From Candidatus Bathyarchaeota archaeon (GTDB lineage Archaea; Thermoproteota; Bathyarchaeia; 40CM-2-53-6), in contig VBBP01000052.1 in assembly GCA_005884195.1 (NCBI GenBank), positions 1-64,000 of the forward strand: 64,000 nt of DNA, given 5' to 3'. Positions 1-64,000 of the stretch are shown piece after piece. The position numbers and the translations under genes were made by a program. Below the pieces are notes generated by a model, which was not told the DNA's origin, ran no database searches, and saw only the letters and a program-made list of their open reading frames with translations. The number at the start of each line of letters is the position of its first letter. Position 1 is the stretch's first letter.

Positions 1-1
1 T

Positions 2-751
2 GTCGGAGTCGTTAACGCAGGTATCTATGTTCTCGACAATTCCATCTTCCCTGCCATAAAGAGGACCCGCAAGTCTAAGCGGGGAGAGTTCGAGCTAACC
101 GATTCGCTAAGCCTGCTGATGGCAGAAGGGAGACGAATCCGCACAATTCCATTTGGCAAGGGAGAGTGGGTGGGCATTAGCTACCCTTGGGATCTGTTAG
201 AGGCAAACCGGTCAGCCCTAGATTCTGACGAAGAGGTTCGCGATGGAGAGACGGAAGTAGGCGTACATTTGAAGGGCAGTGTCACATTGTCGAGCGGATC
301 GCTTGTGAAGTCTGGTTCCTACATAGAGGGTCCTGTCTACGTCGGTGAGGGTGCAACAGTAGGCCCCAACGCGTACCTCCGACCAGGAACCTCGCTCGGG
401 AAGGGAGTGAAGGTCGGGGCGGGCTGCGAGGTCAAGAACAGTATCGTCATGGATGACGCCAAGATTCCCCATCTAAGCTATGTTGGAGACAGCGTTCTCG
501 GAAACGGGGTATCGCTCGGAGCCGGCACGATCACTGCCAACCTGAAGTTCAACGATTCCCATGTGGAGTCGAGAGTGAAAAGACAAATGGTAGACAGCGG
601 ACAAAGAAAGTTGGGCGCAATTTTCGGCGACCGGTCAAAGACAGGCATCAACGTCTCCCTCTTCCCTGGAGTCAAGATCGGAGCAGACGCCTGGATTGGC
701 CCAGGAGCGATTGTTAGGGCAGACGTGCCGTCAAATGCGAGAGTCAGATAG
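2..751 (+). CDS. Bifunctional sugar-1-phosphate nucleotidyltransferase/acetyltransferase, C-terminal part (5' cut by window)
   Basis: The frame is open from base 2, so the protein starts before the window. About 249 residues remain. The first 70 (NAGIYVLDNSIF and the following GEFELTDSL) match the end of the nucleotidyltransferase domain of archaeal GlmU-like enzymes. The rest is a left-handed beta-helix of hexapeptide repeats with GAGTITANLKF and TGINVSLFPGVKIG, typical of the acetyltransferase half. In the family this makes UDP-N-acetylglucosamine or dTDP-sugar precursors for glycans. The exact sugar cannot be read from the fragment. The next gene is convergent. Confidence 0.85.
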   Translation, partial: VGVVNAGIYVLDNSIFPAIKRTRKSKRGEFELTDSLSLLMAEGRRIRTIPFGKGEWVGISYPWDLLEANRSALDSDEEVRDGETEVGVHLKGSVTLSSGSLVKSGSYIEGPVYVGEGATVGPNAYLRPGTSLGKGVKVGAGCEVKNSIVMDDAKIPHLSYVGDSVLGNGVSLGAGTITANLKFNDSHVESRVKRQMVDSGQRKLGAIFGDRSKTGINVSLFPGVKIGADAWIGPGAIVRADVPSNARVR

Positions 752-784
752 CCAGATACGCGAACACGAGTATTCCAGTTCGGG

Positions 785-1837
785 TTAGAACGTCGATCCA
801 ATTCCCCTGACCCGAACCTTGCCAGGGTGATCAATCTCGCCCTCAAGATCGAATCTAGTTCCAGTAAACCACTCCGTAACCTTGACATTAGTCTGTGTGT
901 GCTGAGTAACTCGTGAGACAGAGACTTCAGACGTCCCATTTGCAAGTGCCAGATATGGAACGATGATGTCTCCCATATGGCGATCCAGCATCGCCCTTGA
1001 CTCTACCTCTTCTACGAGGATCTTTCCTGCGGTTGAGCCTACTTCTTCTGCGGGTCTTCCTCTCTCACCGAGAGCGTCTGATCCAAGAATGCTCTTGTTC
1101 TGAGTTTCGGCGGACAACACTATTCCACTGCCAGGTCCTAACTGTCCATCTCCTGTGATCTCAATGTCTAGGGAGGGAGACGGCAGTTTCGCTTCTTCGA
1201 GAATCCTCTTGGCGGCGGTTGCCTGTCGCTCCGCCACATGTCTAGGTAGGGCAACAGCATGGCTGATGCCATAGACCTTCGAGATAGAGCCGGGCTTCTC
1301 GTCGATTAGCGGTTGCAGCGTGGAAGGACCTTTGGTTGAGAATCTGACTAGTCCTCCTCCCTTTGGGTAGTGTCCCCTTTGCACCGTCTCCAAGTCACCT
1401 TGATAGCCGATTTTCTTGAGGATAGGCAATGCTACGAGGCGAAGGTAGTCGATTGGTGGACTCCACTTGACGTCGGTTCCACCTGTGATCTCCAATTGGA
1501 TAGCACCGGGGGCAAACGCAAGGATGGGCATTAACGTCTGGAGGACGAGGGTCACGCTTCCTGCAGTGCCTACATCAAATCGGTGACTTCCAACCCTCAG
1601 CTTTCCTGGTTTGAAGGTGAACTCTCTAGAACCGACCTTCAACCCTTCCAAATTACCAGAGCAGAGCTCATTAGCGGCTTTGACTCCAGTCATGTGTTGA
1701 GGTCTGATTCCCGGTTCAGCTCTGCCAACTCTGATATTGAAGACGTGGATCTCCTTCGATAATACGGCCGCGAGGGCAACTGCGGTTCGGAGAACTTGTC
1801 CTCCTCCTTCGCCGAAGCTCCCGTCTACCTCGATCAT
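785..1837 (-). CDS. rtcA: RNA 3'-terminal phosphate cyclase
   Basis: At 350 residues this is the usual RtcA length. It opens with MIEVDGSFGEGGGQVLRTA, the family signature. It continues with RPQHMTGVKAA and a GTAGSVTLVLQ segment, and carries a C-terminal RHMGDI that places a histidine where RtcA is adenylylated. Family members convert RNA 3'-phosphate to 2',3'-cyclic phosphate through an AMP-enzyme intermediate in RNA processing or repair. It stands alone, convergent with the upstream sugar enzyme and divergent from ogt. In a genome rich in spliced RNAs it may serve end healing, but that is inference. Confidence 0.95.
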   Translation of the reverse strand: MIEVDGSFGEGGGQVLRTAVALAAVLSKEIHVFNIRVGRAEPGIRPQHMTGVKAANELCSGNLEGLKVGSREFTFKPGKLRVGSHRFDVGTAGSVTLVLQTLMPILAFAPGAIQLEITGGTDVKWSPPIDYLRLVALPILKKIGYQGDLETVQRGHYPKGGGLVRFSTKGPSTLQPLIDEKPGSISKVYGISHAVALPRHVAERQATAAKRILEEAKLPSPSLDIEITGDGQLGPGSGIVLSAETQNKSILGSDALGERGRPAEEVGSTAGKILVEEVESRAMLDRHMGDIIVPYLALANGTSEVSVSRVTQHTQTNVKVTEWFTGTRFDLEGEIDHPGKVRVRGIGSTF

Positions 1838-1905
1838 CTTGCGCCCAGCGTTGAACGACTATTCTTTAAGGAGAGCAGCTTTCGGAGAAAGAGGCGAAGC
1901 GACCA

Positions 1906-2478
1906 ATGGAGAAACTCACTCTGGCGACCAAAGAGCACGATGGAACATGGTTCGGAGTACTGATAAGTGGTCGAAGTGGACTAATCGCCTCGTCATTCTC
2001 AAAATCAAAAGTGGCTCTCGAACGTCACCTTCGGACCGACTCTAGCGGAACTATCAATCGTGACACTACGCGCGAGTCGGACAACGCATTGGACCAAATG
2101 GTCAACCTCTACGAGGGTAAGAAGTCGACCAGTACAGTTCGCCTTGACTGGGGAAGTGTATCTGAATTCCAGAAGAACGTCTGCGAACGCATGAGAGAGA
2201 TTCCGAAGGGCCGTGTTACGAGCTACGGGTTGATAGCCCAACGAATCAACTCGGGTCCAAGGGCAGTTGGAACAGCTGTCGCAAGAAATCCATGGCCACT
2301 GTTCGTCCCATGTCACCGAGTAGTACCGGCTGACCTGGAGATTGGCAATTACTCAATTGGAGGCGCGCTTTCTGACTACGGCTGCGAGGTCAAGCGGGAC
2401 CTTCTAGAACGAGAAGGCGTATCGATAGAAGCAGACAGGATTTCCTCAAAGGCCCTTTGGGTTCCGACTGGAGCCTAA
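1906..2478 (+). CDS. ogt: Methylated-DNA-protein cysteine methyltransferase
   Basis: The protein has 190 residues. The C-terminal half (from about residue 85) has the helix-turn-helix segment IPKGRVTSYGLIA, the RAVG arginine-finger region and the active-site PCHRVV, whose cysteine accepts the alkyl group from O6-alkylguanine. The N-terminal 80 residues are divergent but fit the usual RNase-H-like accessory domain. It is a suicide DNA-repair enzyme. The stop codon lies 3 nt before the TTG start of nadM, so the two are probably co-transcribed. Confidence 0.9.
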   Translation: MEKLTLATKEHDGTWFGVLISGRSGLIASSFSKSKVALERHLRTDSSGTINRDTTRESDNALDQMVNLYEGKKSTSTVRLDWGSVSEFQKNVCERMREIPKGRVTSYGLIAQRINSGPRAVGTAVARNPWPLFVPCHRVVPADLEIGNYSIGGALSDYGCEVKRDLLEREGVSIEADRISSKALWVPTGA

Positions 2479-2481
2479 GAC

Positions 2482-3003
2482 TTGACGACTGGCCTCTACA
2501 TAGGCCGGTTCCAACCATTCCACCTCGGACACCTTGAAGCGGTAAAACACGTCCTGAGCAAGGTAGACGAACTAGTCATAGTCGTGGGAAGCGCACATGA
2601 CAGCCATACTCTCGAGAACCCGTTTACCGCCGGGGAAAGAATTACGATGATTCGGCTGGCTCTCAAGGAAGCGAAGATGGATGCGAACAGATTCACGGTG
2701 TTGCCTCTTCCCGATGCCGAGTTCCACAAAGTATGGGTCTCCCACCTTCTCTCCCAGACACCTAGCTTTGATCTAGTTTTCACCAATGAACCGCTGACAG
2801 CTAGGCTGCTGAAAGAGGCAGGGATGCGCGTTGAGAAGATACCGATGTTCAACCGAACCTCGTTTACTGCAACAGAAGTGAGGAAGAGGATAGTAGAGGG
2901 AAAAAACTGGGAAGAACTCCTACCAAAATCTGTTGCCGCTTACATTAAGAAAATCAAGGGAGAGGAACGAATGAGAGAGATTGCCCAGACCGATAAGAAC
3001 TAG
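2482..3003 (+). CDS. nadM: Nicotinamide-nucleotide adenylyltransferase, archaeal type
   Basis: It starts at TTG, giving TTGLYIGRFQPFHLGHLEAV, a nucleotidyltransferase HxGH-type motif at the correct distance from the N terminus. A later FNRTSFTATEVRKRI carries the ISGT/S-R-like second signature. At 173 residues it matches archaeal NadM. It makes NAD+ from NMN and ATP in the cytoplasm. It follows ogt by 3 nt and overlaps the convergent SAM hydrolase gene by 4 nt at their stops. Confidence 0.94.
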   Translation: MTTGLYIGRFQPFHLGHLEAVKHVLSKVDELVIVVGSAHDSHTLENPFTAGERITMIRLALKEAKMDANRFTVLPLPDAEFHKVWVSHLLSQTPSFDLVFTNEPLTARLLKEAGMRVEKIPMFNRTSFTATEVRKRIVEGKNWEELLPKSVAAYIKKIKGEERMREIAQTDKN

Positions 3004-3794
3004 AAGCGAAGTTCCAACTTGTCTAACGGATTCAAGTCGAGTATGTCTCTCGCATTTCCTTCTCTAACCGCTATTTCCAGGAATCCTTGACTGCCAAGCA
3101 ATACTGCCATGGCTCCCTTGTCGACCTCGTAGTAGGACCTGGCGTATTGCGCTTGTAACTTTCTAGCTCCTGATCGGATTTCAACGCTTCCTCCGGTTTT
3201 CTTCGGTAGTAGTCGGACCAGCTCTTCACCAACATTAGTGATAACGTTTCCAAAGACATCCACGTGCAACACTTGACAGATAATCGTCTTCCCTGCGACC
3301 CTCGGCTGAGGTAGATCGAGCGTTTCTAGTTTGGAGACTCTCGGTCCCACTTCCTCCGGTTGCCTACCAGAGGCTATGAGGCCTGCGACATGTGCAAATA
3401 CGTCTCGCCCGTGAAACGTTGATGACTTGGGCTCTCTCCAGAACTCCTTTTCGCGGATCTCATAAATCGCCTTCTGACCCAGCCTTTCGCCTGCTCGGGC
3501 CATCAGTCCATTGTCGGGTCCGATGAAGATTCCCGTTTCGCATTTGACGACAACCGCCTTTCTGTCGCTTCCAACCCCCGGATCGACGACGGCTACATGT
3601 ATCGTGCCCTTTGGAAAGTAGGGAGCTGTCGTTTCTAGAATGAACGAGCCCATTGCAATATTGTGTCGTTCGACATCATGGGAAATGTCCGTGATGACGG
3701 CACTCGGGCAACTATCGAGAACAATTCCCTTCATCTGCCCAACATAGCCGTCTCTTGACCCGAAGTCAGAAAGTAGAGTGACGACTCTCATCAC
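3000..3794 (-). CDS. S-adenosyl-L-methionine hydroxide adenosyltransferase (DUF62 family)
   Basis: The 264-residue protein has the family pattern: TLLSDFGSRDGYVGQMKG at the start, ITDISHDV, VAVVDPGVGSDRKAV and IGPDNGLM. The conserved Asp, Arg and His (STFHGRDVFAHVAG) of the SAM-hydrolysing members are present. These enzymes cleave SAM to adenosine and methionine, while the fluorinase/chlorinase branch uses halide. Archaeal members are hydrolases. A TATA-like GTTTAAGT lies about 30 nt upstream of the start on this strand. Confidence 0.9.
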   Translation of the reverse strand: MMRVVTLLSDFGSRDGYVGQMKGIVLDSCPSAVITDISHDVERHNIAMGSFILETTAPYFPKGTIHVAVVDPGVGSDRKAVVVKCETGIFIGPDNGLMARAGERLGQKAIYEIREKEFWREPKSSTFHGRDVFAHVAGLIASGRQPEEVGPRVSKLETLDLPQPRVAGKTIICQVLHVDVFGNVITNVGEELVRLLPKKTGGSVEIRSGARKLQAQYARSYYEVDKGAMAVLLGSQGFLEIAVREGNARDILDLNPLDKLELRF

Positions 3795-3893
3795 AGAGTT
3801 GAGACCGGAGAAGTGAGACTTAAACGCGTCACCTGATTCACATATCCACCGTTACAGAGATGTGATGGTCTAGGATAATTGTCCAGACACACC

Positions 3894-4037
3894 ATGATCA
3901 TTCCTCTAAATGATTTGGCATCCGTTCTAGGAGCAATCTGCATCATGCTTGGAGGCTACTCCCTCTACATGAAACACAGGATCACGAAACAGAAAAGGAA
4001 GAGACACCGAGATTTCCTGGCAAGAGGAGAAGCGTGA
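3894..4037 (+). CDS. Possible small single-span membrane protein
   Basis: This 47-codon frame begins with ATG. It encodes a short polar start, a hydrophobic stretch (about residues 8-25) and a strongly basic tail (KHRITKQKRKRHR). That layout fits a small membrane protein with a cytoplasmic C terminus. I recognise no family, and there is no clear ribosome-binding site. It is the only plausible gene between the SAM hydrolase and the tautomerase; the rest of 3795-4322 shows nothing else coding. Confidence 0.35.
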   Translation: MIIPLNDLASVLGAICIMLGGYSLYMKHRITKQKRKRHRDFLARGEA

Positions 4038-4322
4038 GCACTCACTCCCTACTTCTCTATCCTGCATTGCCCACTCGCTCGAATGTACCATGAAGGGAAA
4101 CCGTAGGCCTTCGCAATATCGATCAAGCGGGCTACGCAATCTGGTTTCCTATCCTTCGGGCTGACTTGACCGCGGCGCAGATCGTGTAACCATTCCTTGT
4201 GGCCGGCGAGTAGTCGACAATTGTGCGTGTTCTTCGTCTAACTGTCATTGATGCCCGGTGGTGGCGTTCGAGCCAACAAGCTATATTAGCTATCCTTTTG
4301 CTATTGGCTGAATGTCTTACCA

Positions 4323-4763
4323 ATGCCCATGATCGACGTCTACTCGGCAGCGGATATTTTCCCTTCTGGCACTGATGCGCAGCTTGGCCATGAGCTCACC
4401 ATGGCTGTTCTACGCGCTGAGGGTGTGAAAACCCCCGGCCCCTTCCACCTTAACAACACCGCGGCATACATCCACCGAATGGATCCGAAGACGGTTCACA
4501 CCGCAGCCACCGCCTCCGCCCGCACCGTGCGCGTCCAAGTCATCACTCCTCCAGCCGCATTGACACGCGAAGGCCAGAAGCTACTGGTCAGAGAGATCAC
4601 TGAGATCGTCACGAAGATCTCCGGCGACCCGACCCAGGCAAGTCGCACCTGGGTACTTCTTACTGAAGCCGCTGAAGGTGGTTGGGGACTCTCCGGCACG
4701 GCCTTCGGCCGCGAAGAGTTTGCAGCTCTCGCCGCCAAAGCAGCCGCAGCCCGCCCGAAGTGA
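4323..4763 (+). CDS. Tautomerase-superfamily protein
   Basis: The 146-residue protein begins Met-Pro, placing the catalytic proline of 4-oxalocrotonate tautomerases at position 1 after Met removal. A second core segment, VRVQVITPPAALTREGQKL followed by VREITEIVTK, is a tautomerase beta-alpha unit and TWVLLTEAAEGGWG resembles the family C terminus. Codon use (runs of GCC, CGC, CTC) is more GC-rich than in neighbouring genes, which may indicate recent acquisition. The substrate is unknown. It stands alone with long flanking spacers. Confidence 0.7.
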   Translation: MPMIDVYSAADIFPSGTDAQLGHELTMAVLRAEGVKTPGPFHLNNTAAYIHRMDPKTVHTAATASARTVRVQVITPPAALTREGQKLLVREITEIVTKISGDPTQASRTWVLLTEAAEGGWGLSGTAFGREEFAALAAKAAAARPK

Positions 4764-5241
4764 AAGACGTTTAGCTCATAACATTCAGTTCTCCTTGTGA
4801 GAGTCCTTTCCTCAGTTTCACTCTCGTCGGCCTCTTCTGTTTCACTTTTCCGCGGTTCCAGAGCCAGAACTATTCCGACCAAAAATAAGGGTGAATAGAC
4901 CTATTGCGGCTCCAAGAGCACTTCCGGAGGTGGACATTCCTATGGCTACAATTTAGCCAAGAAACTCGATAACGATGGTGCGGTCCCTCATTCTTTCATC
5001 CCGGCCTCGGACCCCGTTTCCTCTTCTTGCCGCATCCTACTTGTTCGCGACCTTCGAAAGTAGTATTCGAACTTGCTAGTCTTTCCGTGTGAACATGCCA
5101 ACTCAAAAGGCCGTACACTCGGGGGCATGTTGCGAAATGGTCCCACTGACAAAAGCGCTTGGAGGTTCGAAGTTTTTTCTACGCTAAGGCTTAAAAGAAT
5201 CACGGCTCCGCTTCGCGAAATATTACCAGTAGGGTTACTTC
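4764..5241. other. Intergenic spacer of about 480 nt
   Basis: No convincing gene. On the minus strand 4842-4937 could encode a 31-residue hydrophobic peptide (MSTSGSALGAAIGLFTLIF then a short polar tail). A one-base shift in its T5 run would join it to a charged downstream frame, so it may be noise. The right end carries the promoter of the aminotransferase. Confidence 0.4.
5189..5197 (+). promoter_or_regulatory. Putative TATA box of the aminotransferase-FKBP operon
   Basis: GCTTAAAAG sits about 48 nt upstream of the GTG start at 5242. Archaeal TATA boxes lie about 26 nt before the transcription start, which predicts a leader of roughly 20 nt. Confidence 0.4.
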
Positions 5242-6411
5242 GTGAGTGAGACCCAGAAACTTCTGATGTTGCCAGGTCCCACCAATGTCCCGCCTCGAGT
5301 GATGAGGGCAATGTTGAAGCCCCTTATCGGACACAGGGGCCCAGAATTCAAAGAACTGTTTAACAAACTTCTCGGCAAGACCAAGAGGGTCTTCGAAACC
5401 AAAGGAGACATGTTCATTCTTACTTCTTCCGGCACCGGAGCTACCGAGGCAGCTCTCCAGAACATAACGGAGGACGGTGACAAGATCATCGTTAACGTGA
5501 ACGGCTTCTTCAGCGAACGGCTCGGCGAAGCCATCAAGGCCTACGGCGGAAAGCCGATTGTTCTGGGTTCAGAATGGGGTCAAGCGCCCCGCGTAGAGGA
5601 TTTCAAGAAAATCCTGAAGGCAAATTCTGATGCTAAGGCAGTTGCAGTCGTCTACAACGAAACCTCTACCGGTGTAACGGTTAGGGCGCTTGAGGAGCTT
5701 GGAGAGCTTTGTGCTGATCATGATATGCTCTTGATCGTGGATGCGATCTCGATTCTTGGCGGGGATAAGCTGCCTGTTGACGATTGGAACGTCGATATTT
5801 GCGTGACTGCGAGCCAGAAATGTTTGATGACCCCGCCCGGTTTGGCCTTCATCTCGGTTAGCGACAAGGCGTGGACGAAGATAAAGTCGAAGAAGGTCAG
5901 TCGGTCTTACTACCTTGACCTCGTAATGTATCAGAAGTATATCGAGGACGGCTACACGCCCTTCACACCGGCGGTTAGCCTGCTTTACGCTCTGAACGAG
6001 GCTTGTGACATGATACTCGAAGAGGGATTGCCGAACCGCTATGAACGACACAAGATCTGTGCGGAGGCGGTCTACAACGGAATGGAAGCTATGGGTCTCG
6101 GGCTGTACGCCGAGAAGGAATCCCGATCCCACACGGTTGCTGCAGTTAACAGTCCTCTGGGCATGGATGAGGGGAAAGTGAGGGAACTCATAAGAACAAA
6201 GTATGGAATAGACTTTGGAGGAAGCCTCGGAAAAGCGAAAGGAAAAATGTTCAGAGTTGGAATCATGGGTAACGTGGGATCATCCGACATCATGACCACA
6301 GTCGGCGCGATAGGATCCGCGACGTCGGAACTTGGTTTCAAGGCGAAGATTGACGAAGGGTTAGAAGCAGCAAGAGAAACCCTATCAAGACTACCGGGAA
6401 GAGTGAACTGA
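5242..6411 (+). CDS. Class V pyridoxal-phosphate aminotransferase (alanine-glyoxylate / serine-pyruvate type)
   Basis: The 389-residue protein starts at GTG. It opens KLLMLPGPTNVPPRVMRAM, typical of the AGT/SPT subgroup. It has the phosphate-binding LTSSGTGATEAAL, the cofactor-ring Asp in LIVDAISILGG, and the Schiff-base lysine in TASQKCLMTPPGL. Members interconvert glyoxylate/glycine or pyruvate/alanine or serine. In archaea without a classical pathway they may supply serine or glycine. It lies 4 nt before the FKBP gene and the two are probably one operon. Confidence 0.9.
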   Translation: MSETQKLLMLPGPTNVPPRVMRAMLKPLIGHRGPEFKELFNKLLGKTKRVFETKGDMFILTSSGTGATEAALQNITEDGDKIIVNVNGFFSERLGEAIKAYGGKPIVLGSEWGQAPRVEDFKKILKANSDAKAVAVVYNETSTGVTVRALEELGELCADHDMLLIVDAISILGGDKLPVDDWNVDICVTASQKCLMTPPGLAFISVSDKAWTKIKSKKVSRSYYLDLVMYQKYIEDGYTPFTPAVSLLYALNEACDMILEEGLPNRYERHKICAEAVYNGMEAMGLGLYAEKESRSHTVAAVNSPLGMDEGKVRELIRTKYGIDFGGSLGKAKGKMFRVGIMGNVGSSDIMTTVGAIGSATSELGFKAKIDEGLEAARETLSRLPGRVN

Positions 6412-6415
6412 GAAC

Positions 6416-7297
6416 ATGGCAGTCAAACCAGGAGATTTCATCCTAGTCAACTACACTCTGAAAGTGAAAGAAAGTGGAGAAACAGTGGACACCACCTTCG
6501 ACTCCGTGGCGAAGGAAGTCCACATTCATCGAGAAGACTCCACCTATGGTCCTATGTTCATTATTCTGGGGGAAGGAACGCTCCCCAAGGGACTGGAAGA
6601 ATCCCTCGTTGGCCTAGACCCGGGAGCAACTAAGACCGTTGAGCTGTCCCCTGAGAAGGGTTTTGGAACTCGGGACCCGGGAAAAATGAGGCTAGTCCCG
6701 CTAAGACGATTCAAGGACAAGGAATATCCTACTCCTGGCCAACGGGTCGAGTTCGACGGACGGCCGGCCGTTGTAAGAGCAGTGGGCGCAGGACGGGTCC
6801 AAGTCGACTACAATCACCCTCTCGCCGGTCGAACCCTTGTCTACGATGTGTCAATCGACAAGGTATTGGATAATGAAAACGAGAAGATACACAACCTGAT
6901 CGCCCGAAGAATCCCTGAGGTACCGAAGGAGAAGTTCGCGCTTAAGAAGCATCAGAGCGATCTGACGATCGAGGTGCCTGAGGAGGCCTTCTATCTCAGC
7001 GGACTACAAGTTGCCAAGAAAGCTGTCACGTCCGACTTGCAGAAATTCTTCCCGGACATTGATACTGTCGCGTTCCAAGAAGTCTTCAAGAGGTCTGAAC
7101 CGAAACCAGAGCTGCCCGCTGCCTCGGCGAAACCGGCGGAGGTATCTCCGGAGAAAGAAGAGAAGGCGGAAGCAGAACCTGAGGAAGCCCCTAAGAAGCC
7201 GAAATCTCCGGCAAAGAAGAAAGAAGCGTCAGCAAGAAAACCTTCCAAGAGTACTTCTCGCAAGCGGGCTAAGATGGGTTCTGAAAACCAAAGATAG
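6416..7297 (+). CDS. FKBP/SlyD-type peptidyl-prolyl isomerase with charged C-terminal tail
   Basis: Residues 1-155 form an archaeal long-type FKBP: VNYTLKVKESGETVDTTFD, then FIILGEGTLPKGLEESLVG, then an inserted IF domain including PTPGQRVEFDG. VQVDYNHPLAGRTLVYDV closes the fold. Residues 156-225 resemble the extra domain of long archaeal FKBPs. The last 70 residues are a low-complexity Glu/Lys/Pro/Ala tail ending in a basic KKKEASARKPSKSTSRKR stretch, possibly for ribosome or nucleic-acid contact. Cytosolic folding helper. It follows the aminotransferase by 4 nt. Confidence 0.9.
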   Translation: MAVKPGDFILVNYTLKVKESGETVDTTFDSVAKEVHIHREDSTYGPMFIILGEGTLPKGLEESLVGLDPGATKTVELSPEKGFGTRDPGKMRLVPLRRFKDKEYPTPGQRVEFDGRPAVVRAVGAGRVQVDYNHPLAGRTLVYDVSIDKVLDNENEKIHNLIARRIPEVPKEKFALKKHQSDLTIEVPEEAFYLSGLQVAKKAVTSDLQKFFPDIDTVAFQEVFKRSEPKPELPAASAKPAEVSPEKEEKAEAEPEEAPKKPKSPAKKKEASARKPSKSTSRKRAKMGSENQR

Positions 7298-7374
7298 AAC
7301 TCTGGAATCAAGCGAGACTAAGCAACTCAGCAGCCAAGAGGCCGTTTCGATCCGACAGCCGCTGTGGCTAGCGC

Positions 7375-8178
7375 TCAGACCCACAAATGATCGCGTTCGA
7401 CTTTGACCCCGTAATCTCTGACGATCTCATAGATCTCTCTGTACATTCTCTCAGAGGAAGCGGCAACATCTCTTTCAGAAGTCGAGACGAACCCGCTCAT
7501 CTTCTCGACGAGCTGTTTGAAGTCCTTCGGTTTCTCGTCTAGGTCGAAGGCGATCTTCCAGAACCAGCTGGTTGTAGTCACGTATCTTCGGTTCAAGAGA
7601 AGCAGTATTCCCGCAGCCTGCTCCGCGAGCACGCGCCCGCTCATCAATACTCGGACCCTGTCTTTTGTCAGCATCGCGTTCCTCATGACGGCCATGGACT
7701 CGGTCATCATCATTAACGACTTTCGAATAGCTTCAACAGAATCCGCTTTGTCACTCGTCGCCACCGCGTCATCGAGCTTTCTGAACCATCCATCCCGCTC
7801 GAAAAGAACAATTCTGTTTCTGTATTCGTCCGCGGCCCAATGCCAATTATCAGTGAACCGCTCTGCGTCACCGAGAATGCTTGAGGATTTGAGATATTGA
7901 ATTTGTATGATGAGGCCTCGGTGGAGATAATATTTCATCGGAATCTCAGCACGATCACGAACAACAGCGTTCAACTCCAGATCGGAAAAGGGACGGTCAA
8001 GATTCTTCGAGGTTGAGCCACAAACATAGACCCCTAAAACGGCGTTACGATATTTTTTGACTATACGGTCTGAAAGGAGATGTGCGATCCTCAGCCTTTC
8101 TTCGTGAGTAACCTTTCGAAGCTGTGGAAACAAGGCGAAGACACTCGACCAGGAAAAAATGCCTTCTCGACCATACAC
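7375..8178 (-). CDS. Nucleotidyltransferase with kanamycin-nucleotidyltransferase-like C-terminal domain
   Basis: The protein has 267 residues. The N-terminal half has a polymerase-beta-like site, GVYVCGSTSKNLDRPFSDLE, where the GS pair and the acidic D-x-E bind metal and nucleotide. The helical C-terminal half resembles KNTase. Bacterial relatives adenylylate aminoglycosides; no substrate can be assigned here. The GTG start directly abuts the TGA of the DHFR-like gene, so the pair is translationally coupled. Confidence 0.7.
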   Translation of the reverse strand: MYGREGIFSWSSVFALFPQLRKVTHEERLRIAHLLSDRIVKKYRNAVLGVYVCGSTSKNLDRPFSDLELNAVVRDRAEIPMKYYLHRGLIIQIQYLKSSSILGDAERFTDNWHWAADEYRNRIVLFERDGWFRKLDDAVATSDKADSVEAIRKSLMMMTESMAVMRNAMLTKDRVRVLMSGRVLAEQAAGILLLLNRRYVTTTSWFWKIAFDLDEKPKDFKQLVEKMSGFVSTSERDVAASSERMYREIYEIVRDYGVKVERDHLWV

Positions 8179-8766
8179 TCACGGCTTCGCTTGCTTGAGA
8201 GGTTGGTAGACGAGTTTCACTACTCCGGATTTGAACTGCCTCACGTCTTTCAGGCTCAACGGGTACCTTTGAGCTAGGTCCTTGAACTGGGGTCTCCCCT
8301 TGCCCAAGACGACCGGATAGACAACGAGCTGATACTCGTCTATGAGTTCCGATTTCATCAACGCGGACACGAGGGTAGCGCTCCCGTAGATCACCATGTC
8401 TCTCCCCGGTTCCTGTTTCATCTTTCTGACCGCCACTGCTGCAGCTTCCTTGACCAGGCTCGCCGTTCCCCAGTCGCCCCAGGCGACCTGTTTCAGAGAC
8501 CTCGAGAACACGAACTTAGGCAGTTTGTTGATTCTTTCAGTGATGACTGGGTCGTCGTTCTTGGCCATGGGCCAGTAGCTGGAGAATTCTTCGTAGGTCA
8601 GGCGTCCCAGCAGAATGGCGTCGACACTGCTTATGATAGTGCGTGCGTATTCCCCGAATTCTGTTCCTTTTACGAACCCGGGGTATACGAACCAGTCCAG
8701 CTCGCCGTTCGGCCCGGACACGAAACCGTCGAGAGACATGACGTTGGAAACAATTACTCTTCGCAT
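8179..8766 (-). CDS. Dihydrofolate-reductase-fold protein (RibD C-terminal domain family)
   Basis: I place the start at the ATG giving MRRVIVSNVMSLDGFVSG, the normal N terminus of this family; ten extra residues upstream look untranslated. The core shows ILLGRLTYEEFSSYW, KFVFSRSL and VIYGSATLVSALM, the NADPH-binding loop. Such proteins are NADPH reductases of unknown substrate, related to the pyrimidine reductase of riboflavin synthesis. The protein has about 195 residues. It is the upstream partner of the nucleotidyltransferase. Confidence 0.85.
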   Translation of the reverse strand: MRRVIVSNVMSLDGFVSGPNGELDWFVYPGFVKGTEFGEYARTIISSVDAILLGRLTYEEFSSYWPMAKNDDPVITERINKLPKFVFSRSLKQVAWGDWGTASLVKEAAAVAVRKMKQEPGRDMVIYGSATLVSALMKSELIDEYQLVVYPVVLGKGRPQFKDLAQRYPLSLKDVRQFKSGVVKLVYQPLKQAKP

Positions 8767-8842
8767 GGTCAGGCTGTCAGTGCGGGACAAAATCAACTTT
8801 TGGGCGAAATCTTGATACGGCTACGACGCCTGCTCGCCCACG

Positions 8843-9871
8843 ATGAAACCGGCAGGCCTAGACTGGCTCCTAGAACGAGAGGACCCTCCTATTCGACTAT
8901 TTGCTCTTCAAGACATTCTAGGGCGGTCTCCCCAAAGCAAGGAAGTGCTTGAGACCCGAGACCAGATCAGAAAATATTCTCCTATACGAAAGGTACTGGG
9001 TGCTCGGACAAAGGATGGATATTGGCCACCGAGGGAGACCTGTTACACTCCCAAGTGGACATCAACGGTCTGGCCCTTAATGCTACTGGGCGAGATGGGG
9101 GTCACCCCCGACGAAGGCGTTAAGCGCGCCTGCGAACGGTTTCTGGACCTCCACCAGCTGGACAACGGCGCTTTCACATGTCCCAGCCCTCCTGACGTGA
9201 AGCGCTGGGAAAGAGGGCGCCAGGGGAAAAAGGGCAAACGTTGGGAGGAGCCTTGCCTCACTGGCAACATGATCCGGACCCTGCTCGTGTTCGGGTACGG
9301 AGAAGACAAGAGGGTGAAGAAGGCGATCGACTGGATGCCAGAGCATCAACTCGAGGATGGAGGCTGGAACTGCAACTATCCCGAGAAGAAAGTGAAGCAC
9401 AGCAGCTTCATGTCAACAATCGAACCACTCTGGGCCTACTCAGAGATTCCACGCGCAAAGTGGACGCGTAAGATGAAACGGTCAGCCGAGCAGGGAGCAG
9501 AATTCTTGCTGATGCACCGAGTCTACAAGAGTGACCATCATCACTGGAAACACAGCTTACCATTCGCCACAGTGTTCCACTTTCCAATGTACTACTATTA
9601 CGATGCCCTGCACGGTCTGAGGGTCCTTGCAAAATTGGGGTACGGGGACGATGAGCGGGTTAGCGACGCGGCCCACCTGATCCTATCCAAACGTTCTCCA
9701 GATGGGAAGTGGCTTTTGGAGGGAGACTGGTCTCGCGAGCAGGAGGCGAAAGAGAACAAGAGGAAGGCGCTGGTGGATGTTGAGGAGCTCTGGAAGCCAA
9801 GCAAATGGGTTACCTTGAACTGTTTCAGAGCCCTTACCGCAACCGGAGACCTGGTTATTTCAAGAAGATAG
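8843..9871 (+). CDS. Prenyltransferase / squalene-cyclase-like alpha-toroid repeat protein
   Basis: This soluble 342-residue protein has several QW-like repeats: DGYWPPRETCYTPKWTSTVW, LHQLDNGAFTCP, HQLEDGGWNCNYPEKK and SPDGKWLLEG. They indicate an alpha/alpha toroid related to terpene cyclases and protein prenyltransferases. The DxDD cyclase acid motif is not evident, so catalysis is uncertain. It has many Trp, His and Cys residues. Single gene; no partner is obvious. Confidence 0.7.
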   Translation: MKPAGLDWLLEREDPPIRLFALQDILGRSPQSKEVLETRDQIRKYSPIRKVLGARTKDGYWPPRETCYTPKWTSTVWPLMLLGEMGVTPDEGVKRACERFLDLHQLDNGAFTCPSPPDVKRWERGRQGKKGKRWEEPCLTGNMIRTLLVFGYGEDKRVKKAIDWMPEHQLEDGGWNCNYPEKKVKHSSFMSTIEPLWAYSEIPRAKWTRKMKRSAEQGAEFLLMHRVYKSDHHHWKHSLPFATVFHFPMYYYYDALHGLRVLAKLGYGDDERVSDAAHLILSKRSPDGKWLLEGDWSREQEAKENKRKALVDVEELWKPSKWVTLNCFRALTATGDLVISRR

Positions 9872-9926
9872 TCAGTTGAACCCAACCGCTGAGCAGGATA
9901 TTCTACTAGACAGCGCCATGACCGAT

Positions 9927-9941
9927 GATTAATTCGCGTTA
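9927..9941 (+). repeat. Left copy of a 15-nt direct repeat flanking the helicase region
   Basis: GATTAATTCGCGTTA occurs here and again, identically, at 12132-12146. The two copies bracket the VOC remnant and the DExH helicase gene. Confidence 0.6.
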
Positions 9942-9990
9942 CTATCTCAGTTCTGATCTCTGATGCGGCAGGGTTGTTTCAATAATCAGT

Positions 9991-10116
9991 TTAGCTTTTG
10001 TGAATGACCTCGATGTCGTGGCCGTCAGGATCGAACACCCATGTCGCGTCAAGAATCACCATCCTCAAAAACAAAAGGAAAGAAACCGGTTCGTCCAAGT
10101 AATTCTCGATCGTACT
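9991..10116 (-). pseudogene. Remnant of a VOC (glyoxalase/bleomycin-resistance) protein C terminus
   Basis: Read on the minus strand, this frame ends ATWVFDPDGHDIEVIHKS then TAA. The DPDGHxIE motif is the classic C terminus of VOC-superfamily dioxygenase/glyoxalase proteins. Only about 40 codons are open, and the rest of the expected 120-residue domain is missing because of stops upstream. It looks like a decayed gene end left in the spacer upstream of the helicase. The spacer 9872-10294 holds nothing else I can recognise. Confidence 0.55.
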
Positions 10117-10294
10117 TCAGGCTCGCCATCGCATGGCTAGCAAATTTCTCATTGGCGCTGGTTTATTTCTGCCCTTATGGAAACGATATTCTGGAGGGCT
10201 AGAGTCTCCTTTGGCAGGCAGCGAACCTAGCGTTGGTTATGGTCATCGCTTTCCAGCTGTTCCAGAGGATGGAGTGGAGGGCCGAGAGCAGAAA

Positions 10295-12076
10295 ATGACT
10301 GACAAACGGCCGGAACCAAAACTCCCAATCTTCTCAATCCTTGACTCGATTGATTTCTCGGAACATTTCGTAATCATCGGCGATGTCGGAACAGGGAAGA
10401 GCACCATAACCCCGATTCACGAATACGAGATGAGCAAGGGGAACAGGCAGATCGTCATCCGCGAGCCCTCAAGGGCCGCCTGCAACGCTCTCTATTATTC
10501 GCTCCAGGCGCTTCATCCAGAACTGCGAGACTCACTGGCAGTCATTACAAAGGACACTAAGATCAATGTCAGCGGCAAGATCAAGATAGTCACGGACGGC
10601 GTCTTGCTGAGAATGCTGGCCGAGGACTCGATTTCTGACTCTTCAATTTACTTTGATGAAAGCCACCAGATGTCTTCTCAATTGGAACTCTGCATGTCAC
10701 TCGCAAAGAAAGTGGAACCCAGAGCCAGGAATCTGTTTCGGGTCATGAGCGCCACAATCGACCCGAAGGAGTTCCTATCGTTCCTGGAAATTTCAAAACT
10801 CTATCGAATGAGCGGTCGCAGACATCACGTCGCTCTCGAGGTGGAGGTCGCAGAGGACCACGCTGACATGTTCAAGATTCTATCGCGCCTCCTTGACGCG
10901 CAACCCCGCGATGAATCGTGGCTAGTTTTTCTCCCCACACGTAGACTGGTCGAAAAATATGCCAGCAGCTATGGCGGCGTTTACATTCACGGAGGCCTTG
11001 AAGGTTCAGAGATCAATAGGATCCAACGACGAGCCGAACTCGATAAGAATCTGAGAATCTTTGCAACAAACGTAATCGCTTCCTCAGTGAACATTTACGT
11101 GGATAACGTGTTGATATTTGATGACGTGATTGACAGCAAGGACAAGCTAGGTCAAAAGACGCTCCACTACATGAAGGTGGACAACAACTCACTGCTACAG
11201 ATGATAGGCAGAATCGGTCGCTTCAAGCCAGGCCGCGCCGTCATCCTTACTGATACACCCCTCCCAGACAAGATCAACCCGATACAAGTGCGGAAAGCTC
11301 TCGAAAACGAAACCCCTTTTGACTTGGTACTCCTCATGTCAAAGTATGGCCTCAAACTCTCAGAGCTAGATTTCATGTCAAAGGTAGATCATCGCGAGGT
11401 TGCCTTTGCAGAGAACTGGCTCGTAGAAATTGGAGCAATAGACCGCCACACCCGCAGAGCCACATGGAAGGGACTTTTGATGAGCGAGATCCCATACGAG
11501 CCCGACTTTTCACACATGATCTCTAGCGCTCTAATCTCCGGGGACTATCATATGGCAAGGTTTCTCCTGGCCAGCGGCTCTTTCGGCGATTCGCTCAACC
11601 ATGCTTACAGATCAGATGCAGAAGGCATTGCTCACCGGTTATTGTATGGCTTCGACAGATCAAATGAGCTTAACATCAAAGCGCATCTTCTCAAAGCGTA
11701 CGCGGAAGATAGCGATGGGTCATTCGTCTCAAAGCTAGTCGCGAACGGACTCTTTGCCGGATTCGTCGAGGAAGCCTGGAAGAACTATGAAGCAGCCAGA
11801 GAAGTGCTGAATGACCTTCTCCGTTCATCAAAGAAGAGGCCCATACCCAAGGAGATCATGGTAGATCCAGATGTTATCAAGCTCATACCATACCTCGAAG
11901 ACTGCTTGTCGTTCGAAAGGTTCGGCCCAGACGAAAGGAACAGCCACGACCTGAGGCAAATGAAGATCAAAGGACAGTTCTTCGCAAGAGCTCTGACGAT
12001 AAACTACAGACGCATATTGTTCGACATAGTTGGGGTGAATTCTCCAGGTAAGCATCGCCATCAAACCAGGCGATGA
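10295..12076 (+). CDS. DExH-box (HrpA/HrpB-like) superfamily 2 helicase
   Basis: I choose the ATG at 10295 (MTDKRPEPKLP). An upstream in-frame ATG at 10133 would add 54 residues that look untranslated. The 593-residue protein has Walker A IGDVGTGKST, the DExH box YFDESHQ, motif III MSATI, motif V FATNVIASSVNI and motif VI QMIGRIGR. A winged-helix and helical bundle follow, as in DEAH RNA helicases, plus about 200 unfamiliar C-terminal residues. It should be an NTP-dependent RNA/RNP remodeller. Flanking direct repeats suggest a mobile or recently inserted cassette. Confidence 0.85.
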   Translation: MTDKRPEPKLPIFSILDSIDFSEHFVIIGDVGTGKSTITPIHEYEMSKGNRQIVIREPSRAACNALYYSLQALHPELRDSLAVITKDTKINVSGKIKIVTDGVLLRMLAEDSISDSSIYFDESHQMSSQLELCMSLAKKVEPRARNLFRVMSATIDPKEFLSFLEISKLYRMSGRRHHVALEVEVAEDHADMFKILSRLLDAQPRDESWLVFLPTRRLVEKYASSYGGVYIHGGLEGSEINRIQRRAELDKNLRIFATNVIASSVNIYVDNVLIFDDVIDSKDKLGQKTLHYMKVDNNSLLQMIGRIGRFKPGRAVILTDTPLPDKINPIQVRKALENETPFDLVLLMSKYGLKLSELDFMSKVDHREVAFAENWLVEIGAIDRHTRRATWKGLLMSEIPYEPDFSHMISSALISGDYHMARFLLASGSFGDSLNHAYRSDAEGIAHRLLYGFDRSNELNIKAHLLKAYAEDSDGSFVSKLVANGLFAGFVEEAWKNYEAAREVLNDLLRSSKKRPIPKEIMVDPDVIKLIPYLEDCLSFERFGPDERNSHDLRQMKIKGQFFARALTINYRRILFDIVGVNSPGKHRHQTRR

Positions 12077-12131
12077 GACCAAAATCAGGCTAAACGTCTA
12101 TCAAGCCCGAACCGGTTCGATAATGGGGAGA

Positions 12132-12146
12132 GATTAATTCGCGTTA
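12132..12146 (+). repeat. Right copy of the 15-nt direct repeat flanking the helicase region
   Basis: Identical to 9927-9941 (GATTAATTCGCGTTA). It lies 55 nt after the helicase stop. The surrounding bases differ, so the identity is confined to this core. Confidence 0.6.
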
Positions 12147-12277
12147 AGCACGGGTTTCCTAGTGAATCTTGGCGATTGCGACCGTCGAAGTTTTTTCGGT
12201 AACCCCTTCCACAAACAATAAGAAAGCCTCGACCTGTACAGCTTCGCGGTTCTCTTCCTTTGAAGCAACCAGGTCGA

Positions 12278-12940
12278 ATGATTGAGTTCAAGAGTGAGAC
12301 AGGCAAAGCAGCTGGGTACCTGGCGTTGCCGGAAAAGCCTCGAGGCGGAGTGCTTGTATTGCACGCCTGGTGGGGACTGAACGACTTCTTCAAGAGCTTC
12401 TGCGACCGGCTCGCATCCCACGGCTTTCTAGCCATGGCACCGGATCTTTACGGAGGACCTGTTGCAAAGACCGTTAGCGAGGCGAAGGAGCTAGCGTCGA
12501 GCTTTGATGAAAATTCGAAGGCGCCACCAGTTGTTTTGGGCGCCATGGATTATTTGCGGTCTCAGCCTTCACAATCAGGGCTCAGGACAGGTGTTGTTGG
12601 TTTCTCTATGGGTGCTGCTTGGGCGTTGTGGTTGAGCACGAAGAGGCCGGAGGATGTGGGGGCGGTGGTCGTGTTCTATGGAACTTACCTACTGGACTTT
12701 TCTAAGGCAAAAGCATCCTTTCTGGGGAACTTCGCACCTGAAGACGAGTGGGAACCTACAGCCACCGTGAAGGCTCTGGAGCAGAAGATTCGGGGGGCCA
12801 GGAGAGAGGTTACCTTTCATTTCTACCCCGGAACGAGACACTGGTTCTTCGAAGAGGACCGGCCCGACGCTTATGACCGGGAAGCAGCAAGCCTGGCTTG
12901 GAACCGAACCCTAGAGTTCCTCAACAGCAAACTACAGTAG
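12278..12940 (+). CDS. Dienelactone-hydrolase-family alpha/beta hydrolase
   Basis: The ATG at 12278 starts MIEFKSETGKAAGYLALP; a TTG six codons upstream is an alternative. The fold markers are GGVLVLHAWWGLNDF, the nucleophile elbow VGFSMGAAWA, and a C-terminal YPGTRHWFFEEDRPDAYD holding the acid and histidine. Typical DLH enzymes use Cys at the elbow; here it is Ser, so it is an esterase-like variant. About 220 residues, cytosolic, substrate unknown. Confidence 0.85.
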   Translation: MIEFKSETGKAAGYLALPEKPRGGVLVLHAWWGLNDFFKSFCDRLASHGFLAMAPDLYGGPVAKTVSEAKELASSFDENSKAPPVVLGAMDYLRSQPSQSGLRTGVVGFSMGAAWALWLSTKRPEDVGAVVVFYGTYLLDFSKAKASFLGNFAPEDEWEPTATVKALEQKIRGARREVTFHFYPGTRHWFFEEDRPDAYDREAASLAWNRTLEFLNSKLQ

Positions 12941-12990
12941 CCTGCTAGGGAAATCATCCACCTCAGCAATTCTTAACTCGATCATGGACT

Positions 12991-13653
12991 ATGGAGAAAC
13001 ATATCATGCAATCTGTGACCAGCAAGGTCGAGATTCGCGACATAACAACCGGGTTGTGGATCTGGCGTTCAGAACATCATCACTGGAAGCCCGGCGACGA
13101 CTGGCAACCAATTGTCACATCAACCTTTGTTGAATCGGGAGGCGAGAGGCTCGTGCTTGACCCACTCGTCCCGAAAACGGCCGCGGCAGAGTTGTGGAAG
13201 CGTCTAGACAACCGGCCGCCGACGGTGGCCGCTGTCCTTATCCCTGACCATGTGCGAGATGTCGAAGAGTTTGTCCGCCGATACAAGGCGCGTCCCTTCG
13301 GTCCGAGACTTTTCTGGCCCGACGACGTCCCCAAGACTGCGCTGGAGATAATCGAACCGGATCGTGTTCTTCCCGGAGGCCTTGTCGCCCTTTACGACGG
13401 AAGAGGGCGCCTCGAGACACCTCTCTGGCTGCCTGAGCAGCGAGTGATAGTCTTTGGAGACGCGCTAACGGAGCGTGGTGGCGAGCTTCGGGTCTGGGGT
13501 TCGCCGTGGCATGAGAAACGAGCGTTGCCAGCGTTACGAGAGTTGCTGAGGCTTCCGTTTGAGAAAGTAATCACTTCACACTGTGACCGCGAACCGGTGC
13601 ACAGCCGAGCGGCCTATGAGCATGCGCTGGAACTCCCGCCTTGGGAGGGCTAG
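12991..13653 (+). CDS. Metallo-beta-lactamase-fold-like protein lacking the metal motif
   Basis: The 220-residue protein has the layout of a small MBL-fold hydrolase: VESGGERLVLDPLVP, VAAVLIPDHVRDVEEFV, RVIVFGDAL, and a C-terminal KVITSHCDREPVHSRAAYEHAL resembling the end of the fold. The HxHxDH metal site that should follow strand 4 is replaced by PDHVRDVE, so the usual dinuclear zinc centre cannot form. It may be a degenerate, non-hydrolytic member. A second Met at codon 6 is a possible start. Confidence 0.55.
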   Translation: MEKHIMQSVTSKVEIRDITTGLWIWRSEHHHWKPGDDWQPIVTSTFVESGGERLVLDPLVPKTAAAELWKRLDNRPPTVAAVLIPDHVRDVEEFVRRYKARPFGPRLFWPDDVPKTALEIIEPDRVLPGGLVALYDGRGRLETPLWLPEQRVIVFGDALTERGGELRVWGSPWHEKRALPALRELLRLPFEKVITSHCDREPVHSRAAYEHALELPPWEG

Positions 13654-13717
13654 CCGACTGCAGAATTCAGACTTGGAGATTAAGTGTCCCGGACGAGCAA
13701 TCTACCGGTATTCGGCG

Positions 13718-14662
13718 TCATTTTGGGTTGCCTGCTTTGAGCCAGTCGGCATAGTGTTGAACGCCTGACCGAGTGTCGAATTTCGCCTCGAAGCCCGTGT
13801 CCTGTTGTAACCGCTTGGTCTCGATAATGGGTAGTGGTGGAAATGGAAAATGTCCTGGTGGAAGGTCTACTTTGAAGTTCGGAAACACTCTCTTGACAGC
13901 TTCCACGAGTTCGCTATTCGGAGTGAGTTTGCCTGAAGCTATGTTGTAGACGTCGTGCTGGAGCTTTTCTGCGGTTTGAAGCAGTGCGATGGCCTTGGCC
14001 ATGTCCTTGATGTACAACATATCTCCCGTATCGTCCGCGTTACCGAAAAACACGTTCTCGAGGTTCGCCGGTTTTCCGCTTACAGCCGCAAGAATCAATC
14101 GTGACGGGAGGCCGAGCTGATTACCGTCAAAGGGGCCGTACATTCCCATTAAACGCGCGCAGATGGTGCTGATGCCGGTTTTCTTTGCGAACTGCTCGGC
14201 AGCCACCTCGACAATCTTCTGATACGCAAGAATAGGGAACATACTTTGAAGACCAATAGGGTGCTCTTCATCTGCTGTTCCCGAAATCCCGAGATACATT
14301 CCACCTGTGCTTGAGAATGTCACCCTCTTGACTTTCCATTCCTGTGCCACTTGGAAAGTGGCGTCGAGCATGTCGAAATATCCCCGAAGGCCGCGCAGCG
14401 GGCCCTCCCCTGAGGAGAAACCTCCAGCGACATTGACGATGCCATCGATCTTGTGCTTCTCGCCGATCTTTCGTAAGTCTGCAATTGAGGTCGAGTCGGC
14501 AGGTTCGATGAACACGTGGCGATGATCAAGATGCTTCTTTAGGAAACCGGGAATCTCAATGTTCTCGTGCCTGGTGACCACGCAGTCCTTACCCAGGTCG
14601 ACCAGGGCTTCTGTCGTGTTCGAGCCTATGAACCCGTTCAGGCCGCCAACTACAAGAATCAT
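13718..14662 (-). CDS. NAD-dependent epimerase/dehydratase-like (extended SDR) protein
   Basis: The protein has 314 residues. The Rossmann start is MILVVGGLNGFIGSNTTEAL (GxxGxxG). VKRVTFSSTGGMYLG supplies the SDR serine region and YNIASGKLTPNSELVEAV the C-terminal substrate part. The usual YxxxK is altered: around LAYQKIVEV the lysine aligns with the family lysine, but the catalytic Tyr four residues earlier is Leu. Ordinary SDR chemistry is therefore doubtful. It follows the MDR gene by 2 nt as the last gene of a four-gene operon. Confidence 0.8.
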   Translation of the reverse strand: MILVVGGLNGFIGSNTTEALVDLGKDCVVTRHENIEIPGFLKKHLDHRHVFIEPADSTSIADLRKIGEKHKIDGIVNVAGGFSSGEGPLRGLRGYFDMLDATFQVAQEWKVKRVTFSSTGGMYLGISGTADEEHPIGLQSMFPILAYQKIVEVAAEQFAKKTGISTICARLMGMYGPFDGNQLGLPSRLILAAVSGKPANLENVFFGNADDTGDMLYIKDMAKAIALLQTAEKLQHDVYNIASGKLTPNSELVEAVKRVFPNFKVDLPPGHFPFPPLPIIETKRLQQDTGFEAKFDTRSGVQHYADWLKAGNPK

Positions 14663-14664
14663 CG

Positions 14665-15753
14665 CTATGCCATATTCCTAGAGGATACGTACGAGTCAGC
14701 TGAAGTCGGCTTCGAGTCAGTGTGGTCCACAGTGATGACTATCTTTCCTCGCGTATGTCCCTCTTCAAAGTACCGGACCGCCTGAGCAGTCTCGCCTAAC
14801 GAGTAGCGCCTATCGATAACAGGCACGATCTTTCCTGATTCCATGAGTTCCTTCAATGTAACGAAGTCTTCCTGGTTTCCTTTTGCCACGAAGAACAAGA
14901 ATTTCTTGTCTCCCCTTGACAACCGTGCTCGGATAATGAAACTGAGCAGGCGCCTGATGATCTTGTCTCTCATACCAACGAGAACAAATGTCCCGTTCGG
15001 ATTCAATATGCGCTTGTAGGCAGAGATTGAATGACTCGAGGCAGTGTCAACGATCAAGTCATACATTTGCACGTTCTTGGTGAAATCCTCGTTCGTATAG
15101 TCAATGACATGGTCTGCGCCGAGAGAGCGGACCAGATCTATATTCCCCGTGTTGGTGACGGCGGTGACTTCAGCTCCGAAGGACTTGGCGATTTGTACCG
15201 CGAATGTTCCTACTCCACCGCCGGCACCGTTGACCAGCACCCTCTGTCCGGGTTTGATGTGTCCATGGTTTCGGAGAGCTTGTAGTGCGGTTAATCCGGC
15301 GATGGGGACGGCGGCAGTTTCTTCAAAAGAGCGATTTGTGGGTTTCAGGGCGATCCTGTTCTGCTTTGCAGTTGCATACTCTGCGTAAGCGCCATCGCAT
15401 ACGCCGTACACTTCATCTCCGGGCTTGAACTGAGTCACATTATCGCTGACTGCTTCCACCCTCCCGGCAATGTCGCTGCCAACTCCGTGCTCTTTTGGTC
15501 GACGCACGCCAGATCGGAAAAGGGCAAGTCGTAAGATGAAGGAGGGTGGTCCTCTTATCTCATACTTGTCTGCGGCATTTACTGAGGACGCGTAGATCTT
15601 TACCAATACTCCGCGAACATCGTCTGGAGCAGGTTTCTCTAACTCCTTCATCTCTAGAACGTCCGGCGATCCGTATCGTTCGCGGATGATCGCTTTCATT
15701 CGTCCGCTCTCAATTTCTTTTGATTCGGTAGACATCGCAGGTTCCTCAGTCAT
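14665..15753 (-). CDS. Quinone-reductase-like medium-chain dehydrogenase/reductase
   Basis: I place the start at the ATG of MTEEPAMSTESKEI, which overlaps the upstream gene's stop by 8 nt. A second Met six codons on is also possible. The protein shows YGSPDVLEMKELEKPAP, YASSVNAADKYEIRGPP, the conserved VGSDIAGRVEAV and the NADPH site VLVNGAGGGVGTFAVQIAK. It lacks the structural-zinc cysteine cluster, so it fits the zeta-crystallin/quinone oxidoreductase branch. Substrate unknown. Confidence 0.85.
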   Translation of the reverse strand: MTEEPAMSTESKEIESGRMKAIIRERYGSPDVLEMKELEKPAPDDVRGVLVKIYASSVNAADKYEIRGPPSFILRLALFRSGVRRPKEHGVGSDIAGRVEAVSDNVTQFKPGDEVYGVCDGAYAEYATAKQNRIALKPTNRSFEETAAVPIAGLTALQALRNHGHIKPGQRVLVNGAGGGVGTFAVQIAKSFGAEVTAVTNTGNIDLVRSLGADHVIDYTNEDFTKNVQMYDLIVDTASSHSISAYKRILNPNGTFVLVGMRDKIIRRLLSFIIRARLSRGDKKFLFFVAKGNQEDFVTLKELMESGKIVPVIDRRYSLGETAQAVRYFEEGHTRGKIVITVDHTDSKPTSADSYVSSRNMA

Positions 15754-17020
15754 ATTTCGCGAGAACCTCCTCTGTGGTGTTGAGCATCTCGCCAATGTCG
15801 ATCGGGGAGCCTTCCATCACATCTTTCACCTGTTTCTTCGCCGTCTCGGTGAGTAGAGATCGTAGGTCATTGGCTAGTTCCTTCGATTCTGTTCTGCTGG
15901 TCTTGTTCTCAGTTCTGAGAATGACGCTGTCCCCTGAGACCTTTAGCGTGAACTTTCGAACGTCAACTGTGATCTTGTCCTCGGTGACCTGGAGCGTGTG
16001 AAGTGGGGATGCCGTCCTCACCTCTCTGGGAGAGTAGGAGAAACTGTCGGACCCAGCCGAGAGTTCCATCGAGCCGTCCCCCACTGAGAGGATGCTTCCG
16101 TTCCATTTTGCTGTTGCACGGTGACCATTTGTCGTTACATAGTCGTTGGTAGCTCCCTTCGCCAGCCATCTCTCCTTTGGGTGATGCTCGCCGTCTCCGT
16201 CCCAGTCGAAGATGAGTGGACCAATCCTCCATCGGTCCCCCATGCAACCGTCGCGGATCTTTATCCGTCCAACCTCGAGATCGTCTGCCCGCCCACTTGA
16301 TTCTACAAACAGTTGATTTGGCGACTTCCCAGTCATCTTCTCGACCTCGTCGCTTGATACTGTTCTTCCTTGGAATGGTATTCCTACGGTAGTCACTGGG
16401 CCTGGGAGCGATGCGCTCACCATCCCCATCGGGGTCTTGAACGAGCTCGAAACCTCACCCAATAGCACACATCCGATGGTTCGTCCCTCGCGTCTGATCG
16501 GCATTCCGACCGTGTCCTGTTTCACAGTCAGCTTGGTTCCTTCCATTGTCGGCCCTTTGCCTTCGGCGACGATGAAGGGAGTTGCCGACCATTTGCGCGT
16601 CAGACCGAGCTTTTGCACCGCATAGGCTCCAAGGCCAGCGGTGATCGCTGCAACTGCAAGATAGGGGACCCGGCTTGAAATGACCGCTGGATAAACGTCG
16701 GACTGCAAGGATGCCACCCAGCCGAGGATCCAGATCGACAATATGATCCCGACAAATGCAGCAGTGAGGTTCCAGAGGAAGCCGGCAACGGCTCTCCCCG
16801 CTCCCGAGTTGGTCTCTGTGCGGAAGACCCTTCCCAGGAAGAACAGTCCAATACCAGCGAGGAGTATGGAAGCGGAATACTCTTGTATTCCGAGTGGTCC
16901 CCTGATCAGCCAGACCAGTGCGAGAATCGCTGACATCCCACCCAAGGTTGTTGCGGTTCGCCGGGTCGCCAGCGCGATCCTGGAGTCCCGTCCTATCTCA
17001 ATCAATTTGTTCTCCTCCAA
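15746..17020 (-). CDS. Multi-span membrane protein with large cytoplasmic C-terminal domain, unknown family
   Basis: The protein has 424 residues. The N-terminal third holds four likely membrane spans (about 28-45, 50-66, 78-104 and 118-138). About 280 polar residues follow, rich in beta-type alternation, with GGRxxGCVLLGEVSSSF-like segments and a charged C-terminal helix pair (SLLTETAKKQVKDVMEG). I recognise no family. It overlaps the wHTH gene by 23 nt and the MDR gene by 8 nt, so it is firmly embedded in the operon. It may sense or modulate something at the membrane, which is inference. Confidence 0.75.
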   Translation of the reverse strand: MEENKLIEIGRDSRIALATRRTATTLGGMSAILALVWLIRGPLGIQEYSASILLAGIGLFFLGRVFRTETNSGAGRAVAGFLWNLTAAFVGIILSIWILGWVASLQSDVYPAVISSRVPYLAVAAITAGLGAYAVQKLGLTRKWSATPFIVAEGKGPTMEGTKLTVKQDTVGMPIRREGRTIGCVLLGEVSSSFKTPMGMVSASLPGPVTTVGIPFQGRTVSSDEVEKMTGKSPNQLFVESSGRADDLEVGRIKIRDGCMGDRWRIGPLIFDWDGDGEHHPKERWLAKGATNDYVTTNGHRATAKWNGSILSVGDGSMELSAGSDSFSYSPREVRTASPLHTLQVTEDKITVDVRKFTLKVSGDSVILRTENKTSRTESKELANDLRSLLTETAKKQVKDVMEGSPIDIGEMLNTTEEVLAKYD

Positions 17021-17564
17021 GCGCCTCGCTCATCAATGCTAAAGTCCTGGTGAGTATTCTCCCTCTCTTGGTGAGCTCGTATCCTCCCTCGTCGCTATGG
17101 GAGACAAGACCCATGTTGAGGAGACTCTTCAAGTGATTGTTGACCGAGGCCGCTTCAAGGCCTGTGGCCGTCTTGAAGTCCGAGAAAGTCTTCCTTGTGG
17201 AATAGAGCATTTTGACCATCTTGATTCTGTCAGTATTAGCCAATGATTTCAGCAGGTCGGCTGCAGTGGTCTCGGGCATATTATCGACAAGTTCGTCTAA
17301 GGCAATCTCTCCCCGCGTCGCTAAACTTGACTTCACATTCTCCCTGATCTGTCTGACAAGGTCTTTGACTACGACATAGGAGGGCTCGGATTGGGCCACG
17401 TCGTCCTTGTGGAGATCAACTCTGATTGAGCCACTTCCCGAGCTCTCGAGGGCCTGCGACACCTGGTGGCGTATCTCATCCTTGAGAGACTTGATTTCTT
17501 CCAGAAGTTCGTCTCGTAGGTCGTCTTTTTCGCTTGTCAAGTAAACGTCTCTGTACTCAGCCAA
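16998..17564 (-). CDS. ArsR-like winged-helix transcriptional regulator with coiled N terminus
   Basis: The protein has 188 residues. The N-terminal 45 form a charged, probably coiled helix (SEKDDLRDELLEEIKSLKDEI). From about residue 105 the wHTH reads LLKSLANTDRIKMVKMLYS, then ATGLEAASVNNHLKSLLNMG, with wing GGYELTKRGR. The annotated start is TTG. A TATA box only 10-17 nt upstream makes a TTG eight codons downstream (17540) a plausible leaderless start. It heads the membrane protein-MDR-SDR operon and probably controls it. Confidence 0.85.
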   Translation of the reverse strand: MAEYRDVYLTSEKDDLRDELLEEIKSLKDEIRHQVSQALESSGSGSIRVDLHKDDVAQSEPSYVVVKDLVRQIRENVKSSLATRGEIALDELVDNMPETTAADLLKSLANTDRIKMVKMLYSTRKTFSDFKTATGLEAASVNNHLKSLLNMGLVSHSDEGGYELTKRGRILTRTLALMSEALGGEQID

Positions 17565-17573
17565 GCGTGGAAG

Positions 17574-17581
17574 TATATAAT
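17574..17581 (-). promoter_or_regulatory. TATA box of the regulator-membrane protein-MDR-SDR operon
   Basis: On the minus strand the sequence reads TTATATAC inside an A/T-rich block. A start about 26 nt downstream would fall near 17552, just inside the annotated regulator start, which argues for the internal TTG at 17540. Confidence 0.55.
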
Positions 17582-18113
17582 ATTTTACTTCAGAACATCA
17601 GTGAGATAAAGATGGTTTTCCTATCTCTTCTCCAACCGCTAGGCTGCGCATTCTACCGATGGACTGTCAGGTCAACGGTAATTTGATTTGTTGATCGGCG
17701 ACTCCCCGTCCCCCAAAAGCTTCTCAAATCCCCAATTTACTTACCTACTTTGCCGCGAACCAGATGAAGGAACTATTCGTAACGAACGTAGGCTCGCACA
17801 TGTGGCAGATGAATCATTCCGGATCGGACGTGGACCTTTTTGTTGCGGTTCTTGCTCCAACCAAGTCGATTCTTCGAGGCGAGTTCGACGATCAATCCAA
17901 GGTTGAATACTCGGGTCCAATGGATCGACAGTATCACGAGCTTGGTCGTATAGTAGACCAAGTCTTGAGGAACAACTGGAACTATCTGAGCGGAGTCATG
18001 AGCCCAATAATAGTCAAAGACTGGTCCCGTCTAGCGGACCTACGCCATCTTACAACTATGAACTACAGCAAGAGAGCGTATCACAGCATCAAGGGGTTAG
18101 CCCTGCACAATTA

Positions 18114-18121
18114 CGAAAAAT
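18114..18121 (+). repeat. Left 8-bp target-site duplication
   Basis: CGAAAAAT, repeated exactly at 18516-18523 at the two junctions of the inserted element. Confidence 0.7.
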
Positions 18122-18515
18122 GGGATTGTCAATTCTTCGGTTGCTGTTTGGTTATAGCTTCGGGCACCTCTAACTGTAATGTTCAAGGAATGGCTGATTA
18201 TCAAATTAGGCGGTCGTCGTATGAGCACGTCACATTGGGATGAGGGGAGTGACTCCGACTATGTGACGAGTCTGAACTTGGATAACCGGTTGGTTGGCCA
18301 CCGTAAATCCTTGCCTGGCAATGGGCCAAGCTACCACGCTATGGGCGTGAGGGGGCGGTTGAGGTTCGACCGTTCACTGCCAAGAAGAGACCATGTGTCT
18401 CTGAGGCGCAAGGGCTCTCAGGTGAAGCAATGAAGCGGAACCCGACGATGACGGTAATCCCCGGAGTCGATGAGAGCAAGTCAGGTCCTCGAGCAACCGA
18501 TGACTTGACAGAACC
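18122..18515. mobile_element. MITE-like non-autonomous element inside the nucleotidyltransferase gene
   Basis: The left end GGGATTGTCAATTCTTCGG and the reverse complement of the right end GGGTTCTGTCAAGTCATCGG align as imperfect terminal inverted repeats of about 24-25 bp; both end in TCGGTTGCT. They are flanked by an 8-bp direct repeat. The interior of about 345 nt has no transposase I can recognise; a short frame from 18179 encodes 84 unfamiliar residues. An 8-bp duplication and GG-TTCTGT-type ends resemble IS6-family elements, but the assignment is inference. Confidence 0.7.
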
Positions 18516-18523
18516 CGAAAAAT
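18516..18523 (+). repeat. Right 8-bp target-site duplication
   Basis: Second copy of CGAAAAAT. Its first C could also be the last base of the element, so the duplication is 7 or 8 bp. Confidence 0.7.
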
Positions 18524-19044
18524 ACATTATCAGCGAGCGAGACGATAGCGCAAAACGATGTAACACGATCGCACGAACAATCATCATGGGCTGCAAACTT
18601 CTACGCGAACGAATCATCGAATATCGACCCATAGCTGGGACCTCGCCAAAAGACATCCCGAAATTCATTGATGAACTAGATTTGGCATTGAAAGAGTCGC
18701 TCCTACCTGATAGTTCAGAACATGAAGACGAGTTGCGTGAGTTCCTTTATGATGTCCGGGTTTCCTCTCTCGCGGAAGAGCGAGACAAAGGGTAGCGTGG
18801 AGAGAAGCACCTTAAACTGTGTTATCAGGTGACTCGCATGTTTTCCGCATCATCGTCCGACGACCCGATAGATTCGTGGCCTATGGACCACAACCGAAAA
18901 ACCGGACAGCCCTTCGCAGATCGATATGCGTTAACATTTATCCCGAATAGCTAACGACAAATTCCGCAAGGATGCCTAAACCGCCCCTACGCGGTGCCCA
19001 GGATTGCCGGAAGGTTCCCCGTATTCGTCCCAACGACTAACCGT

Positions 19045-19986
19045 TTAGCCGAGGAGTCCGTTTTTGGTCAGCCTCTGCTTGGCATGCCTAAGCCTTGCCC
19101 GGGCTCTAGCGGTGACCAAGCCCAGTGGACCCAGCAACCCTACCGATCCGCCCAAAATTAAAAGCCAGAGAGAGAATGAGAGTGGCGGAAGACCTAGGCA
19201 GAAGGAACAGGCCCCGTTCGACCCGCCGGAACCATTGTTCGACCCTCCCGAGCCCCCGTTCGAGCCTCCATTAGAGCCTCCCGTTGCAGGCTCCCAGGCC
19301 GTGAAGGGATGAATCTCCCACTGACCTTCAGGATCCCAGTATACAAACCCCTGGATGTTTATGCGAGCATTTGAGGCGCAAGGAACAGGAATAGTGCAGG
19401 GCATCGGAACCCGGGCAATAGTATTATTGTTACAATTGTTGGTGGCTGGCCCACAATATCCCTTGACCATCCAGTCCTGGTCAATCTCCACATGAACAAA
19501 ACCGTTGTAAGATACTGACTCGTAAACATCCCCCGTGCTGTCGCACATGGTCTCGCCAAACGGGCCGCCCCCGTTGATCGGCCAGTAGTTGGCGGAACAA
19601 TCCCGAGTTTCGTAGAAATAGTTCTGGAGAGTCAAGTTGTCGACCTCTACGAAGGTGGAAACAGTTTGGCCATTAACATTTGCGAGGCTGCAGGGAGGCG
19701 AGAGTGCCCTCTTGTAGGGAACTCCCCCAGCCGAACCGTTGATTTGGTACTGGCTACCTTGGAGGGACTGAGACGGATAAGCGGAACCGAGAACTGTAGA
19801 GATTGTGACAATGGTTGCAGTGCAAGATACGCTCTGGTTCCAAGAGGCAACCGAAGTCGGGCTAAGCTTGTTCTCCAAGACCCCGGAAGTCCTAGCTGGC
19901 CCCAGCCACCCCAGAAGCAATAGGAGGCACAGAGCGACCGCACCGACTCTAAGACGGCCAGCGATGATTGGTTTCAGTTTCAGCAA
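19045..19986 (-). CDS. Secreted, membrane-anchored surface protein with Gly/Ser/Asn linker
   Basis: The 313-residue protein has a signal peptide (residues 1-33, hydrophobic VGAVALCLLLLLGWLG) and an extracellular region with several Cys and NxT sequons. One segment, INIQGFVYWDPEGQWEIHP followed by FTAW, resembles a small beta domain found in many secreted archaeal proteins. A Gly/Ser/Asn-rich repeat linker (about 238-262) leads to a C-terminal membrane span (about 272-295) and a basic tail. It should sit on the outer face of the membrane. Ligand unknown. Confidence 0.75.
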   Translation of the reverse strand: MLKLKPIIAGRLRVGAVALCLLLLLGWLGPARTSGVLENKLSPTSVASWNQSVSCTATIVTISTVLGSAYPSQSLQGSQYQINGSAGGVPYKRALSPPCSLANVNGQTVSTFVEVDNLTLQNYFYETRDCSANYWPINGGGPFGETMCDSTGDVYESVSYNGFVHVEIDQDWMVKGYCGPATNNCNNNTIARVPMPCTIPVPCASNARINIQGFVYWDPEGQWEIHPFTAWEPATGGSNGGSNGGSGGSNNGSGGSNGACSFCLGLPPLSFSLWLLILGGSVGLLGPLGLVTARARARLRHAKQRLTKNGLLG

Positions 19987-20174
19987 CCTCAGACATCCGT
20001 GCGCCCAGGACGGAGCACGCCAGAAGGATGTTGTATTTCCTTGGTCCGCCCGATGTTACTCGATCTATCTCTATACGAGGCTTAAGCTCTACTGTCTCCA
20101 TAAGAAAACATGATTGGTTTCAACTCAGATCGCTTCTTCGATAAATCCGCGAGCAGACTGTTATTTTCCTGGGC

Positions 20175-21695
20175 TTACTTGTGGGCAAAGAAGATAGTTA
20201 GCGGTTCTTCCTTCGAGTCGATTCTTCCAAAGCCAAATCTAACCATCTGAATGACACTCCCTACGTGTTCCCCAAGCAAGTTCGTCTCGCCAAACCCTCG
20301 GGTCCTTGTAGCATCTGGCATAACCACCTCACACGAGACATGTTGGTCGTCAGGAACCCACTGGAGCAAAGGTGCTTTGAGCTCCCGAGCCTTCGCGTAC
20401 TCCTGGCTGTGAAAAGTTGCCTTGACCAAATCGGGATTAATTGAATGAATCTCTACATTGAACAGCTCCATCAGCCGCACAACCTTCGACTTCTCGAACA
20501 CCTGAAGATCGGTTCCAGACAGCCAGATGCGTGCTACACCGTCGTGGGGTACAACTTTCAATGTGCGGTTTCCAAGCGATGGAAGTTCCGGATGAAGAGG
20601 CAGATGCGCTTCGAAGGCTTGCAATACACTGTCCACATCCATAGGGACAGGATTAGGAATGAAATTGTACCTGTGAGCTAGCTTGTCAATTTCCTTGCGA
20701 TTGGCAGCGTTGATATTGTCCCAACTCAACGTTGCGTCCACTGGACGAGCGCCCATCTCGTGGACGATCTTTCTCAGCGCCTCAGGCGAGTATCCCCTCC
20801 TCCTGAGAGATGCTACAGTTGGAATTCTTGGATCATCGAATCCATCAACGAGTCCATCTTCTAGCTCTTTCACCATCTCTGACTTGCTAAGCTTGAAGCC
20901 TATCATCTTCAAGCGTCCATACTCGATCGCTTCAGGATACGACCAGCCCATGTGCTTGTAGAGGAAAGTCTGTCGAACCGCGTTGGTCAAATGCTCCTTA
21001 CCCCGAATGATATGAGTAACTCCCATCAGATGATCGTCTACCGCAGCTGAGAAATTGTAAAGCGGCCAGACCCGATACTTCGACCCGACTCGAGGATGAG
21101 GATATTTCTCCGGATCTATGATTCGAAATGCTGGCCAATCTCGAACCGCCGGATTCGGGTGAGTTGTCTCCGTCTTGACACGAACTACCGCTTCTCCTTC
21201 CGTTAGCCCTCCACTCAGCATCTTGTGCCACTGGTCAAGATTCTCGGTGGGACTCTTCGATCTATGTGGACAGGCACGGCCTGACTCGATTATCGCCTTG
21301 AACTGGTCAGGCTCACAGGTACAGACAAACGCGAATCCTTGTCCCAGCGCCTTCTCTGAATACTCGTAGTAAATCGGGACCCTATCGCTCATGATGTATT
21401 CCTCGTCCCACTGGCAACCCAGCCACTTCACATCTTTCTCAATCTGTGCATAGTACTCGAGAACCGACCTCTTCAGTCTCGGATCCGTATCTTCGAAACG
21501 AAGTATGAACTTCCCCTTGTACATCCTCGCATAATCATGCGAGAGAAACACAGCGCGTAGAGAACCTATGTGGAGTACGAAGTCAGGATTCGGAGCAAAC
21601 CGGGTTACGATCTGGGAATACTTGTCCGCGTTTGGGAGAGGAGCCAGACTCTTGGCATCGGTCGATCCAACAGCGGGTCCTTTCTGCGATGACAT
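20175..21695 (-). CDS. gltX: Glutamyl-tRNA synthetase, archaeal type
   Basis: At 506 residues this is a class I synthetase with HIGH-type HIGSLRA, the glutamate/ATP pocket ILRFEDTDPRLKRS, and KMSKS-type FKLSKSE. The C-terminal half is the beta-barrel anticodon domain found in archaeal GluRS/GlnRS. Only about 40 residues precede the HIGH motif, whereas archaeal enzymes commonly carry around 90, so the N-terminal extension is missing or reduced. It ends the lipid operon, downstream of the mevalonate decarboxylase. Confidence 0.93.
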   Translation of the reverse strand: MSSQKGPAVGSTDAKSLAPLPNADKYSQIVTRFAPNPDFVLHIGSLRAVFLSHDYARMYKGKFILRFEDTDPRLKRSVLEYYAQIEKDVKWLGCQWDEEYIMSDRVPIYYEYSEKALGQGFAFVCTCEPDQFKAIIESGRACPHRSKSPTENLDQWHKMLSGGLTEGEAVVRVKTETTHPNPAVRDWPAFRIIDPEKYPHPRVGSKYRVWPLYNFSAAVDDHLMGVTHIIRGKEHLTNAVRQTFLYKHMGWSYPEAIEYGRLKMIGFKLSKSEMVKELEDGLVDGFDDPRIPTVASLRRRGYSPEALRKIVHEMGARPVDATLSWDNINAANRKEIDKLAHRYNFIPNPVPMDVDSVLQAFEAHLPLHPELPSLGNRTLKVVPHDGVARIWLSGTDLQVFEKSKVVRLMELFNVEIHSINPDLVKATFHSQEYAKARELKAPLLQWVPDDQHVSCEVVMPDATRTRGFGETNLLGEHVGSVIQMVRFGFGRIDSKEEPLTIFFAHK

Positions 21696-21734
21696 CCGAG
21701 CTTCTTATTCTCACAACTCAAACGGATTGAGTGG

Positions 21735-22703
21735 TTAGAAAAGGTGCTTGTCGATGATCTCAGCGGGTCCACCTGGCTCCGAGACGAAGATGTTGTTTGT
21801 AATCTTGCTGAGATTTCTTCGGACCGACCGGGTAGCATCTGGCGTAGTGTTGACGAACACCGATGGGCCAGTGTCTAGCGAGAACCAAACCGGGAGCTCG
21901 TCTTCCTTTCGAAGTCTTCTCACCTCTCGGATGATTTCGATAGATAGTGAACTGAGCAGAATCAATCCCTCCTTACCTGTCATGGTAACTGCATGCAGGT
22001 TCAACGTGTCTTCTTCAGCTAGCTTTCCAATGGATTCCACGTCCTTCTGTGAAATCGCACGTTTCATCCGTGGAAGAATACTTCTAAGGTAAACTAGTCG
22101 TGGTTTGAAAAATGGGGACTTGACAGCGTCAGCGTGAGCGCTATCCGTTTTGATTTCTGACTCTATCGGAACAATTATCGTTCTTAGTTTGATGGAGCTA
22201 GCAGGTGCAAGCTCTTCCGCATAGGAACGACCGTTTCTGTTCGCGTACCAAATGGAGAAACCCCCGGCTAAACTGCGTGAAGCAGAACCAGCGCCCAATC
22301 TAACAACTTCAGAAAGCTCAGGCGTCTTGATGTCCAGATCCAACGCTCTTGCCGTTGCGAGTCCCAACGCCGCGAATCCAGAGGCTGAGAATCCCAGTCC
22401 CTTGCCCTTGACGTCAGGGTTTCTGGATTCTACTCTTGCTTTCACGGACCTCAGAGGAGACGAGTGTCGGAGATGGTTAACGACCGCCAACACTCTATGC
22501 TGTTCCTTCCGTGAAGGTGACTTGCCGTTTATCCTGATACGATCATCAGCGAACTCTCGGCTGAACGCTACTGTCGTAATCGTGGGAAGCGCTTTCATGC
22601 ACACGGATATGCTGTCGTGAAATGGCAGCCGCAGTCTCTCGTTCCGGAGACCATGGTATTTCACGAGCCCTTGAATCGCATAAGCGCGAGCGGAACTCTT
22701 CAA
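21735..22703 (-). CDS. Mevalonate-pathway decarboxylase (diphospho- or phosphomevalonate decarboxylase)
   Basis: This 322-residue GHMP-fold enzyme has IQGLVKYHGLRNERLRLPFH near the start, the ATP loop GKGLGFSASGFAALGLA, GSASRSLAGG, and the catalytic-Asp motif SLDTGPSVFVN. The IQGLVKYHG form resembles the haloarchaeal phosphomevalonate decarboxylase as I recall it, so the substrate (mono- or diphosphomevalonate) is uncertain. It provides isopentenyl units for ether lipids. It sits 9 nt after G1P dehydrogenase in the lipid operon. Confidence 0.85.
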   Translation of the reverse strand: MKSSARAYAIQGLVKYHGLRNERLRLPFHDSISVCMKALPTITTVAFSREFADDRIRINGKSPSRKEQHRVLAVVNHLRHSSPLRSVKARVESRNPDVKGKGLGFSASGFAALGLATARALDLDIKTPELSEVVRLGAGSASRSLAGGFSIWYANRNGRSYAEELAPASSIKLRTIIVPIESEIKTDSAHADAVKSPFFKPRLVYLRSILPRMKRAISQKDVESIGKLAEEDTLNLHAVTMTGKEGLILLSSLSIEIIREVRRLRKEDELPVWFSLDTGPSVFVNTTPDATRSVRRNLSKITNNIFVSEPGGPAEIIDKHLF

Positions 22704-22712
22704 TGCCTTACC

Positions 22713-23786
22713 TTACCCAATGACGCCTGTAGTCCGAGCGACCTTCTCCGCCGCAGCCTCAGCCACTCCCGTCTCACCGAGAATAGTATATCGTTCTGGA
22801 CGCAGACTATGAGCCAGCGTCAGGGCCCTCACCAATTGTTCAGAGGAGACGTTAAGCTCCTTAGCAGTTGAGGGCGCTCCAATCTCCTTCAGAAATGCTC
22901 GAATTGCTTCCCAGTTAGACCCTTGGAGATAAGCGCACAAGATTGCGCCAACACCGGTTCTCTCCCCGTGCAGACTCGTCTCACCGGCCACAATGTCAAG
23001 GGCATGACTGAACAAGTGTTCCGACCCACTGCAAGGTCTGGAGCTCCCCGCTATGCTCATTGCCACACCGCAACTTATGAGCGCCTCTACCACTGTTCTG
23101 ACGCCTTCGATGTTTCGCTTGAGGATCTCCTTAGCGTTCTTGGTAACAAGCTCAGCGCTCATGAGTGCGAGTTCGGCTGCGTAGTCGCCGTAGTACTCGT
23201 TCTTCAGTTTGTGGGCGAGCTGCCAGTCCTTAACAGCTGTAAACTTGGCAACGATGTCCGCGCAGCCTGCCGCCAGCAAGTTGTAGGGTGAATCGGCTAT
23301 GACACCGATATCGGTGAGGATTGCGACCGGTGCTTGTGCCCTGATCGAGTAGGGCCTCGAGCCGCCCTTGATCGAAGCGTAGGGACTTGCGATTCCGTCG
23401 TGGCTTCCTGCTGTTGGAATGCTCATGAAGGGAACAGAGGCTTTGGCTGATGCGAGTTTTGCCACGTCGATATCCTTGCCGCCACCAACGCCTAGGACAA
23501 TCGAAGCCTTTGTGCGCTTAATCGATCCTATGACCTGAGTTACGACCACCTCAGTTGATTCTTTGACTATAACATGGTCCACTTTCAGACCGGCCTTTAC
23601 AACTGATTTCGCAACAGGTTCGCCAGCAATAGGATAAGTTAGTGGTCCTGAAACTACGAGGGCCATACCGGTGTAGCCAAGTCGTGAGCAGACCTCCCCG
23701 ATTCGGCCGAGAACATTCTTGCCCACTATGACCTCTCGTGGAAGCTGCATGTAGTGTAAGGACTCGTCTGCTTCCATGGCTTTCAC
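22713..23786 (-). CDS. egsA: sn-Glycerol-1-phosphate dehydrogenase
   Basis: The 357-residue protein has the NAD(P) loop LGVGGGKDIDVAK and SIPTAGSHDGIASPYAS. The Zn ligands are Asp in GCADIVAK and His in SEHLFSHAL and LHGERTGVG. It reduces dihydroxyacetone phosphate to G1P, the stereo-defining step of archaeal lipids. Its ATG overlaps the DUF2070 stop by 4 nt (ATGA), implying coupled translation. Confidence 0.95.
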   Translation of the reverse strand: MKAMEADESLHYMQLPREVIVGKNVLGRIGEVCSRLGYTGMALVVSGPLTYPIAGEPVAKSVVKAGLKVDHVIVKESTEVVVTQVIGSIKRTKASIVLGVGGGKDIDVAKLASAKASVPFMSIPTAGSHDGIASPYASIKGGSRPYSIRAQAPVAILTDIGVIADSPYNLLAAGCADIVAKFTAVKDWQLAHKLKNEYYGDYAAELALMSAELVTKNAKEILKRNIEGVRTVVEALISCGVAMSIAGSSRPCSGSEHLFSHALDIVAGETSLHGERTGVGAILCAYLQGSNWEAIRAFLKEIGAPSTAKELNVSSEQLVRALTLAHSLRPERYTILGETGVAEAAAEKVARTTGVIG

Positions 23787-25615
23787 GGGAAGAACAGAAT
23801 TGCTAGTGTGACCGCAAGGGTTAGCGCTTCGAGCAAATAGAATTGGCGTGCAATTCGTCTTGCAATGTGGCCCACGAAACCAGTGATGGTCTGAAAAGTC
23901 TCTGACCCGAGTACCCGCACTTCAATAGCGAATCTCGAAAAACCCGCTGTAGACTCTTCCATCGATGCCACCGCGCGCTGAACCGTTTCCCTCACCTTCT
24001 GGGTCAACAGTCCAAGATCAAGATGGGCTCCAACAGGGTAGTATCCGAGATTTGACCGGACAAGCCCTGTTACTAGGTGCGTGTCGGTTGTCATTATTTC
24101 GCCGTCTGCTACTCCGATCGTCTCAAGAGCCTCCAGAATTGTCTCTCTCACTCCCGTATGCATGTTATTCCCGTCAATGGTCAAATAGGCAACGACCTGG
24201 CTCCCGTTCCGGACTACCAAGGAGGAAAGTCCGCCTGGACCGATCCCGTCTTCAAGCCGGAACTCTTCCAGGGGGTCCGCCGCTGACCCTGCACTGAACG
24301 GTGATCTTCTAGAGAGAGCCAGCTGGTCCAGCACTTTGACTGACGCCTCAACGAGCCTTCGTGCCTGGCCGGGGCTTATTGAGGTTTGATTTGAAAGGCT
24401 ATTGTGGGCGTCTGCGACAATGGTCGTCAGACCGCGTGCTTGCGCTTCCCGCTCGATCTCACGGGCAACCTCAGAAGGCAAATCTTCCGTGTCCGTAGGC
24501 GACAGCGTCAGCGTAAGAAACGCAACATTACCAAAGACCTGACCGGATGCCTTGGCCTCGCCTACCACCGATCTGACCATGGCGCTAGACTCGCGAACAG
24601 ATGCTCCGACAGGATATTCGGCCACAACCTTCTCAATGACCCTCTGAACATCCCCTTGCGAGACGATATTCAACTGATGATTAGAGATCCCGTGCGGGAC
24701 CTGGACAATCCCTCCCCTCGAACTCTCAAGAGAGGCTTTCAAACGGGAAGGGAGACCTCCACTTCCAAGATCACGATAAGGTCCTGGATGGAAGTTCGAC
24801 ACCACAACGCAGCCTATCGATCCCTTCGCGCCAGTGAAGCCGAGAATCGAGCCCTCGATCGTTCCATTCGTCCCTAGCGCGCCAAGTCGTTTTTCAAGGG
24901 GTTCAGGCTCAGACTTTAGCCAGTGTTGGAGGAACACCCTGAAGAGGGTCATCGGGGAATCCCGAACTTCCGGTGTGCCCGAATGTTCTACGTTGCGTAT
25001 GATCCTTGACACGCCAGCAGCCGAGAGAACGATTCCTACCAAGACTGCCGCTGTTCCGTGGATGATTAGACCACTGTCAACAATTGTCAGACCAACACTT
25101 GGACCGAAGATCGAAAGGGATCGGATCGAGAGAATAGGCGGCAGTGCGGAGGCCACGAATTTCTTCCAAGACGGCACCGATGAAATGGAGGCAATTGTGA
25201 GAAACCGAATGGGCAGGGACAAGGCCAGCACAACGAAGAATCCATCAACCCATAATGCGTTATTCGAAGCCGCCGTCCCGGCTGTCGCCCCGAGCGGCAA
25301 TGCCAATATGAGGAGGAACCACGATAGAGTTTCAAGTCCAATGAGCCGTCGAAAGTTCAGAACTTTGTCGCCGTGAAGAATCATTGTTGAATTCAGGGCT
25401 TCGCCGACGATGGTCGGAATCACGACCGCAATCAAGGGGAATAACAGTGCAGCTTGGAGACCAATTCCCGCTAACGGGAGAGAAAGAACCGATGAAAGTA
25501 ATCCTAGGGTCAATAGAACGGAGACAACTTCCGGCGTCGATGGAAAGCCCACTCTTCGTATGAAATTGAAAGCTCCAACGGTACCACCTACGCCTCTAGT
25601 AGTCTCTTGGGTCAC
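23783..25615 (-). CDS. DUF2070 family membrane protein
   Basis: The 610-residue protein has about six membrane spans in the first 210 residues and a final span at the C terminus. Between them is a cytoplasmic domain with VVVSNFHPGPYRDLGSGGLP and VADAHNSLSNQ, the hallmark HPGP and DAHN motifs of archaeal DUF2070. The conserved His/Asp residues suggest a hydrolase active site. Its position between GGGPS and G1P dehydrogenase, overlapping the latter, suggests a role in isoprenoid-lipid handling. That is guilt by association. Confidence 0.85.
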   Translation of the reverse strand: MTQETTRGVGGTVGAFNFIRRVGFPSTPEVVSVLLTLGLLSSVLSLPLAGIGLQAALLFPLIAVVIPTIVGEALNSTMILHGDKVLNFRRLIGLETLSWFLLILALPLGATAGTAASNNALWVDGFFVVLALSLPIRFLTIASISSVPSWKKFVASALPPILSIRSLSIFGPSVGLTIVDSGLIIHGTAAVLVGIVLSAAGVSRIIRNVEHSGTPEVRDSPMTLFRVFLQHWLKSEPEPLEKRLGALGTNGTIEGSILGFTGAKGSIGCVVVSNFHPGPYRDLGSGGLPSRLKASLESSRGGIVQVPHGISNHQLNIVSQGDVQRVIEKVVAEYPVGASVRESSAMVRSVVGEAKASGQVFGNVAFLTLTLSPTDTEDLPSEVAREIEREAQARGLTTIVADAHNSLSNQTSISPGQARRLVEASVKVLDQLALSRRSPFSAGSAADPLEEFRLEDGIGPGGLSSLVVRNGSQVVAYLTIDGNNMHTGVRETILEALETIGVADGEIMTTDTHLVTGLVRSNLGYYPVGAHLDLGLLTQKVRETVQRAVASMEESTAGFSRFAIEVRVLGSETFQTITGFVGHIARRIARQFYLLEALTLAVTLAILFFP

Positions 25616-25625
25616 GACGTATCCA

Positions 25626-26366
25626 CTAGGCGCGTCTCATGGCGGACACGATTCCCTTAACTGGACCTGGCCCCTGTTGCTCAAGCAGAGTTCCCGTCAC
25701 TATGGCCGAGGCGCCCGCCTTAGCCAAGGCTCGTGCCCGGTCGGGGGTCCGGATGCCCCCTCCCACGATTACGGGAATGTCCAGGTCCGAGGAGACCTTG
25801 CGGACCATGCTCGTATCTACCGAATGTTCGGCCCCGCTGCCGGCTTCAAGGTAGACAAATCGCATCCCCAGATACTGGGCCGCAAGGGCATACGCAGCTG
25901 CCAGCTCGGGCTTGGAATACGGAATTCTGTTTGCTCTTCCGACGGCGCTCACAGCGGTCTTCGAGTCTCCCACTACCAGGTATCCGAGGGGAATCGGTTC
26001 GAGATTGAACCTCTTGACTGACGGAGCACCTTTCGCTTGGGCACGGATCAAAAATCGAGGAGTGGAAGAGTTGAGTAGAGACATGAAGAATATTGCATCG
26101 GCGAAACGACTCACTCCCGTGGGACCGTTTGGAAAGAGAATGACTGGGAGGTTGGTCAGCTTCTTGATTTTCTTCACCGTTCCGTCGAGTTGTTCAACTG
26201 AGCTGACAGTAGAGCCGCCCACCATTATGGCTGCTGTCCCCCAACTCTGTAGGTCTTCTAAGGATCTTGACAGACGTCCGGTAAACTTCTCGGGGTCAAT
26301 GAGCGATAAGTGAATGCAGCCTTGTTCTTCGATCGCGGCAAGTAAGGAAGATTCTACCGGTCCCAT
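25626..26366 (-). CDS. Geranylgeranylglyceryl phosphate synthase
   Basis: The 246-residue TIM-barrel prenyltransferase has HLSLIDPEKF (Mg-binding Asp), AIMVGGSTVSS, VILFPNGPTGVSRFADAIFF, YLEAGSGAEHSV and PVIVGGGIRTPDRA with VTGTLLEQ for phosphate binding. It joins geranylgeranyl diphosphate to G1P, forming the first ether bond of archaeal lipids. It lies 10 nt upstream of DUF2070 and 12 nt downstream of geranylgeranyl reductase in the same operon. Confidence 0.95.
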   Translation of the reverse strand: MGPVESSLLAAIEEQGCIHLSLIDPEKFTGRLSRSLEDLQSWGTAAIMVGGSTVSSVEQLDGTVKKIKKLTNLPVILFPNGPTGVSRFADAIFFMSLLNSSTPRFLIRAQAKGAPSVKRFNLEPIPLGYLVVGDSKTAVSAVGRANRIPYSKPELAAAYALAAQYLGMRFVYLEAGSGAEHSVDTSMVRKVSSDLDIPVIVGGGIRTPDRARALAKAGASAIVTGTLLEQQGPGPVKGIVSAMRRA

Positions 26367-26378
26367 TTGTCCCGCCTT

Positions 26379-27542
26379 CTATCCGGTCAGCAGTTGGTAG
26401 GCGACCTTCATCGCTAGGAGAGGGTGTCGTGCAAGCAGTCCAACCGCTCGAGTGGGGCTGAAGCCGTTTGCCATCTCAACCAGATCTTGCCCTTCCAATA
26501 GGCCCGTTATGATGTTGAGCTCGGGATCCGAGAATCTTTCGAAGGAGTCAAGTGCTCTCAGACTGTTGGATATACGCGGTCCCCACAGCTTGTTGAATCT
26601 ATCTCGGTAGTGGTTCAGATTCTCTGCCGACGTGTTCCCGCTTAGGGCACAGATGGCTGCTTCTTCGCCAGCAATCTTTCCAGCCACCAGCCCAGTGTGA
26701 ATCCCCGCTCCCGTCAGCGGTATAACTTGGCCTGCCGCGTCACCGCAAAGCATCATGTTGTCAGCCACATAACTCTCGACCTCCCCTCCGACGGGAACGG
26801 GCGCAGCAAGGGTCCGTTCTACCCGAGCAGAGCCGAACGCCTTGGGGTGTTTGTCAATGAACTTGTCGAGAAGCGTCTTCGCGCCAGCTCCCTTCACGCC
26901 GATGCCCACGTTCGCATCGCCTTTTCCCTTAGGAAACACCCAGATGTAACCAGCAGGGGCTTTTTCATGTCCGACGTAGATCTCAAGTTTTGACTCGTCC
27001 TCGACCTCGCAATCGGTCATCGAGTATTGTAAAGCTGTAATCGCCTGGTAGTTCTTCCGCGGAAAGAACCGCCTAGCCAGTATAGACCCCGTCCCATCGC
27101 ATCCTATGACAACTCTCGCTTTTACCGAGCTGGGCTCTCCATCCGTCTTGCTCCGGATCTCGATCAATCCATCTTTTCGCTCGATATCTTCTACAGAGGT
27201 TGAGTATCTTGCTACTGCGCCAGCCTTTTCGGCCCGGTCGGCAAGGACTCTGAGAAATGCTGGCTTGTCAAGGATGTAGCCTTCGCCGCCAACATTCACT
27301 CTCTTCGCTTCATCTGGAGCGTAGAGGAACGCCCCGGAAATTTCGTTGGCTACAAACTCAGGTACCGGCCTAACCTCCGCGTCAGTAAGAACGTCTGCCA
27401 ATACTCCCTCAGCGCAAACTTTCTTTCCGGGAGAACCTTCTCGTTCTATCAACAAGGTTCTCGCGTGTGATTCGGCTGCTTTCCACGCAGCCATCACTCC
27501 TGCGGGACCAGCTCCGATTACGGCTACATCATAGGTTTCCAA
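26379..27542 (-). CDS. Geranylgeranyl reductase family flavoprotein
   Basis: I place the start at TTG 27542 (LETYDVAVIGAGPAGVMAAW). A longer frame back to 27860 would overlap the next gene by 290 nt and has an un-protein-like N terminus. The markers are the FAD GxGxxG, GKKVCAEGVL, the substrate motif APAGYIWVFPKG and LCGDAAGQVIPLTGAGIHTG. It saturates geranylgeranyl chains of archaeal lipids. It begins the core lipid cluster. Confidence 0.92.
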   Translation of the reverse strand: METYDVAVIGAGPAGVMAAWKAAESHARTLLIEREGSPGKKVCAEGVLADVLTDAEVRPVPEFVANEISGAFLYAPDEAKRVNVGGEGYILDKPAFLRVLADRAEKAGAVARYSTSVEDIERKDGLIEIRSKTDGEPSSVKARVVIGCDGTGSILARRFFPRKNYQAITALQYSMTDCEVEDESKLEIYVGHEKAPAGYIWVFPKGKGDANVGIGVKGAGAKTLLDKFIDKHPKAFGSARVERTLAAPVPVGGEVESYVADNMMLCGDAAGQVIPLTGAGIHTGLVAGKIAGEEAAICALSGNTSAENLNHYRDRFNKLWGPRISNSLRALDSFERFSDPELNIITGLLEGQDLVEMANGFSPTRAVGLLARHPLLAMKVAYQLLTG

Positions 27543-27568
27543 AGATCTGTTTTTCCTGGGATATTGAT

Positions 27569-28273
27569 TCAGGTTTGGTCTACGGTTGGATCTATCGGTT
27601 GCTGCGCAGCGAGGCCGGCTTCGATTTCTATACGTTTCCTTGATGGGCTGGGCAAAGGGGCCTTCACATCCCCAGCGAGAGTCCTCGTTGTCTGATTTCG
27701 CCTTTCCGTCTCCACGTCCACGCGGTGAAGGAACCATAGCGAGTACATAGACAAACCGAAAGCTGTGGTCACGATCTTTGTTGCGAAAACTAGGTTGAGC
27801 GGGCTTCGGAGATCGAAAATACTTGCTACCTGGTCTGGGTTGCAGGGGAAGGGTTTGCAATTCGTCGTTAGAACTTCCAGAGCTAACCAGACCATGAAGT
27901 TATAGAAGATCTCGTAGAATGAGGCGAACGCGACGAGGGCTGTGGCAAGGAAGAGGAGGTTTCGAGCCCTCGGGGAAAGTTTGAGAAAATGATCTTTGTT
28001 TGATTCGAGGCCAGCGGCCCAGTATACGAAGCTGAAGTAAGCGAACCAGGTTATCGGTTTTGCATAGAAATAGGGAAAGATCGACGGATCAGGCCACTCC
28101 GACTGGACGAATTGTATCCCTACTTGCGGGTTCGTCGTGGCCTGCAGTCCGTAGAACACGATGAAAGCCAATGCGGATAGGCCGGCTGACCATGATAAGA
28201 CGGACCAGGGTCGTCTTTCAATGAAGGCTCGGATTTCAGTCCAGCCCAGGCGGCCCAGCTTCCCCTCAGTCAT
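27569..28273 (-). CDS. Four-span membrane protein, unknown family
   Basis: The protein has 234 residues. Hydrophobic segments lie near 27-43, 72-88, 104-128 and 160-182, separated by loops with Trp/Tyr/Phe (SIFPYFYAKPITWFAYFSF). The C-terminal 45 residues are polar and charged. It lies 26 nt upstream of geranylgeranyl reductase on the same strand, so it is likely the first gene of the lipid operon. I recognise no domain. Confidence 0.7.
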   Translation of the reverse strand: MTEGKLGRLGWTEIRAFIERRPWSVLSWSAGLSALAFIVFYGLQATTNPQVGIQFVQSEWPDPSIFPYFYAKPITWFAYFSFVYWAAGLESNKDHFLKLSPRARNLLFLATALVAFASFYEIFYNFMVWLALEVLTTNCKPFPCNPDQVASIFDLRSPLNLVFATKIVTTAFGLSMYSLWFLHRVDVETERRNQTTRTLAGDVKAPLPSPSRKRIEIEAGLAAQQPIDPTVDQT

Positions 28274-28377
28274 AGGAAACTAGTTCCCTTGACAGTCTAT
28301 GGAGCCTTTAGGCTTTCGCAGAAATAAGAAATGGGGGATTTGGGAGAAACCGCGTCTCTCCCTAATTCCAGGGCGTC

Positions 28378-28617
28378 CTACTGGACGACTTCGCCTGAGG
28401 CGAAGCGGTTCGAGACCCGTGTGATCTTTATCTTGATGTGATCTCCGGGTTTGGTGTTTGGTACGAAGACAACAAGTCCTTCAACGCGCGCGATTCCTTC
28501 ACCGCGGCGACTGATCTCCTTGATGTCGACATCGTATTCTTTGCCTTCCTCAACCGGTTTCGGTCCGAATCTGTTCGCACCGCCACCACCGCCATAGCCT
28601 CTCCTTTCATAACCCAT
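28378..28617 (-). CDS. TRAM-domain RNA-binding protein
   Basis: I choose the ATG giving MGYERRGYGGGGGANRFGPK because a strong GGAGGTGG ribosome-binding site lies just upstream; an in-frame GTG inside that site would add four residues. The Arg/Gly-rich N terminus leads into a single TRAM domain (EYDVDIKEISRRGEGIARVE, then GLVVFVPNTKPGD). Single-domain TRAM proteins act as cold-induced RNA chaperones in several archaea. About 79 residues, monocistronic, with a long leader. Confidence 0.9.
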   Translation of the reverse strand: MGYERRGYGGGGGANRFGPKPVEEGKEYDVDIKEISRRGEGIARVEGLVVFVPNTKPGDHIKIKITRVSNRFASGEVVQ

Positions 28618-28758
28618 AGCATTTTCCACCTCCGTTCTTCGTTTCTTCCGTTCGGTTGCTACGGGAGAAATCAGCAGTCGTCGTTTCGTAACGGCTACCG
28701 GACGTTCTCCGGCCAGTCAACCTGACAACAAGAAAGCGGACACTTCAGAATATAAACG
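28618..28758 (-). promoter_or_regulatory. Promoter and structured 5' leader of the TRAM gene
   Basis: On the minus strand a TATA box (TTTATATTC) lies at 28750-28758. The predicted transcript has roughly 110 nt before the start, unusually long for archaea. It contains a perfect hairpin with stem CCGGA/TCCGG (28698-28712) and ends with the GGAGGTGG Shine-Dalgarno sequence. A temperature-sensitive leader is plausible. Confidence 0.5.
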
Positions 28759-28839
28759 TGCTTTCATCGTGGCACCGCAAGAAACGTAATTCTCTCCTAA
28801 AAATCTAGTTTGTATACCCCATGCAACAATTCGCTCGTC

Positions 28840-29613
28840 ATGCGCGGTGCAGTCGAGATACTTCCCCTAACTGGGCTTCCATTAATTCTACCAGGGGACG
28901 ACTTGCCTCGGCTGATGGTTGAAGCTGCCCGCAAGCTTGGATGGGGAATCCGAGAAAAAGACGTGCTTGTAGTTGGTCAGAAGGCTGTTTCCAAGGCCGA
29001 GGGGAGGCTCGTGGATGTTGCCTCTGTTCGTCCCTCAAAAAGGGCCATGGTCATTGCCCGGAAGACCGGGAGGAAACCGGGGTTCGTTCAGATAGTCCTC
29101 AATGATTCAAAAAAAGTTGTTAGAGCTGACAAGATGGCCTTGATAGTTACAACAAAACATGGGTGGACATGTCTCAACGCCGGCGTGGACAAGTCGAATG
29201 TGAAAGGGGACCAGAACTATGCGCTACTTCCCACCAACCCGGATGCTTCAGCGAGGAAGATCAGAGACAGAATAAGACGCCTCACCGGCAAGGAAATCGG
29301 CGTCATCGTGACTGATACTCACAGCCGGCCATTCAGATTGGGTCAGGTCGAGGAAACGATTGGAATTGCGGGTCTCAAGCCTCATGCTGACTATAGGGGC
29401 CAAAGAGATCTGTTCGGATATCAATTGCGCTTCAAGAACGTAGCCTTGGCAGACGAGGTGGCCGGTGCGGCAGAACTCGTCATGGGTCAAGGTAGAGAGG
29501 CCATTCCAGCAGCCATTGTGAGAGGATTGCAGAGAGTTCGATTCCAAGACAAAGCGAGAAGTTCTGACCTCACAGGACCCTCTCGAGACGACTTGTTCAA
29601 GGGGACATTGTGA
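28840..29613 (+). CDS. cofE: Coenzyme F420:L-glutamate ligase
   Basis: The ATG at 28840 (MRGAVEILPLTGLPLILPGD) suits a TATA-like CTAAAAAT at 28799-28806; a TTG ten codons upstream is an alternative. The core motifs are DVLVVGQKAVSKAEGR, NAGVDKSNV, IGVIVTDTHSRPFRLGQVE and DYRGQRDLFGY. At 257 residues it is a stand-alone CofE without the bacterial FbiB nitroreductase fusion. It adds glutamates to F420-0 using GTP. No other F420 genes are in the window. Confidence 0.94.
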   Translation: MRGAVEILPLTGLPLILPGDDLPRLMVEAARKLGWGIREKDVLVVGQKAVSKAEGRLVDVASVRPSKRAMVIARKTGRKPGFVQIVLNDSKKVVRADKMALIVTTKHGWTCLNAGVDKSNVKGDQNYALLPTNPDASARKIRDRIRRLTGKEIGVIVTDTHSRPFRLGQVEETIGIAGLKPHADYRGQRDLFGYQLRFKNVALADEVAGAAELVMGQGREAIPAAIVRGLQRVRFQDKARSSDLTGPSRDDLFKGTL

Positions 29614-30341
29614 AAAGACGGGGCTCGGGTTCAAAGCCGAGCAGAACCTCTGACGGGATCCAAGTCAACTATCCCGTGTCCCATTGGGCAAAACTGGAGT
29701 CGCTGAGGGATAGAGCTGTCCGCGTCATCAGCACCTTGGCCACGTGGAGCCAAATCGCTCTGACCCATGGCAGCGTCGCGAGAGGGGACGTCGATGACAA
29801 GAGCGATGTTGACGTGTTGATTCCATCCAATGTCAACACGCAACTGGTAGAGGCGGCGCTAGAAAGCGGTGGCTTCACCATCTTCTCAAAAGAAATCGCC
29901 CAAGCAACACCATCTCATTCCCCCAAAGCACATCTCCAATTAGACGCCGAACAGACCACTTCCGTTACTGTCCCGCTAACACCTTTCCGCTCACTAGAAC
30001 TGGAATTCTACGCGTTCGGAGGAAAAGTCACACTTCCCGAATTGAAAAGCAGCATTCGAACTCCGGGTTGTACTAAGAAACTGATTCTGATCGAACCGAC
30101 AGCAGAGGGGCATTTCGAGTCTCCCGTTGTTGGCAGAGAAAATGAAGTTGCGAGACTGCTTGGGGTCAGTGTTGCCATTGTCACGGAGCGGGTAAGGGTC
30201 TTGACTCGGAGGGATACGATTGGTAGAACAGGAATGTATCTAAGGATCCCGGTTCGAGATGGAGAATCCTTCGAAGAGGTACTTCAGGCGCGTGTGGACT
30301 CGGACCCGGCTCTGAGAAGAACGCTTAGAGGAAGAAGCTGA
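29610..30341 (+). CDS. Nucleotidyltransferase-domain protein with C-terminal wHTH-like region
   Basis: The GTG start overlaps the cofE stop by 4 nt. The 243-residue protein has the polymerase-beta-type site LTHGSVARGDVDDKSDVDVL (GS plus D-x-D). The C-terminal quarter (VVGRENEVARLLGVSVAIVT, ERVRVLTRRD) looks like a helix-turn-helix. It belongs to a group of archaeal NTase proteins of unknown substrate. Coupling to cofE may only reflect gene compaction. Confidence 0.75.
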   Translation: MKRRGSGSKPSRTSDGIQVNYPVSHWAKLESLRDRAVRVISTLATWSQIALTHGSVARGDVDDKSDVDVLIPSNVNTQLVEAALESGGFTIFSKEIAQATPSHSPKAHLQLDAEQTTSVTVPLTPFRSLELEFYAFGGKVTLPELKSSIRTPGCTKKLILIEPTAEGHFESPVVGRENEVARLLGVSVAIVTERVRVLTRRDTIGRTGMYLRIPVRDGESFEEVLQARVDSDPALRRTLRGRS

Positions 30342-30402
30342 AAAGGTAATATGAAACCCGCTTGAGCCGAGCCTAATTCCCCGACACTAAGAGAAGAGCT
30401 TC

Positions 30403-31575
30403 TTGAGTCTACTCGACCCTTACATTTCTCTACTCTTCTACCTCGCCATTTGGGGGGTCATCGTCGCCCTTGGATTACTCTTGAAACTCGACAAGCACGG
30501 GATCATTGTCAAGCCCTACTATGTCATGCTGAAAACCGTAGTTTTCAACAGCTGGATAGAGAAGATAGGAAGCCGATTTCGAAGGGCTTGGCTCACCTTC
30601 TTCGACATCGGAGCAGCATTGGGCATAGGGCTAATTGTCTTCGTCATTTACAACTTCGTTAGTAATGCAGTAGCGCTCTTCCAGCACAGCGCGCAGGCCG
30701 GGCCGGCGCTCCTGATTGTCCCTCTGCCTGGATTGACCATTGGTTGGGACATCTTTCCGTACATAGTTTTAGCGATTGCAGTTCTGCTGATACCACACGA
30801 AGTAGCGCATGGAATAGCCAGCGTCTTAGACAAAGTCCCATTGAAATCATCAGGGGTCTTCATGGCCATATTCCTCCCCGGTGGGTTCGTGGAAATTGAT
30901 GAGGAGAATCTGGCCAAGCGAAAGGCTAGAACCAAGTTGAGGGTTTTCGCAGCTGGTTCGTTCACTAACGTTGCAACTTGGATTGTGGTATTCATCCTAT
31001 TTGTTAACTTTACAGCCGCCATAAGCCCGTTCTATCAGCCAACGTCCTCTGGTGTTCTTGTCACTAGTCTCGTTGACGGCGGCGCGGCCCAGAATGCAGG
31101 CATCCAACCTTGGTCTGTCATCACGTCGATCAACAATACTGTTGTCCATCAACCGAATGATCTTCGGGTTATCCTCGCCCCCCAGAATCCCGGGCATCAC
31201 TTGGTAGTTGCGCTTAACACGGGAAAGAATTACACACTAGTGACGCGACCGGCGCCAGAGAACGCCAGCCGTGCTACGATTGGCGTATTCTCATTCAACT
31301 ACTATGCTCCTAAATCGGTGTTCCCCGCATCATGGACATTCTATTCTTTCAACTCACTATATTGGATGTCATTCATTTTACTTGGGGTTGCGCTCGTAAA
31401 CATGCTTCCCCTCGTTCCTTTTGACGGTGATCGGTATCTTGATACCCTCTTGGGTGTTCTGGGGGTAAAGAATACCAAAAACATACGGACAGTGGCCAGT
31501 GTTATCTCTCTCGGTCTTTTGAGCTCTAACATTATTCTGTCCTACATCTTGTTCGGTACGATATTTCCGAGATAG
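30403..31575 (+). CDS. Site-2 protease family membrane metalloprotease (M50)
   Basis: The 390-residue protein starts at TTG. Several membrane spans carry the zinc motif HEVAHG (within LLIPHEVAHGIASVLDK) and the second-ligand motif ALVNMLPLVPFDGDR. Between them is a PDZ domain (VLVTSLVDGGAAQNAGIQPW). Family enzymes cleave transmembrane helices of regulators or remnant signal peptides. The conserved GGFVEIDEENL is typical of archaeal members. It lies 5 nt before the tRNA thiolase gene. Confidence 0.92.
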   Translation: MSLLDPYISLLFYLAIWGVIVALGLLLKLDKHGIIVKPYYVMLKTVVFNSWIEKIGSRFRRAWLTFFDIGAALGIGLIVFVIYNFVSNAVALFQHSAQAGPALLIVPLPGLTIGWDIFPYIVLAIAVLLIPHEVAHGIASVLDKVPLKSSGVFMAIFLPGGFVEIDEENLAKRKARTKLRVFAAGSFTNVATWIVVFILFVNFTAAISPFYQPTSSGVLVTSLVDGGAAQNAGIQPWSVITSINNTVVHQPNDLRVILAPQNPGHHLVVALNTGKNYTLVTRPAPENASRATIGVFSFNYYAPKSVFPASWTFYSFNSLYWMSFILLGVALVNMLPLVPFDGDRYLDTLLGVLGVKNTKNIRTVASVISLGLLSSNIILSYILFGTIFPR

Positions 31576-31580
31576 GTCCG

Positions 31581-32528
31581 ATGGATCCCAGTTCCTGCAC
31601 AGTCTGCAAGCGCAATCCGGGTTATTTCCGAAGAGAGTATGAGGGGTCGGTTCTATGCAAGAGCTGCTTTAGAGATTCGTTAGAACGTAAAGTTCGCCGA
31701 ACCATTAGTCACTGGGACATGTTCAGCCCTGAAGACCATGTAGCAGTGGCAGTATCGGGAGGGAAGGATAGCTTGACGCTCCTCATGATCCTCCACAAGC
31801 TCGCGAAGCGATTTCCCCGCACTCGTATCACCGCCGTGACTGTGGATGAGGGTATCGCGGGTTACCGGGAGGAGGCTGTTGACCTTGCGACAATGTATTG
31901 CAGAGATCTCGGGATCGAGCATGAAGTTCTTTCGTTCGAGGAGCTGTTTGGGTCAGGTCTAGACGATTTTCTGAAGAACAAGCAGGAGCGGATGACCGCT
32001 TGTTCCTATTGTGGTGTTTTTCGCAGAAAGGCAATCAACCTAGCCGCGAAGAAGATTGGAGCCACCAAGATTGCAACAGGCCACAATCTCGATGACATTG
32101 TGCAGACTTACATGCTGAACTTGTTCCAAGGCGATGCCGATCGGTTCGTCAGATTCAGTCCTGTTCTCAAAGATCCCCGAGGACTCTTCCTAACCCGGGT
32201 GAAACCGTTGTGCGAGATTCCTGAGCGAGAGATTGTTATGTATGGATACGCTGAGGATCTCCAGTTTCAAACCGCCTCTTGTCCCTACATGACTGAAGCA
32301 TTGAGGAATGAGCTTCGGACGGTACTGAACAAACTGGAGCTTGCCCATCCAGGTGTAACTTTCTCAGCCTACCGGGCGATGCTCCGGCTTCGAACTCTCG
32401 CCGAACCCAATCTCGCACCTTCTCAGTTGCAACCTTGCAAGTCTTGTGGAGAACCGACACCGTTCGAGATTTGCGAGGCCTGCAAGATGCAGGGTGTAAG
32501 TTCGGCTATCCCTGAAATTAGCGCTTAG
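31581..32528 (+). CDS. tRNA 2-thiolation protein, TtuA/Ncs6 family (TIGR00269 type)
   Basis: The 315-residue protein has an N-terminal zinc finger (CTVCKRNPGYF, then CKSC), the PP-loop VAVSGGKDSLTLL and the catalytic/Fe-S cysteines in ACSYCGVFRR and TASCPYM. A C-terminal zinc finger reads CKSCGEPTPFEICEAC. Such enzymes adenylate U34 or U54 of tRNA and insert sulfur. The 3' end overlaps the convergent Nudix gene by 11 nt. Confidence 0.93.
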   Translation: MDPSSCTVCKRNPGYFRREYEGSVLCKSCFRDSLERKVRRTISHWDMFSPEDHVAVAVSGGKDSLTLLMILHKLAKRFPRTRITAVTVDEGIAGYREEAVDLATMYCRDLGIEHEVLSFEELFGSGLDDFLKNKQERMTACSYCGVFRRKAINLAAKKIGATKIATGHNLDDIVQTYMLNLFQGDADRFVRFSPVLKDPRGLFLTRVKPLCEIPEREIVMYGYAEDLQFQTASCPYMTEALRNELRTVLNKLELAHPGVTFSAYRAMLRLRTLAEPNLAPSQLQPCKSCGEPTPFEICEACKMQGVSSAIPEISA

Positions 32529-33120
32529 GACGAGACTTCAGAATTGGAATCAACTCAGTCAAGACCCGGTATGTAAAACCCCAGACGATCTTTCCTTCGA
32601 CCACGAAGGATTCTACGCTCCTCGGTTCGTTTCTGATCGTAACCTCGCTCATCTTCATCATAGAGGGTAGCTCCGTCAAGTTCACCCAGAAGGAACTAGC
32701 AATCTCGGAGCCGATACTGACTTTGGGCTTGACGCTCAATCCGAAAACCCACGGCTGAACCCTCATTTCGATCCGGCGCATAGGGTGACCCACGGAGAGC
32801 CTGCCAAGCTCCACGCCAACTTCTTCAAGCTTGATTCCAACTTCTTCTTCGACCTCCCGATGAAGAGCAACTCGAGGCGATTCGACGTCCTGTTTGATCC
32901 GGCCACCGGGAAGCCCAATCTGTCCCGACCACGGGTCACCTTCCCTCTCAGCTCTTTGTACTAGGAGTGTCTGCAGTCCTCTTCCAGGCTCGTCCCAGAG
33001 AAGAATGGCGACAACCGCTTCAACACGTTCGCCGTCACGTGATCGATGAATCGACCCTAGTTCTTCTTTGGCCTGAAGCAGAGCCGAACTCAGGCCTGGT
33101 TTTGACAAAAAGCCTAACAC
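32518..33120 (-). CDS. Nudix hydrolase (CoA pyrophosphatase-like)
   Basis: The Nudix box is complete: GG(R) then E, then REVEEEVGI within VALHREVEEEVGIKLEEVG. It is preceded by TLLVQRAEREGDPWSGQIGL, the extra motif of CoA pyrophosphatases (NudL type). 200 residues. It likely hydrolyses CoA derivatives or damaged nucleotides. It is convergent with the tRNA thiolase gene. Confidence 0.85.
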   Translation of the reverse strand: MLGFLSKPGLSSALLQAKEELGSIHRSRDGERVEAVVAILLWDEPGRGLQTLLVQRAEREGDPWSGQIGLPGGRIKQDVESPRVALHREVEEEVGIKLEEVGVELGRLSVGHPMRRIEMRVQPWVFGLSVKPKVSIGSEIASSFWVNLTELPSMMKMSEVTIRNEPRSVESFVVEGKIVWGFTYRVLTELIPILKSRPKR

Positions 33121-33184
33121 GCCGTCGCTTACCTATTCAATAATGGCAAGTAGAGTCCGGCATGAGGTCTTGTTCCTAGGACAT

Positions 33185-33622
33185 CTAGACCGCGATTGGT
33201 CTTTCCTCTCGCGGTTTGGCACCGGTCTCCTCGGCAATGATCTGGTATTTTGCCTTGACGAGTTCCATGAAGGGTCCCAGATCCTTCGAGGACTCGAAGG
33301 AGAAGCCTGCCCAGGTCCTTTTCCTGATCTCGTCCCGGAGACGCCAGTCAATCGACTGGTTTTCCGTGAGGCGGAGCCTTGACTTGAAGTCGGTGTGGAA
33401 TGTCGCGCTGATCTCCATTCCTCTGAGGTGCAGATGGAAGAGTTGACGGCCCTCGTAGAAGAAAGCGGGCGTGGATTCGCTACTGTGTTTTTCGTAGAGA
33501 ACCTTCATCGAGACCCCTTTCAGTTGTCTCATACGAGTTCTTAGTGCTTGGAAGAGAGACCACGTCTGTGGATGAACGCGATCTGCTATCATGGAAAGAT
33601 CGAGAGTTTCTTTCCGAGGCAA
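33185..33622 (-). CDS. Conserved hypothetical protein
   Basis: This soluble 145-residue protein has a mixed alpha/beta pattern: HPQTWSLFQALRTRMRQLKG, FFYEGRQLFHLHLRGMEISA, FKSRLRLTENQSIDWRLRDE, and a charged C terminus. It resembles small stand-alone phosphoribosyl/DNA-repair accessory proteins only superficially, so I do not assign a function. Shares its strand with the Nudix and DUF504 genes but is separated from both by spacers. Confidence 0.6.
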   Translation of the reverse strand: MPRKETLDLSMIADRVHPQTWSLFQALRTRMRQLKGVSMKVLYEKHSSESTPAFFYEGRQLFHLHLRGMEISATFHTDFKSRLRLTENQSIDWRLRDEIRKRTWAGFSFESSKDLGPFMELVKAKYQIIAEETGAKPREERPIAV

Positions 33623-33789
33623 GTTTGGAACTCTTGCTTGCCAGTTCCACTAAAAAAGGTTAGAGCGCAACTCTTTGCATTGTTGATTTGGTCATCGGAG
33701 ACAGCAGGTGTTCTAGAAAGGGAGATATCGCGCAGCGGTCTTGCGTGTCATCAATGGACATTCCGGACAGGAGTCCAAACCAAACCTGG

Positions 33790-34065
33790 CTAAAGAACAG
33801 GTTGTCCGGCAATCTCTCGTTGTCTCTTCCTCCACAGCAAGGTCTTCTTCGCGTCCATTAAGTACAAGACCCTGTGAAAGGGAATCTGAGTCTCACCGTC
33901 CCGCAAGAGGAATGACCCCTTTCCCAGCCTATCTATCTCTGAGACTCTGATGATCATCTGATCGTCCGCCGCGCCTCGATGAATGTAGGCCAGCTCGAAC
34001 TCTGAAGGATCACTTCCACCGCGCATAATCCTCGAAAGGATTGCCTTCAGAGGATGTTCCCGCAT
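33790..34065 (-). CDS. DUF504 (UPF0248) family protein
   Basis: The 91-residue protein has the family pattern HPLKAILSRIMRGGSDPSEF, ELAYIHRGA, and the terminal IPFHRVLYLMD. Archaeal DUF504 proteins are small and basic, with RNA-related roles suspected but not shown. Its promoter region overlaps that of the divergent SRPBCC gene. Confidence 0.85.
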   Translation of the reverse strand: MREHPLKAILSRIMRGGSDPSEFELAYIHRGAADDQMIIRVSEIDRLGKGSFLLRDGETQIPFHRVLYLMDAKKTLLWRKRQREIAGQPVL

Positions 34066-34167
34066 GGAAGGACAATTGAATGGTTTGAAGATGGGTTTTT
34101 CGATCGTCCGAGCACAAGGCTAAATCGTTCCAGTAGCCTTGCAACTCCTACCTTTCAGGCAAGAACA

Positions 34168-34707
34168 GTGAGCTCCTTGGATCCAAAGGTATTACGAAAA
34201 GAAGCAGTCACATCAACGCCCATCGCAGATGTCTGGACAGTTTGGACGACCGACGAGGGAATAATCAGTTTTCTGGCCCCGAAAGCGAACATCAAGCTCG
34301 AAGTCCAAGGTCCCTACGAGATATTATTCGACCCCGAAGCTCCACTAGGCTTCAAGGGAACAGAAGGCTGCAAAATACTCGGATTCGAGCGGGCGAAAAC
34401 CCTATCCGTAGAATGGAAGGCTCCACCCCAGTTTCCTAATGTGCGGAGACAGAAGACCCGCGTTGACATCTACTTCGAAAGAGTTGAAGCATTAACGAAA
34501 ATCAGTGTTGCCCATTCCGGCTGGCAAGAAGGAGAAGAATGGGACGAAGCATACGAGTTCTTCGACCACGCATGGAACCTCGACCTAGCGAGAATGCAGC
34601 AAAGATTCTCCTCGGGCCCCATTGACTGGAGGAAACCCTATGTTCCATCTTGGCTCGGACAACGCGAGCCACGAATCCGCGACCACATCCCCGTCGAAAC
34701 TCGCTAG
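34168..34707 (+). CDS. SRPBCC (AHSA1-like) lipid-binding-fold protein
   Basis: I choose the GTG at 34168 (SSLDPKVLRKEAVTSTPIAD). A longer frame to 34054 lacks family character and overlaps DUF504's start. The START/AHSA1 pattern is VWTVWTTDEGIISFLAPKAN, ILGFERAKTLSVEWKAP, and the final long helix EEWDEAYEFFDHAW. About 179 residues. The fold binds hydrophobic ligands or Hsp90-type clients; the ligand is unknown here. Confidence 0.75.
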   Translation: MSSLDPKVLRKEAVTSTPIADVWTVWTTDEGIISFLAPKANIKLEVQGPYEILFDPEAPLGFKGTEGCKILGFERAKTLSVEWKAPPQFPNVRRQKTRVDIYFERVEALTKISVAHSGWQEGEEWDEAYEFFDHAWNLDLARMQQRFSSGPIDWRKPYVPSWLGQREPRIRDHIPVETR

Positions 34708-34748
34708 ACTACAGGAACATTCCAACCCGAATCTCAGTCAAGCGCTAG

Positions 34749-34756
34749 CTTTATAG
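34749..34756 (+). promoter_or_regulatory. TATA box of the non-catalytic proteasome beta gene
   Basis: CTTTATAG. Transcription should start near 34778, which places the ATG at 34766 upstream of the transcript and favours the ATG at 34790. Confidence 0.5.
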
Positions 34757-34789
34757 CAAAACGGCATGGGGTCGCACGCTGACCCGATT

Positions 34790-35410
34790 ATGAGCGACGA
34801 GATCTACATGCCTGGAGCGACAACAGTCGGACTCGTATGCAAGGAAGGAGCTATCCTTGGCTCCGAGCGCCGATACGCCTACGGAACATTCGTTATGAGC
34901 AAGGTAGCCAAGAAAGTCTTCAAGATAACAGACACGATAGGGGTCGGCTGCGCGGGAATTATCGGAGACATGCAAGTCCTATCGCGGGAAGCATTAGCTT
35001 ACATGAACATCTTCGAATACGAACGAGGAAGAGCTGGAACGGTAAAGAACACAGCCAAGCTAATGGCCAATCTGCTATCGGCGAGACGCTTCATGCCCTA
35101 TCTCGCCCAGACCATAATCGCGGGAGTAGACAACGGCTCACCAAGCCTATTCGTCATGGATCCCATCGGATCCGTGCTCGAAGACAAGTTCGCCGCAATC
35201 GGAACTGGCGCCGAAGTCGCCATGGGAGTCCTAGAATCAGAATACCGAGAAGGACTATCGGTCGACGAAGCCCGTCCGCTCATCCTGCGAGCCATAAGAT
35301 CCGCCCTCGCTCGAGACATCTCAAGCGGAGATGGAGTCGATCTGCTCGTCATAACCGAGAGCGGGATAAAGGAAGAGTCCCACAAGCTCGTCAAAGAGAA
35401 AAACGAGTAA
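34790..35410 (+). CDS. psmB: Proteasome beta subunit, apparently non-catalytic paralogue
   Basis: The start at 34790 gives MSDEIYMPGATTVGLVCKEG. Aligned on the VG pair, active subunits have three threonines (TTTVG). Here the nucleophile position is Ala (ATTVG), so autocleavage and catalysis should be lost. The Glu17-like SERRYAYG, the Lys33 region KVAKKVF and the C-terminal ISSGDGVDLLVI are intact. The pattern parallels the silent beta subunit of Sulfolobus 20S proteasomes. It would form mixed rings with the active subunit encoded at 48303. Confidence 0.88.
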   Translation: MSDEIYMPGATTVGLVCKEGAILGSERRYAYGTFVMSKVAKKVFKITDTIGVGCAGIIGDMQVLSREALAYMNIFEYERGRAGTVKNTAKLMANLLSARRFMPYLAQTIIAGVDNGSPSLFVMDPIGSVLEDKFAAIGTGAEVAMGVLESEYREGLSVDEARPLILRAIRSALARDISSGDGVDLLVITESGIKEESHKLVKEKNE

Positions 35411-35461
35411 CTGGAACCCTGTTTTAATACCGCGAAGCTCAGCGGAGCAGAAGCTCGCAAC

Positions 35462-36091
35462 ATGCTGTCGAAAAAGGACCTGACCTCGATCCAGAAAGAC
35501 CTCTCCCAATACGATCAGGCGCGTGAAAGAGTCCTCGATCTTTCCAGAGCCGCCACGAGAATGGCGTCATCCTCAATTCTCGAGATTCATAGAGGAGATT
35601 TGAAGGCGGCCAACTCGACGCTAGAACGAGCCGAGAAGACTCTTCGGGAGATCGAAAAGATGTCCGCTGATGCTCCAGAGTTACGAAGTTCGAACGGAGT
35701 CATAGTTGCGTTCCAGGAATATGTGGAAGCTATCACTCTGCGGAAGGTCTCGCGGAACGAAGGAATTGTATCGATCGCAGAGTCTGGCGCCGACCACCGA
35801 AGCTACATGCTCGGGCTACTCGACGCTGTCGGAGAATTTCGGAGAATGGCACTGAACTCTCTCCGAAAGGGCGACGTTGCAAAAGCCGAGAAACTTCTAG
35901 ACGCGATGGAAGGAGTATACGATGACCTACAGACCCTCGAACACACTTCGATCGTTCCAACGTTCAGAGTCAAAATGGACGCAGCGAGAAGAATCATCGA
36001 GACCACCAGAGGCGATGTGGTCACTGAAGTCCGACGATTCTCACTCGAGCAGGCCCTGGACCGTCTTGGAAAGAAGATAGAAAAGCAGTAA
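35462..36091 (+). CDS. Translin-family protein
   Basis: The 209-residue, fully helical protein has the translin/TRAX pattern: RERVLDLSRAATRMASSSIL then EIHRGD, FQEYVEAI, the YMLGLLDAVGEFRRMALNSL segment, and VYDDLQTLEH. Eukaryotic translin/TRAX (C3PO) is an RNA nuclease acting on tRNA leader fragments and small RNAs. Archaeal members form octamers and can cut RNA. Its presence suits an RNA-processing-rich genome. Confidence 0.85.
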   Translation: MLSKKDLTSIQKDLSQYDQARERVLDLSRAATRMASSSILEIHRGDLKAANSTLERAEKTLREIEKMSADAPELRSSNGVIVAFQEYVEAITLRKVSRNEGIVSIAESGADHRSYMLGLLDAVGEFRRMALNSLRKGDVAKAEKLLDAMEGVYDDLQTLEHTSIVPTFRVKMDAARRIIETTRGDVVTEVRRFSLEQALDRLGKKIEKQ

Positions 36092-36128
36092 GTGATTCCC
36101 GACCATTCCTTGAGAAGGGCATCTGGAA

Positions 36129-36800
36129 ATGAAACCCTCTCATCTACTAGCCCTCTACAAACTGTCCGAGATGGGAGCAACCGACAAAGAGGTCGTCTGC
36201 AGCACATCAGATGTAGCGAAGGGAATTGGAAGCTCCCAACAAACCGCCTCCCGACGCCTTATCGAAATGGAAAAACTTGGCTTGATAGAGAGGGCTAGAA
36301 ACGGACGCGACCAGAAGGTAAGAATAACCGGCGAAGGACTCCGCCAGCTATCCGACATGTACGTCAACCTCAGGCGAGTCTTCGAAGCCCCCAAGAAAGA
36401 CCTAATCATCACCGGAACAGTGTTCACCGGTCTCCGCGAGGGCTCATACTACATGAGCCGCGACGGTTACCGGAAACAGTTCATATCAAAACTAGGATTC
36501 GACCCTTTTCCCGGCACGCTCAACCTCAGGGTCAGCAAGGAAGATCTCGACAATCGAAAAATCCTGGACACATACCCGTTTGTCTACATCGAAGGATTTG
36601 CCAATGAGAAGCGAACCTATGGGCCAGCAAAATGTTTCAGGGCAATGGTCAACGAGGAGGTCAAAAGCGCAATCGTCCTCCCCATCAGAGCCCACTACGG
36701 TGAGGATGTTGTCGAGCTAATCGCTCCCGTATCATTGAGAAAACAGTTCAAGCTAAACGATGGAGACAAGGTGCGTGTCAGAGTCCCGACAAAACCCTAA
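36129..36800 (+). CDS. rbkR: CTP-dependent riboflavin kinase with N-terminal regulator domain
   Basis: The 223-residue protein is a fusion. Residues 1-85 are a MarR-like wHTH (SSQQTASRRLIEMEKLGLIE). Residues 90-220 are the archaeal riboflavin kinase (DUF120): GTVFTGLREGSYYMSRDGY, LGFDPFPGTLNLRV, YGPAKCFRAMV. It phosphorylates riboflavin with CTP and represses riboflavin genes. It converges on the RibL-like gene, with a 4-nt overlap. Confidence 0.95.
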   Translation: MKPSHLLALYKLSEMGATDKEVVCSTSDVAKGIGSSQQTASRRLIEMEKLGLIERARNGRDQKVRITGEGLRQLSDMYVNLRRVFEAPKKDLIITGTVFTGLREGSYYMSRDGYRKQFISKLGFDPFPGTLNLRVSKEDLDNRKILDTYPFVYIEGFANEKRTYGPAKCFRAMVNEEVKSAIVLPIRAHYGEDVVELIAPVSLRKQFKLNDGDKVRVRVPTKP

Positions 36801-37321
36801 GACGCCGATAATGCCCTGGCAACCCTGCTCTTTAGCTTCGAGCTGCTGTTGAGACCTGCTGGCCCAAACCTTCGTATTCGAACAACCTTGATCTGCAGCC
36901 TCCGTTTCCGGATAAGTCGGCTAACTGCGGCTCTTATCTCATCCTGGTCGTAGCCGACACACACAATATTCGGTTTGACCTCTTGAAGGATACCGAGAAG
37001 ATCAATTTCCTCTCGCCCAAGAATCGCTCTATCCACTACTCGCAGAGCGGCAACAAGCTCCCTTCTCTGGTTTTCAGGGATGATCGGACCCTTCCCTTTC
37101 CTGCGAAACACGGTCTTGTCGCGGGCGACAACAACTACGAGCTTGGATCTAGGGCCCCCGTTTCTCTTGGATTCTTCAAGGAATCTAAGATGCCCAAGAT
37201 GCAGAAGGTCGAAGACTCCAGTGGCTAGCACTGTGTTTCCTGATGGCAAGACCACAAACGGGATGAGTCTGCGACTAGAGAGGATAAGAACGCTTTCTCG
37301 ACGACGTGAGAGGCTATACAC
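36797..37321 (-). CDS. ribL: FAD synthetase (RibL-like cytidylyltransferase-fold enzyme)
   Basis: The core begins VLATGVFDLLHLGHLRFLEE (HLGH nucleotidyl-transfer motif) with VVVVARDKTV and a C-terminal NIVCVGYDQDE and KVVRI. A basic N-terminal segment of about 22 residues precedes it; a GTG at 37255 (before the PSGN segment) is a credible internal start. It adenylylates FMN to FAD. It is the next enzyme after RbkR in flavin cofactor synthesis and lies convergent with it. Confidence 0.85.
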   Translation of the reverse strand: MYSLSRRRESVLILSSRRLIPFVVLPSGNTVLATGVFDLLHLGHLRFLEESKRNGGPRSKLVVVVARDKTVFRRKGKGPIIPENQRRELVAALRVVDRAILGREEIDLLGILQEVKPNIVCVGYDQDEIRAAVSRLIRKRRLQIKVVRIRRFGPAGLNSSSKLKSRVARALSAS

Positions 37322-37880
37322 TTAGCCCCTTCTTGAGATCTCCTTTAGGTTCGTACTTTAGCATCATTGCCTGTTTCGATGAGGCCTCGGGAGCTTCGCC
37401 CTTCTTCGACGTGATGGTAACTGGAGTGTATCCGCTTGTGATTGCATAAACGAACGCGTCATCTCCCCTCTCGGTACAGTGCACCTGGAGTTTGTAGAGA
37501 GGCTCCCTGTGAGTGAACACCATCTTCGTGGTTTCAGCGTTGGTGATGATGACTCGACCACCACAAGTGGGACAATCGAACCTTTCTTGTCTGGCGATCT
37601 TGAGACCGCAGTCCGGGCACCAAACATCTTCATCTCTTCGCGCAATGAAAATCGACTGCCAGACCCCGACATGTTTTCTGGGACTGCACGCGTTCCACTC
37701 GGACATCGTCATTCGCGTCACCCTGAAAGCCCAAGCTGCTTCCTCCTTCCACTTGTTCACGTGCTCGGCTCTGTCTTCGCATGTCTTGTGGAAGAAGCTC
37801 CTCTGGCCTTCCTGGTTGAACGAGGCGGAGACCGGCTCGTCCCTATGAATAGGCTTGCCGCAGACCGCGCAGCTCTCCAT
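37314..37880 (-). CDS. Zinc-ribbon protein, unknown function
   Basis: I start at MESCAVCGKPIHRDEPVSAS. The protein has a first treble-clef-like zinc site (CxxC...HKTCEDRAEH) and a second ribbon CPDCG...CPTCGG about 90 residues later. The C-terminal 60 residues are mixed. 188 residues. It overlaps ribL by 8 nt, so the two are co-expressed. A nucleic-acid or protein-binding role is likely, but I recognise no named family. Confidence 0.7.
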   Translation of the reverse strand: MESCAVCGKPIHRDEPVSASFNQEGQRSFFHKTCEDRAEHVNKWKEEAAWAFRVTRMTMSEWNACSPRKHVGVWQSIFIARRDEDVWCPDCGLKIARQERFDCPTCGGRVIITNAETTKMVFTHREPLYKLQVHCTERGDDAFVYAITSGYTPVTITSKKGEAPEASSKQAMMLKYEPKGDLKKGLSV

Positions 37881-37948
37881 GAGTCTCGACGATAATACGA
37901 CTCGGCCCCGCGATATCAGGGCAGTGTTACCCAAACAATCTGGTCCCG

Positions 37949-38206
37949 CTAGAACTCGGCCAACTCAAGAAATTTCAAGGCGTCAAGAAGACCTTCAGCA
38001 TAAGCGATGCATGCGAGCGCAGTAACCGGTTTCCGGTTGCTCAGATAGTGCTTGGCATCTCGCGTGTAGTCCCGTGCAAGTGACGAAACTTGATCAACCT
38101 GAGGAGAGAAAATCGTTCCAGGGCTCTTTTTGACCGTCAAGGCTCGCAGCGATTTCGTCGTTGTCTTTAGATATTTCGCGGCTCTTTCTCCTGCCCGCTC
38201 TCTCAT
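37949..38206 (-). CDS. DUF357 family protein
   Basis: The ATG overlaps the dphB stop (ATGA). The 85-residue helical protein has the family core YTRDAKHYLSNRKPVTALAC then IAYAEGLLDAL. DUF357 proteins are small archaeal helical-bundle proteins; no function is established that I know of. Translational coupling to DphB is a useful hint. Confidence 0.85.
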   Translation of the reverse strand: MRERAGERAAKYLKTTTKSLRALTVKKSPGTIFSPQVDQVSSLARDYTRDAKHYLSNRKPVTALACIAYAEGLLDALKFLELAEF

Positions 38207-38979
38207 TTCAACGCCTCCAAGTCCGCATCCTCCGCTCCGCAAAACGCTTTCAAAGCTTCAATTTCCATGAAATGGAGCCTCCCCGGGATTACGAGGCAGT
38301 GAGGGATCCGCCCGAAATCTTGGTTCTGAAGCTTTCCAAGCTTAGCGGAAAGCACGAACTGGTCTGTGGATCCTATCCGTGCAACACCGACTCCCATCCA
38401 CCTCTCATACGTTGGATCGGCGGCGACCAGTTTCGCCGCCGCCTCCGCTATCGTCAGTTGTTGCGTCATTTCCGGTCTGATGTCGAGAAGAATCAAGGTG
38501 TGAAGTCCTCTATTCTTGTTATCCCGGACAGTGTCCAGCAACGAACCCGGCACACCAGGCTCTTGGGGTAAGGTTACGGATTTTCCGAACTTATAGCTCT
38601 GAAGACCCGTGGCTCCACAGACCGCCGACGTAACCGAGGGGCCGTGAATGATCCTTGAGGGAATTCCCCTTCTGGCTAGCTCCAGCCTGATAGAAATATG
38701 AGTTGTAGCAATCATCGGGTCTCCAGGCACCAGGAAGGCAACTTTTCCCCTCCCAAATGCCTCGACAATTGGCTTGGCTTCTTCATCCTCGAGCTGGATT
38801 CGATTCAAAACGACAACCTTCTTGCCGATAAGAAGCTCGAGCTTCTTCCGATCTAAGTCGGGCATGATGTTGGTGTAGAACTCTGCGAAAACACTGCTTG
38901 CTTGCCGAGCCTCCTCCAGCCCTTCTAAGGTGAGGCCTCTTTCATCATTCAAGCCTAGCCCGATAAACGCGACGCTCAT
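38203..38979 (-). CDS. dphB: Diphthine synthase
   Basis: This 258-residue tetrapyrrole-methylase-fold enzyme has VAFIGLGLNDERGLTLEGLE, FLVPGDPMIATTH, IIHGPSVTSAVCGATGLQSY and FGKSVTLP. It methylates the modified histidine of elongation factor 2 using SAM, on the diphthamide pathway. It is first in a pair with DUF357. Confidence 0.95.
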   Translation of the reverse strand: MSVAFIGLGLNDERGLTLEGLEEARQASSVFAEFYTNIMPDLDRKKLELLIGKKVVVLNRIQLEDEEAKPIVEAFGRGKVAFLVPGDPMIATTHISIRLELARRGIPSRIIHGPSVTSAVCGATGLQSYKFGKSVTLPQEPGVPGSLLDTVRDNKNRGLHTLILLDIRPEMTQQLTIAEAAAKLVAADPTYERWMGVGVARIGSTDQFVLSAKLGKLQNQDFGRIPHCLVIPGRLHFMEIEALKAFCGAEDADLEALK

Positions 38980-39024
38980 GACGATAGGAGATGGTTTGTG
39001 CGCTAAAAGCTCGCTTTCATAGCC

Positions 39025-41067
39025 CTACCGCTGTCTCGTACCAGTTCCCTTGGACGACGGCCCTGAACTCGCTGCTTCCTTATCTTTATCGTCCATGCGC
39101 TTACCCTCCGGTTTAGCAGGTGACACGGCTTTTGCAGCGTCCTTTGGGGATGAGGGCCTGGGCCTTAGCTTCAACTGCAGGAGCTTGCCTCGCAAGATAC
39201 CGAAGCGTGAGACTCGGAAGACAAGTCCTCGGCCTCTCGCTATCTCGAAGGAGACCGTCTCGGACGCGATTCGTCTCCGTTCCATTTTCAAGACAGTGAG
39301 ATACCTAACTCCCCTTCTTCCGGTTCTCACTAAGGTGAGTTCGATGACCCCGTCTGCTATGCTTTTGATCTTCGCAATCGAATCTTCCGGTATAGCTCCT
39401 TTGGAGGCGGTCAGGATAAAGAGACCCCCAGTCTTCTTCACCTTCGCCCCAACAGTCTGCAAGAAGTTGATCGCCTGCTTCGCCTCGACCCCGTTAAAGA
39501 TCGGTGTGAGCGAGTCGAGAATTAGAGTCACAGGCGCATTCTTCGCTTTCGTTATGAAAGATGTAACTTGAATGTTGAGCTCGGTGAGATCCGAAGGATC
39601 CCTCAACGCCCCTTCGCCCTGCCCCGCCAGCCCTGAATAGCAATCGATAATCTTCAAACGCCCCTTGCGGAGGTGGGAGATAATGTCCCATCCAAACTCT
39701 CCCATACGCCCTTGAACGTCTTCAGGGAATGCGTCATACGACAAGAGGGCGCATGGTCTTCCAGCCTCAAGCTCATCATGCAACAGCTCATACGAAAGGA
39801 CGGTTTTTCCGCTACCCGGATCCCCGAGCAACAAGAGGCTCGACCCGCGGGGAATCGGCCCTCCGATCATCTGCTCGAGATGCTCGAATCCCTCAAAGGA
39901 CGTATCATACCGCTTCAACACGACGATTCCCCCGAGCAAAGCAACCACTCCACCGACAACGAACGGAAGGTAGCCTAGTGGAGATGTTACAACGTCAACT
40001 CTGACGGACGTGTCGAAGTCGGGTCCAGTATTCCCAAAACCATCGTTCAGACTATTCGCGTCTATTCCGACCGTCCAAGCACCGCCTGGGTCAAAAGTAG
40101 AGACTGAATAGCCTGTAGGAGTATAGAATCCGAGACGGTTCGCATCATAAACCGCGGTGAGGTTCGCAACGGTTGTCCCTGAAGGATTTTTAACTGAGAC
40201 GACATACTGGCCGCCTGTTAGAAACGTCCCGCTAGAACCTGAGTATTTTATCCGAAAGTAGGGGTAGAGAGCGTCACCGCTCGAAAAACTTGTGGAAGGG
40301 GTGCCCCTGGAATTGTAGATGACCATGGCGTCCACAAACAACTGGCTCTTGGCAATAGTGACTGTAACGGGAAGACTTGTCCCTGAATTCTTGTTGGGAT
40401 CTGTCGCCTGGACTACTATCGTCCAGGAGCCGAGTGGATCATTCATCAAGACCTGATAACTAATGGAGTAGACCCCATTTGCGGAGCTAACTTCGGGAAG
40501 GGTGAGTTGGCCATTCGAAGGAGTGTCCGCTGTTACTGTCGCACCACTGACGGCTCCAAGTGAATTTGCAACAGTCACGCTGATAGTCAACGCCAGACCC
40601 CTCTGTAAAGTCACACCGGATGTTGGCTGAGAGATGACCACGTTCATTCCAGTAGTTACAGTAAACTGGCCTGCTAGTACGGTTCCAATATTCGTCGGTG
40701 AGGTCTGGTTTACCACGACATTGTAAACACCTCCAACGTTGGTTGCGACAGTTCCGTTCAACGTGGTCCAGCCCGCGCCTCCATTGGGATACTGAACGGA
40801 TACGCTGCCCGATCCCCGGTTGTCTGTGGATATCACCTGACTGGTGATAGCTGAACCTGTACCGTTGGGCTTTTGCACTCCTATTGTGACCGCGTAGGCA
40901 TTGTTCCGATTGCCGTTGGTCACAGTTACTGTAAGGCTGACACCGTTGCCTAGGCTTGTTGTCGTTGGGTTAATGGTCAGAGAGTAGGGAGAGATCGCCC
41001 TTACGGGTAAAGCAAATACCAGAACCGTCACCAGCACTAGGAGTAGGAGCACGACGTGTTGTCTCAT
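39025..41067 (-). CDS. Transmembrane protein: secreted Ig-like ectodomain fused to a cytoplasmic KaiC/RecA-like ATPase
   Basis: The protein has 680 residues. A signal peptide (1-24) precedes an ectodomain (about 25-360) of repeated beta-sandwich segments (VSLTVTVTNGNRNNAYAVTI; LALTISVTVANSLGAVSGAT; SLPVTVTIAK) with NxS/T sequons. One membrane span lies at about 363-385. The cytoplasmic part (about 390-620) is KaiC-like: FEHLEQMIGGPIPRGSSLLL, Walker A GDPGSGKT (415-422), Walker B VTLILDSL (513-520). A basic, low-complexity tail ends it. KaiC ATPases are normally soluble, so this looks like an outside-in sensor. It stands alone upstream of tRNA-Lys, divergently. Confidence 0.9.
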   Translation of the reverse strand: MRQHVVLLLLVLVTVLVFALPVRAISPYSLTINPTTTSLGNGVSLTVTVTNGNRNNAYAVTIGVQKPNGTGSAITSQVISTDNRGSGSVSVQYPNGGAGWTTLNGTVATNVGGVYNVVVNQTSPTNIGTVLAGQFTVTTGMNVVISQPTSGVTLQRGLALTISVTVANSLGAVSGATVTADTPSNGQLTLPEVSSANGVYSISYQVLMNDPLGSWTIVVQATDPNKNSGTSLPVTVTIAKSQLFVDAMVIYNSRGTPSTSFSSGDALYPYFRIKYSGSSGTFLTGGQYVVSVKNPSGTTVANLTAVYDANRLGFYTPTGYSVSTFDPGGAWTVGIDANSLNDGFGNTGPDFDTSVRVDVVTSPLGYLPFVVGGVVALLGGIVVLKRYDTSFEGFEHLEQMIGGPIPRGSSLLLLGDPGSGKTVLSYELLHDELEAGRPCALLSYDAFPEDVQGRMGEFGWDIISHLRKGRLKIIDCYSGLAGQGEGALRDPSDLTELNIQVTSFITKAKNAPVTLILDSLTPIFNGVEAKQAINFLQTVGAKVKKTGGLFILTASKGAIPEDSIAKIKSIADGVIELTLVRTGRRGVRYLTVLKMERRRIASETVSFEIARGRGLVFRVSRFGILRGKLLQLKLRPRPSSPKDAAKAVSPAKPEGKRMDDKDKEAASSGPSSKGTGTRQR

Positions 41068-41351
41068 CAGTACCCAGCCTCAGCAGTCTGCCGCATCATC
41101 CACGAAGCCGCTGCCCATAGTGTCGGGGAAGGCTTGTGTTACCGAAACAGAAGCAGGCTAGGAACACCAGCACGCTCGTCGCAAAGCTGAAACAGTCTGA
41201 CTCCCCTCCCAGATCCTCAACCCTCGATGGAGTAAAGTGAAGAATTCTTCGGTTGTAATCCACCTATTGGGGATCAATCTGCTCTCAGAAACGGTAACCC
41301 TTATTAGAAATTCGGCCGAGACCGAGCCTTCGGCGGGTTCGTGGGCCCGTA

Positions 41352-41382
41352 AACCGGACAAGCATACTGGTCTAGTCGGGCA
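41352..41382 (+). other. tRNA-Lys intron 1 (31 nt, position 9/10)
   Basis: BHB: central helix CCCG (41346-41349) with CGGG (41377-41380), bulges TA|A and CA|G, outer helix GGG (41343-41345) with CTC (41384-41386, one G-U pair). The intron itself folds back through A-C/G-T and GGAC/GTCT pairs. Excision restores GGGCCCGTA-GCTCAG. Confidence 0.85.
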
Positions 41383-41404
41383 GCTCAGCCAGGTAGAGCA
41401 GCAG

Positions 41405-41418
41405 ACTCTAGGGCTGAA
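41405..41418 (+). other. tRNA-Lys intron 2 (14 nt, position 30/31)
   Basis: BHB: central helix CAGC (41399-41402) with GCTG (41413-41416), bulges AG|A and AA|G, outer helix GAG (41396-41398) with CTC (41420-41422). No other 14-nt window gives a paired anticodon stem. This is near the minimum size known for archaeal tRNA introns. Confidence 0.85.
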
Positions 41419-41431
41419 GCTCTTAACCTGA

Positions 41432-41461
41432 AGGACGAGTCCATTCGACTCGTTCGGGGAA
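41432..41461 (+). other. tRNA-Lys intron 3 (about 30 nt, position about 43/44)
   Basis: The inner stem is 9 bp, GGACGAGTC with GACTCGTTC (41433-41441, 41447-41455; one G-U). The central helix is relaxed: CCT with GGG plus an A-G mismatch; bulges GA|A and AA|T. Excision restores the standard TGGTC variable loop. The junction could shift one base without changing the product. Confidence 0.65.
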
Positions 41462-41521
41462 TGGTCGAGGGTTCAAATCCCTCCGGGCCCGCCATGACAC
41501 GATCGCACACTCCCACATATC

Positions 41522-42187
41522 ATGACCGGAAGAGAACATGGAATTCCGGCAAGGGCGGTTCTCCGAACGGTTATAGGCTGCGAGAGAGAATCTTATCGTG
41601 TGCAAACGACTAACGCGTCTCTCTCAACTGATATGGTCCGCGAATTCGTAATCGCCGGCCACGGGAACCTGGAGAAGGTTAGAAAAATGCTAGAGGAGAA
41701 TCCGGAGTTGCTCAACGGATCATACGCTTGGAGCGAGACCGACTACGAGACTGCGATCCAGGGCGCAGCCCAAGTAGGCAGCGTCCCTGTCGCCGAGTAC
41801 TTGCTTGAAAAGGGAGCACCTCTTGAAATCTGCGCAGCGGCAATGCTCGGACAGAAAGATGAAGTAGAGAGAAGAATTAGAGACAACCCCGATAACATCA
41901 ACTCGAAGGGAGCCCACGGCATTCCGCTCTTGCCCCATGCAGCCTGGAGCGGCGACCTCGAACTTGTCCAGTACTTGTTCCGAAACGGAGCGAATGCTGG
42001 ATCGTCCTCCGCCCTGCACAATGCGGTTACAAGAGGCTACTACGACCTGGTCGTCTGGCTGGTCGAAAACGCAAGTCCAGACCTAAACTCGAAAAACTTT
42101 CAGGGAAAGACTCCACTGTCGGTCGCTATCGAGAGAAAGCAGGAAACCATTGCTCATCTCCTCAGAGAGCACGGCGCCAATGAATAG
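41522..42187 (+). CDS. Ankyrin-repeat protein
   Basis: Four to five ankyrin repeats fill residues 40-220: EFVIAGHGNLEKVRKMLEEN, AIQGAAQVGSVPVAEYLLEK, LPHAAWSGDLELVQYLFRNG, ALHNAVTRGYYDLVVWLVEN, TPLSVAIERKQETIAHLL. The first 37 residues are unlike the fold; the ATG at 41633 (MVREFVIAG) is a likelier start. It is a protein-interaction module with no catalytic domain. The partner is unknown. Confidence 0.75.
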   Translation: MTGREHGIPARAVLRTVIGCERESYRVQTTNASLSTDMVREFVIAGHGNLEKVRKMLEENPELLNGSYAWSETDYETAIQGAAQVGSVPVAEYLLEKGAPLEICAAAMLGQKDEVERRIRDNPDNINSKGAHGIPLLPHAAWSGDLELVQYLFRNGANAGSSSALHNAVTRGYYDLVVWLVENASPDLNSKNFQGKTPLSVAIERKQETIAHLLREHGANE

Positions 42188-42208
42188 TCGGGCAGACAAT
42201 CTCAAACA

Positions 42209-42403
42209 GTGGCAGGCAGTCACGTTCCGGCGCGTCATTTCCGGGGTCAGATTCATCAGTTGAATCTTCGCAAGCCCGTGGAAAAGGTTCAACGGCAACC
42301 CTCTTGCTCCAAACACGGACCATACGACGGTCCCTACTGCCCAGAATGCTACGAACGCGCCATGAGCGGTGAAACTATCAGCAAGACAGTGCCATCGAGC
42401 TAA
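42209..42403 (+). CDS. Possible small zinc-finger protein
   Basis: This 64-codon frame has a basic N terminus and a Cys cluster CSKHGPYDGPYCPECYERAM that could bind one zinc (C, H, C, C). It begins 21 nt after the ankyrin stop on the same strand. It is short and unrecognised; the Cys pattern is the main support. Confidence 0.4.
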   Translation: MAGSHVPARHFRGQIHQLNLRKPVEKVQRQPSCSKHGPYDGPYCPECYERAMSGETISKTVPSS

Positions 42404-42519
42404 AATAATCCCGATCTACAACACATCTACCGCGTAGTGATTAACCGGTTGTCCCATCTTTCTCGCAAAGAATCGGCCGGGTTTCGACGGTTGTTAAAAC
42501 AAGAGACGGGGACATCGTA

Positions 42520-43029
42520 TTGAAGGCAGTGGCTGAAGACGTAACGACAAGAGTGCTTCCTGATTACTCAAAGGATTTTGAGACTCTTGAAAAGATGGAA
42601 TGGGCGTTCTCAAAGGGAGATGTGAATTTTTTCAGGACAGCCCTCGATAGTAGACCGAGTTTGCTTCTCCGAATACACGCGGTGTGCATGCTGGCAGATA
42701 TGAAAGATGAAAGAGCGGTTCTGGCACTCTGCGAGACATTGAAAGGGGATCCAAGTCCCCTAGTGCGGCATGAGGCCGCATTCTCGCTCGGCCAGTTGGA
42801 GTTCAAGTCAGCAGTCCCCGCGCTTTTGGAAGCCATGGCGAACGACGAGAGCGTCCTCGTGAGGCATGAATCGGCAGTGGCTCTCGGGTCTATCGGAGAC
42901 GAGACAGCTCGCCCGGGATTGATCGACAGACTCCGAGACCCAGACGAGGATGTACGATTGTCGGCCGAGGTTGCATTGGCGGACTTGGATTTTCTAGAGC
43001 GCCTCAGGGCACGAACCAGCAGGCGATAG
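42520..43029 (+). CDS. HEAT-repeat protein with two deoxyhypusine-hydroxylase-like His-Glu motifs
   Basis: The 169-residue protein starts at TTG. Helical repeats include LVRHEAAFSLGQLEFKSAVP and VLVRHESAVALGSIGDETA, with His-Glu pairs at 84-85 and 116-117. Eukaryotic deoxyhypusine hydroxylase (DOHH) has two such pairs per half (HE motifs 33 residues apart) that together hold a di-iron centre. This protein resembles one half, so a dimer could rebuild the site. Many HEAT proteins (PBS lyase repeats) have looser similarity, so catalysis is inference. It precedes trm5. Confidence 0.75.
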   Translation: MKAVAEDVTTRVLPDYSKDFETLEKMEWAFSKGDVNFFRTALDSRPSLLLRIHAVCMLADMKDERAVLALCETLKGDPSPLVRHEAAFSLGQLEFKSAVPALLEAMANDESVLVRHESAVALGSIGDETARPGLIDRLRDPDEDVRLSAEVALADLDFLERLRARTSRR

Positions 43030-43087
43030 ATGCCGAGTATCATTGTTGGGCGCCAACGAAGAGAATTCAGACCGCTTCCAAGAAAGC

Positions 43088-44149
43088 GTGTCTCTCAAGA
43101 TACCGAAGAAACAGGGAGAGAACGCGATCCGAGTTCTCGCGAAGCTGAAACTACTGAACAGAAACCTTGCACCTCGAACGGCAGGCGATATGCTTCACGT
43201 ACCGCTCTCCCGAGCGCCACAGCCAGAAGAGCGGAAACAACTTGACAGAGCACTAGGCAAACAGAACCTGTCACATGAAAGCTTTCCTTCTAGATTACAA
43301 GCTCTTGGATCGCTGGAGAAAGTTCTAGAACAACAACTACCGTCGAGCATTGTTCAACTCGTATCAAAATCGTTCGATGTTATCGGCGACATCGCCATCA
43401 TAGAACTCTCGCCAACAGCCGAGCCCTTCGAAAAGAATATCGCCGAAGCATTGATGAAAGTACACAAGAACGTCAAGGCAGTCTACTCAAAGGCCGGACC
43501 GATAACCGACAACCAGCGATTGCGGCCTCTCCATCACGTCCTCGGCGTCAATCGAACCGAGACAATTCACAAGGAGCTGGGGTGCCGCTTCAAGATCGAC
43601 ATTTCGAAGGCATTCTTCTCCCCACGTCTCTCCGCCGAGCACGAAAGGGTCGCCGAACAAGTCCGACCGGGGGAGTGCGTCGTAGACATGTTTGCAGGAG
43701 TGGGACCGTTCTCGATACTAATCGCGAAACGATTGAACGAAGTACGGATCCAATCCATCGACGCCAACCCCGAGGCTGTCAAGTTGCTCGAAGAAAATGC
43801 AAAGATGAACAAGGTCCAAGACCGGATAAAGGTGTGGACTGGAGACGCTAGAGCAGTCGTCAAGAACAACCTCTTAGGAGTGGCCACGCGCGTAATAATG
43901 AACCACCCCTCCCGAGCGAGGGAGTTTCTCGAGCCAGCTTGCGAAACGCTAATGCATGACGGAGGAATCGTACACTATTACACGTTCGCAGATGGCTCGG
44001 ACAGCGAGTCAAAAGCCAGACAAGAGCTTTCAGCCTCAGCAGATAATTCAGGCTGGAAAATCGAGAAAACCATAGCGATACATAAAGTGAGAGGTGTCGC
44101 TCCTATGAAGTGGCAGATTGCAGTAGACGCGAAACTTACGCCAGCCTAG
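43088..44149 (+). CDS. trm5: tRNA (guanine-37-N1)-methyltransferase Trm5
   Basis: The GTG start gives SLKIPKKQGENAIRVLAKL, the usual D1-domain beginning; a TTG 15 codons upstream is less likely. A D2 region (DVIGDIAIIELSPTAEPFE) leads to the Rossmann SAM site VVDMFAGVGPFSILIAKR and catalytic IMNHPSRAREFLEPA, the N-x-P motif. It makes m1G37, guarding reading frame. The 3' end overlaps the convergent DUF371 gene by 4 nt. Confidence 0.92.
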   Translation: MSLKIPKKQGENAIRVLAKLKLLNRNLAPRTAGDMLHVPLSRAPQPEERKQLDRALGKQNLSHESFPSRLQALGSLEKVLEQQLPSSIVQLVSKSFDVIGDIAIIELSPTAEPFEKNIAEALMKVHKNVKAVYSKAGPITDNQRLRPLHHVLGVNRTETIHKELGCRFKIDISKAFFSPRLSAEHERVAEQVRPGECVVDMFAGVGPFSILIAKRLNEVRIQSIDANPEAVKLLEENAKMNKVQDRIKVWTGDARAVVKNNLLGVATRVIMNHPSRAREFLEPACETLMHDGGIVHYYTFADGSDSESKARQELSASADNSGWKIEKTIAIHKVRGVAPMKWQIAVDAKLTPA

Positions 44150-44568
44150 GTCTCGACAGTCAGTTCAACCAATAATTTCCGATCGGGATCTTGAAGCAAT
44201 TCTATCAGTGCTCTTGGAAGATCCGCTGCCGCTCGATTGGCGTGCACCATGAGCGTCCTGTTAGAGACGAAACCGCTCTTTCTAACCACGATGTCTGTCG
44301 GATGGGAAAACGTCAACCCATGGGCGCCACGTCCTTCGATCACAAATCGATGGAGGTCGAGCATCAGAGTTAGGCGGGCTCTACAGGCATCCCTGGAGAG
44401 AGCGTTTTTCACAGTTTCAGGCAAGTCTCTCAGTCCCACAGAGGATCCAACAGCGATGATGCAGTCTCCATTCTTGCTTAGGTCAACCTCCTTTGTGAGC
44501 TCCAAGGTCGTCGGATGGGTCGACGACACAGCGGGATGTCCGCGAGCGTAGAACCTGAAGTTCATCAA
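44146..44568 (-). CDS. DUF371 family protein
   Basis: The 140-residue protein has the family signature ARGHPAVSSTHPTTLELTKE, GDCIIAVGSSVGLRDL and IEGRGAHGLTFSHPTDIVVR. DUF371 is archaeal and of unknown biochemical role. The conserved His and Asp residues hint at a binding or catalytic site. It stands alone between trm5 and pcm. Confidence 0.88.
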   Translation of the reverse strand: MMNFRFYARGHPAVSSTHPTTLELTKEVDLSKNGDCIIAVGSSVGLRDLPETVKNALSRDACRARLTLMLDLHRFVIEGRGAHGLTFSHPTDIVVRKSGFVSNRTLMVHANRAAADLPRALIELLQDPDRKLLVELTVET

Positions 44569-44641
44569 GGCTTACAGTACCAAACTAGAGAGTCTAATAT
44601 GCTCGCTACCGTTTGACGGGCCGGAGGGATGACCTAGGTCT

Positions 44642-45322
44642 GTGGATTTCGCAAGTGAAAGGGAAAGAATGGTCCAAGCGCTCACCGCGGAAGGACTCCT
44701 CAAAACCCGCGAGGTCATCGACGCGATGAGAAAGGTTCCCCGGGAACTCTTCGTCTCTGTTCACATGCGTCAGTACGCCTACAATGATACCCCATTGCCA
44801 ACGGATCATGGCCAGACGATCAGTGCGCCACTCGGCTGACCAGCCGGGCGTTACATGGTGGCCATAATGGACGAGGCATTGAAGCCAAGACACGGGATGA
44901 AGGTGCTTGAAGTGGGCGCCGGAAGCGGATACCATGCAGCCACGATCGCAGAAATAGTCGGCGATAAGGGACACGTCTACTCGGTTGAGTACATCGACAA
45001 ACTGGTAGAGATCGCAAGGAAGAACCTGAGTCGAGCAGGATACGCTGACCGGGTCACACTGGTCCAAGGCGACGGATCGTTGGGTTACGCAGAGCGAGCT
45101 TCATATGATAGAATACTCGTGACGGCCGCCGCTCCCAGGATTCCGCCCCCCTTACTAGAACAATTGAAACCGGACGGAATCCTAGTTATTCCTGTAGGTG
45201 GAAGAATGTTCCCCCAAGAACTTGTCCAGGTCAGAAAGAGGCTTGATGGGACCTTGGACCGGGAATCCTTGGGAGGAGTCGCATTCGTCCCTCTAATCGG
45301 GAAACACGGCTTCAGCGACTAG
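44642..45322 (+). CDS. pcm: Protein-L-isoaspartate O-methyltransferase, split by a 21-nt BHB intron
   Basis: Exon 1 (44642-44831, GTG start) encodes DFASERERMVQALTAEGLL to YNDTPLPTDHGQTISAP plus one base. Exon 2 (44853-45322) completes HMVAIMDEALKPRHGMKVLE and VGAGSGYHAATIAEIVG, the SAM site. Unspliced, the frame reads SAP-Leu-Gly-TGA. Removing 21 nt gives SAP-HM-VAIM, exactly the archaeal Pcm motif, and a 219-residue protein of normal length. The enzyme methylates isoaspartyl residues for repair of aged proteins. Without splicing only a 65-residue fragment lacking the SAM fold would be made. Confidence 0.9.
44832..44852 (+). other. Candidate mRNA intron (21 nt) with canonical bulge-helix-bulge
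   Basis: Central helix CGCC (44826-44829) with GGCG (44847-44850). Bulges are AC|T (44830-44832) and TT|A (44851-44853). The inner helix CGGCT/AGCCG (44833-44837, 44842-44846) is closed by loop GACC. The outer helix is GTG (44823-44825) with CAT (44854-44856), one G-U. All four central and five inner pairs are Watson-Crick. The segment contains an in-frame TGA at 44837-44839. Confidence 0.85.
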
Positions 45323-46356
45323 CTACCGAAGAATGACTCGAGCGTTTTCTTACCACTATCTTTGGCCATTGCTGTCTTTGCCCTTCCTACTGCAGTGCGG
45401 ACTCTCTCCTCGTTGAAGTCTCTCTCTCCGCACAGGAACCGCACAAGAGATTCAAGATCGGATTCGCCCCAATTCAAAGTGTATTTCGAAGTGACCGCAG
45501 GTTTCAGAAAAATCTCCCTAATTCTATCCAGCTCCGGCGGCGGAACCACATCCTTATTCGATTCAGCAATCCTTTCAATCGTACCACGCTCTCGAACCAG
45601 CTTCAGGGCGGTCTTTGGCCCGATTCCCTTGAAACCGCCAGGATTAAAATCGGTTCCAATGAGAATCCCCAAGTCTACGAGTTGTTCTCGCGACAGCTGT
45701 AGAGCCTGCAAAGTTGATGCGAGGTCTACTAATTCCGGTTCTACCTGAACGTAGGCCTCTCGCATAGGCAGCTTTCTCTTTCCAGTTATCGCTAGATTCC
45801 GAACAAGCCTCCGAGCCCCGAATAGCAATGAATCGTAATCCTGGCTGACCGCAGCCCAAACATCCCCGCGAGCCGCCATATAGGCAGCCTGAGCTTCTCC
45901 TTCAGATGGAGCTTGGACAATTGGGACGCCCAGGTACTGGAGAAGTTTGTGAGCATCATCAATCATCAGATCCTTAAGACTGGAAGTCGCCTGAGCGTAC
46001 CGCTTCGCTTCCTCAAACTTTCCCGTTGATAATGCGGATTCGTATCTCGTAGTGGCTTCAACCTTGATGACTTGTCTTCGCTTGATCTCCGTATCTTTGA
46101 GACTCGGGGGCCTTCCATCGAAGACATACACGAGTCTGATTCCTCTCTCTGCCAAGTTGGTAGTTCGGTAAAGGAGCCCACTCAAGTGACTCGTAACTCT
46201 ACTCTGCCGGTCCATCAAAGGCTCGCCGGTGGGCCCACGAATTATCGCGAGAAACTGATAGAGCGCATTGTAGGCATCGACCGCGAAAGTCTTTCCTGAA
46301 AAGTCATCCAGCGAAATCTTGGACCGAGTAATAATGTCCCCCAGATCTACGCCCAA
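45319..46356 (-). CDS. fen: Flap endonuclease 1
   Basis: The 345-residue XPG-family nuclease begins MGVDLGDII. It has VDAYNALYQFL and VYVFDGRPPSLK (N region), QAPSEGEAQAAYMA and SQDYDSLLFGA (acidic metal ligands), the helix-hairpin-helix GFKGIGPKTALKLV and a C-terminal PCNA-binding KKTLESFFG. It removes 5' flaps in replication and repair. The 3' end overlaps the pcm stop region by 4 nt. Confidence 0.95.
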   Translation of the reverse strand: MGVDLGDIITRSKISLDDFSGKTFAVDAYNALYQFLAIIRGPTGEPLMDRQSRVTSHLSGLLYRTTNLAERGIRLVYVFDGRPPSLKDTEIKRRQVIKVEATTRYESALSTGKFEEAKRYAQATSSLKDLMIDDAHKLLQYLGVPIVQAPSEGEAQAAYMAARGDVWAAVSQDYDSLLFGARRLVRNLAITGKRKLPMREAYVQVEPELVDLASTLQALQLSREQLVDLGILIGTDFNPGGFKGIGPKTALKLVRERGTIERIAESNKDVVPPPELDRIREIFLKPAVTSKYTLNWGESDLESLVRFLCGERDFNEERVRTAVGRAKTAMAKDSGKKTLESFFGS

Positions 46357-46365
46357 AGCTTCGCA

Positions 46366-47154
46366 CTACTCCCCATTGCCGGAGCTAACTCTCCTCATCC
46401 GGTATTCACCTACCCGGTTCGCAATCATTGCCGCGACCGCTCCAGCACCCACTCCTCCATCAATATTGACCACGGCCATTCCCAGGGAGCAGGACTGCAA
46501 CATAGCAGCTAGGGCTGCGAGACCCTTTTCCCCGAACCCGTAGCTTCTAGACGTAGGGACTCCTATGACCGGAACATCCACAATTCCCGCGACGACGGTA
46601 GGGAGTGCCCCTTCACGACCAGCAACTACCAGAATAACATCGGAGCCCCACTTGAGAAGATCGCGGACAGGCTCGAACAATCTATGAATCCCGGCAACAC
46701 CCACATCATTGAAGGACCTAATCTCGCATCCCATCTCTCGAGCGATAACCTCAGCTTCTTCAGCTACAGGCATGTCCGAAGTCCCTGCAGTCAACACCCC
46801 CACCCTACCCCCGCTACGCCTCGGCTTGTAGCCCTTCGACTTTACAATCACTATTCGAGACTGCGGAAAGTATTCGAGCCTAGACCCTTTTCCCAAGACA
46901 GCTCTAATAGACCTAACTTGGGCTGCGTCACAACGACTGATAATCGCACGCCCGGTCCGTCTTACCATAGCCTGGCTAATCTTCGCTACCTCACGAGCAA
47001 ACTTGCCCTCGGCCAGAATGACTTCAGGAAGTCCTTTGCGTTTTTCACGGCCGACGTCAAGATTCGCAAACCGAGACAGGCTTTCGATAGCAAGCATTCT
47101 TTCCTTCTTCTCGAGTAGTCTCCGGCTTCGCTCAAACTTGCTCATGGAAGACAA
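46366..47154 (-). CDS. larB: LarB: nicotinate-dinucleotide carboxylase/hydrolase for the nickel pincer cofactor
   Basis: The protein has 262 residues. The C-terminal two thirds is the PurE-like AIR-carboxylase fold: VGVLTAGTSDMPVAEEAEVI, VVAGREGALPTVVAGIVDVP, VIGVPTSRSYGFGEKGLAAL and VNIDGGVGAGAVA. The N-terminal helix bundle is typical of LarB. It carboxylates the pyridine ring of nicotinic acid adenine dinucleotide and releases AMP. It is divergent from larE across about 60 nt. Confidence 0.9.
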   Translation of the reverse strand: MSSMSKFERSRRLLEKKERMLAIESLSRFANLDVGREKRKGLPEVILAEGKFAREVAKISQAMVRRTGRAIISRCDAAQVRSIRAVLGKGSRLEYFPQSRIVIVKSKGYKPRRSGGRVGVLTAGTSDMPVAEEAEVIAREMGCEIRSFNDVGVAGIHRLFEPVRDLLKWGSDVILVVAGREGALPTVVAGIVDVPVIGVPTSRSYGFGEKGLAALAAMLQSCSLGMAVVNIDGGVGAGAVAAMIANRVGEYRMRRVSSGNGE

Positions 47155-47183
47155 TGAATCATTCCTTTGTTCGTGCGTAAACC

Positions 47184-47191
47184 GTTTAAAT
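47184..47191 (+). promoter_or_regulatory. TATA box of larE
   Basis: GTTTAAAT, 25 nt before the ATG at 47216. The spacing predicts a leaderless larE mRNA. The same 60-nt gap must hold the larB promoter. Confidence 0.6.
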
Positions 47192-47215
47192 TGTCATGAG
47201 TGGCGTGTCTTGAAT

Positions 47216-48085
47216 ATGTCGCTTAGCCCTGCCAGCGCGGGTTTGCAGGTGAAGATAGACAAGGCCGTTCATATTATCGGGCAATTCAACGGGGCAGTTG
47301 TTGCCCTATCCGCCGGAGTGGACAGCTCACTAGTCGCTGCTCTCGCACGCAAGGCGCTGGGAGATCGCGTTGTTGCGGTAACAGCCGTTTCCGAATCTCT
47401 CGCCCCGGGAGAGATTGAAATAGCGAAAAAGACGGCGAGAGGCATCAGAATCAGACACATTGTCGTGACTACAGATGAGGTGCACAACGAAAGTTACACC
47501 GCGAACCCCTCGAACAGATGCTATTACTGTAAGGACACACTCTATCGCGAACTGAGACGCCAAGCTGACAATTCCGGATTAGAGGCGATTCTCGATGGAA
47601 CCCAGCTTGATGATCTCGGGGATACTAGGCCCGGACTTCTTGCCGCTAAGGAGGCTGGCGTAAGGAGCCCTCTTGCAGAGGCAGGTTTCTCAAAGAAAGA
47701 CGTGCGCGAGACGGCTCACCTTCTCGGCCTCGAGGTGTGGGACAAACCGGCAATGCCGTGTCTATCATCCAGGATACCGCACGGCGAAGAGATCACTGTC
47801 GAAAAGCTATCGCAGGTCGGAGAAGCGGAATCCATGGTTAAGCGGCTTAGTGGAGCCCGAGACATAAGAGTCAGACATCATGGAGAGGCTGCTGCAATCG
47901 AGGTGTCCCAAGAAGAGCTACCATTGTTTCATCGAGACGACTTGATGAAACAAGTGAAAGAGGACCTTAGACTAATAGGGTTCACGAGAGTAACTCTCGG
48001 TCCACGCAAAACTGCAAGCAAACAAGCCACTGCAGTGGTGGCGCAGGATTACTTGCTTCCAATAATTAACACGTCAAATCATTGA
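47216..48085 (+). CDS. larE: LarE: ATP-dependent sacrificial sulfur transferase
   Basis: The start MSLSPASAGLQVKIDKAV is set by the TATA spacing; a longer frame runs back into larB. The PP-loop is VVALSAGVDSSLVAALA, with Ala for the usual second Gly. NRCYYCKDTLYREL and DGTQLDDLGDTRPGLLAA follow, and then the sulfur-donating cysteine in KPAMPCLSSRIPHG. It converts carboxylates of the LarB product to thiocarboxylates. About 289 residues. LarC, which inserts nickel, is not in the window. Confidence 0.92.
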   Translation: MSLSPASAGLQVKIDKAVHIIGQFNGAVVALSAGVDSSLVAALARKALGDRVVAVTAVSESLAPGEIEIAKKTARGIRIRHIVVTTDEVHNESYTANPSNRCYYCKDTLYRELRRQADNSGLEAILDGTQLDDLGDTRPGLLAAKEAGVRSPLAEAGFSKKDVRETAHLLGLEVWDKPAMPCLSSRIPHGEEITVEKLSQVGEAESMVKRLSGARDIRVRHHGEAAAIEVSQEELPLFHRDDLMKQVKEDLRLIGFTRVTLGPRKTASKQATAVVAQDYLLPIINTSNH

Positions 48086-48207
48086 TGAGAGTGTCGAGAA
48101 ATTGCTGGATCAAGAACAGGTGATCGAACGCCTGTGCTTGCGAGCAGAGCGTTCAATCGGGCGCTGAAAACGTTTTTAAGCTATCAGAAACCGATGCAAC
48201 ATCAAAT

Positions 48208-48226
48208 CTTTCCGTTTCTCGGAAAG
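48208..48226 (+). promoter_or_regulatory. Hairpin in the leader of the catalytic proteasome beta gene
   Basis: CTTTCCG and CGGAAAG form a 7-bp stem around a 5-nt loop. A TATA-like TTTTTAAG lies about 40 nt upstream (near 48172). A five-codon frame (ATG at 48289) ends with a TGA overlapping the psmB ATG. The leader is about 105 nt. Confidence 0.35.
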
Positions 48227-48302
48227 CCCTGATCTAACATAAGAACAACTGGACACACGAAGAGTTGGAAAAACTGAGACTATCAAATATGAGCGTTCTC
48301 AA

Positions 48303-48902
48303 ATGACAACCACAATCGGCGTCGTGTGCAAGGACGGAGTCATTCTTACGACGGACACTCGAGCCACCATGGGATCCTTCGTCGCTCACAAACACGCCAA
48401 GAAAGTCTATCGGATCGACCATCACCTAGCCATGACGATCGCAGGGACGGTAGGAGATGCACAGGCATTGGTGGAAATGCTTAGAGCAAACTCTTCACTC
48501 TACAGGCTCGACCTCGCAAGGCCAATCCCGGTGAACTCCGCGGCGAGACTGGTCTCTAACATTCTCTTCGGCGCCAGATATTACCCTCTTGGAGTCCAGG
48601 CCCTAATCGGAGGAGTGGACGACAGTGGAGGGCACATCTACGCGCTGGATCCTCTTGGAAGCATGATGGAGGAGAAATACGTCTCAACCGGATCCGGATC
48701 TCCGGTTGCCTACGGAGTCCTCGAGTCAGAGTGGAGGGACTCAATGAACGTGAAGGAGTCGATTCCGATAGTTGTCAGAGCAGTCGATTCAGCAATGAAA
48801 AGAGATTCTGCAAGCGGCGACAGTTTCGACGTAGCCATAATCACGAAGGAAGGATACAGGGAACTGCCAGAGGACGAGAAGAAGCACATCCTGCACGCCT
48901 GA
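48303..48902 (+). CDS. psmB: Proteasome beta subunit, catalytic
   Basis: The 199-residue protein starts Met-Thr-Thr-Thr-Ile-Gly, so the nucleophile Thr1 follows the initiator Met directly and no propeptide has to be cleaved. Asp17 (TTDTRATMG), Lys33 (HAKKVYRI) and the C-terminal SASGDSFDVAII are conserved. It forms the proteolytic rings of the 20S core. It shares architecture with the silent paralogue encoded at 34790. Confidence 0.94.
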   Translation: MTTTIGVVCKDGVILTTDTRATMGSFVAHKHAKKVYRIDHHLAMTIAGTVGDAQALVEMLRANSSLYRLDLARPIPVNSAARLVSNILFGARYYPLGVQALIGGVDDSGGHIYALDPLGSMMEEKYVSTGSGSPVAYGVLESEWRDSMNVKESIPIVVRAVDSAMKRDSASGDSFDVAIITKEGYRELPEDEKKHILHA

Positions 48903-48947
48903 CCCCTTCTTTCGAACCTTCCCCAGATATCACAGTCGTAGAGAGAA

Positions 48948-50867
48948 TTGACTAGAACCTACAATGACGTACACGCAAAGATACGCGAGACCATCGTAGA
49001 GCACATGCCGAAAGACGCCGAGATAACTCGTATAGAATTCGAAGGTCCACGACTCGCAATCTACGTAAAAAACGTGGGTCTGCTCGCTGAACAGAATTAT
49101 GTTGTGACTGAGATTGTCAACCTACTTCACAAGAGAATTGTCATCAGATCTGACCAATCTATACGCCTTCCAGAACGAGAGGCCGAAGCGTACATTCGAA
49201 AAATCATTCCCCTAGAAGCTGAGATCTCCTCAATCAACTTCGACCCTAGCCTCGGAGAGGTGGTGGTAGAAGCAGCCAAGCCTGGCGTGGCAATCGGGAA
49301 GGAGGCTACCGTCCTGCAACAAGTTGTGAAGGAGACAAGGTGGCGGCCTAGAATTCTGAGAGCCCCACCCCTGCACTCCAAGATCATTTCAAGCACTCGA
49401 CACATCCTTCACACCGAAAGCGAAGAACGCAGCCGGATCCTCCGTGACGTCGGCGAAAGAATCTTTCGCCCCACTTTTAGCAAAGCCGGCTACGTTAGGC
49501 TCGTAACCCTCGGAGCATTTCATGAGGTGGGACGAGCGGCCATGCTCATCCAAGCAGGATCAAGTAGCGTCCTGCTTGACAGTGGAATAAACCCTGGAGC
49601 CCAAGACCCAACTTCTGCATACCCACGATTCGATACTGACGAATTTGACCTGGAAAAGCTGGATGCAGTAGTCATATCTCATGCCCACCTTGACCACTGC
49701 GGAATACTCCCCTTCCTCTACAAGTATGGCTACGACGGACCGGTCTACTGCTCAGAACCCACACAAACCCTCATGACGCTTCACCAGTTGGACTATCTCG
49801 ATGTTCACAGCAGGGAAGGCGAACACTCTCCTTACGACCAAAAAGACGTTCGGGAAGTCGTCACGCACACGATACCCCTGCGCTATAATGTAGTTACGGA
49901 CGTGGCTCCGGACATCAAACTCACCTTCCATAACGCCGGCCATATCCTAGGAAGCTCCATGGTCCACCTCCACATCGGTGAAGGCCTTCACAACATTGTC
50001 TACAGCGCCGACTTCAAGTTCGGACGAACGATGATGCTCGATCCCGCCACGGCGTTGTTCCCGAGAGCCGAGACACTCATCATCGAAAGCACGTATGGAG
50101 GTCCCGACGACATTATGCCTGATAGAGAGGGAGTGGAGGGCAGGCTTGTCAGCATCGTCAACGACACAGTCGAGAAAGGAGGAAAGGTGCTGATACCAGT
50201 CCCCGCGGTGGGAAGAGCTCAAGAAATAATGCTCGTCCTAGACGCGTACATGAAGAACGGGGCCCTGAGAGAACTCCCAATCTACATCGAGGGCATGGTC
50301 AACGAGGCGACCGCAATCCACACGGCCTTCCCTGAATACCTAGTTCGCGACATCAAAGAACAGATCCTTCACAAGGACATCAACCCGTTCCAGTCTGAAT
50401 ACTTCCACCCTGTAACTCACCCGAGCGATAGAGAGGAAATCATCGCCGGTGGACCATGCGTAATCATCGCCACATCCGGAATGCTCGAAGGCGGACCCGC
50501 GATAGACTATTTCCGACACCTTGCACCCGACCCGAGAAATACACTTGCCTACGTGAGCTACCAAGTCGACGGTACGCTAGGAAACAGAATCAAAAATGGT
50601 CTCAAAGAAGTCTCTCTTTATGCCCACGATGGCAAAATGGAAATGGTCAAGGTGAACATGAGGGTAGAATCAATAGAAGGATTTTCAGGGCATTCAGACA
50701 GGAACCAACTTCTGGGATTCATCAAGAGAATGTCTCCCAAGCCAACCAAGATCATCGTCAATCATGGGGAAAGAAGAAAGTCTGACCTTTTCGCTCAGAA
50801 CGTCAACCGCATATTCGGGATCAAAACAGTCGTCCCTGATGTTCTCGAGTCAATAAGGCTCCGATAA
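48948..50867 (+). CDS. aCPSF1/FttA: KH-domain beta-CASP ribonuclease
   Basis: The 639-residue protein starts at TTG. Two N-terminal KH-type domains (about 1-150, with PGVAIGKEATVLQQVVKETR) precede the metallo-beta-lactamase domain, whose ISHAHLDHCGIL gives HxHxDH. The beta-CASP domain has IESTYGGPDD, PVPAVGRAQE, ATSGMLEGGP and the final HGE. It is the archaeal CPSF73-like nuclease that cuts nascent RNA at U-rich sites and drives transcription termination. Confidence 0.95.
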   Translation: MTRTYNDVHAKIRETIVEHMPKDAEITRIEFEGPRLAIYVKNVGLLAEQNYVVTEIVNLLHKRIVIRSDQSIRLPEREAEAYIRKIIPLEAEISSINFDPSLGEVVVEAAKPGVAIGKEATVLQQVVKETRWRPRILRAPPLHSKIISSTRHILHTESEERSRILRDVGERIFRPTFSKAGYVRLVTLGAFHEVGRAAMLIQAGSSSVLLDSGINPGAQDPTSAYPRFDTDEFDLEKLDAVVISHAHLDHCGILPFLYKYGYDGPVYCSEPTQTLMTLHQLDYLDVHSREGEHSPYDQKDVREVVTHTIPLRYNVVTDVAPDIKLTFHNAGHILGSSMVHLHIGEGLHNIVYSADFKFGRTMMLDPATALFPRAETLIIESTYGGPDDIMPDREGVEGRLVSIVNDTVEKGGKVLIPVPAVGRAQEIMLVLDAYMKNGALRELPIYIEGMVNEATAIHTAFPEYLVRDIKEQILHKDINPFQSEYFHPVTHPSDREEIIAGGPCVIIATSGMLEGGPAIDYFRHLAPDPRNTLAYVSYQVDGTLGNRIKNGLKEVSLYAHDGKMEMVKVNMRVESIEGFSGHSDRNQLLGFIKRMSPKPTKIIVNHGERRKSDLFAQNVNRIFGIKTVVPDVLESIRLR

Positions 50868-50880
50868 ATAGACTGGAAGG

Positions 50881-51273
50881 TCAACGGGTTCCAGGCACGG
50901 CTTCGTTCTGAATAGGCACCGCCGGGATCGCTGCTTCGGACGAGGCGGCTTCCTTCCTCCAAACCCTCACACCCGCTGGAGTTATGACGATCCGCTCCTC
51001 CCCTAGACGAGCAATGTCTCCCCCCAACGATTTCGTGTAGTCCGTTAGCTCGGTGATTGCCAGTTTTGTCTCTTCCACGCTCCTTCGCGCCAAGGGAGTG
51101 ATCCTTACGATGAGAATATTGCCAGTCCTAACTTCCCCCTTTATCGTCTCTACGTCGTCCAGCTCCTGAAGAGGGAGGGCTTTCACGTAGATCGTAGAAT
51201 GCTGCATTTGGGAAGGATCAGCTAGGCTCCGTGAGCTTATCATCGGGCCTGGACCAGATTCAACTTTAAACAT
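50881..51273 (-). CDS. sepF: SepF-like cell-division protein
   Basis: The 130-residue protein has a core (STIYVKALPLQELDDVETIK through GNILIVRITPLA, EETKLAITELTDYTKSLGGD, GEERIVITPAGVRVWR) that is the SepF/DUF552 fold. Archaeal SepF links FtsZ filaments to the membrane through an N-terminal amphipathic segment; here the N terminus is short and the membrane anchor is weak. The C-terminal 25 residues are Ala/Pro-rich and disordered. Confidence 0.85.
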   Translation of the reverse strand: MFKVESGPGPMISSRSLADPSQMQHSTIYVKALPLQELDDVETIKGEVRTGNILIVRITPLARRSVEETKLAITELTDYTKSLGGDIARLGEERIVITPAGVRVWRKEAASSEAAIPAVPIQNEAVPGTR

Positions 51274-51300
51274 TTCCCTGACTATTTTCGACAGAAACAG

Positions 51301-51804
51301 TCAACTCGAGCTTGGCACGGTGGGGCCTTTGGGCCTTATGACTTCCCAAATAATGTCCCCGACGTAATGAATGTTCTCGACGACCTTACCCTTCTTTGTC
51401 GCTGCCATCGAACCCGATCCTATGAGGGCTCTTCCCACCGCGAGGTATTTGCCATGCTTCTCGTCCAAGACCACCAAGAGCTGCCTTTCACTAAACTCTC
51501 CATTTACCTTCCGGATTCCCGGGGCCATGATATCGGCCCCTCCTACTACATGTGGAACAGCGCCCATATCGACGACGATCCTCGGCATACTGTCGAGGGC
51601 AGACGTATTGGTCAATACTGGTGCAAGTTCGCCTTTTCGCCTGAAAGCGACGGCGACCCCATCGACAAATACGATTTCGGAGTCCTTGACAGTCTCTATT
51701 TCTACTCTGGATTTGTGGGTGAGATGTTGCTGGTTCGGAAGACGTCGCAACTCTTCAATCAGAGGCTTTGAGTCACGATCTTTGAGTATTATTCTAACTG
51801 TCAA
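51301..51804 (-). CDS. PUA-domain RNA-binding protein (MCT-1/Tma20-like)
   Basis: The 167-residue protein has an N-terminal alpha/beta domain (DSKPLIEELRRLPNQQ; VFVDGVAVAFRRKGELAPVL) that precedes a PUA domain: PRIVVDMGAVPHVVGGADIM, APGIRK, and HGKYLAVGRALIGSGSMA. The arrangement matches MCT-1/Tma20, which in eukaryotes works on ribosome recycling and reinitiation. It is on the same strand as sepF, 27 nt upstream. Confidence 0.88.
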   Translation of the reverse strand: MTVRIILKDRDSKPLIEELRRLPNQQHLTHKSRVEIETVKDSEIVFVDGVAVAFRRKGELAPVLTNTSALDSMPRIVVDMGAVPHVVGGADIMAPGIRKVNGEFSERQLLVVLDEKHGKYLAVGRALIGSGSMAATKKGKVVENIHYVGDIIWEVIRPKGPTVPSSS

Positions 51805-51886
51805 GACTTTTCAGAATCAACCAAGAGAGACAATCTTTAAAAGAGTACCTTCGCCCGACAACCGCAACTCTCCGGTTGGACGATGA

Positions 51887-52117
51887 ATGTCTGAAGTTGC
51901 GGCGAAGATCTTCGAAGAGAGCCTGAACAAAGTCGTACTTGTCCAGCTCAAGGGCGGACGAAGCGTTAGAGGGAGACTCTACAGCTTCGACCAGCACATG
52001 AACCTAGTACTGGAAGACGCTGAGGACGTCACCAATGCGGAATCGACCAAGAAGCTCGGCACCATAATAGTTCGAGGAGACAACGTTGTCCTCGTGTCCC
52101 CGCCACCGAAGCGCTAG
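51887..52117 (+). CDS. Sm-like (LSm) archaeal protein
   Basis: The 76-residue protein has the Sm1 motif VVLVQLKGGRSVRGRLYSFD then QHMNLVLED, and the Sm2 motif IIVRGDNVVLVSP. It forms heptameric rings that bind U-rich RNA. An Sm-L37e operon is common in archaea, but no L37e gene follows; 52118-52415 shows no gene I can support. Confidence 0.94.
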   Translation: MSEVAAKIFEESLNKVVLVQLKGGRSVRGRLYSFDQHMNLVLEDAEDVTNAESTKKLGTIIVRGDNVVLVSPPPKR

Positions 52118-52415
52118 AACTTTCATCTTATCCTCATTCATACTGGTTCGACATAGTCGGTCTCTTTGAACCGATAGGAACTTGAGTCATGATTTGTTGC
52201 CCTTCGAAGACGAGAGAATAACTGCGTACCGACATTCGGTGGATAAATTTCAGCGGGTCCAGAGAGATGTGTTGGAATTTCTGTACTGTAAGCTTCGAAC
52301 GCGACTCACAGTTCAAGGCTTAGGATGGTGCCCATTTAGCTTAGCTCGAGCCCGACGTCTTACAAAGGTTAAATAGAATCCGTCCGGCAGTCGCGGTTTC
52401 ACACCGTGAAAAGTC

Positions 52416-55058
52416 TTGATTCGGGGGGCCTTGTGCGTAATGCTCATAATTCTATTTCTGATGCCCGTTGTTCCCCAATCATTAAGCTCACAACCTGAAC
52501 TCCCGTCGCACCCGATGCAGGCCTTGCCTCCTGTTGTAGGCCAGGACCCTAACGGGACCCTCGTAGCCTTCAACGCAACTCGAGCGCAATTCGACCTCTA
52601 TACCCAGCAGACTCCTGGCCGAGCCGACTCCGGAGCAGGGGGAACCCTGACCTGGTTCGGAGGTAACTTCACTGGCGTTTCCGGAACAGGATTCGACGTT
52701 ACCCTGCCAAACGGCAATGCCGGTGAGAACGTTACTTGGCCTATAGTCATCATACCACATGGGAACTTCTCTTCGACTACCTACCTCAAGTTCGACTGGA
52801 GAGGTAGCCTTGGAAACGGGACCAAGGCGAGCTATCTAGTCTATAACGGCACGAGACTTGCCACCATTTTCAACATTACAAGGATCAATCAGACACCGAT
52901 CACTGGAGGTCCTCCGTCGGTTAATGCTGGAACTCCCCCCGTTGGCTGTGGCGCCACTGACGAGTGCTTGGATGTTTCTAGGTTCATCGGGTTCAATCTT
53001 ACATTGACCTTTCTGTTCAGCTCGAACTCGACCGGAAAAGGACTTAGCGTCAGAGTGAGCGATATTGAAGTTGCTTCGGCAGACCTAACCCCGAGTAGTT
53101 CGTTCTCACACTCAATGAGGTTCGACCCAACAAACTCGACCAGAGTCATCCATAACGCCGACCTCACGCTTCAGTACAACGCCACAGTAACATATCGCAA
53201 GCCGAACACGGCAACGGGCCATTTGAACCACACATGGGCTCAAACGGTCGTTTCCTACTACTATCCCGACTCATACCAACAAATCGCCATCAAGCAGAAT
53301 GGTACGTCCCTGTCGCTCGCTTCCCCTCTCGCGCAGGGGAAGTGTTCGGCTTCTTTCTGTACTAATTCACAATTCATCGCCCTGAACATGACAAGCCCGA
53401 ATGCAGTACTCAAGGCCAATATCAACATAGCAGCGAACACCGTTAACATCGAAGCAGGGGTTCAGACCACATTAGGCGGTGTCCCTACCAGCTACTGGGG
53501 TCCGGGTGACAATCTTCAAGTGAAGGTCAATCTTCGTCAAGGGGTCAACGTCACTGGGTCCAACATAGTGTCGGCTAACAAGACAGGTGTCGTCCGACTT
53601 ACCCAAACATTCACGGCCACCAAGCGAGGAATCTCCCTCGAAAACTTCACCAATCCACTCCCTCAAGATACCGCTTTGCTAGGTCTATGGACCCTGAACA
53701 GCACTTTCATCAATGGTTACGACTACGGGTTCAACTCCACCACGTTCACGCTCGAACAGCTCGGAGTCACCGGGTTCACCTATTCTGGAAGCAATCAACG
53801 CTTGAGCACTGGGGGAACGCTAACCTATGCGTCCAACTCAGCGGCAGCAATAAACGTCAATGGCTATGTCTTTGCAGTTGACAGAGGGTCGGGAGCTGCG
53901 CCGATATCGACGCCGACAATAACCAGTGGTACTGGAATCTATGTTTCCAATATCACCCTACTCAACGGAGTGTTCACTTCAGGGGGACAACTGATCATGA
54001 CATTCACCCTCATCAACCCGACAACAACCGCTATGGAAGCCAACCTAACAATTGACCATGAATGGGTCAGCAACGTCTCACACGGTTCAAACACAACTAT
54101 TGCCGTGCCATCGGGGTCCGACACGTTCACACGTCTACAACAATACGTTTACAGACTGAATGCAACATTTACCCCCGGCGGCATTCAGATAATTGTCACC
54201 GGAATTTCCAGCGGAGGCAACAGTATTTCTGCAAATCTCCCACCAGGCAATCCTCCCGTAACAAGCCTCCGACAACACTCAGGTCTGTTCAAGATAACCG
54301 TCACCAGCGAACCTGTCTCAGCGTCATCCCCTTGCGTTCCATCGTGTAGTAATAGCTTAGAATCTCCTGCCTACGCGTATGTCTTGGTTAATCCGCCTGT
54401 TCCTGGAAGGCTCTTAGCCTCAGGAAGTTTTACGTCAGTATCAGACGGATCGTTCTCCACAATAATTAGTTCCGGCAAGATACTCGGCGCGAGAAAGTTG
54501 ACGTTCTTGTCGTTGGGAAGAGATCCAAGTGGTCTCGCCATCACGGTCCAAGGCAAAACATCACAGGAATCAACACTTCTTCAATCAAGCATAGACAGTA
54601 TTCCAACAGCAACTCAAAACCAGGCTATGACAATAACTCTCCATTTGGCAAGCAACTCGACTACAATAGACATGAACATGACGATCAGCTTGAACATTGA
54701 AGGGCGTGGAGTCGTCCAGAGCCAATCCGGAATCTACATCCCGCGCGGCACGACAAAGGACGTCTCCTTCAACTTCAACGCCCCACCAAGCGTAGGAGTG
54801 TATTCCCTAACTTTCTTCTCACCCGACTACGGCGCGCCGCTAATCACCGGCACCCTTCAAGTCTCCGTCTTACAAAGCAGCCTCCAAGTAATCATTCCCG
54901 CGATCATAGGGCTCGCGGCCGCGATTGTCATACTCCTGATCTTCCTGTTCCGGAAAAAGCCACAAGCGGTTCTCGAACCATCTGCAAAAGATAAGCAATC
55001 CGGGGGAAAGACTACAAAACCGAGTCCGAGATCTTCAAGCTCGAAATCCTTAACTTGA
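52416..55058 (+). CDS. Large secreted glycoprotein anchored by a C-terminal membrane span
   Basis: The 880-residue protein starts at TTG. A signal peptide (about 1-25) is followed by about 800 residues of Ser/Thr/Asn-rich beta structure with dozens of Asn-x-Ser/Thr sequons (e.g. FNATRAQFDLY, GGNFTG, NSTG) and a few paired cysteines. A membrane span (about 833-855) and a basic/Ser-rich tail end it. It is likely a cell-surface or S-layer-associated protein. A TATA-like GGTTAAATAG lies at about 52368-52377. No enzymatic motif seen. Confidence 0.8.
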   Translation: MIRGALCVMLIILFLMPVVPQSLSSQPELPSHPMQALPPVVGQDPNGTLVAFNATRAQFDLYTQQTPGRADSGAGGTLTWFGGNFTGVSGTGFDVTLPNGNAGENVTWPIVIIPHGNFSSTTYLKFDWRGSLGNGTKASYLVYNGTRLATIFNITRINQTPITGGPPSVNAGTPPVGCGATDECLDVSRFIGFNLTLTFLFSSNSTGKGLSVRVSDIEVASADLTPSSSFSHSMRFDPTNSTRVIHNADLTLQYNATVTYRKPNTATGHLNHTWAQTVVSYYYPDSYQQIAIKQNGTSLSLASPLAQGKCSASFCTNSQFIALNMTSPNAVLKANINIAANTVNIEAGVQTTLGGVPTSYWGPGDNLQVKVNLRQGVNVTGSNIVSANKTGVVRLTQTFTATKRGISLENFTNPLPQDTALLGLWTLNSTFINGYDYGFNSTTFTLEQLGVTGFTYSGSNQRLSTGGTLTYASNSAAAINVNGYVFAVDRGSGAAPISTPTITSGTGIYVSNITLLNGVFTSGGQLIMTFTLINPTTTAMEANLTIDHEWVSNVSHGSNTTIAVPSGSDTFTRLQQYVYRLNATFTPGGIQIIVTGISSGGNSISANLPPGNPPVTSLRQHSGLFKITVTSEPVSASSPCVPSCSNSLESPAYAYVLVNPPVPGRLLASGSFTSVSDGSFSTIISSGKILGARKLTFLSLGRDPSGLAITVQGKTSQESTLLQSSIDSIPTATQNQAMTITLHLASNSTTIDMNMTISLNIEGRGVVQSQSGIYIPRGTTKDVSFNFNAPPSVGVYSLTFFSPDYGAPLITGTLQVSVLQSSLQVIIPAIIGLAAAIVILLIFLFRKKPQAVLEPSAKDKQSGGKTTKPSPRSSSSKSLT

Positions 55059-55095
55059 AGCGAGAACCAGTCACTAGAATTCTTTGGTCAGCGTC

Positions 55096-55317
55096 ATGGA
55101 GTCCGGTCCTGAGGAACCAATAGGCGAACCCTTACCGGCTGAGGCTCCGCCTCGAGAACGAAACCCGGGCGGGCTAATTTACGAGTGCATAAACTGCGGA
55201 TCAAAGCTCACGGCTGACCAGCTGGCGATGACGCCGGAAATCAAATGCCCGTTCTGCGGGTACAGGATACTTCGAAAAGTAAGACCTCCAATCGTAAAGC
55301 ACGTGAAGGCACGATAG
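55096..55317 (+). CDS. rpoP: DNA-directed RNA polymerase subunit P (Rpo12)
   Basis: The C-terminal 50 residues are the Rpb12/RpoP zinc ribbon: YECINCGSKL, then IKCPFCGYRILRKVRPP. A Pro/Glu-rich N-terminal extension of about 25 residues is longer than usual. The ATG at 55096 is preferred over a TTG four codons upstream. It is an essential polymerase assembly subunit. Confidence 0.93.
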   Translation: MESGPEEPIGEPLPAEAPPRERNPGGLIYECINCGSKLTADQLAMTPEIKCPFCGYRILRKVRPPIVKHVKAR

Positions 55318-55391
55318 CCAGGCCAGTCATCCGCTCGGAAAGCGGATATAACTAACCTGCTTCTATCTGACCAAATCTGAGCCGAGGAACT

Positions 55392-57119
55392 GTGCAGCAA
55401 CAAATCAAAGACAAGTACAAGTTACTATCCGAGACTGCCCGGCGGAGAGGATTCTTTTGGGGCTCGTTTGAGATCTACGGTGGCCTCAGCGGCTTCCTCG
55501 ATCTAGGGCCTCTCGGCGTCGGACTGAAAAGACAGATAGAAGACACCTGGCGTCAATTTTTCCTTCGACGCCATGGGTTCGTCGAAGTATCGACTCCCAT
55601 AATCACCCCGCACAAGGTCCTGGAAGCTTCGGGTCACGTTGAGAACTTCAAAGACCCAATGACGGAGTGCAGCAACTGCCACAGAAGATTCAGAGCAGAC
55701 CAACTGGTCAAGGAAGCTACCGGCCTAGAGACTGAAGGAATGAGCCTGGAACAACTTGGCTCGCTCCTGAAGGAAAGACACGTGAAGTGTCCTGAGTGTG
55801 GCGGAGAATTGGGGCCCCCTCAATATTTCATGACAATGTTCAAGACTAGCATAGGTCCGTACGGCGAGGATCCCGCCTACGGCCGCCCGGAGGCGGCTCA
55901 GGGAATATTCGTCAACTTCCGCCGAATCTTTGAGACTATGAGGGAGAAGTTTCCAATCGGAATAGCACAAGTTGGGACCGTCCTCCGCAACGAAATATCA
56001 CCTAGACAGGGCCCTTTGCGATTGCGTGAGTTCACGATAATGGATTTCGAGCTCTTCTTCGACCCAGAAGAGCCTGACTGTCCCTACCTTGACGAGGTCG
56101 CATCTGACGAGCTATCGATCGTTACGGAAGAAAATAGGAAGGAAGGCACAGAAAACGCGATCAGCGTTGAGGTAGGCGAAGCAGTCAAGAAACAATTGAT
56201 CAAGGCACCATGGGCAGCATACTTCATGGCACTCTCAAAACGGTTCCTGAACCAGCTAGGCGTCGAGGGGCAACATCAAAGATTTTTCGAAAAACTTCCG
56301 GCCGAAAGAGCCCACTATTCAGCCCAAACATTCGACCACGAAGTTAGGCTGGACCGCTGGGGCTGGACTGAAGTCGCAGGTTTCGCCTACAGAACAGACT
56401 ACGACTTGCGAAAACACATGGAAGCCACCGGAGAAGACTTACGAGTCTTCAAACCCTATCCAACGCCTCAGCTCCGCAAGGTCAGATCAATACGGCCAAA
56501 CCACCAAAACATTAGAAAGATCTTTAAAGAAGAAACAGGAAGAGTCGCCGACCTAATATCCAAAGACGACCCGGAAAAACTGCTGAAAGCCCAGAAGGCC
56601 GGACAGCCAGTAAGGATCGGGTCGTACATTGTTCCACCAGACTGTTTCGACGTTGTTGATGAAGAGGTGAAGGAAACAGGCACCCGCTTTCTACCACACG
56701 TGATAGAGCCAAGCTTCGGAGTGGAACGTCTCCTCTACACGACCCTCGAATACAACCTTACAATGAAGGAAGACAGACTCATTCTGGGTCTCCCATTCAA
56801 CCTCGCTCCCATACAGGCGTCCGTCTTTCCCCTAGTAAACAAAGATCGATTGCCAGAGCGGGCAACCGAGGTGTTCGAAGCACTCATCGCCAACGGGCTG
56901 AGAGTAGACTATGACGAATCAGGCTCGATAGGAAGGCGATATGCCAGGGCGGATGAGGCCGGCGTACCTCTTGGAATCACCATAGACTATGATACCCTCA
57001 AAGACGACACGGTCACAGTCCGAGATCGTGATAGCTGGAGCCAAATGAGAACCCCTGTTGGAACGCTCGCATCGACCATCCACACGATAGTGAAAGAGGG
57101 CTTCAAACCGTCAAAATGA
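55392..57119 (+). CDS. glyS: Glycyl-tRNA synthetase, dimeric archaeal/eukaryotic type
   Basis: The 575-residue class II enzyme starts at GTG. It has RRGFFWGSFEIYGGLSGFLD at the start, a zinc-ribbon insert (CSNCHRRF, CPECGG), motif 2 FRNEIS-like VLRNEISPRQGPLRLREF, motif 3 PSFGVERLLY and an anticodon-binding domain (APIQASVFPLVNKD). It charges tRNA-Gly. First of a run of rightward genes through endA. Confidence 0.95.
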   Translation: MQQQIKDKYKLLSETARRRGFFWGSFEIYGGLSGFLDLGPLGVGLKRQIEDTWRQFFLRRHGFVEVSTPIITPHKVLEASGHVENFKDPMTECSNCHRRFRADQLVKEATGLETEGMSLEQLGSLLKERHVKCPECGGELGPPQYFMTMFKTSIGPYGEDPAYGRPEAAQGIFVNFRRIFETMREKFPIGIAQVGTVLRNEISPRQGPLRLREFTIMDFELFFDPEEPDCPYLDEVASDELSIVTEENRKEGTENAISVEVGEAVKKQLIKAPWAAYFMALSKRFLNQLGVEGQHQRFFEKLPAERAHYSAQTFDHEVRLDRWGWTEVAGFAYRTDYDLRKHMEATGEDLRVFKPYPTPQLRKVRSIRPNHQNIRKIFKEETGRVADLISKDDPEKLLKAQKAGQPVRIGSYIVPPDCFDVVDEEVKETGTRFLPHVIEPSFGVERLLYTTLEYNLTMKEDRLILGLPFNLAPIQASVFPLVNKDRLPERATEVFEALIANGLRVDYDESGSIGRRYARADEAGVPLGITIDYDTLKDDTVTVRDRDSWSQMRTPVGTLASTIHTIVKEGFKPSK

Positions 57120-57186
57120 CCTAGACTAGACTGCTGCTAGTTTTTTATGGCAAGGATAGCTTCACCTTGCGAGACAGTGCTACTTG

Positions 57187-57846
57187 ATGACCTTCCCAGT
57201 CGAAACCGAAGCAAACATACGACGAAGAATACTCGACATCTGCAGAGAACAAACCAGAAACGTCGTGGACATAACACGCGAACTAGCCCTCATGACCGAC
57301 AACGTTTCCGATGGAAAGGCAAAGGAAGCCAAGGAACACTACCAAAACATGCTAAAGATTCTAGGAGACTTCGAAGGAACCAAGAAGAAACTTCTCGAAG
57401 AGGTTGCTTCTTTCGGAACCCTCCTGAGCAACCGGGAGGATTTCATCAGGCTCATTTTCAAGATCGGCGAAGTAGCCGACTATGCGCAGGGCATTGGTTA
57501 CCGGCTCTCTGCAGTGATCGACCGAAACTGGAAGGTCGACAAGAAATACACCAAGCGGCTGGCCGAACTGAATGCCCTAGTTCTTGAGGAGATGTCCAAA
57601 ATAAGAGAGACGGTCATGTCCCTCGGGTTCAACCCAACCAAAGCCATGGAGCTCTCCAGAGGCGTCGAGGAAACGGAAAAGAAAGTCGATACGGCTTATC
57701 GATCTCTCGACCTCGAAGTACTAGATGAGAAGATTCCGTTACGAACTCTCCTTCTAGTCAGAGACCTTAGTGCTCACATGGAGAACATGGCCGACCTAGG
57801 AGTGGACGTTGTAGACCTGATCAGGGTAATCGCCCTGACGGCCTAG
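57187..57846 (+). CDS. DUF47/PhoU-like phosphate-related regulator
   Basis: This all-helical protein of about 219 residues has a DUF47 pattern: ICREQTRNVVDITRELALM, FGTLLSNREDFIRLIFKIGE, VADYAQGIGYRLSAV and a C-terminal ENMADLGVDVVDLIRVIAL. Such proteins accompany phosphate permeases or act like PhoU; no transporter gene lies next to it here. The stop is 7 nt before endA. Confidence 0.82.
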   Translation: MTFPVETEANIRRRILDICREQTRNVVDITRELALMTDNVSDGKAKEAKEHYQNMLKILGDFEGTKKKLLEEVASFGTLLSNREDFIRLIFKIGEVADYAQGIGYRLSAVIDRNWKVDKKYTKRLAELNALVLEEMSKIRETVMSLGFNPTKAMELSRGVEETEKKVDTAYRSLDLEVLDEKIPLRTLLLVRDLSAHMENMADLGVDVVDLIRVIALTA

Positions 57847-57853
57847 AAGGATC

Positions 57854-58423
57854 ATGAAGCCCACGGGACTTCAAGGTGAAGCGGAACTTATCGGAACCCG
57901 CCTCATCGTATGGGACGCCAAGACCGGGCTTGACATTTACCGGTCGGGATTCTTCGGAAAACCAGTCGGAATACCAAAACCGAAGCCAGACCAAGACTTC
58001 GACGTCCCATTGTTGCTCGACCTTATGGAAGGACTCTATCTCCTTGAGCATGGCAGAATATCCGTCGTTGATGGAAGGACCAAAGAACCTGTTCGCAAAT
58101 CACTCTTGTTGAGAGAAGCAAGAGAGACGTATCGTGGATTCAGTCAGGCGTACCAAGTGTACAAAGACTTGAGAAACAAGGGCTACATCGTCACCCCTGG
58201 AATAAAGTTCGGCGCTGACTTTGCCGTGTACGAACATGGACCTGGGATTGATCATGCTCCCTTCATCGTCTCGGTCGAAGATCCCGAGTCCATCATGGGG
58301 CCCTTCGAGGTAGTCCGAGCTGGAAGGCTGGCAACTACCGTTAGGAAGCAATTCATCATAGCGATCCCAGACACTAAGCTGGACGAGATACGATATCTCG
58401 TCTTTAGCTGGTTCAAGGCCTAA
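57854..58423 (+). CDS. endA: tRNA-splicing endonuclease
   Basis: The 189-residue protein is a complete single-unit enzyme. An N-terminal domain is followed by the catalytic domain with Tyr126 (ADFAVYEHGPG), His134 (IDHAPFIVSVED) and Lys165 (TTVRKQFIIAI). These residues cleave both strands of BHB motifs, leaving 2',3'-cyclic phosphates. Subunit type cannot be settled from one gene: full catalytic residues suit a homotetramer or the catalytic chain of a heterotetramer. It would process tRNA-Lys and the pcm transcript in this window. Confidence 0.95.
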   Translation: MKPTGLQGEAELIGTRLIVWDAKTGLDIYRSGFFGKPVGIPKPKPDQDFDVPLLLDLMEGLYLLEHGRISVVDGRTKEPVRKSLLLREARETYRGFSQAYQVYKDLRNKGYIVTPGIKFGADFAVYEHGPGIDHAPFIVSVEDPESIMGPFEVVRAGRLATTVRKQFIIAIPDTKLDEIRYLVFSWFKA

Positions 58424-58432
58424 CTCGAGCGA

Positions 58433-58780
58433 TCATAGCGGCCTATCGCCGCTCGTCTGAGCATTCCTTAGGAATGTAAGGGCGAAGTCGCGCGCATGTC
58501 GCTCGGTTCCTCTGTGTTTTCCGTTGACATGTCTCAAGTGATGATAGAATTCATGTATCAGAACGTACGGATCAAACAGGTATTCTTCACTCGACATGTA
58601 AATGGCCCGCTCTTTATGTACGTAGCATCCTAGGGCCTTTTTTTCCCCCTTGGGTAGACCGATCCTCAGAGTAGGCTTTTCCACTCGGTAGTGTGCGCAC
58701 AGGGCGTCTAGCGCTTCCTCAGGCTTTTTCTCAATCGCAATGAGCCGTACAATCTTTCCCTGAAACATGGCCTCGTCCAA
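58433..58780 (-). CDS. Small HExxH zinc metallopeptidase-like protein
   Basis: The 115-residue protein carries LIHEFYHHLRHVNGKHRGTE, an HExxH zinc motif with a downstream Glu/His region (TERHARDF) that could be the third ligand. The size and order (short N-terminal domain, then YMSSEEYLFDPYVLIHE) resemble SprT-like or minigluzincin proteins. It is convergent with endA. Substrate unknown. Confidence 0.75.
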   Translation of the reverse strand: MDEAMFQGKIVRLIAIEKKPEEALDALCAHYRVEKPTLRIGLPKGEKKALGCYVHKERAIYMSSEEYLFDPYVLIHEFYHHLRHVNGKHRGTERHARDFALTFLRNAQTSGDRPL

Positions 58781-58932
58781 GGCATTTCTTGGCGCCGAGT
58801 GTGTCGGGCTCAGAGCTTCTCAACTACCGTTGTGACGACCTCGTATTCCATGCGCTAGCGCCAAAGACGTTGGCGTTTTTCGTAATGCAACTCTTTAAGG
58901 TTCTTTGAACAGAACACTTCACTCGACCTGTA

Positions 58933-59436
58933 ATGTGGGAGAAGATACGCGATCTCTTTGGGGCTCACCCCGAACGGCTGCGAGTTGCCAGGTTTCTCCT
59001 CCAAAATGGGCTTTCAATCAAAGGCGACAAGATTTACGTCAATGAAGTCGAAGTCCCCACGCTCAAAGTGGCAAGAGTGGTTGGAGTCGACCGGCGTACC
59101 GTAAAGGAGACGATCCGAGCGATCAACATGGACAAAGAAATCAAGATGGTCTTTTTGGGACTAGAGACAGCGGGGCCTTCGTTTCGAGCTGTGGCCAAGC
59201 AGATGGGCTTAGGAGTGGTTGAGATCGCATCGGACAATCCGAACGACGTCGGAATTCTTGCAAATGCCGCCAGGGTCCTGGCTAACCACGGCATAAGCAT
59301 TAGACAGGCGCTCGTCGATGACCCTGAAATCAATCCAGATCCGAAGCTCACCCTGATTGGGGACCGAGTCATCCCTGGGAAGGCGATCCCACTGATTTTG
59401 AAAATTAGAGGAGTTGCCAAAGTGTCGGTCTACTAG
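58933..59436 (+). CDS. ACT-domain regulator of amino acid metabolism with HTH
   Basis: The protein has 167 residues. Residues 1-75 hold an HTH (VARFLLQNGLSIKGDKIYVN; VARVVGVDRRTVKETI). The C-terminal part is an ACT domain (IASDNPNDVGILANAARVLA; HGISIRQALVDDPE; LTLIGDRVIPGKAIPLILK). It matches the archaeal group predicted to be amino-acid-responsive regulators (COG2150 type). The ligand and targets are unknown. Confidence 0.85.
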   Translation: MWEKIRDLFGAHPERLRVARFLLQNGLSIKGDKIYVNEVEVPTLKVARVVGVDRRTVKETIRAINMDKEIKMVFLGLETAGPSFRAVAKQMGLGVVEIASDNPNDVGILANAARVLANHGISIRQALVDDPEINPDPKLTLIGDRVIPGKAIPLILKIRGVAKVSVY

Positions 59437-59501
59437 TTACCAGAACTCACAAAGTTACTAAAGGTAACATTTATAGCTCAATTTCGTTACCTAGAGTAAC
59501 G
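59436..59501 (+). promoter_or_regulatory. Promoter with paired palindromic operators for the regulator-hsp20 operon
   Basis: Operator 1 is GTTAC-TAAAG-GTAAC (59454-59468), directly upstream of TATA TTTATAG (59470-59476). Operator 2 is CGTTAC-CTAGA-GTAACG (59485-59501), over the expected start near 59499. The centres are 32 bp apart, about three helical turns. An extra GTTAC half-site lies at 59436-59440. Binding would block TBP/TFB and polymerase together. Confidence 0.75.
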
Positions 59502-59517
59502 AATAAGGGTCATTCCA

Positions 59518-60264
59518 ATGATACTGCAACTTAGCGTCTCCACAGAAACCCAACGCGTGTTCCCCCAGGACATCCTCGACTACAAGACATTCGCCCAAAG
59601 ACATCAACGTCTAACCGAGAAGAACGAACTCAGACAATTCGAACGATTTCACGCCGCTAGACATCTGATTTCTCAAGAGATGGACACCTACCTAGACGCA
59701 AAACTGACACCGGACGACCCCTCCCGAACCATGACCGTCGACGTATGCGGAGTCAAGAACGGAACCCTGACAGCGGTATTCTGTCAGACTGCGGGACTCG
59801 ACGAGCTACTCGCAAGATCCATCGAGACAATCAACAAAGCTCAGAACGCCAGCGCCGTGATTCTTCTCCCCCGGGAATTGGATCAGCCTGTGCTCAAAGA
59901 ATCGATGCGCGCCGCCCTCGAAAAAGGGAAGGTTACAATGGAAGTGCTCGGCTGGTTCGATGACACGCTTGAAGAAACCTTTCGGGAAACCCTGGGTCTC
60001 ATAGAGCTCTTAGGAAACGAAACGAGAATGAGAATGCTAGCGCCACTCCTTGAGAAGTCAGAAGCAAAAAAAGACTATCGGACCAGAATAAACCCGAAGC
60101 TCGTCTACCACAACATCGCTGCTCTTTCCGATGCAGGCCTCCTCGACGAGAACAACGAGGGAACCTATGACCTGAGTCAATTCGGGAAGACGATCCTCGC
60201 CGAATTCATCACGTTTCTAGAGAAGACACGGAAGACCCTCGATGAGTCAAAGACCGGGAGGTGA
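59518..60264 (+). CDS. Winged-helix regulator of the hsp20 operon
   Basis: The protein has 248 residues. The N-terminal 150 form an alpha/beta domain of unknown family (MTVDVCGVKNGTLTAVFCQT; ASAVILLPRELDQP). The C-terminal 85 are an ArsR-like wHTH: LIELLGNETRMRMLAPLLEK, PKLVYHNIAALSDAGLLDEN, with wing EGTYDLSQFGK. It sits behind palindromic operators and 7 nt before hsp20, so it is probably an autorepressor responding to stress, analogous in logic to Pyrococcus Phr. Confidence 0.8.
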   Translation: MILQLSVSTETQRVFPQDILDYKTFAQRHQRLTEKNELRQFERFHAARHLISQEMDTYLDAKLTPDDPSRTMTVDVCGVKNGTLTAVFCQTAGLDELLARSIETINKAQNASAVILLPRELDQPVLKESMRAALEKGKVTMEVLGWFDDTLEETFRETLGLIELLGNETRMRMLAPLLEKSEAKKDYRTRINPKLVYHNIAALSDAGLLDENNEGTYDLSQFGKTILAEFITFLEKTRKTLDESKTGR

Positions 60265-60271
60265 AACATGA

Positions 60272-60859
60272 TTGAGTGAAGATGAATTCTTTTCCAATTG
60301 GCTACGACGTCGATGGCGATTCCCAACAGCAAATCTCTTTGACGAGCTCGAGCAAGACTTTGAAGCGATGTTCAAAGACCTAGAGCTTCCAAAGGATCTC
60401 ATCCGAGAGCGAAAACTTCCTGACGGCGGCACCGTGAGAGAAATGGGACCATTCGTCTACGGCTACTCGTTCAGCATGGGTCCCGACGGGAAACCAGTGA
60501 TCAGAGAGTTCGGCAATGTCAAACCCTCCCTCAAAGGAGGACCTATGGGCGCAGTAAGGCCCCAGCTCGACGTGAAAGAGGACCGAGAACCTCTAGTTGA
60601 CACCATCGTCAACCCAGACACGGTGAAAGTTGTGGCCGAACTTCCCGGCGTCGAAAAACCAGACATCTCCCTAGAATGCGACGGACATAAGCTGACGCTG
60701 AAAGTTGACACAGACAAACGACGCTACTACAAGGAGCTAGAGCTTCCGGTCGAAGTAGATCCCGACACATCAAAGGCGTCTTACAAGAACGGCGTGCTCG
60801 AGCTATTGCTGACAAGGAAGAAGTCGGGGTCCAAAGCCAAACAGATAGCTATCGACTAG
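60272..60859 (+). CDS. Small heat-shock protein (Hsp20/alpha-crystallin family)
   Basis: The 195-residue protein starts at TTG, 7 nt after the regulator. An N-terminal region of about 100 residues (WLRRRWRFPTANLFDELEQD; MGPFVYGYSFSMGPDGKPVI) precedes the alpha-crystallin domain: VVAELPGVEKPDISLECDGH, LKVDTDKRRYYKELELPVEV and the closing KNGVLELLLTRK, equivalent to the G-x-L motif. It is a holdase chaperone induced by heat in many archaea. Confidence 0.92.
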   Translation: MSEDEFFSNWLRRRWRFPTANLFDELEQDFEAMFKDLELPKDLIRERKLPDGGTVREMGPFVYGYSFSMGPDGKPVIREFGNVKPSLKGGPMGAVRPQLDVKEDREPLVDTIVNPDTVKVVAELPGVEKPDISLECDGHKLTLKVDTDKRRYYKELELPVEVDPDTSKASYKNGVLELLLTRKKSGSKAKQIAID

Positions 60860-60862
60860 GTC

Positions 60863-60893
60863 TGGGAGTATCACTCCCACGCCCCTTTTGGGG
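60863..60893 (+). terminator. Tandem hairpins after hsp20
   Basis: GGGAGT/ACTCCC (loop ATC) and then GCCCC/GGGGC (loop TTTT) follow the stop within 35 nt. They could stabilise or end the transcript. Archaeal terminators are normally U-tracts, so the role is uncertain. Confidence 0.35.
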
Positions 60894-61002
60894 CCAAGAG
60901 TCCCATCCAATCCCTTCAGACGATCTGGACAGTCTTCGTATGCGGGAAAGAAAGCGAGACGCAGCCCTAAATCTTAACCACTACTGACGGCGGTTTAGAC
61001 GC

Positions 61003-62205
61003 ATGGTCCCAGGCGACTTGGTGATCAGCCCGGCCGAGCATAAATCTAGGATTGAGAAAATCCGGGATCAATTGAGGAGATCTAGAAGCGCGGCGCTCTA
61101 TCTTACGAATCCCACCCGGATTCTCTACACTACTGGATTTAGCCACATCTCGACAGAGAGACCTCTAGCACTGGTCATCCCTCAAGACGGTTCGATTTTC
61201 ATGATGGGACCTCATCTAGAAGAGGACCACGTGAAACAAGACTCGTCCCTCATAGGGGAGTTCTTCAGTTATCCTGACTACCCTGGCACCATTCATCCGA
61301 TACGTCACTTTGTAAAGATACTAAAAGAGAAAGGACTGGCAGGATCGAAAATCGCAACGGACTCATTTGACGGAGCAGCCGGAGGCTGGGGCTACCGAGG
61401 TCCCTCCCTGCGGGACTTGCTAAAACGATCAAAGATGGTCGACGGCAAGGGTATCGTCGACAATCTGAGATGGGTAAAGTCGAGACAGGAGATATACTTG
61501 TTGAAGGAGAGCTCTCGCTGGGCGGAAAAAGCCCACGATCTCCTGATGGAAAACATCGCACCGGGCAGACATGATGCACTGATTGGTATGAAGGCGAGCT
61601 ACGATGCCTTGACAAGGATGATGAAGAAGCTTGGAGCGACATATCGTCAACTCAAGTGGGGCCTTTCACCTGTGGATGTGGGCTGCCGGGGACAGGTTGG
61701 ACCCGGGTCGGCCATACCTCACGCGGTCTTCTCAAAACGCATGATCCGGAGAGGAGACGTGTTGGTTACAGAGGCCGGAGTTGAGGTTGGGGGATACAAA
61801 AGTGAGTTGGAGCGAACAGTTGTCGTCGGAAGGGCCGGGCAAAGGGAGAGAAAATGCTTCGAAGTCATGCTGAAAGCTCAAGACGCTGCACTAGGATCAT
61901 TCAAGGCCGGTACTCCTTGTTTCCAAGTCGATACTGCCGCAAGGAAAGCTGTCGAAAGCACAGGTTTCGCTGGTACCCTTCGCCATCACGTAGGTCACGG
62001 AATTGGAATCGATGGCCACGAACCTCCCTGGCTCGACCCGGGAGACAGGACGATCATGAAGACCGGAATGGTGTTTTCGTGTGAGCCAGGGCTCTACATT
62101 CCAGGGCTTGCTGGGTTCCGACACTCCGACACTGTAGAGATCACCAAAAATGGAATGAAATTCATTACTGAATACCCGCGCAGCCTCGAAGAGCTGACGG
62201 TCTAG
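61003..62205 (+). CDS. M24 (Xaa-Pro peptidase/creatinase-fold) protein with altered metal ligands
   Basis: The 400-residue protein has an N-terminal creatinase-like domain (ALYLTNPTRILYTTGFSH) and a pita-bread domain. Canonical prolidases have ligands D, D, H, E, E. Here the first two are Glu (VTEAGVEVGGYKSELERTV). The His is kept (HHVGHGIGIDGHEPPW), Glu is kept (FSCEPGLYIPG), and the last falls on Ser (GFRHSDTVEIT). It may be a variant metallo-enzyme or, like creatinase, metal-free. About 60 nt upstream, TTTTGGGG repeats give no clear promoter. Confidence 0.8.
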   Translation: MVPGDLVISPAEHKSRIEKIRDQLRRSRSAALYLTNPTRILYTTGFSHISTERPLALVIPQDGSIFMMGPHLEEDHVKQDSSLIGEFFSYPDYPGTIHPIRHFVKILKEKGLAGSKIATDSFDGAAGGWGYRGPSLRDLLKRSKMVDGKGIVDNLRWVKSRQEIYLLKESSRWAEKAHDLLMENIAPGRHDALIGMKASYDALTRMMKKLGATYRQLKWGLSPVDVGCRGQVGPGSAIPHAVFSKRMIRRGDVLVTEAGVEVGGYKSELERTVVVGRAGQRERKCFEVMLKAQDAALGSFKAGTPCFQVDTAARKAVESTGFAGTLRHHVGHGIGIDGHEPPWLDPGDRTIMKTGMVFSCEPGLYIPGLAGFRHSDTVEITKNGMKFITEYPRSLEELTV

Positions 62206-62227
62206 AAAGACTGTACAGAAACGGGAT

Positions 62228-62419
62228 CTAAGTCCACAAAGCGTTAGGCAAAGCCTTCTCAACTGGGGGAGAAACCTGATGTTCATGATACGTCTCTCCG
62301 CAGTGAGGGCACTTGAGATTCCTTCGCCACATCCGGTAAATCAGCTTGAGCCCAACGTAGGTCAGAGCGAAAACCACAACACCCGCGATAGCAGAAGCGA
62401 TTGCAGAGTCAACGTTCAT
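62228..62419 (-). CDS. Small membrane protein with cytoplasmic half zinc ribbon
   Basis: The ATG at 62419 begins NVDSAIASAIAGVVVFALTY, one membrane span, followed by a basic turn (RMWRRN) and LKCPHCGETYHEHQ, a CxxC plus HxH set that could bind one zinc. 63 residues. It is convergent with the M24 gene. A ten-residue N-terminal extension is possible. Confidence 0.5.
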   Translation of the reverse strand: MNVDSAIASAIAGVVVFALTYVGLKLIYRMWRRNLKCPHCGETYHEHQVSPPVEKALPNALWT

Positions 62420-62648
62420 TATGAAGATGAAATAATGAATGTCAACCAATTTAGGAAGCCTCGACTAAGACGCGAGCGATGAGTGGACACACGAGTGGAC
62501 AGTATTTGGCGCTCATACGCTATAATGCGAAACTGGCAGTATAAACTTACCTCAGAATGAAAGTCGCAAACTAAGTCAAGATGTAGCTGTTTATTGAAAA
62601 GTATATCCTACCAATACAAAGAGACGGTCGGACTCCCTTGCGAACAGT

Positions 62649-62840
62649 TTAGGCCTGACTGCTTGCTGGAGTAGCTTGAACCGGTTTCAAGACCTCGTCC
62701 GCGTGAGTGATCTTCACAAGACCCTTCAGTAAGAGCCTGTTAGTGACCTTCGCGCAGACATCGCAGTCTTTACCCGGACAATACCCCTTGAGAAAGTTCT
62801 CGCATTTCCAGCGGTAATTCTCTATCTCAACAGTGGACAT
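62649..62840 (-). CDS. Small Cys-rich protein
   Basis: The 63-residue frame has a CENFLKGYCPGKDCDVCAKV cluster: four to five cysteines spaced for zinc or an Fe-S cluster. A short helical region and an Ala/Pro-rich end follow. No family recognised. The start at ATG gives STVEIENYRWK. Isolated between the small membrane protein and the acyl-CoA dehydrogenase. Confidence 0.45.
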   Translation of the reverse strand: MSTVEIENYRWKCENFLKGYCPGKDCDVCAKVTNRLLLKGLVKITHADEVLKPVQATPASSQA

Positions 62841-62923
62841 ACCAGTGGAGCCTTTGTCGATCGGCCTACGGCCTGAAATCGACTAAAGTCTCGCGTAACC
62901 TCACGCCAAAGCAAGCGGTAACA

Positions 62924-64000
62924 TCAGGAAAGTCGGCCCATTTCCTTGTAGACCTCTCTTTGGATGATGTATCTCATGATCTCACTGGTCCCCCCTCCAA
63001 TCATCATGAACCTCGCATCTCTGAAGTACCGCTCTATCGGAAGATCCTTCGTGTAGCCTAAGCCGCCATGGACTTGCAGAGACTCGTGCGCCACGTCAAA
63101 CGCAGCTTCAGTCGAGTAGAGTTTGGCGATAGCCCCCTCTTTTCTCGCTGGGCTTCTTCGATCAAGAACCCGGGCCGCGTGCATAATGAGGAGCCGAGAA
63201 GCGGCAAGTTTGACAGCCATATCGGCAATCTTGAAACTTACCCCTTCAAAGTCTCTGATCGGACGTCCAAACTGTTCCCTAGTCGATGAATACCTGACTG
63301 CTTCCTCAAACGCCGAGCGAGCAATTCCCATCATTCCGGCGGCAACAGCCGGACGCTCCCTGTCCAGCTCGTCTAGGATAATCGAGAATCCACAGTTGAG
63401 ACGACCTACGAGATTCTCTCTTGGAACTCGGACGTTGCGAAGCCGAAGGTGGGCAACATTAGCGCCTCTCATGCCAAGAAGACCATACGCCCTGACCACC
63501 TCCAAGCCTTTCGAATTCCTTGGGATTACGAACGCGCTAAGCCGGGATCGAGCCGGCTTGCTGGGATCGGTAACCGCGAAAAGGAAAAGATAGTCCGCTA
63601 CGCCTCCGTTAGTTATGAATCGTTTCTCTCCGTTGAGAACGAAATCTCTGCCATCATGTCTTGCTCGGGTTTTGATGGAACCGGCGTCCGACCCTGCCCG
63701 GGGCTCTGTCAGAGCTAGCGCACCGATCTTCTCGCCTGAAAGAACCGAACGGAGGAACCGCTTCTTCTGAACATTATTTCCAAAATTTGCAAGTGGCGCG
63801 GAGTATAGCGCCGCCGAAGCCAATCTTGCCATCTCCGCCGCTCCGCTGACGGCAGAAATCTCTTCTGCCACAATTGTCTCGGAAACCCAGCCTAGGGCAA
63901 GGCCGCCATCAGATTTCGAAAATGGAGCTCCGAGAAACTTGTTCTTGCCGAGCGCACGAAGGAAGTCTTCAGGGAAATATTCGTCCGCTTCGATCTTGGC
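62924..64000 (-). CDS. Acyl-CoA dehydrogenase (N terminus beyond the window)
   Basis: The frame is open to the right edge. About 358 residues are visible, starting inside the N-terminal helical domain (EADEYFPEDFLRALGKNKFL). The FAD/substrate region ALALTEPRAGSDAGSIKTRA, FVLNGEKRFITNGGVADYLF and the C-terminal REQFGRPIRDFEGVSFKIAD, HGGLGYTKDLPIERYFRDAR with IGGGTSEIMRYIIQREVYKE are classical. It oxidises acyl-CoA with FAD, passing electrons to ETF. Substrate length cannot be inferred. Confidence 0.92.
   Translation of the reverse strand, partial: AKIEADEYFPEDFLRALGKNKFLGAPFSKSDGGLALGWVSETIVAEEISAVSGAAEMARLASAALYSAPLANFGNNVQKKRFLRSVLSGEKIGALALTEPRAGSDAGSIKTRARHDGRDFVLNGEKRFITNGGVADYLFLFAVTDPSKPARSRLSAFVIPRNSKGLEVVRAYGLLGMRGANVAHLRLRNVRVPRENLVGRLNCGFSIILDELDRERPAVAAGMMGIARSAFEEAVRYSSTREQFGRPIRDFEGVSFKIADMAVKLAASRLLIMHAARVLDRRSPARKEGAIAKLYSTEAAFDVAHESLQVHGGLGYTKDLPIERYFRDARFMMIGGGTSEIMRYIIQREVYKEMGRLS

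Follow-up and report, generated by a model that had tools for sequence, protein, structure and literature searches.

A predicted bulge-helix-bulge pre-mRNA intron in the pcm gene of a Bathyarchaeota archaeon and of other archaea

Why is the only pcm gene found in the genome of a Candidatus Bathyarchaeota archaeon (assembly GCA_005884195.1) halted by a stop codon inside a conserved motif of its product? The gene occupies positions 44642–45322 of the 64,000-nucleotide stretch of contig VBBP01000052.1 that was analysed (hereafter, the window; all features described here are on the forward strand). It was delineated from two open frames read from the DNA and from a match to PF01135 (E = 7.1e-63), which covers both parts with a single TGA inside and identifies the host gene as pcm. 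The first frame, from a predicted GTG start at 44642, ends in GQTISAPLG and then meets the in-frame TGA at 44837–44839, which would be reached in an unspliced transcript; the second ORF (155 aa) opens at an ATG at 44855. The sequence-only reading from which this work started had claimed that the frame stops just after Ser-Ala-Pro and that excision of 21 nt would restore both the frame and the SAPHM motif exactly. The former was confirmed to the base and the latter, in silico, for the segment 44832–44852, the removal of which joins CCA C|AC ATG and yields SAPHMVAIM. The predicted intron is in phase 1: the last base of exon 1 (44642–44831; PF01135 positions 3–59) is the first base of the His codon in SAPHM, and exon 2 (44853–45322; PF01135 positions 61–208) contains the ATG (44855–44857) for the Met of this motif. 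The joined Pcm was aligned with a solved archaeal Pcm (2yxe) over residues 1–218, with no gap at the junction. A PF01135 search of the window's own genome found no second intact pcm, because the other four matches are partial (19.7–40 bits, methyltransferase); this speaks against the earlier concern that this copy might be decaying beside an intact one.

The 21-nt segment can be folded with its flanks into a bulge-helix-bulge (BHB) motif. A central helix of 4 bp is formed between CGCC (44826–44829), which lies within exon 1, and GGCG (44847–44850), which lies within the intron, and has a 3-nt bulge at each exon–intron border (44830–44832 and 44851–44853), with predicted cuts at AC|T and TT|A. 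The inner helix consists of CGGCT (44833–44837) and AGCCG (44842–44846), closed by a GACC loop (44838–44841), and the outer helix pairs GTG (44823–44825) with CAT (44854–44856), the latter within exon 2. These assignments follow from the BHB solution, and those of the helices also from the covariation analysis described below. The motif had been called a perfect BHB beforehand; every element named at that time is present where it had been placed, but the outer helix of 3 bp is the weak part of the motif, because the minimum free energy structure draws it in a slipped register.

The fold energy of the segment is ordinary for its composition (−15.2 kcal/mol, z = −0.35; an equally good fold in 63 of 200 shuffles). 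When the letters of the insert were shuffled 200,000 times with the boundaries fixed, four central and three inner pairs arose in 352 cases, and the exon–intron–exon pattern matched the window once and none of 100 shuffled windows. As a control, a chance strict BHB solution was found in 8 of the 114 uninterrupted pcm loci, and each of the eight would remove conserved residues from an intact protein. A group I or II self-splicing intron, which is a large catalytic RNA, was ruled out by the size of the inserts (20–48 nt) and by the lack of any Rfam family match within the window.

The sequence-only reading had also pointed to pcm genes of relatives, with or without the insert, as a check. When Pcm was searched for in 60 relatives as well as in the window's own genome, breaks near PF01135 profile position 60 appeared throughout the genus and also in genomes farther away, and the intron is present in 17 of the 18 genomes of the genus, the remaining locus being cut by a contig end. 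Among the first-read loci, all 26 that are interrupted and carry the searched motif have exactly one strict BHB solution that restores SAPHM (20–48 nt), and five further loci have an uninterrupted SAPHM motif. A gapped exon–intron pattern run against public species genomes (84,980 species) identified 110 stretches, namely 88 from Bathyarchaeota/Bathyarchaeia, 8 from Asgard archaea (Baldrarchaeota, 3; Jordarchaeia/Jordarchaeum, 3; Wukongarchaeum, 1; Njordarchaeum, 1), 6 labelled Thermoproteota archaeon, 2 labelled Crenarchaeota archaeon and 6 from further archaea; no bacterial genome was among the 110. A single strict solution was obtained for 108 of them, whereas two show one mismatch in the inner stem. 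Because three of the four central pairs are prescribed by the pattern, the free test is limited to the fourth central pair and the inner stem.

At the class level, a Pcm match (E ≤ 1e-20) was found in 208 of 256 genomes. Among the 175 class genomes read as sequence, 109 carry the intron (106 strict and 3 with one mismatch), 61 have continuous genes only and 5 have truncated or otherwise broken genes, although this proportion should not be taken as an unbiased frequency, since interrupted genes were preferentially fetched. The insert site is identical in all 109 genomes (phase 1, same His codon), one of which (G218) contains a continuous copy as well as the intron-bearing one. In the search of the Asgard phylum, Pcm was matched in 204 of 227 genomes, only some of which were read as DNA; 12 genomes with an intron and a solved BHB were found, most of the listed Pcm proteins are continuous, and one further gene (genome G344) is broken at this position too, although its inner stem is imperfect. 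A wider phylum draw gave Pcm matches in 262 of 398 genomes, and the intron was found in 6 of 16 followed-up genomes picked mostly for low Pcm scores (once in f33, four times in f34 and once in f43). An earlier tally, over the pcm loci retrieved up to then, gave 114 continuous and 240 non-continuous ones, the latter comprising 228 strict solutions, 5 with one mismatch, 1 imperfect (L256), 5 cut by contig ends and 1 with a frameshift elsewhere. This last locus (L310, genome G120) is an intron-less pcm with a frameshift beside a G run, approximately 40 residues past the intron site; it was left out of later counts, as were five weak loci. In all, the same site and phase recur in more than a hundred species. 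The intron is spread over many Bathyarchaeia, further families of Thermoproteota and several groups of Asgard archaea, more widely than could be known from the window alone.

The comparison of 131 distinct intron segments revealed strong pairing constraints, although the covariation and codon counts that follow are inflated by the relatedness of the sequences. Inner pairs 1–6 are formed in 100, 98.5, 100, 96.9, 90.8 and 87.6% of the segments, versus 63.6, 73.0, 84.5, 71.8, 62.6 and 42.8% when the partners are dealt anew, and a slide of a single base drops inner pairing to 31.7 or 51.0%. The first inner pair varies in identity (CG, 64; TA, 53; GC, 11; TG, 2; AT, 1). The second central pair, in which position 3 of the Ala codon is paired with an intron base, is GC in 122 segments, AT in 8 and GT in 1, and the Ala codons of the intron-bearing genes are GCG (123) or GCA (8), while their Pro codons are CCA (109) or CCT (22). 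At 68 intron-less sites, by contrast, all four Ala and all four Pro codons are used. Because the Ala and Pro codons of the intron-bearing genes are restricted in this way, the exon sequence is constrained by the RNA fold as well as by the protein. The outer helix is less well kept, its first pair being formed always, the second in 39.7% and the third in 20.6% of the segments.

The inserts (20–48 nt) break the frame in all of the 131 segments. One hundred have lengths that are not multiples of three, and the remaining 31 all contain an in-frame stop, versus 9.4 expected from interior shuffles; the stops differ among inserts (TGA, TAA and TAG). An absolute rule that every pcm intron breaks the frame is softened, however, by three metagenome proteins (P0003, P0004 and P0012) with a stop-less in-frame insert of 7–8 aa exactly at the intron site, where the annotation treats it as normal protein sequence, and it is conceivable that some unspliced forms are translated. 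In a database search with the joined protein, 100 of the 120 best matches are proteins of 151 or 155 aa that start at or just after the exon 2 ATG. One continuous Pcm (P0001; 210 aa, 72% identity) was also matched, which may represent an intron-less relative and is therefore no decisive sign of a spliced transcript.

The genome encodes candidate enzymes for the removal of such an intron. A gene for a catalytic-type subunit of the splicing endonuclease EndA, with both catalytic and N-terminal domains (PF01974, 93.5 bits; PF02778, 50 bits), is located in the window at 57854–58423, 12.5 kb from pcm. A second EndA-family gene (45.1 bits) is found on contig C36 (8020–8259) of the same genome, which contains two PF01974 genes in all and one gene for the ligase RtcB. 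The presence of two EndA genes suggests a hetero-oligomeric EndA, a form of the enzyme that has been tied to relaxed mRNA motifs (PMC2738675, in the part available). Fourteen tRNA matches above the family cut-off were found in the genome, 12 of which span 85–118 nt, and ARAGORN reported one tRNA in 371 kb of it. Many of the tRNA genes therefore probably carry introns, although a long variable arm may account for the length of some matches. In one of the eight loci examined (L414), the removal of 24 nt at a BHB-like site leaves a tRNA of 76 nt.

From these sequence comparisons, it is very likely (a probability of roughly 0.93) that 44832–44852 is a BHB pre-mRNA intron in the only pcm found in this genome, one that EndA and RtcB are predicted to remove. 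The conservation of the site, the covariation of the stems, the frame-breaking nature of the inserts and the EndA and RtcB genes of this genome strongly support this reading, as proposed earlier from the window. The pcm gene would be transcribed as a pre-mRNA containing the insert, which EndA would cleave at AC|T and TT|A; RtcB would then ligate the exons, and the excised 21-mer would presumably be circularised. Translation of an unspliced mRNA would end after 65 aa and miss everything that exon 2 encodes, so that active Pcm would depend on splicing. A splicing-dependent switch on protein repair is a possibility on this account.

Four rival readings were considered. If the TGA were decoded as an amino acid by readthrough or recoding, Pcm would contain seven extra residues; the window insert, with its length of 21 nt, its one TGA and a frame that goes on beyond it, would allow this, as would the three metagenome proteins with stop-less inserts. 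Such an insert would break up the conserved SAPHM motif, however, the stop codons vary among the genomes, and codon reassignment cannot restore the frame in the 100 of 131 inserts that are not multiples of three. Neither the covariation of the stems nor the codon limits in the exon would be explained, and we regard readthrough as very improbable. Fission of the gene, in which exons 1 and 2 are translated apart (exon 2 from its own ATG) and the pieces assemble, is equally improbable. It would fit the ATG at the Met of SAPHM and the many database proteins of 151 or 155 aa, but this Met is conserved in uninterrupted Pcm as well, those proteins are automatic gene calls, and fission has no need of a BHB with conserved cuts, covarying stems and codon limits.

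Translational bypassing systems are exemplified by T4 gene 60 and the mitochondrial byps, and bypassing requires matching take-off and landing codons. Short gene-interrupting hairpins such as those of pcm, often just before a stop codon, resemble bypass elements, and the ribosome might be imagined to hop across them. The triplet before the ATG in the unspliced RNA, however, consists of the last intron base followed by AC, and this base varies (final dinucleotides of the 131 segments: AA, 61; AG, 30; AT, 13; AC, 13; TT, 8; and others); the CAC|T forms, the window included, would put Leu there. The exon–intron pairing of the central helix, moreover, suits EndA and not hopping, and bypassing thus has hardly any likelihood. 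Just as little can be given to pseudogene decay or an assembly error in the window's copy, which might be suspected because the window belongs to an assembly of 72 contigs. Interruptions at this very position occur in 109 of the 175 class genomes and in 110 public contigs from independent assemblies, which argues against the assembly error that had been named as a possible refutation; the flanking protein is conserved across the interrupted copies, and the genome search turned up no intact pcm beside this one. Readthrough, decay and assembly error are all strongly disfavoured by the comparative sequence data.

The distribution of the BHB intron raises the question of its history. The fewest intron-state changes were 16 on a quick tree of 150 Pcm proteins and 7 on a careful tree of 67 chosen rows. 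In f11, f21 and f22, intron-less rows are nested among intron-bearing rows on the 150-protein tree, which looks like clean loss. The proteins of Jordarchaeia, Njordarchaeum and genomes G340 and G341 cluster with intron-less Asgard rows (95/90), outside the Bathyarchaeia group. Extra intron-bearing pcm copies on short contigs from Wukongarchaeum (L125/L359) and Njordarchaeum (L360) are nested in the Bathyarchaeia family f21; the Wukongarchaeum copy and the second Njordarchaeum copy may reflect transfer, or binning error and contaminated bins. A single clade of all intron-bearing rows was marginally rejected (p = 0.039), and a clade of Asgard and core Thermoproteota rows was not (p = 0.10); the histories of the gene and the intron do not match in any simple way. 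The intron is probably old, with several clean losses, and may have moved between lineages or been gained more than once.

The search for additional mRNA introns covered the window and another 372 kb of its own genome, of which 4 kb overlap the window. In this genome, strict BHBs joining open frames often arise by chance, and none of the three candidates examined closely was convincing: the segment at 8359–8404 of L389 lies between adjacent membrane-subunit genes, that at 5878–5919 of L399 is antisense to real genes, and that at 22643–22744 of the window lies between two separate genes. A strong BHB-like fold with 8 inner and 3 outer pairs is also present on the forward strand at 22832–22876 of the window, antisense to the gene at 22713–23786, and is probably due to chance.

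The breadth of the pcm intron over two archaeal phyla and its position inside the conserved SAPHM motif are its most notable features. Gene callers miss it, as seen in the 151- and 155-aa pieces that dominate the best database matches, and pcm is therefore misannotated in such genomes. With this pattern of presence and absence, the gain, loss and transfer of introns in Archaea can be tested directly. It is tempting, though doubtful, to combine two further claims, namely that the intron predates the split between Asgard archaea and Thermoproteota and that it persists because splicing by the tRNA machinery gates Pcm production. Were both true, an mRNA intron would date back to the archaeal stem near which eukaryotes arose, and Pcm would be made only when EndA and RtcB act, linking protein repair to tRNA-splicing status.

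We found no pcm intron in a literature search of open-licence papers, with preprints outside its scope, in agreement with the sequence-only reading, which knew of no earlier one; pcm is not named in the available parts of PMC6379350, PMC12397907, PMC4090602, PMC11291895, PMC12558985 and PMC13149111. According to the part of PMC7714728 available, one archaeal mRNA BHB intron, that of cbf5, had been reported earlier as of 2020, and the corresponding part of PMC2738675 gives cbf5 as the only case in which mRNA intron splicing is confirmed, others being predicted in its references 39 and 50. The intron described here is best read as the second conserved archaeal mRNA BHB intron after that of cbf5, which would make tRNA-type splicing of mRNA broader, and perhaps older, than recorded. 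It is not itself a cbf5 pre-mRNA intron, since the host gene is pcm (PF01135). The cbf5 introns occur in Desulfurococcales and Sulfolobales and have motifs mostly described as unconventional BHBs (PMC2738675, in part), whereas the pcm intron is found in another gene and other lineages and keeps a 3-4-3 geometry in which the outer helix is weak. In Haloferax volcanii, the 5′ UTR of HVO_1309 is processed at a BHB and provides an EndA substrate in mRNA, as predicted for pcm, but that site lies in the 5′ UTR (PMC7714728, in part) and the pcm intron inside a coding motif. The BHB introns of archaeal tRNA and rRNA share the fold of the pcm intron and presumably its enzymes; they reside in non-coding RNA, whereas the central helix in pcm is built from the codons of a conserved protein motif.
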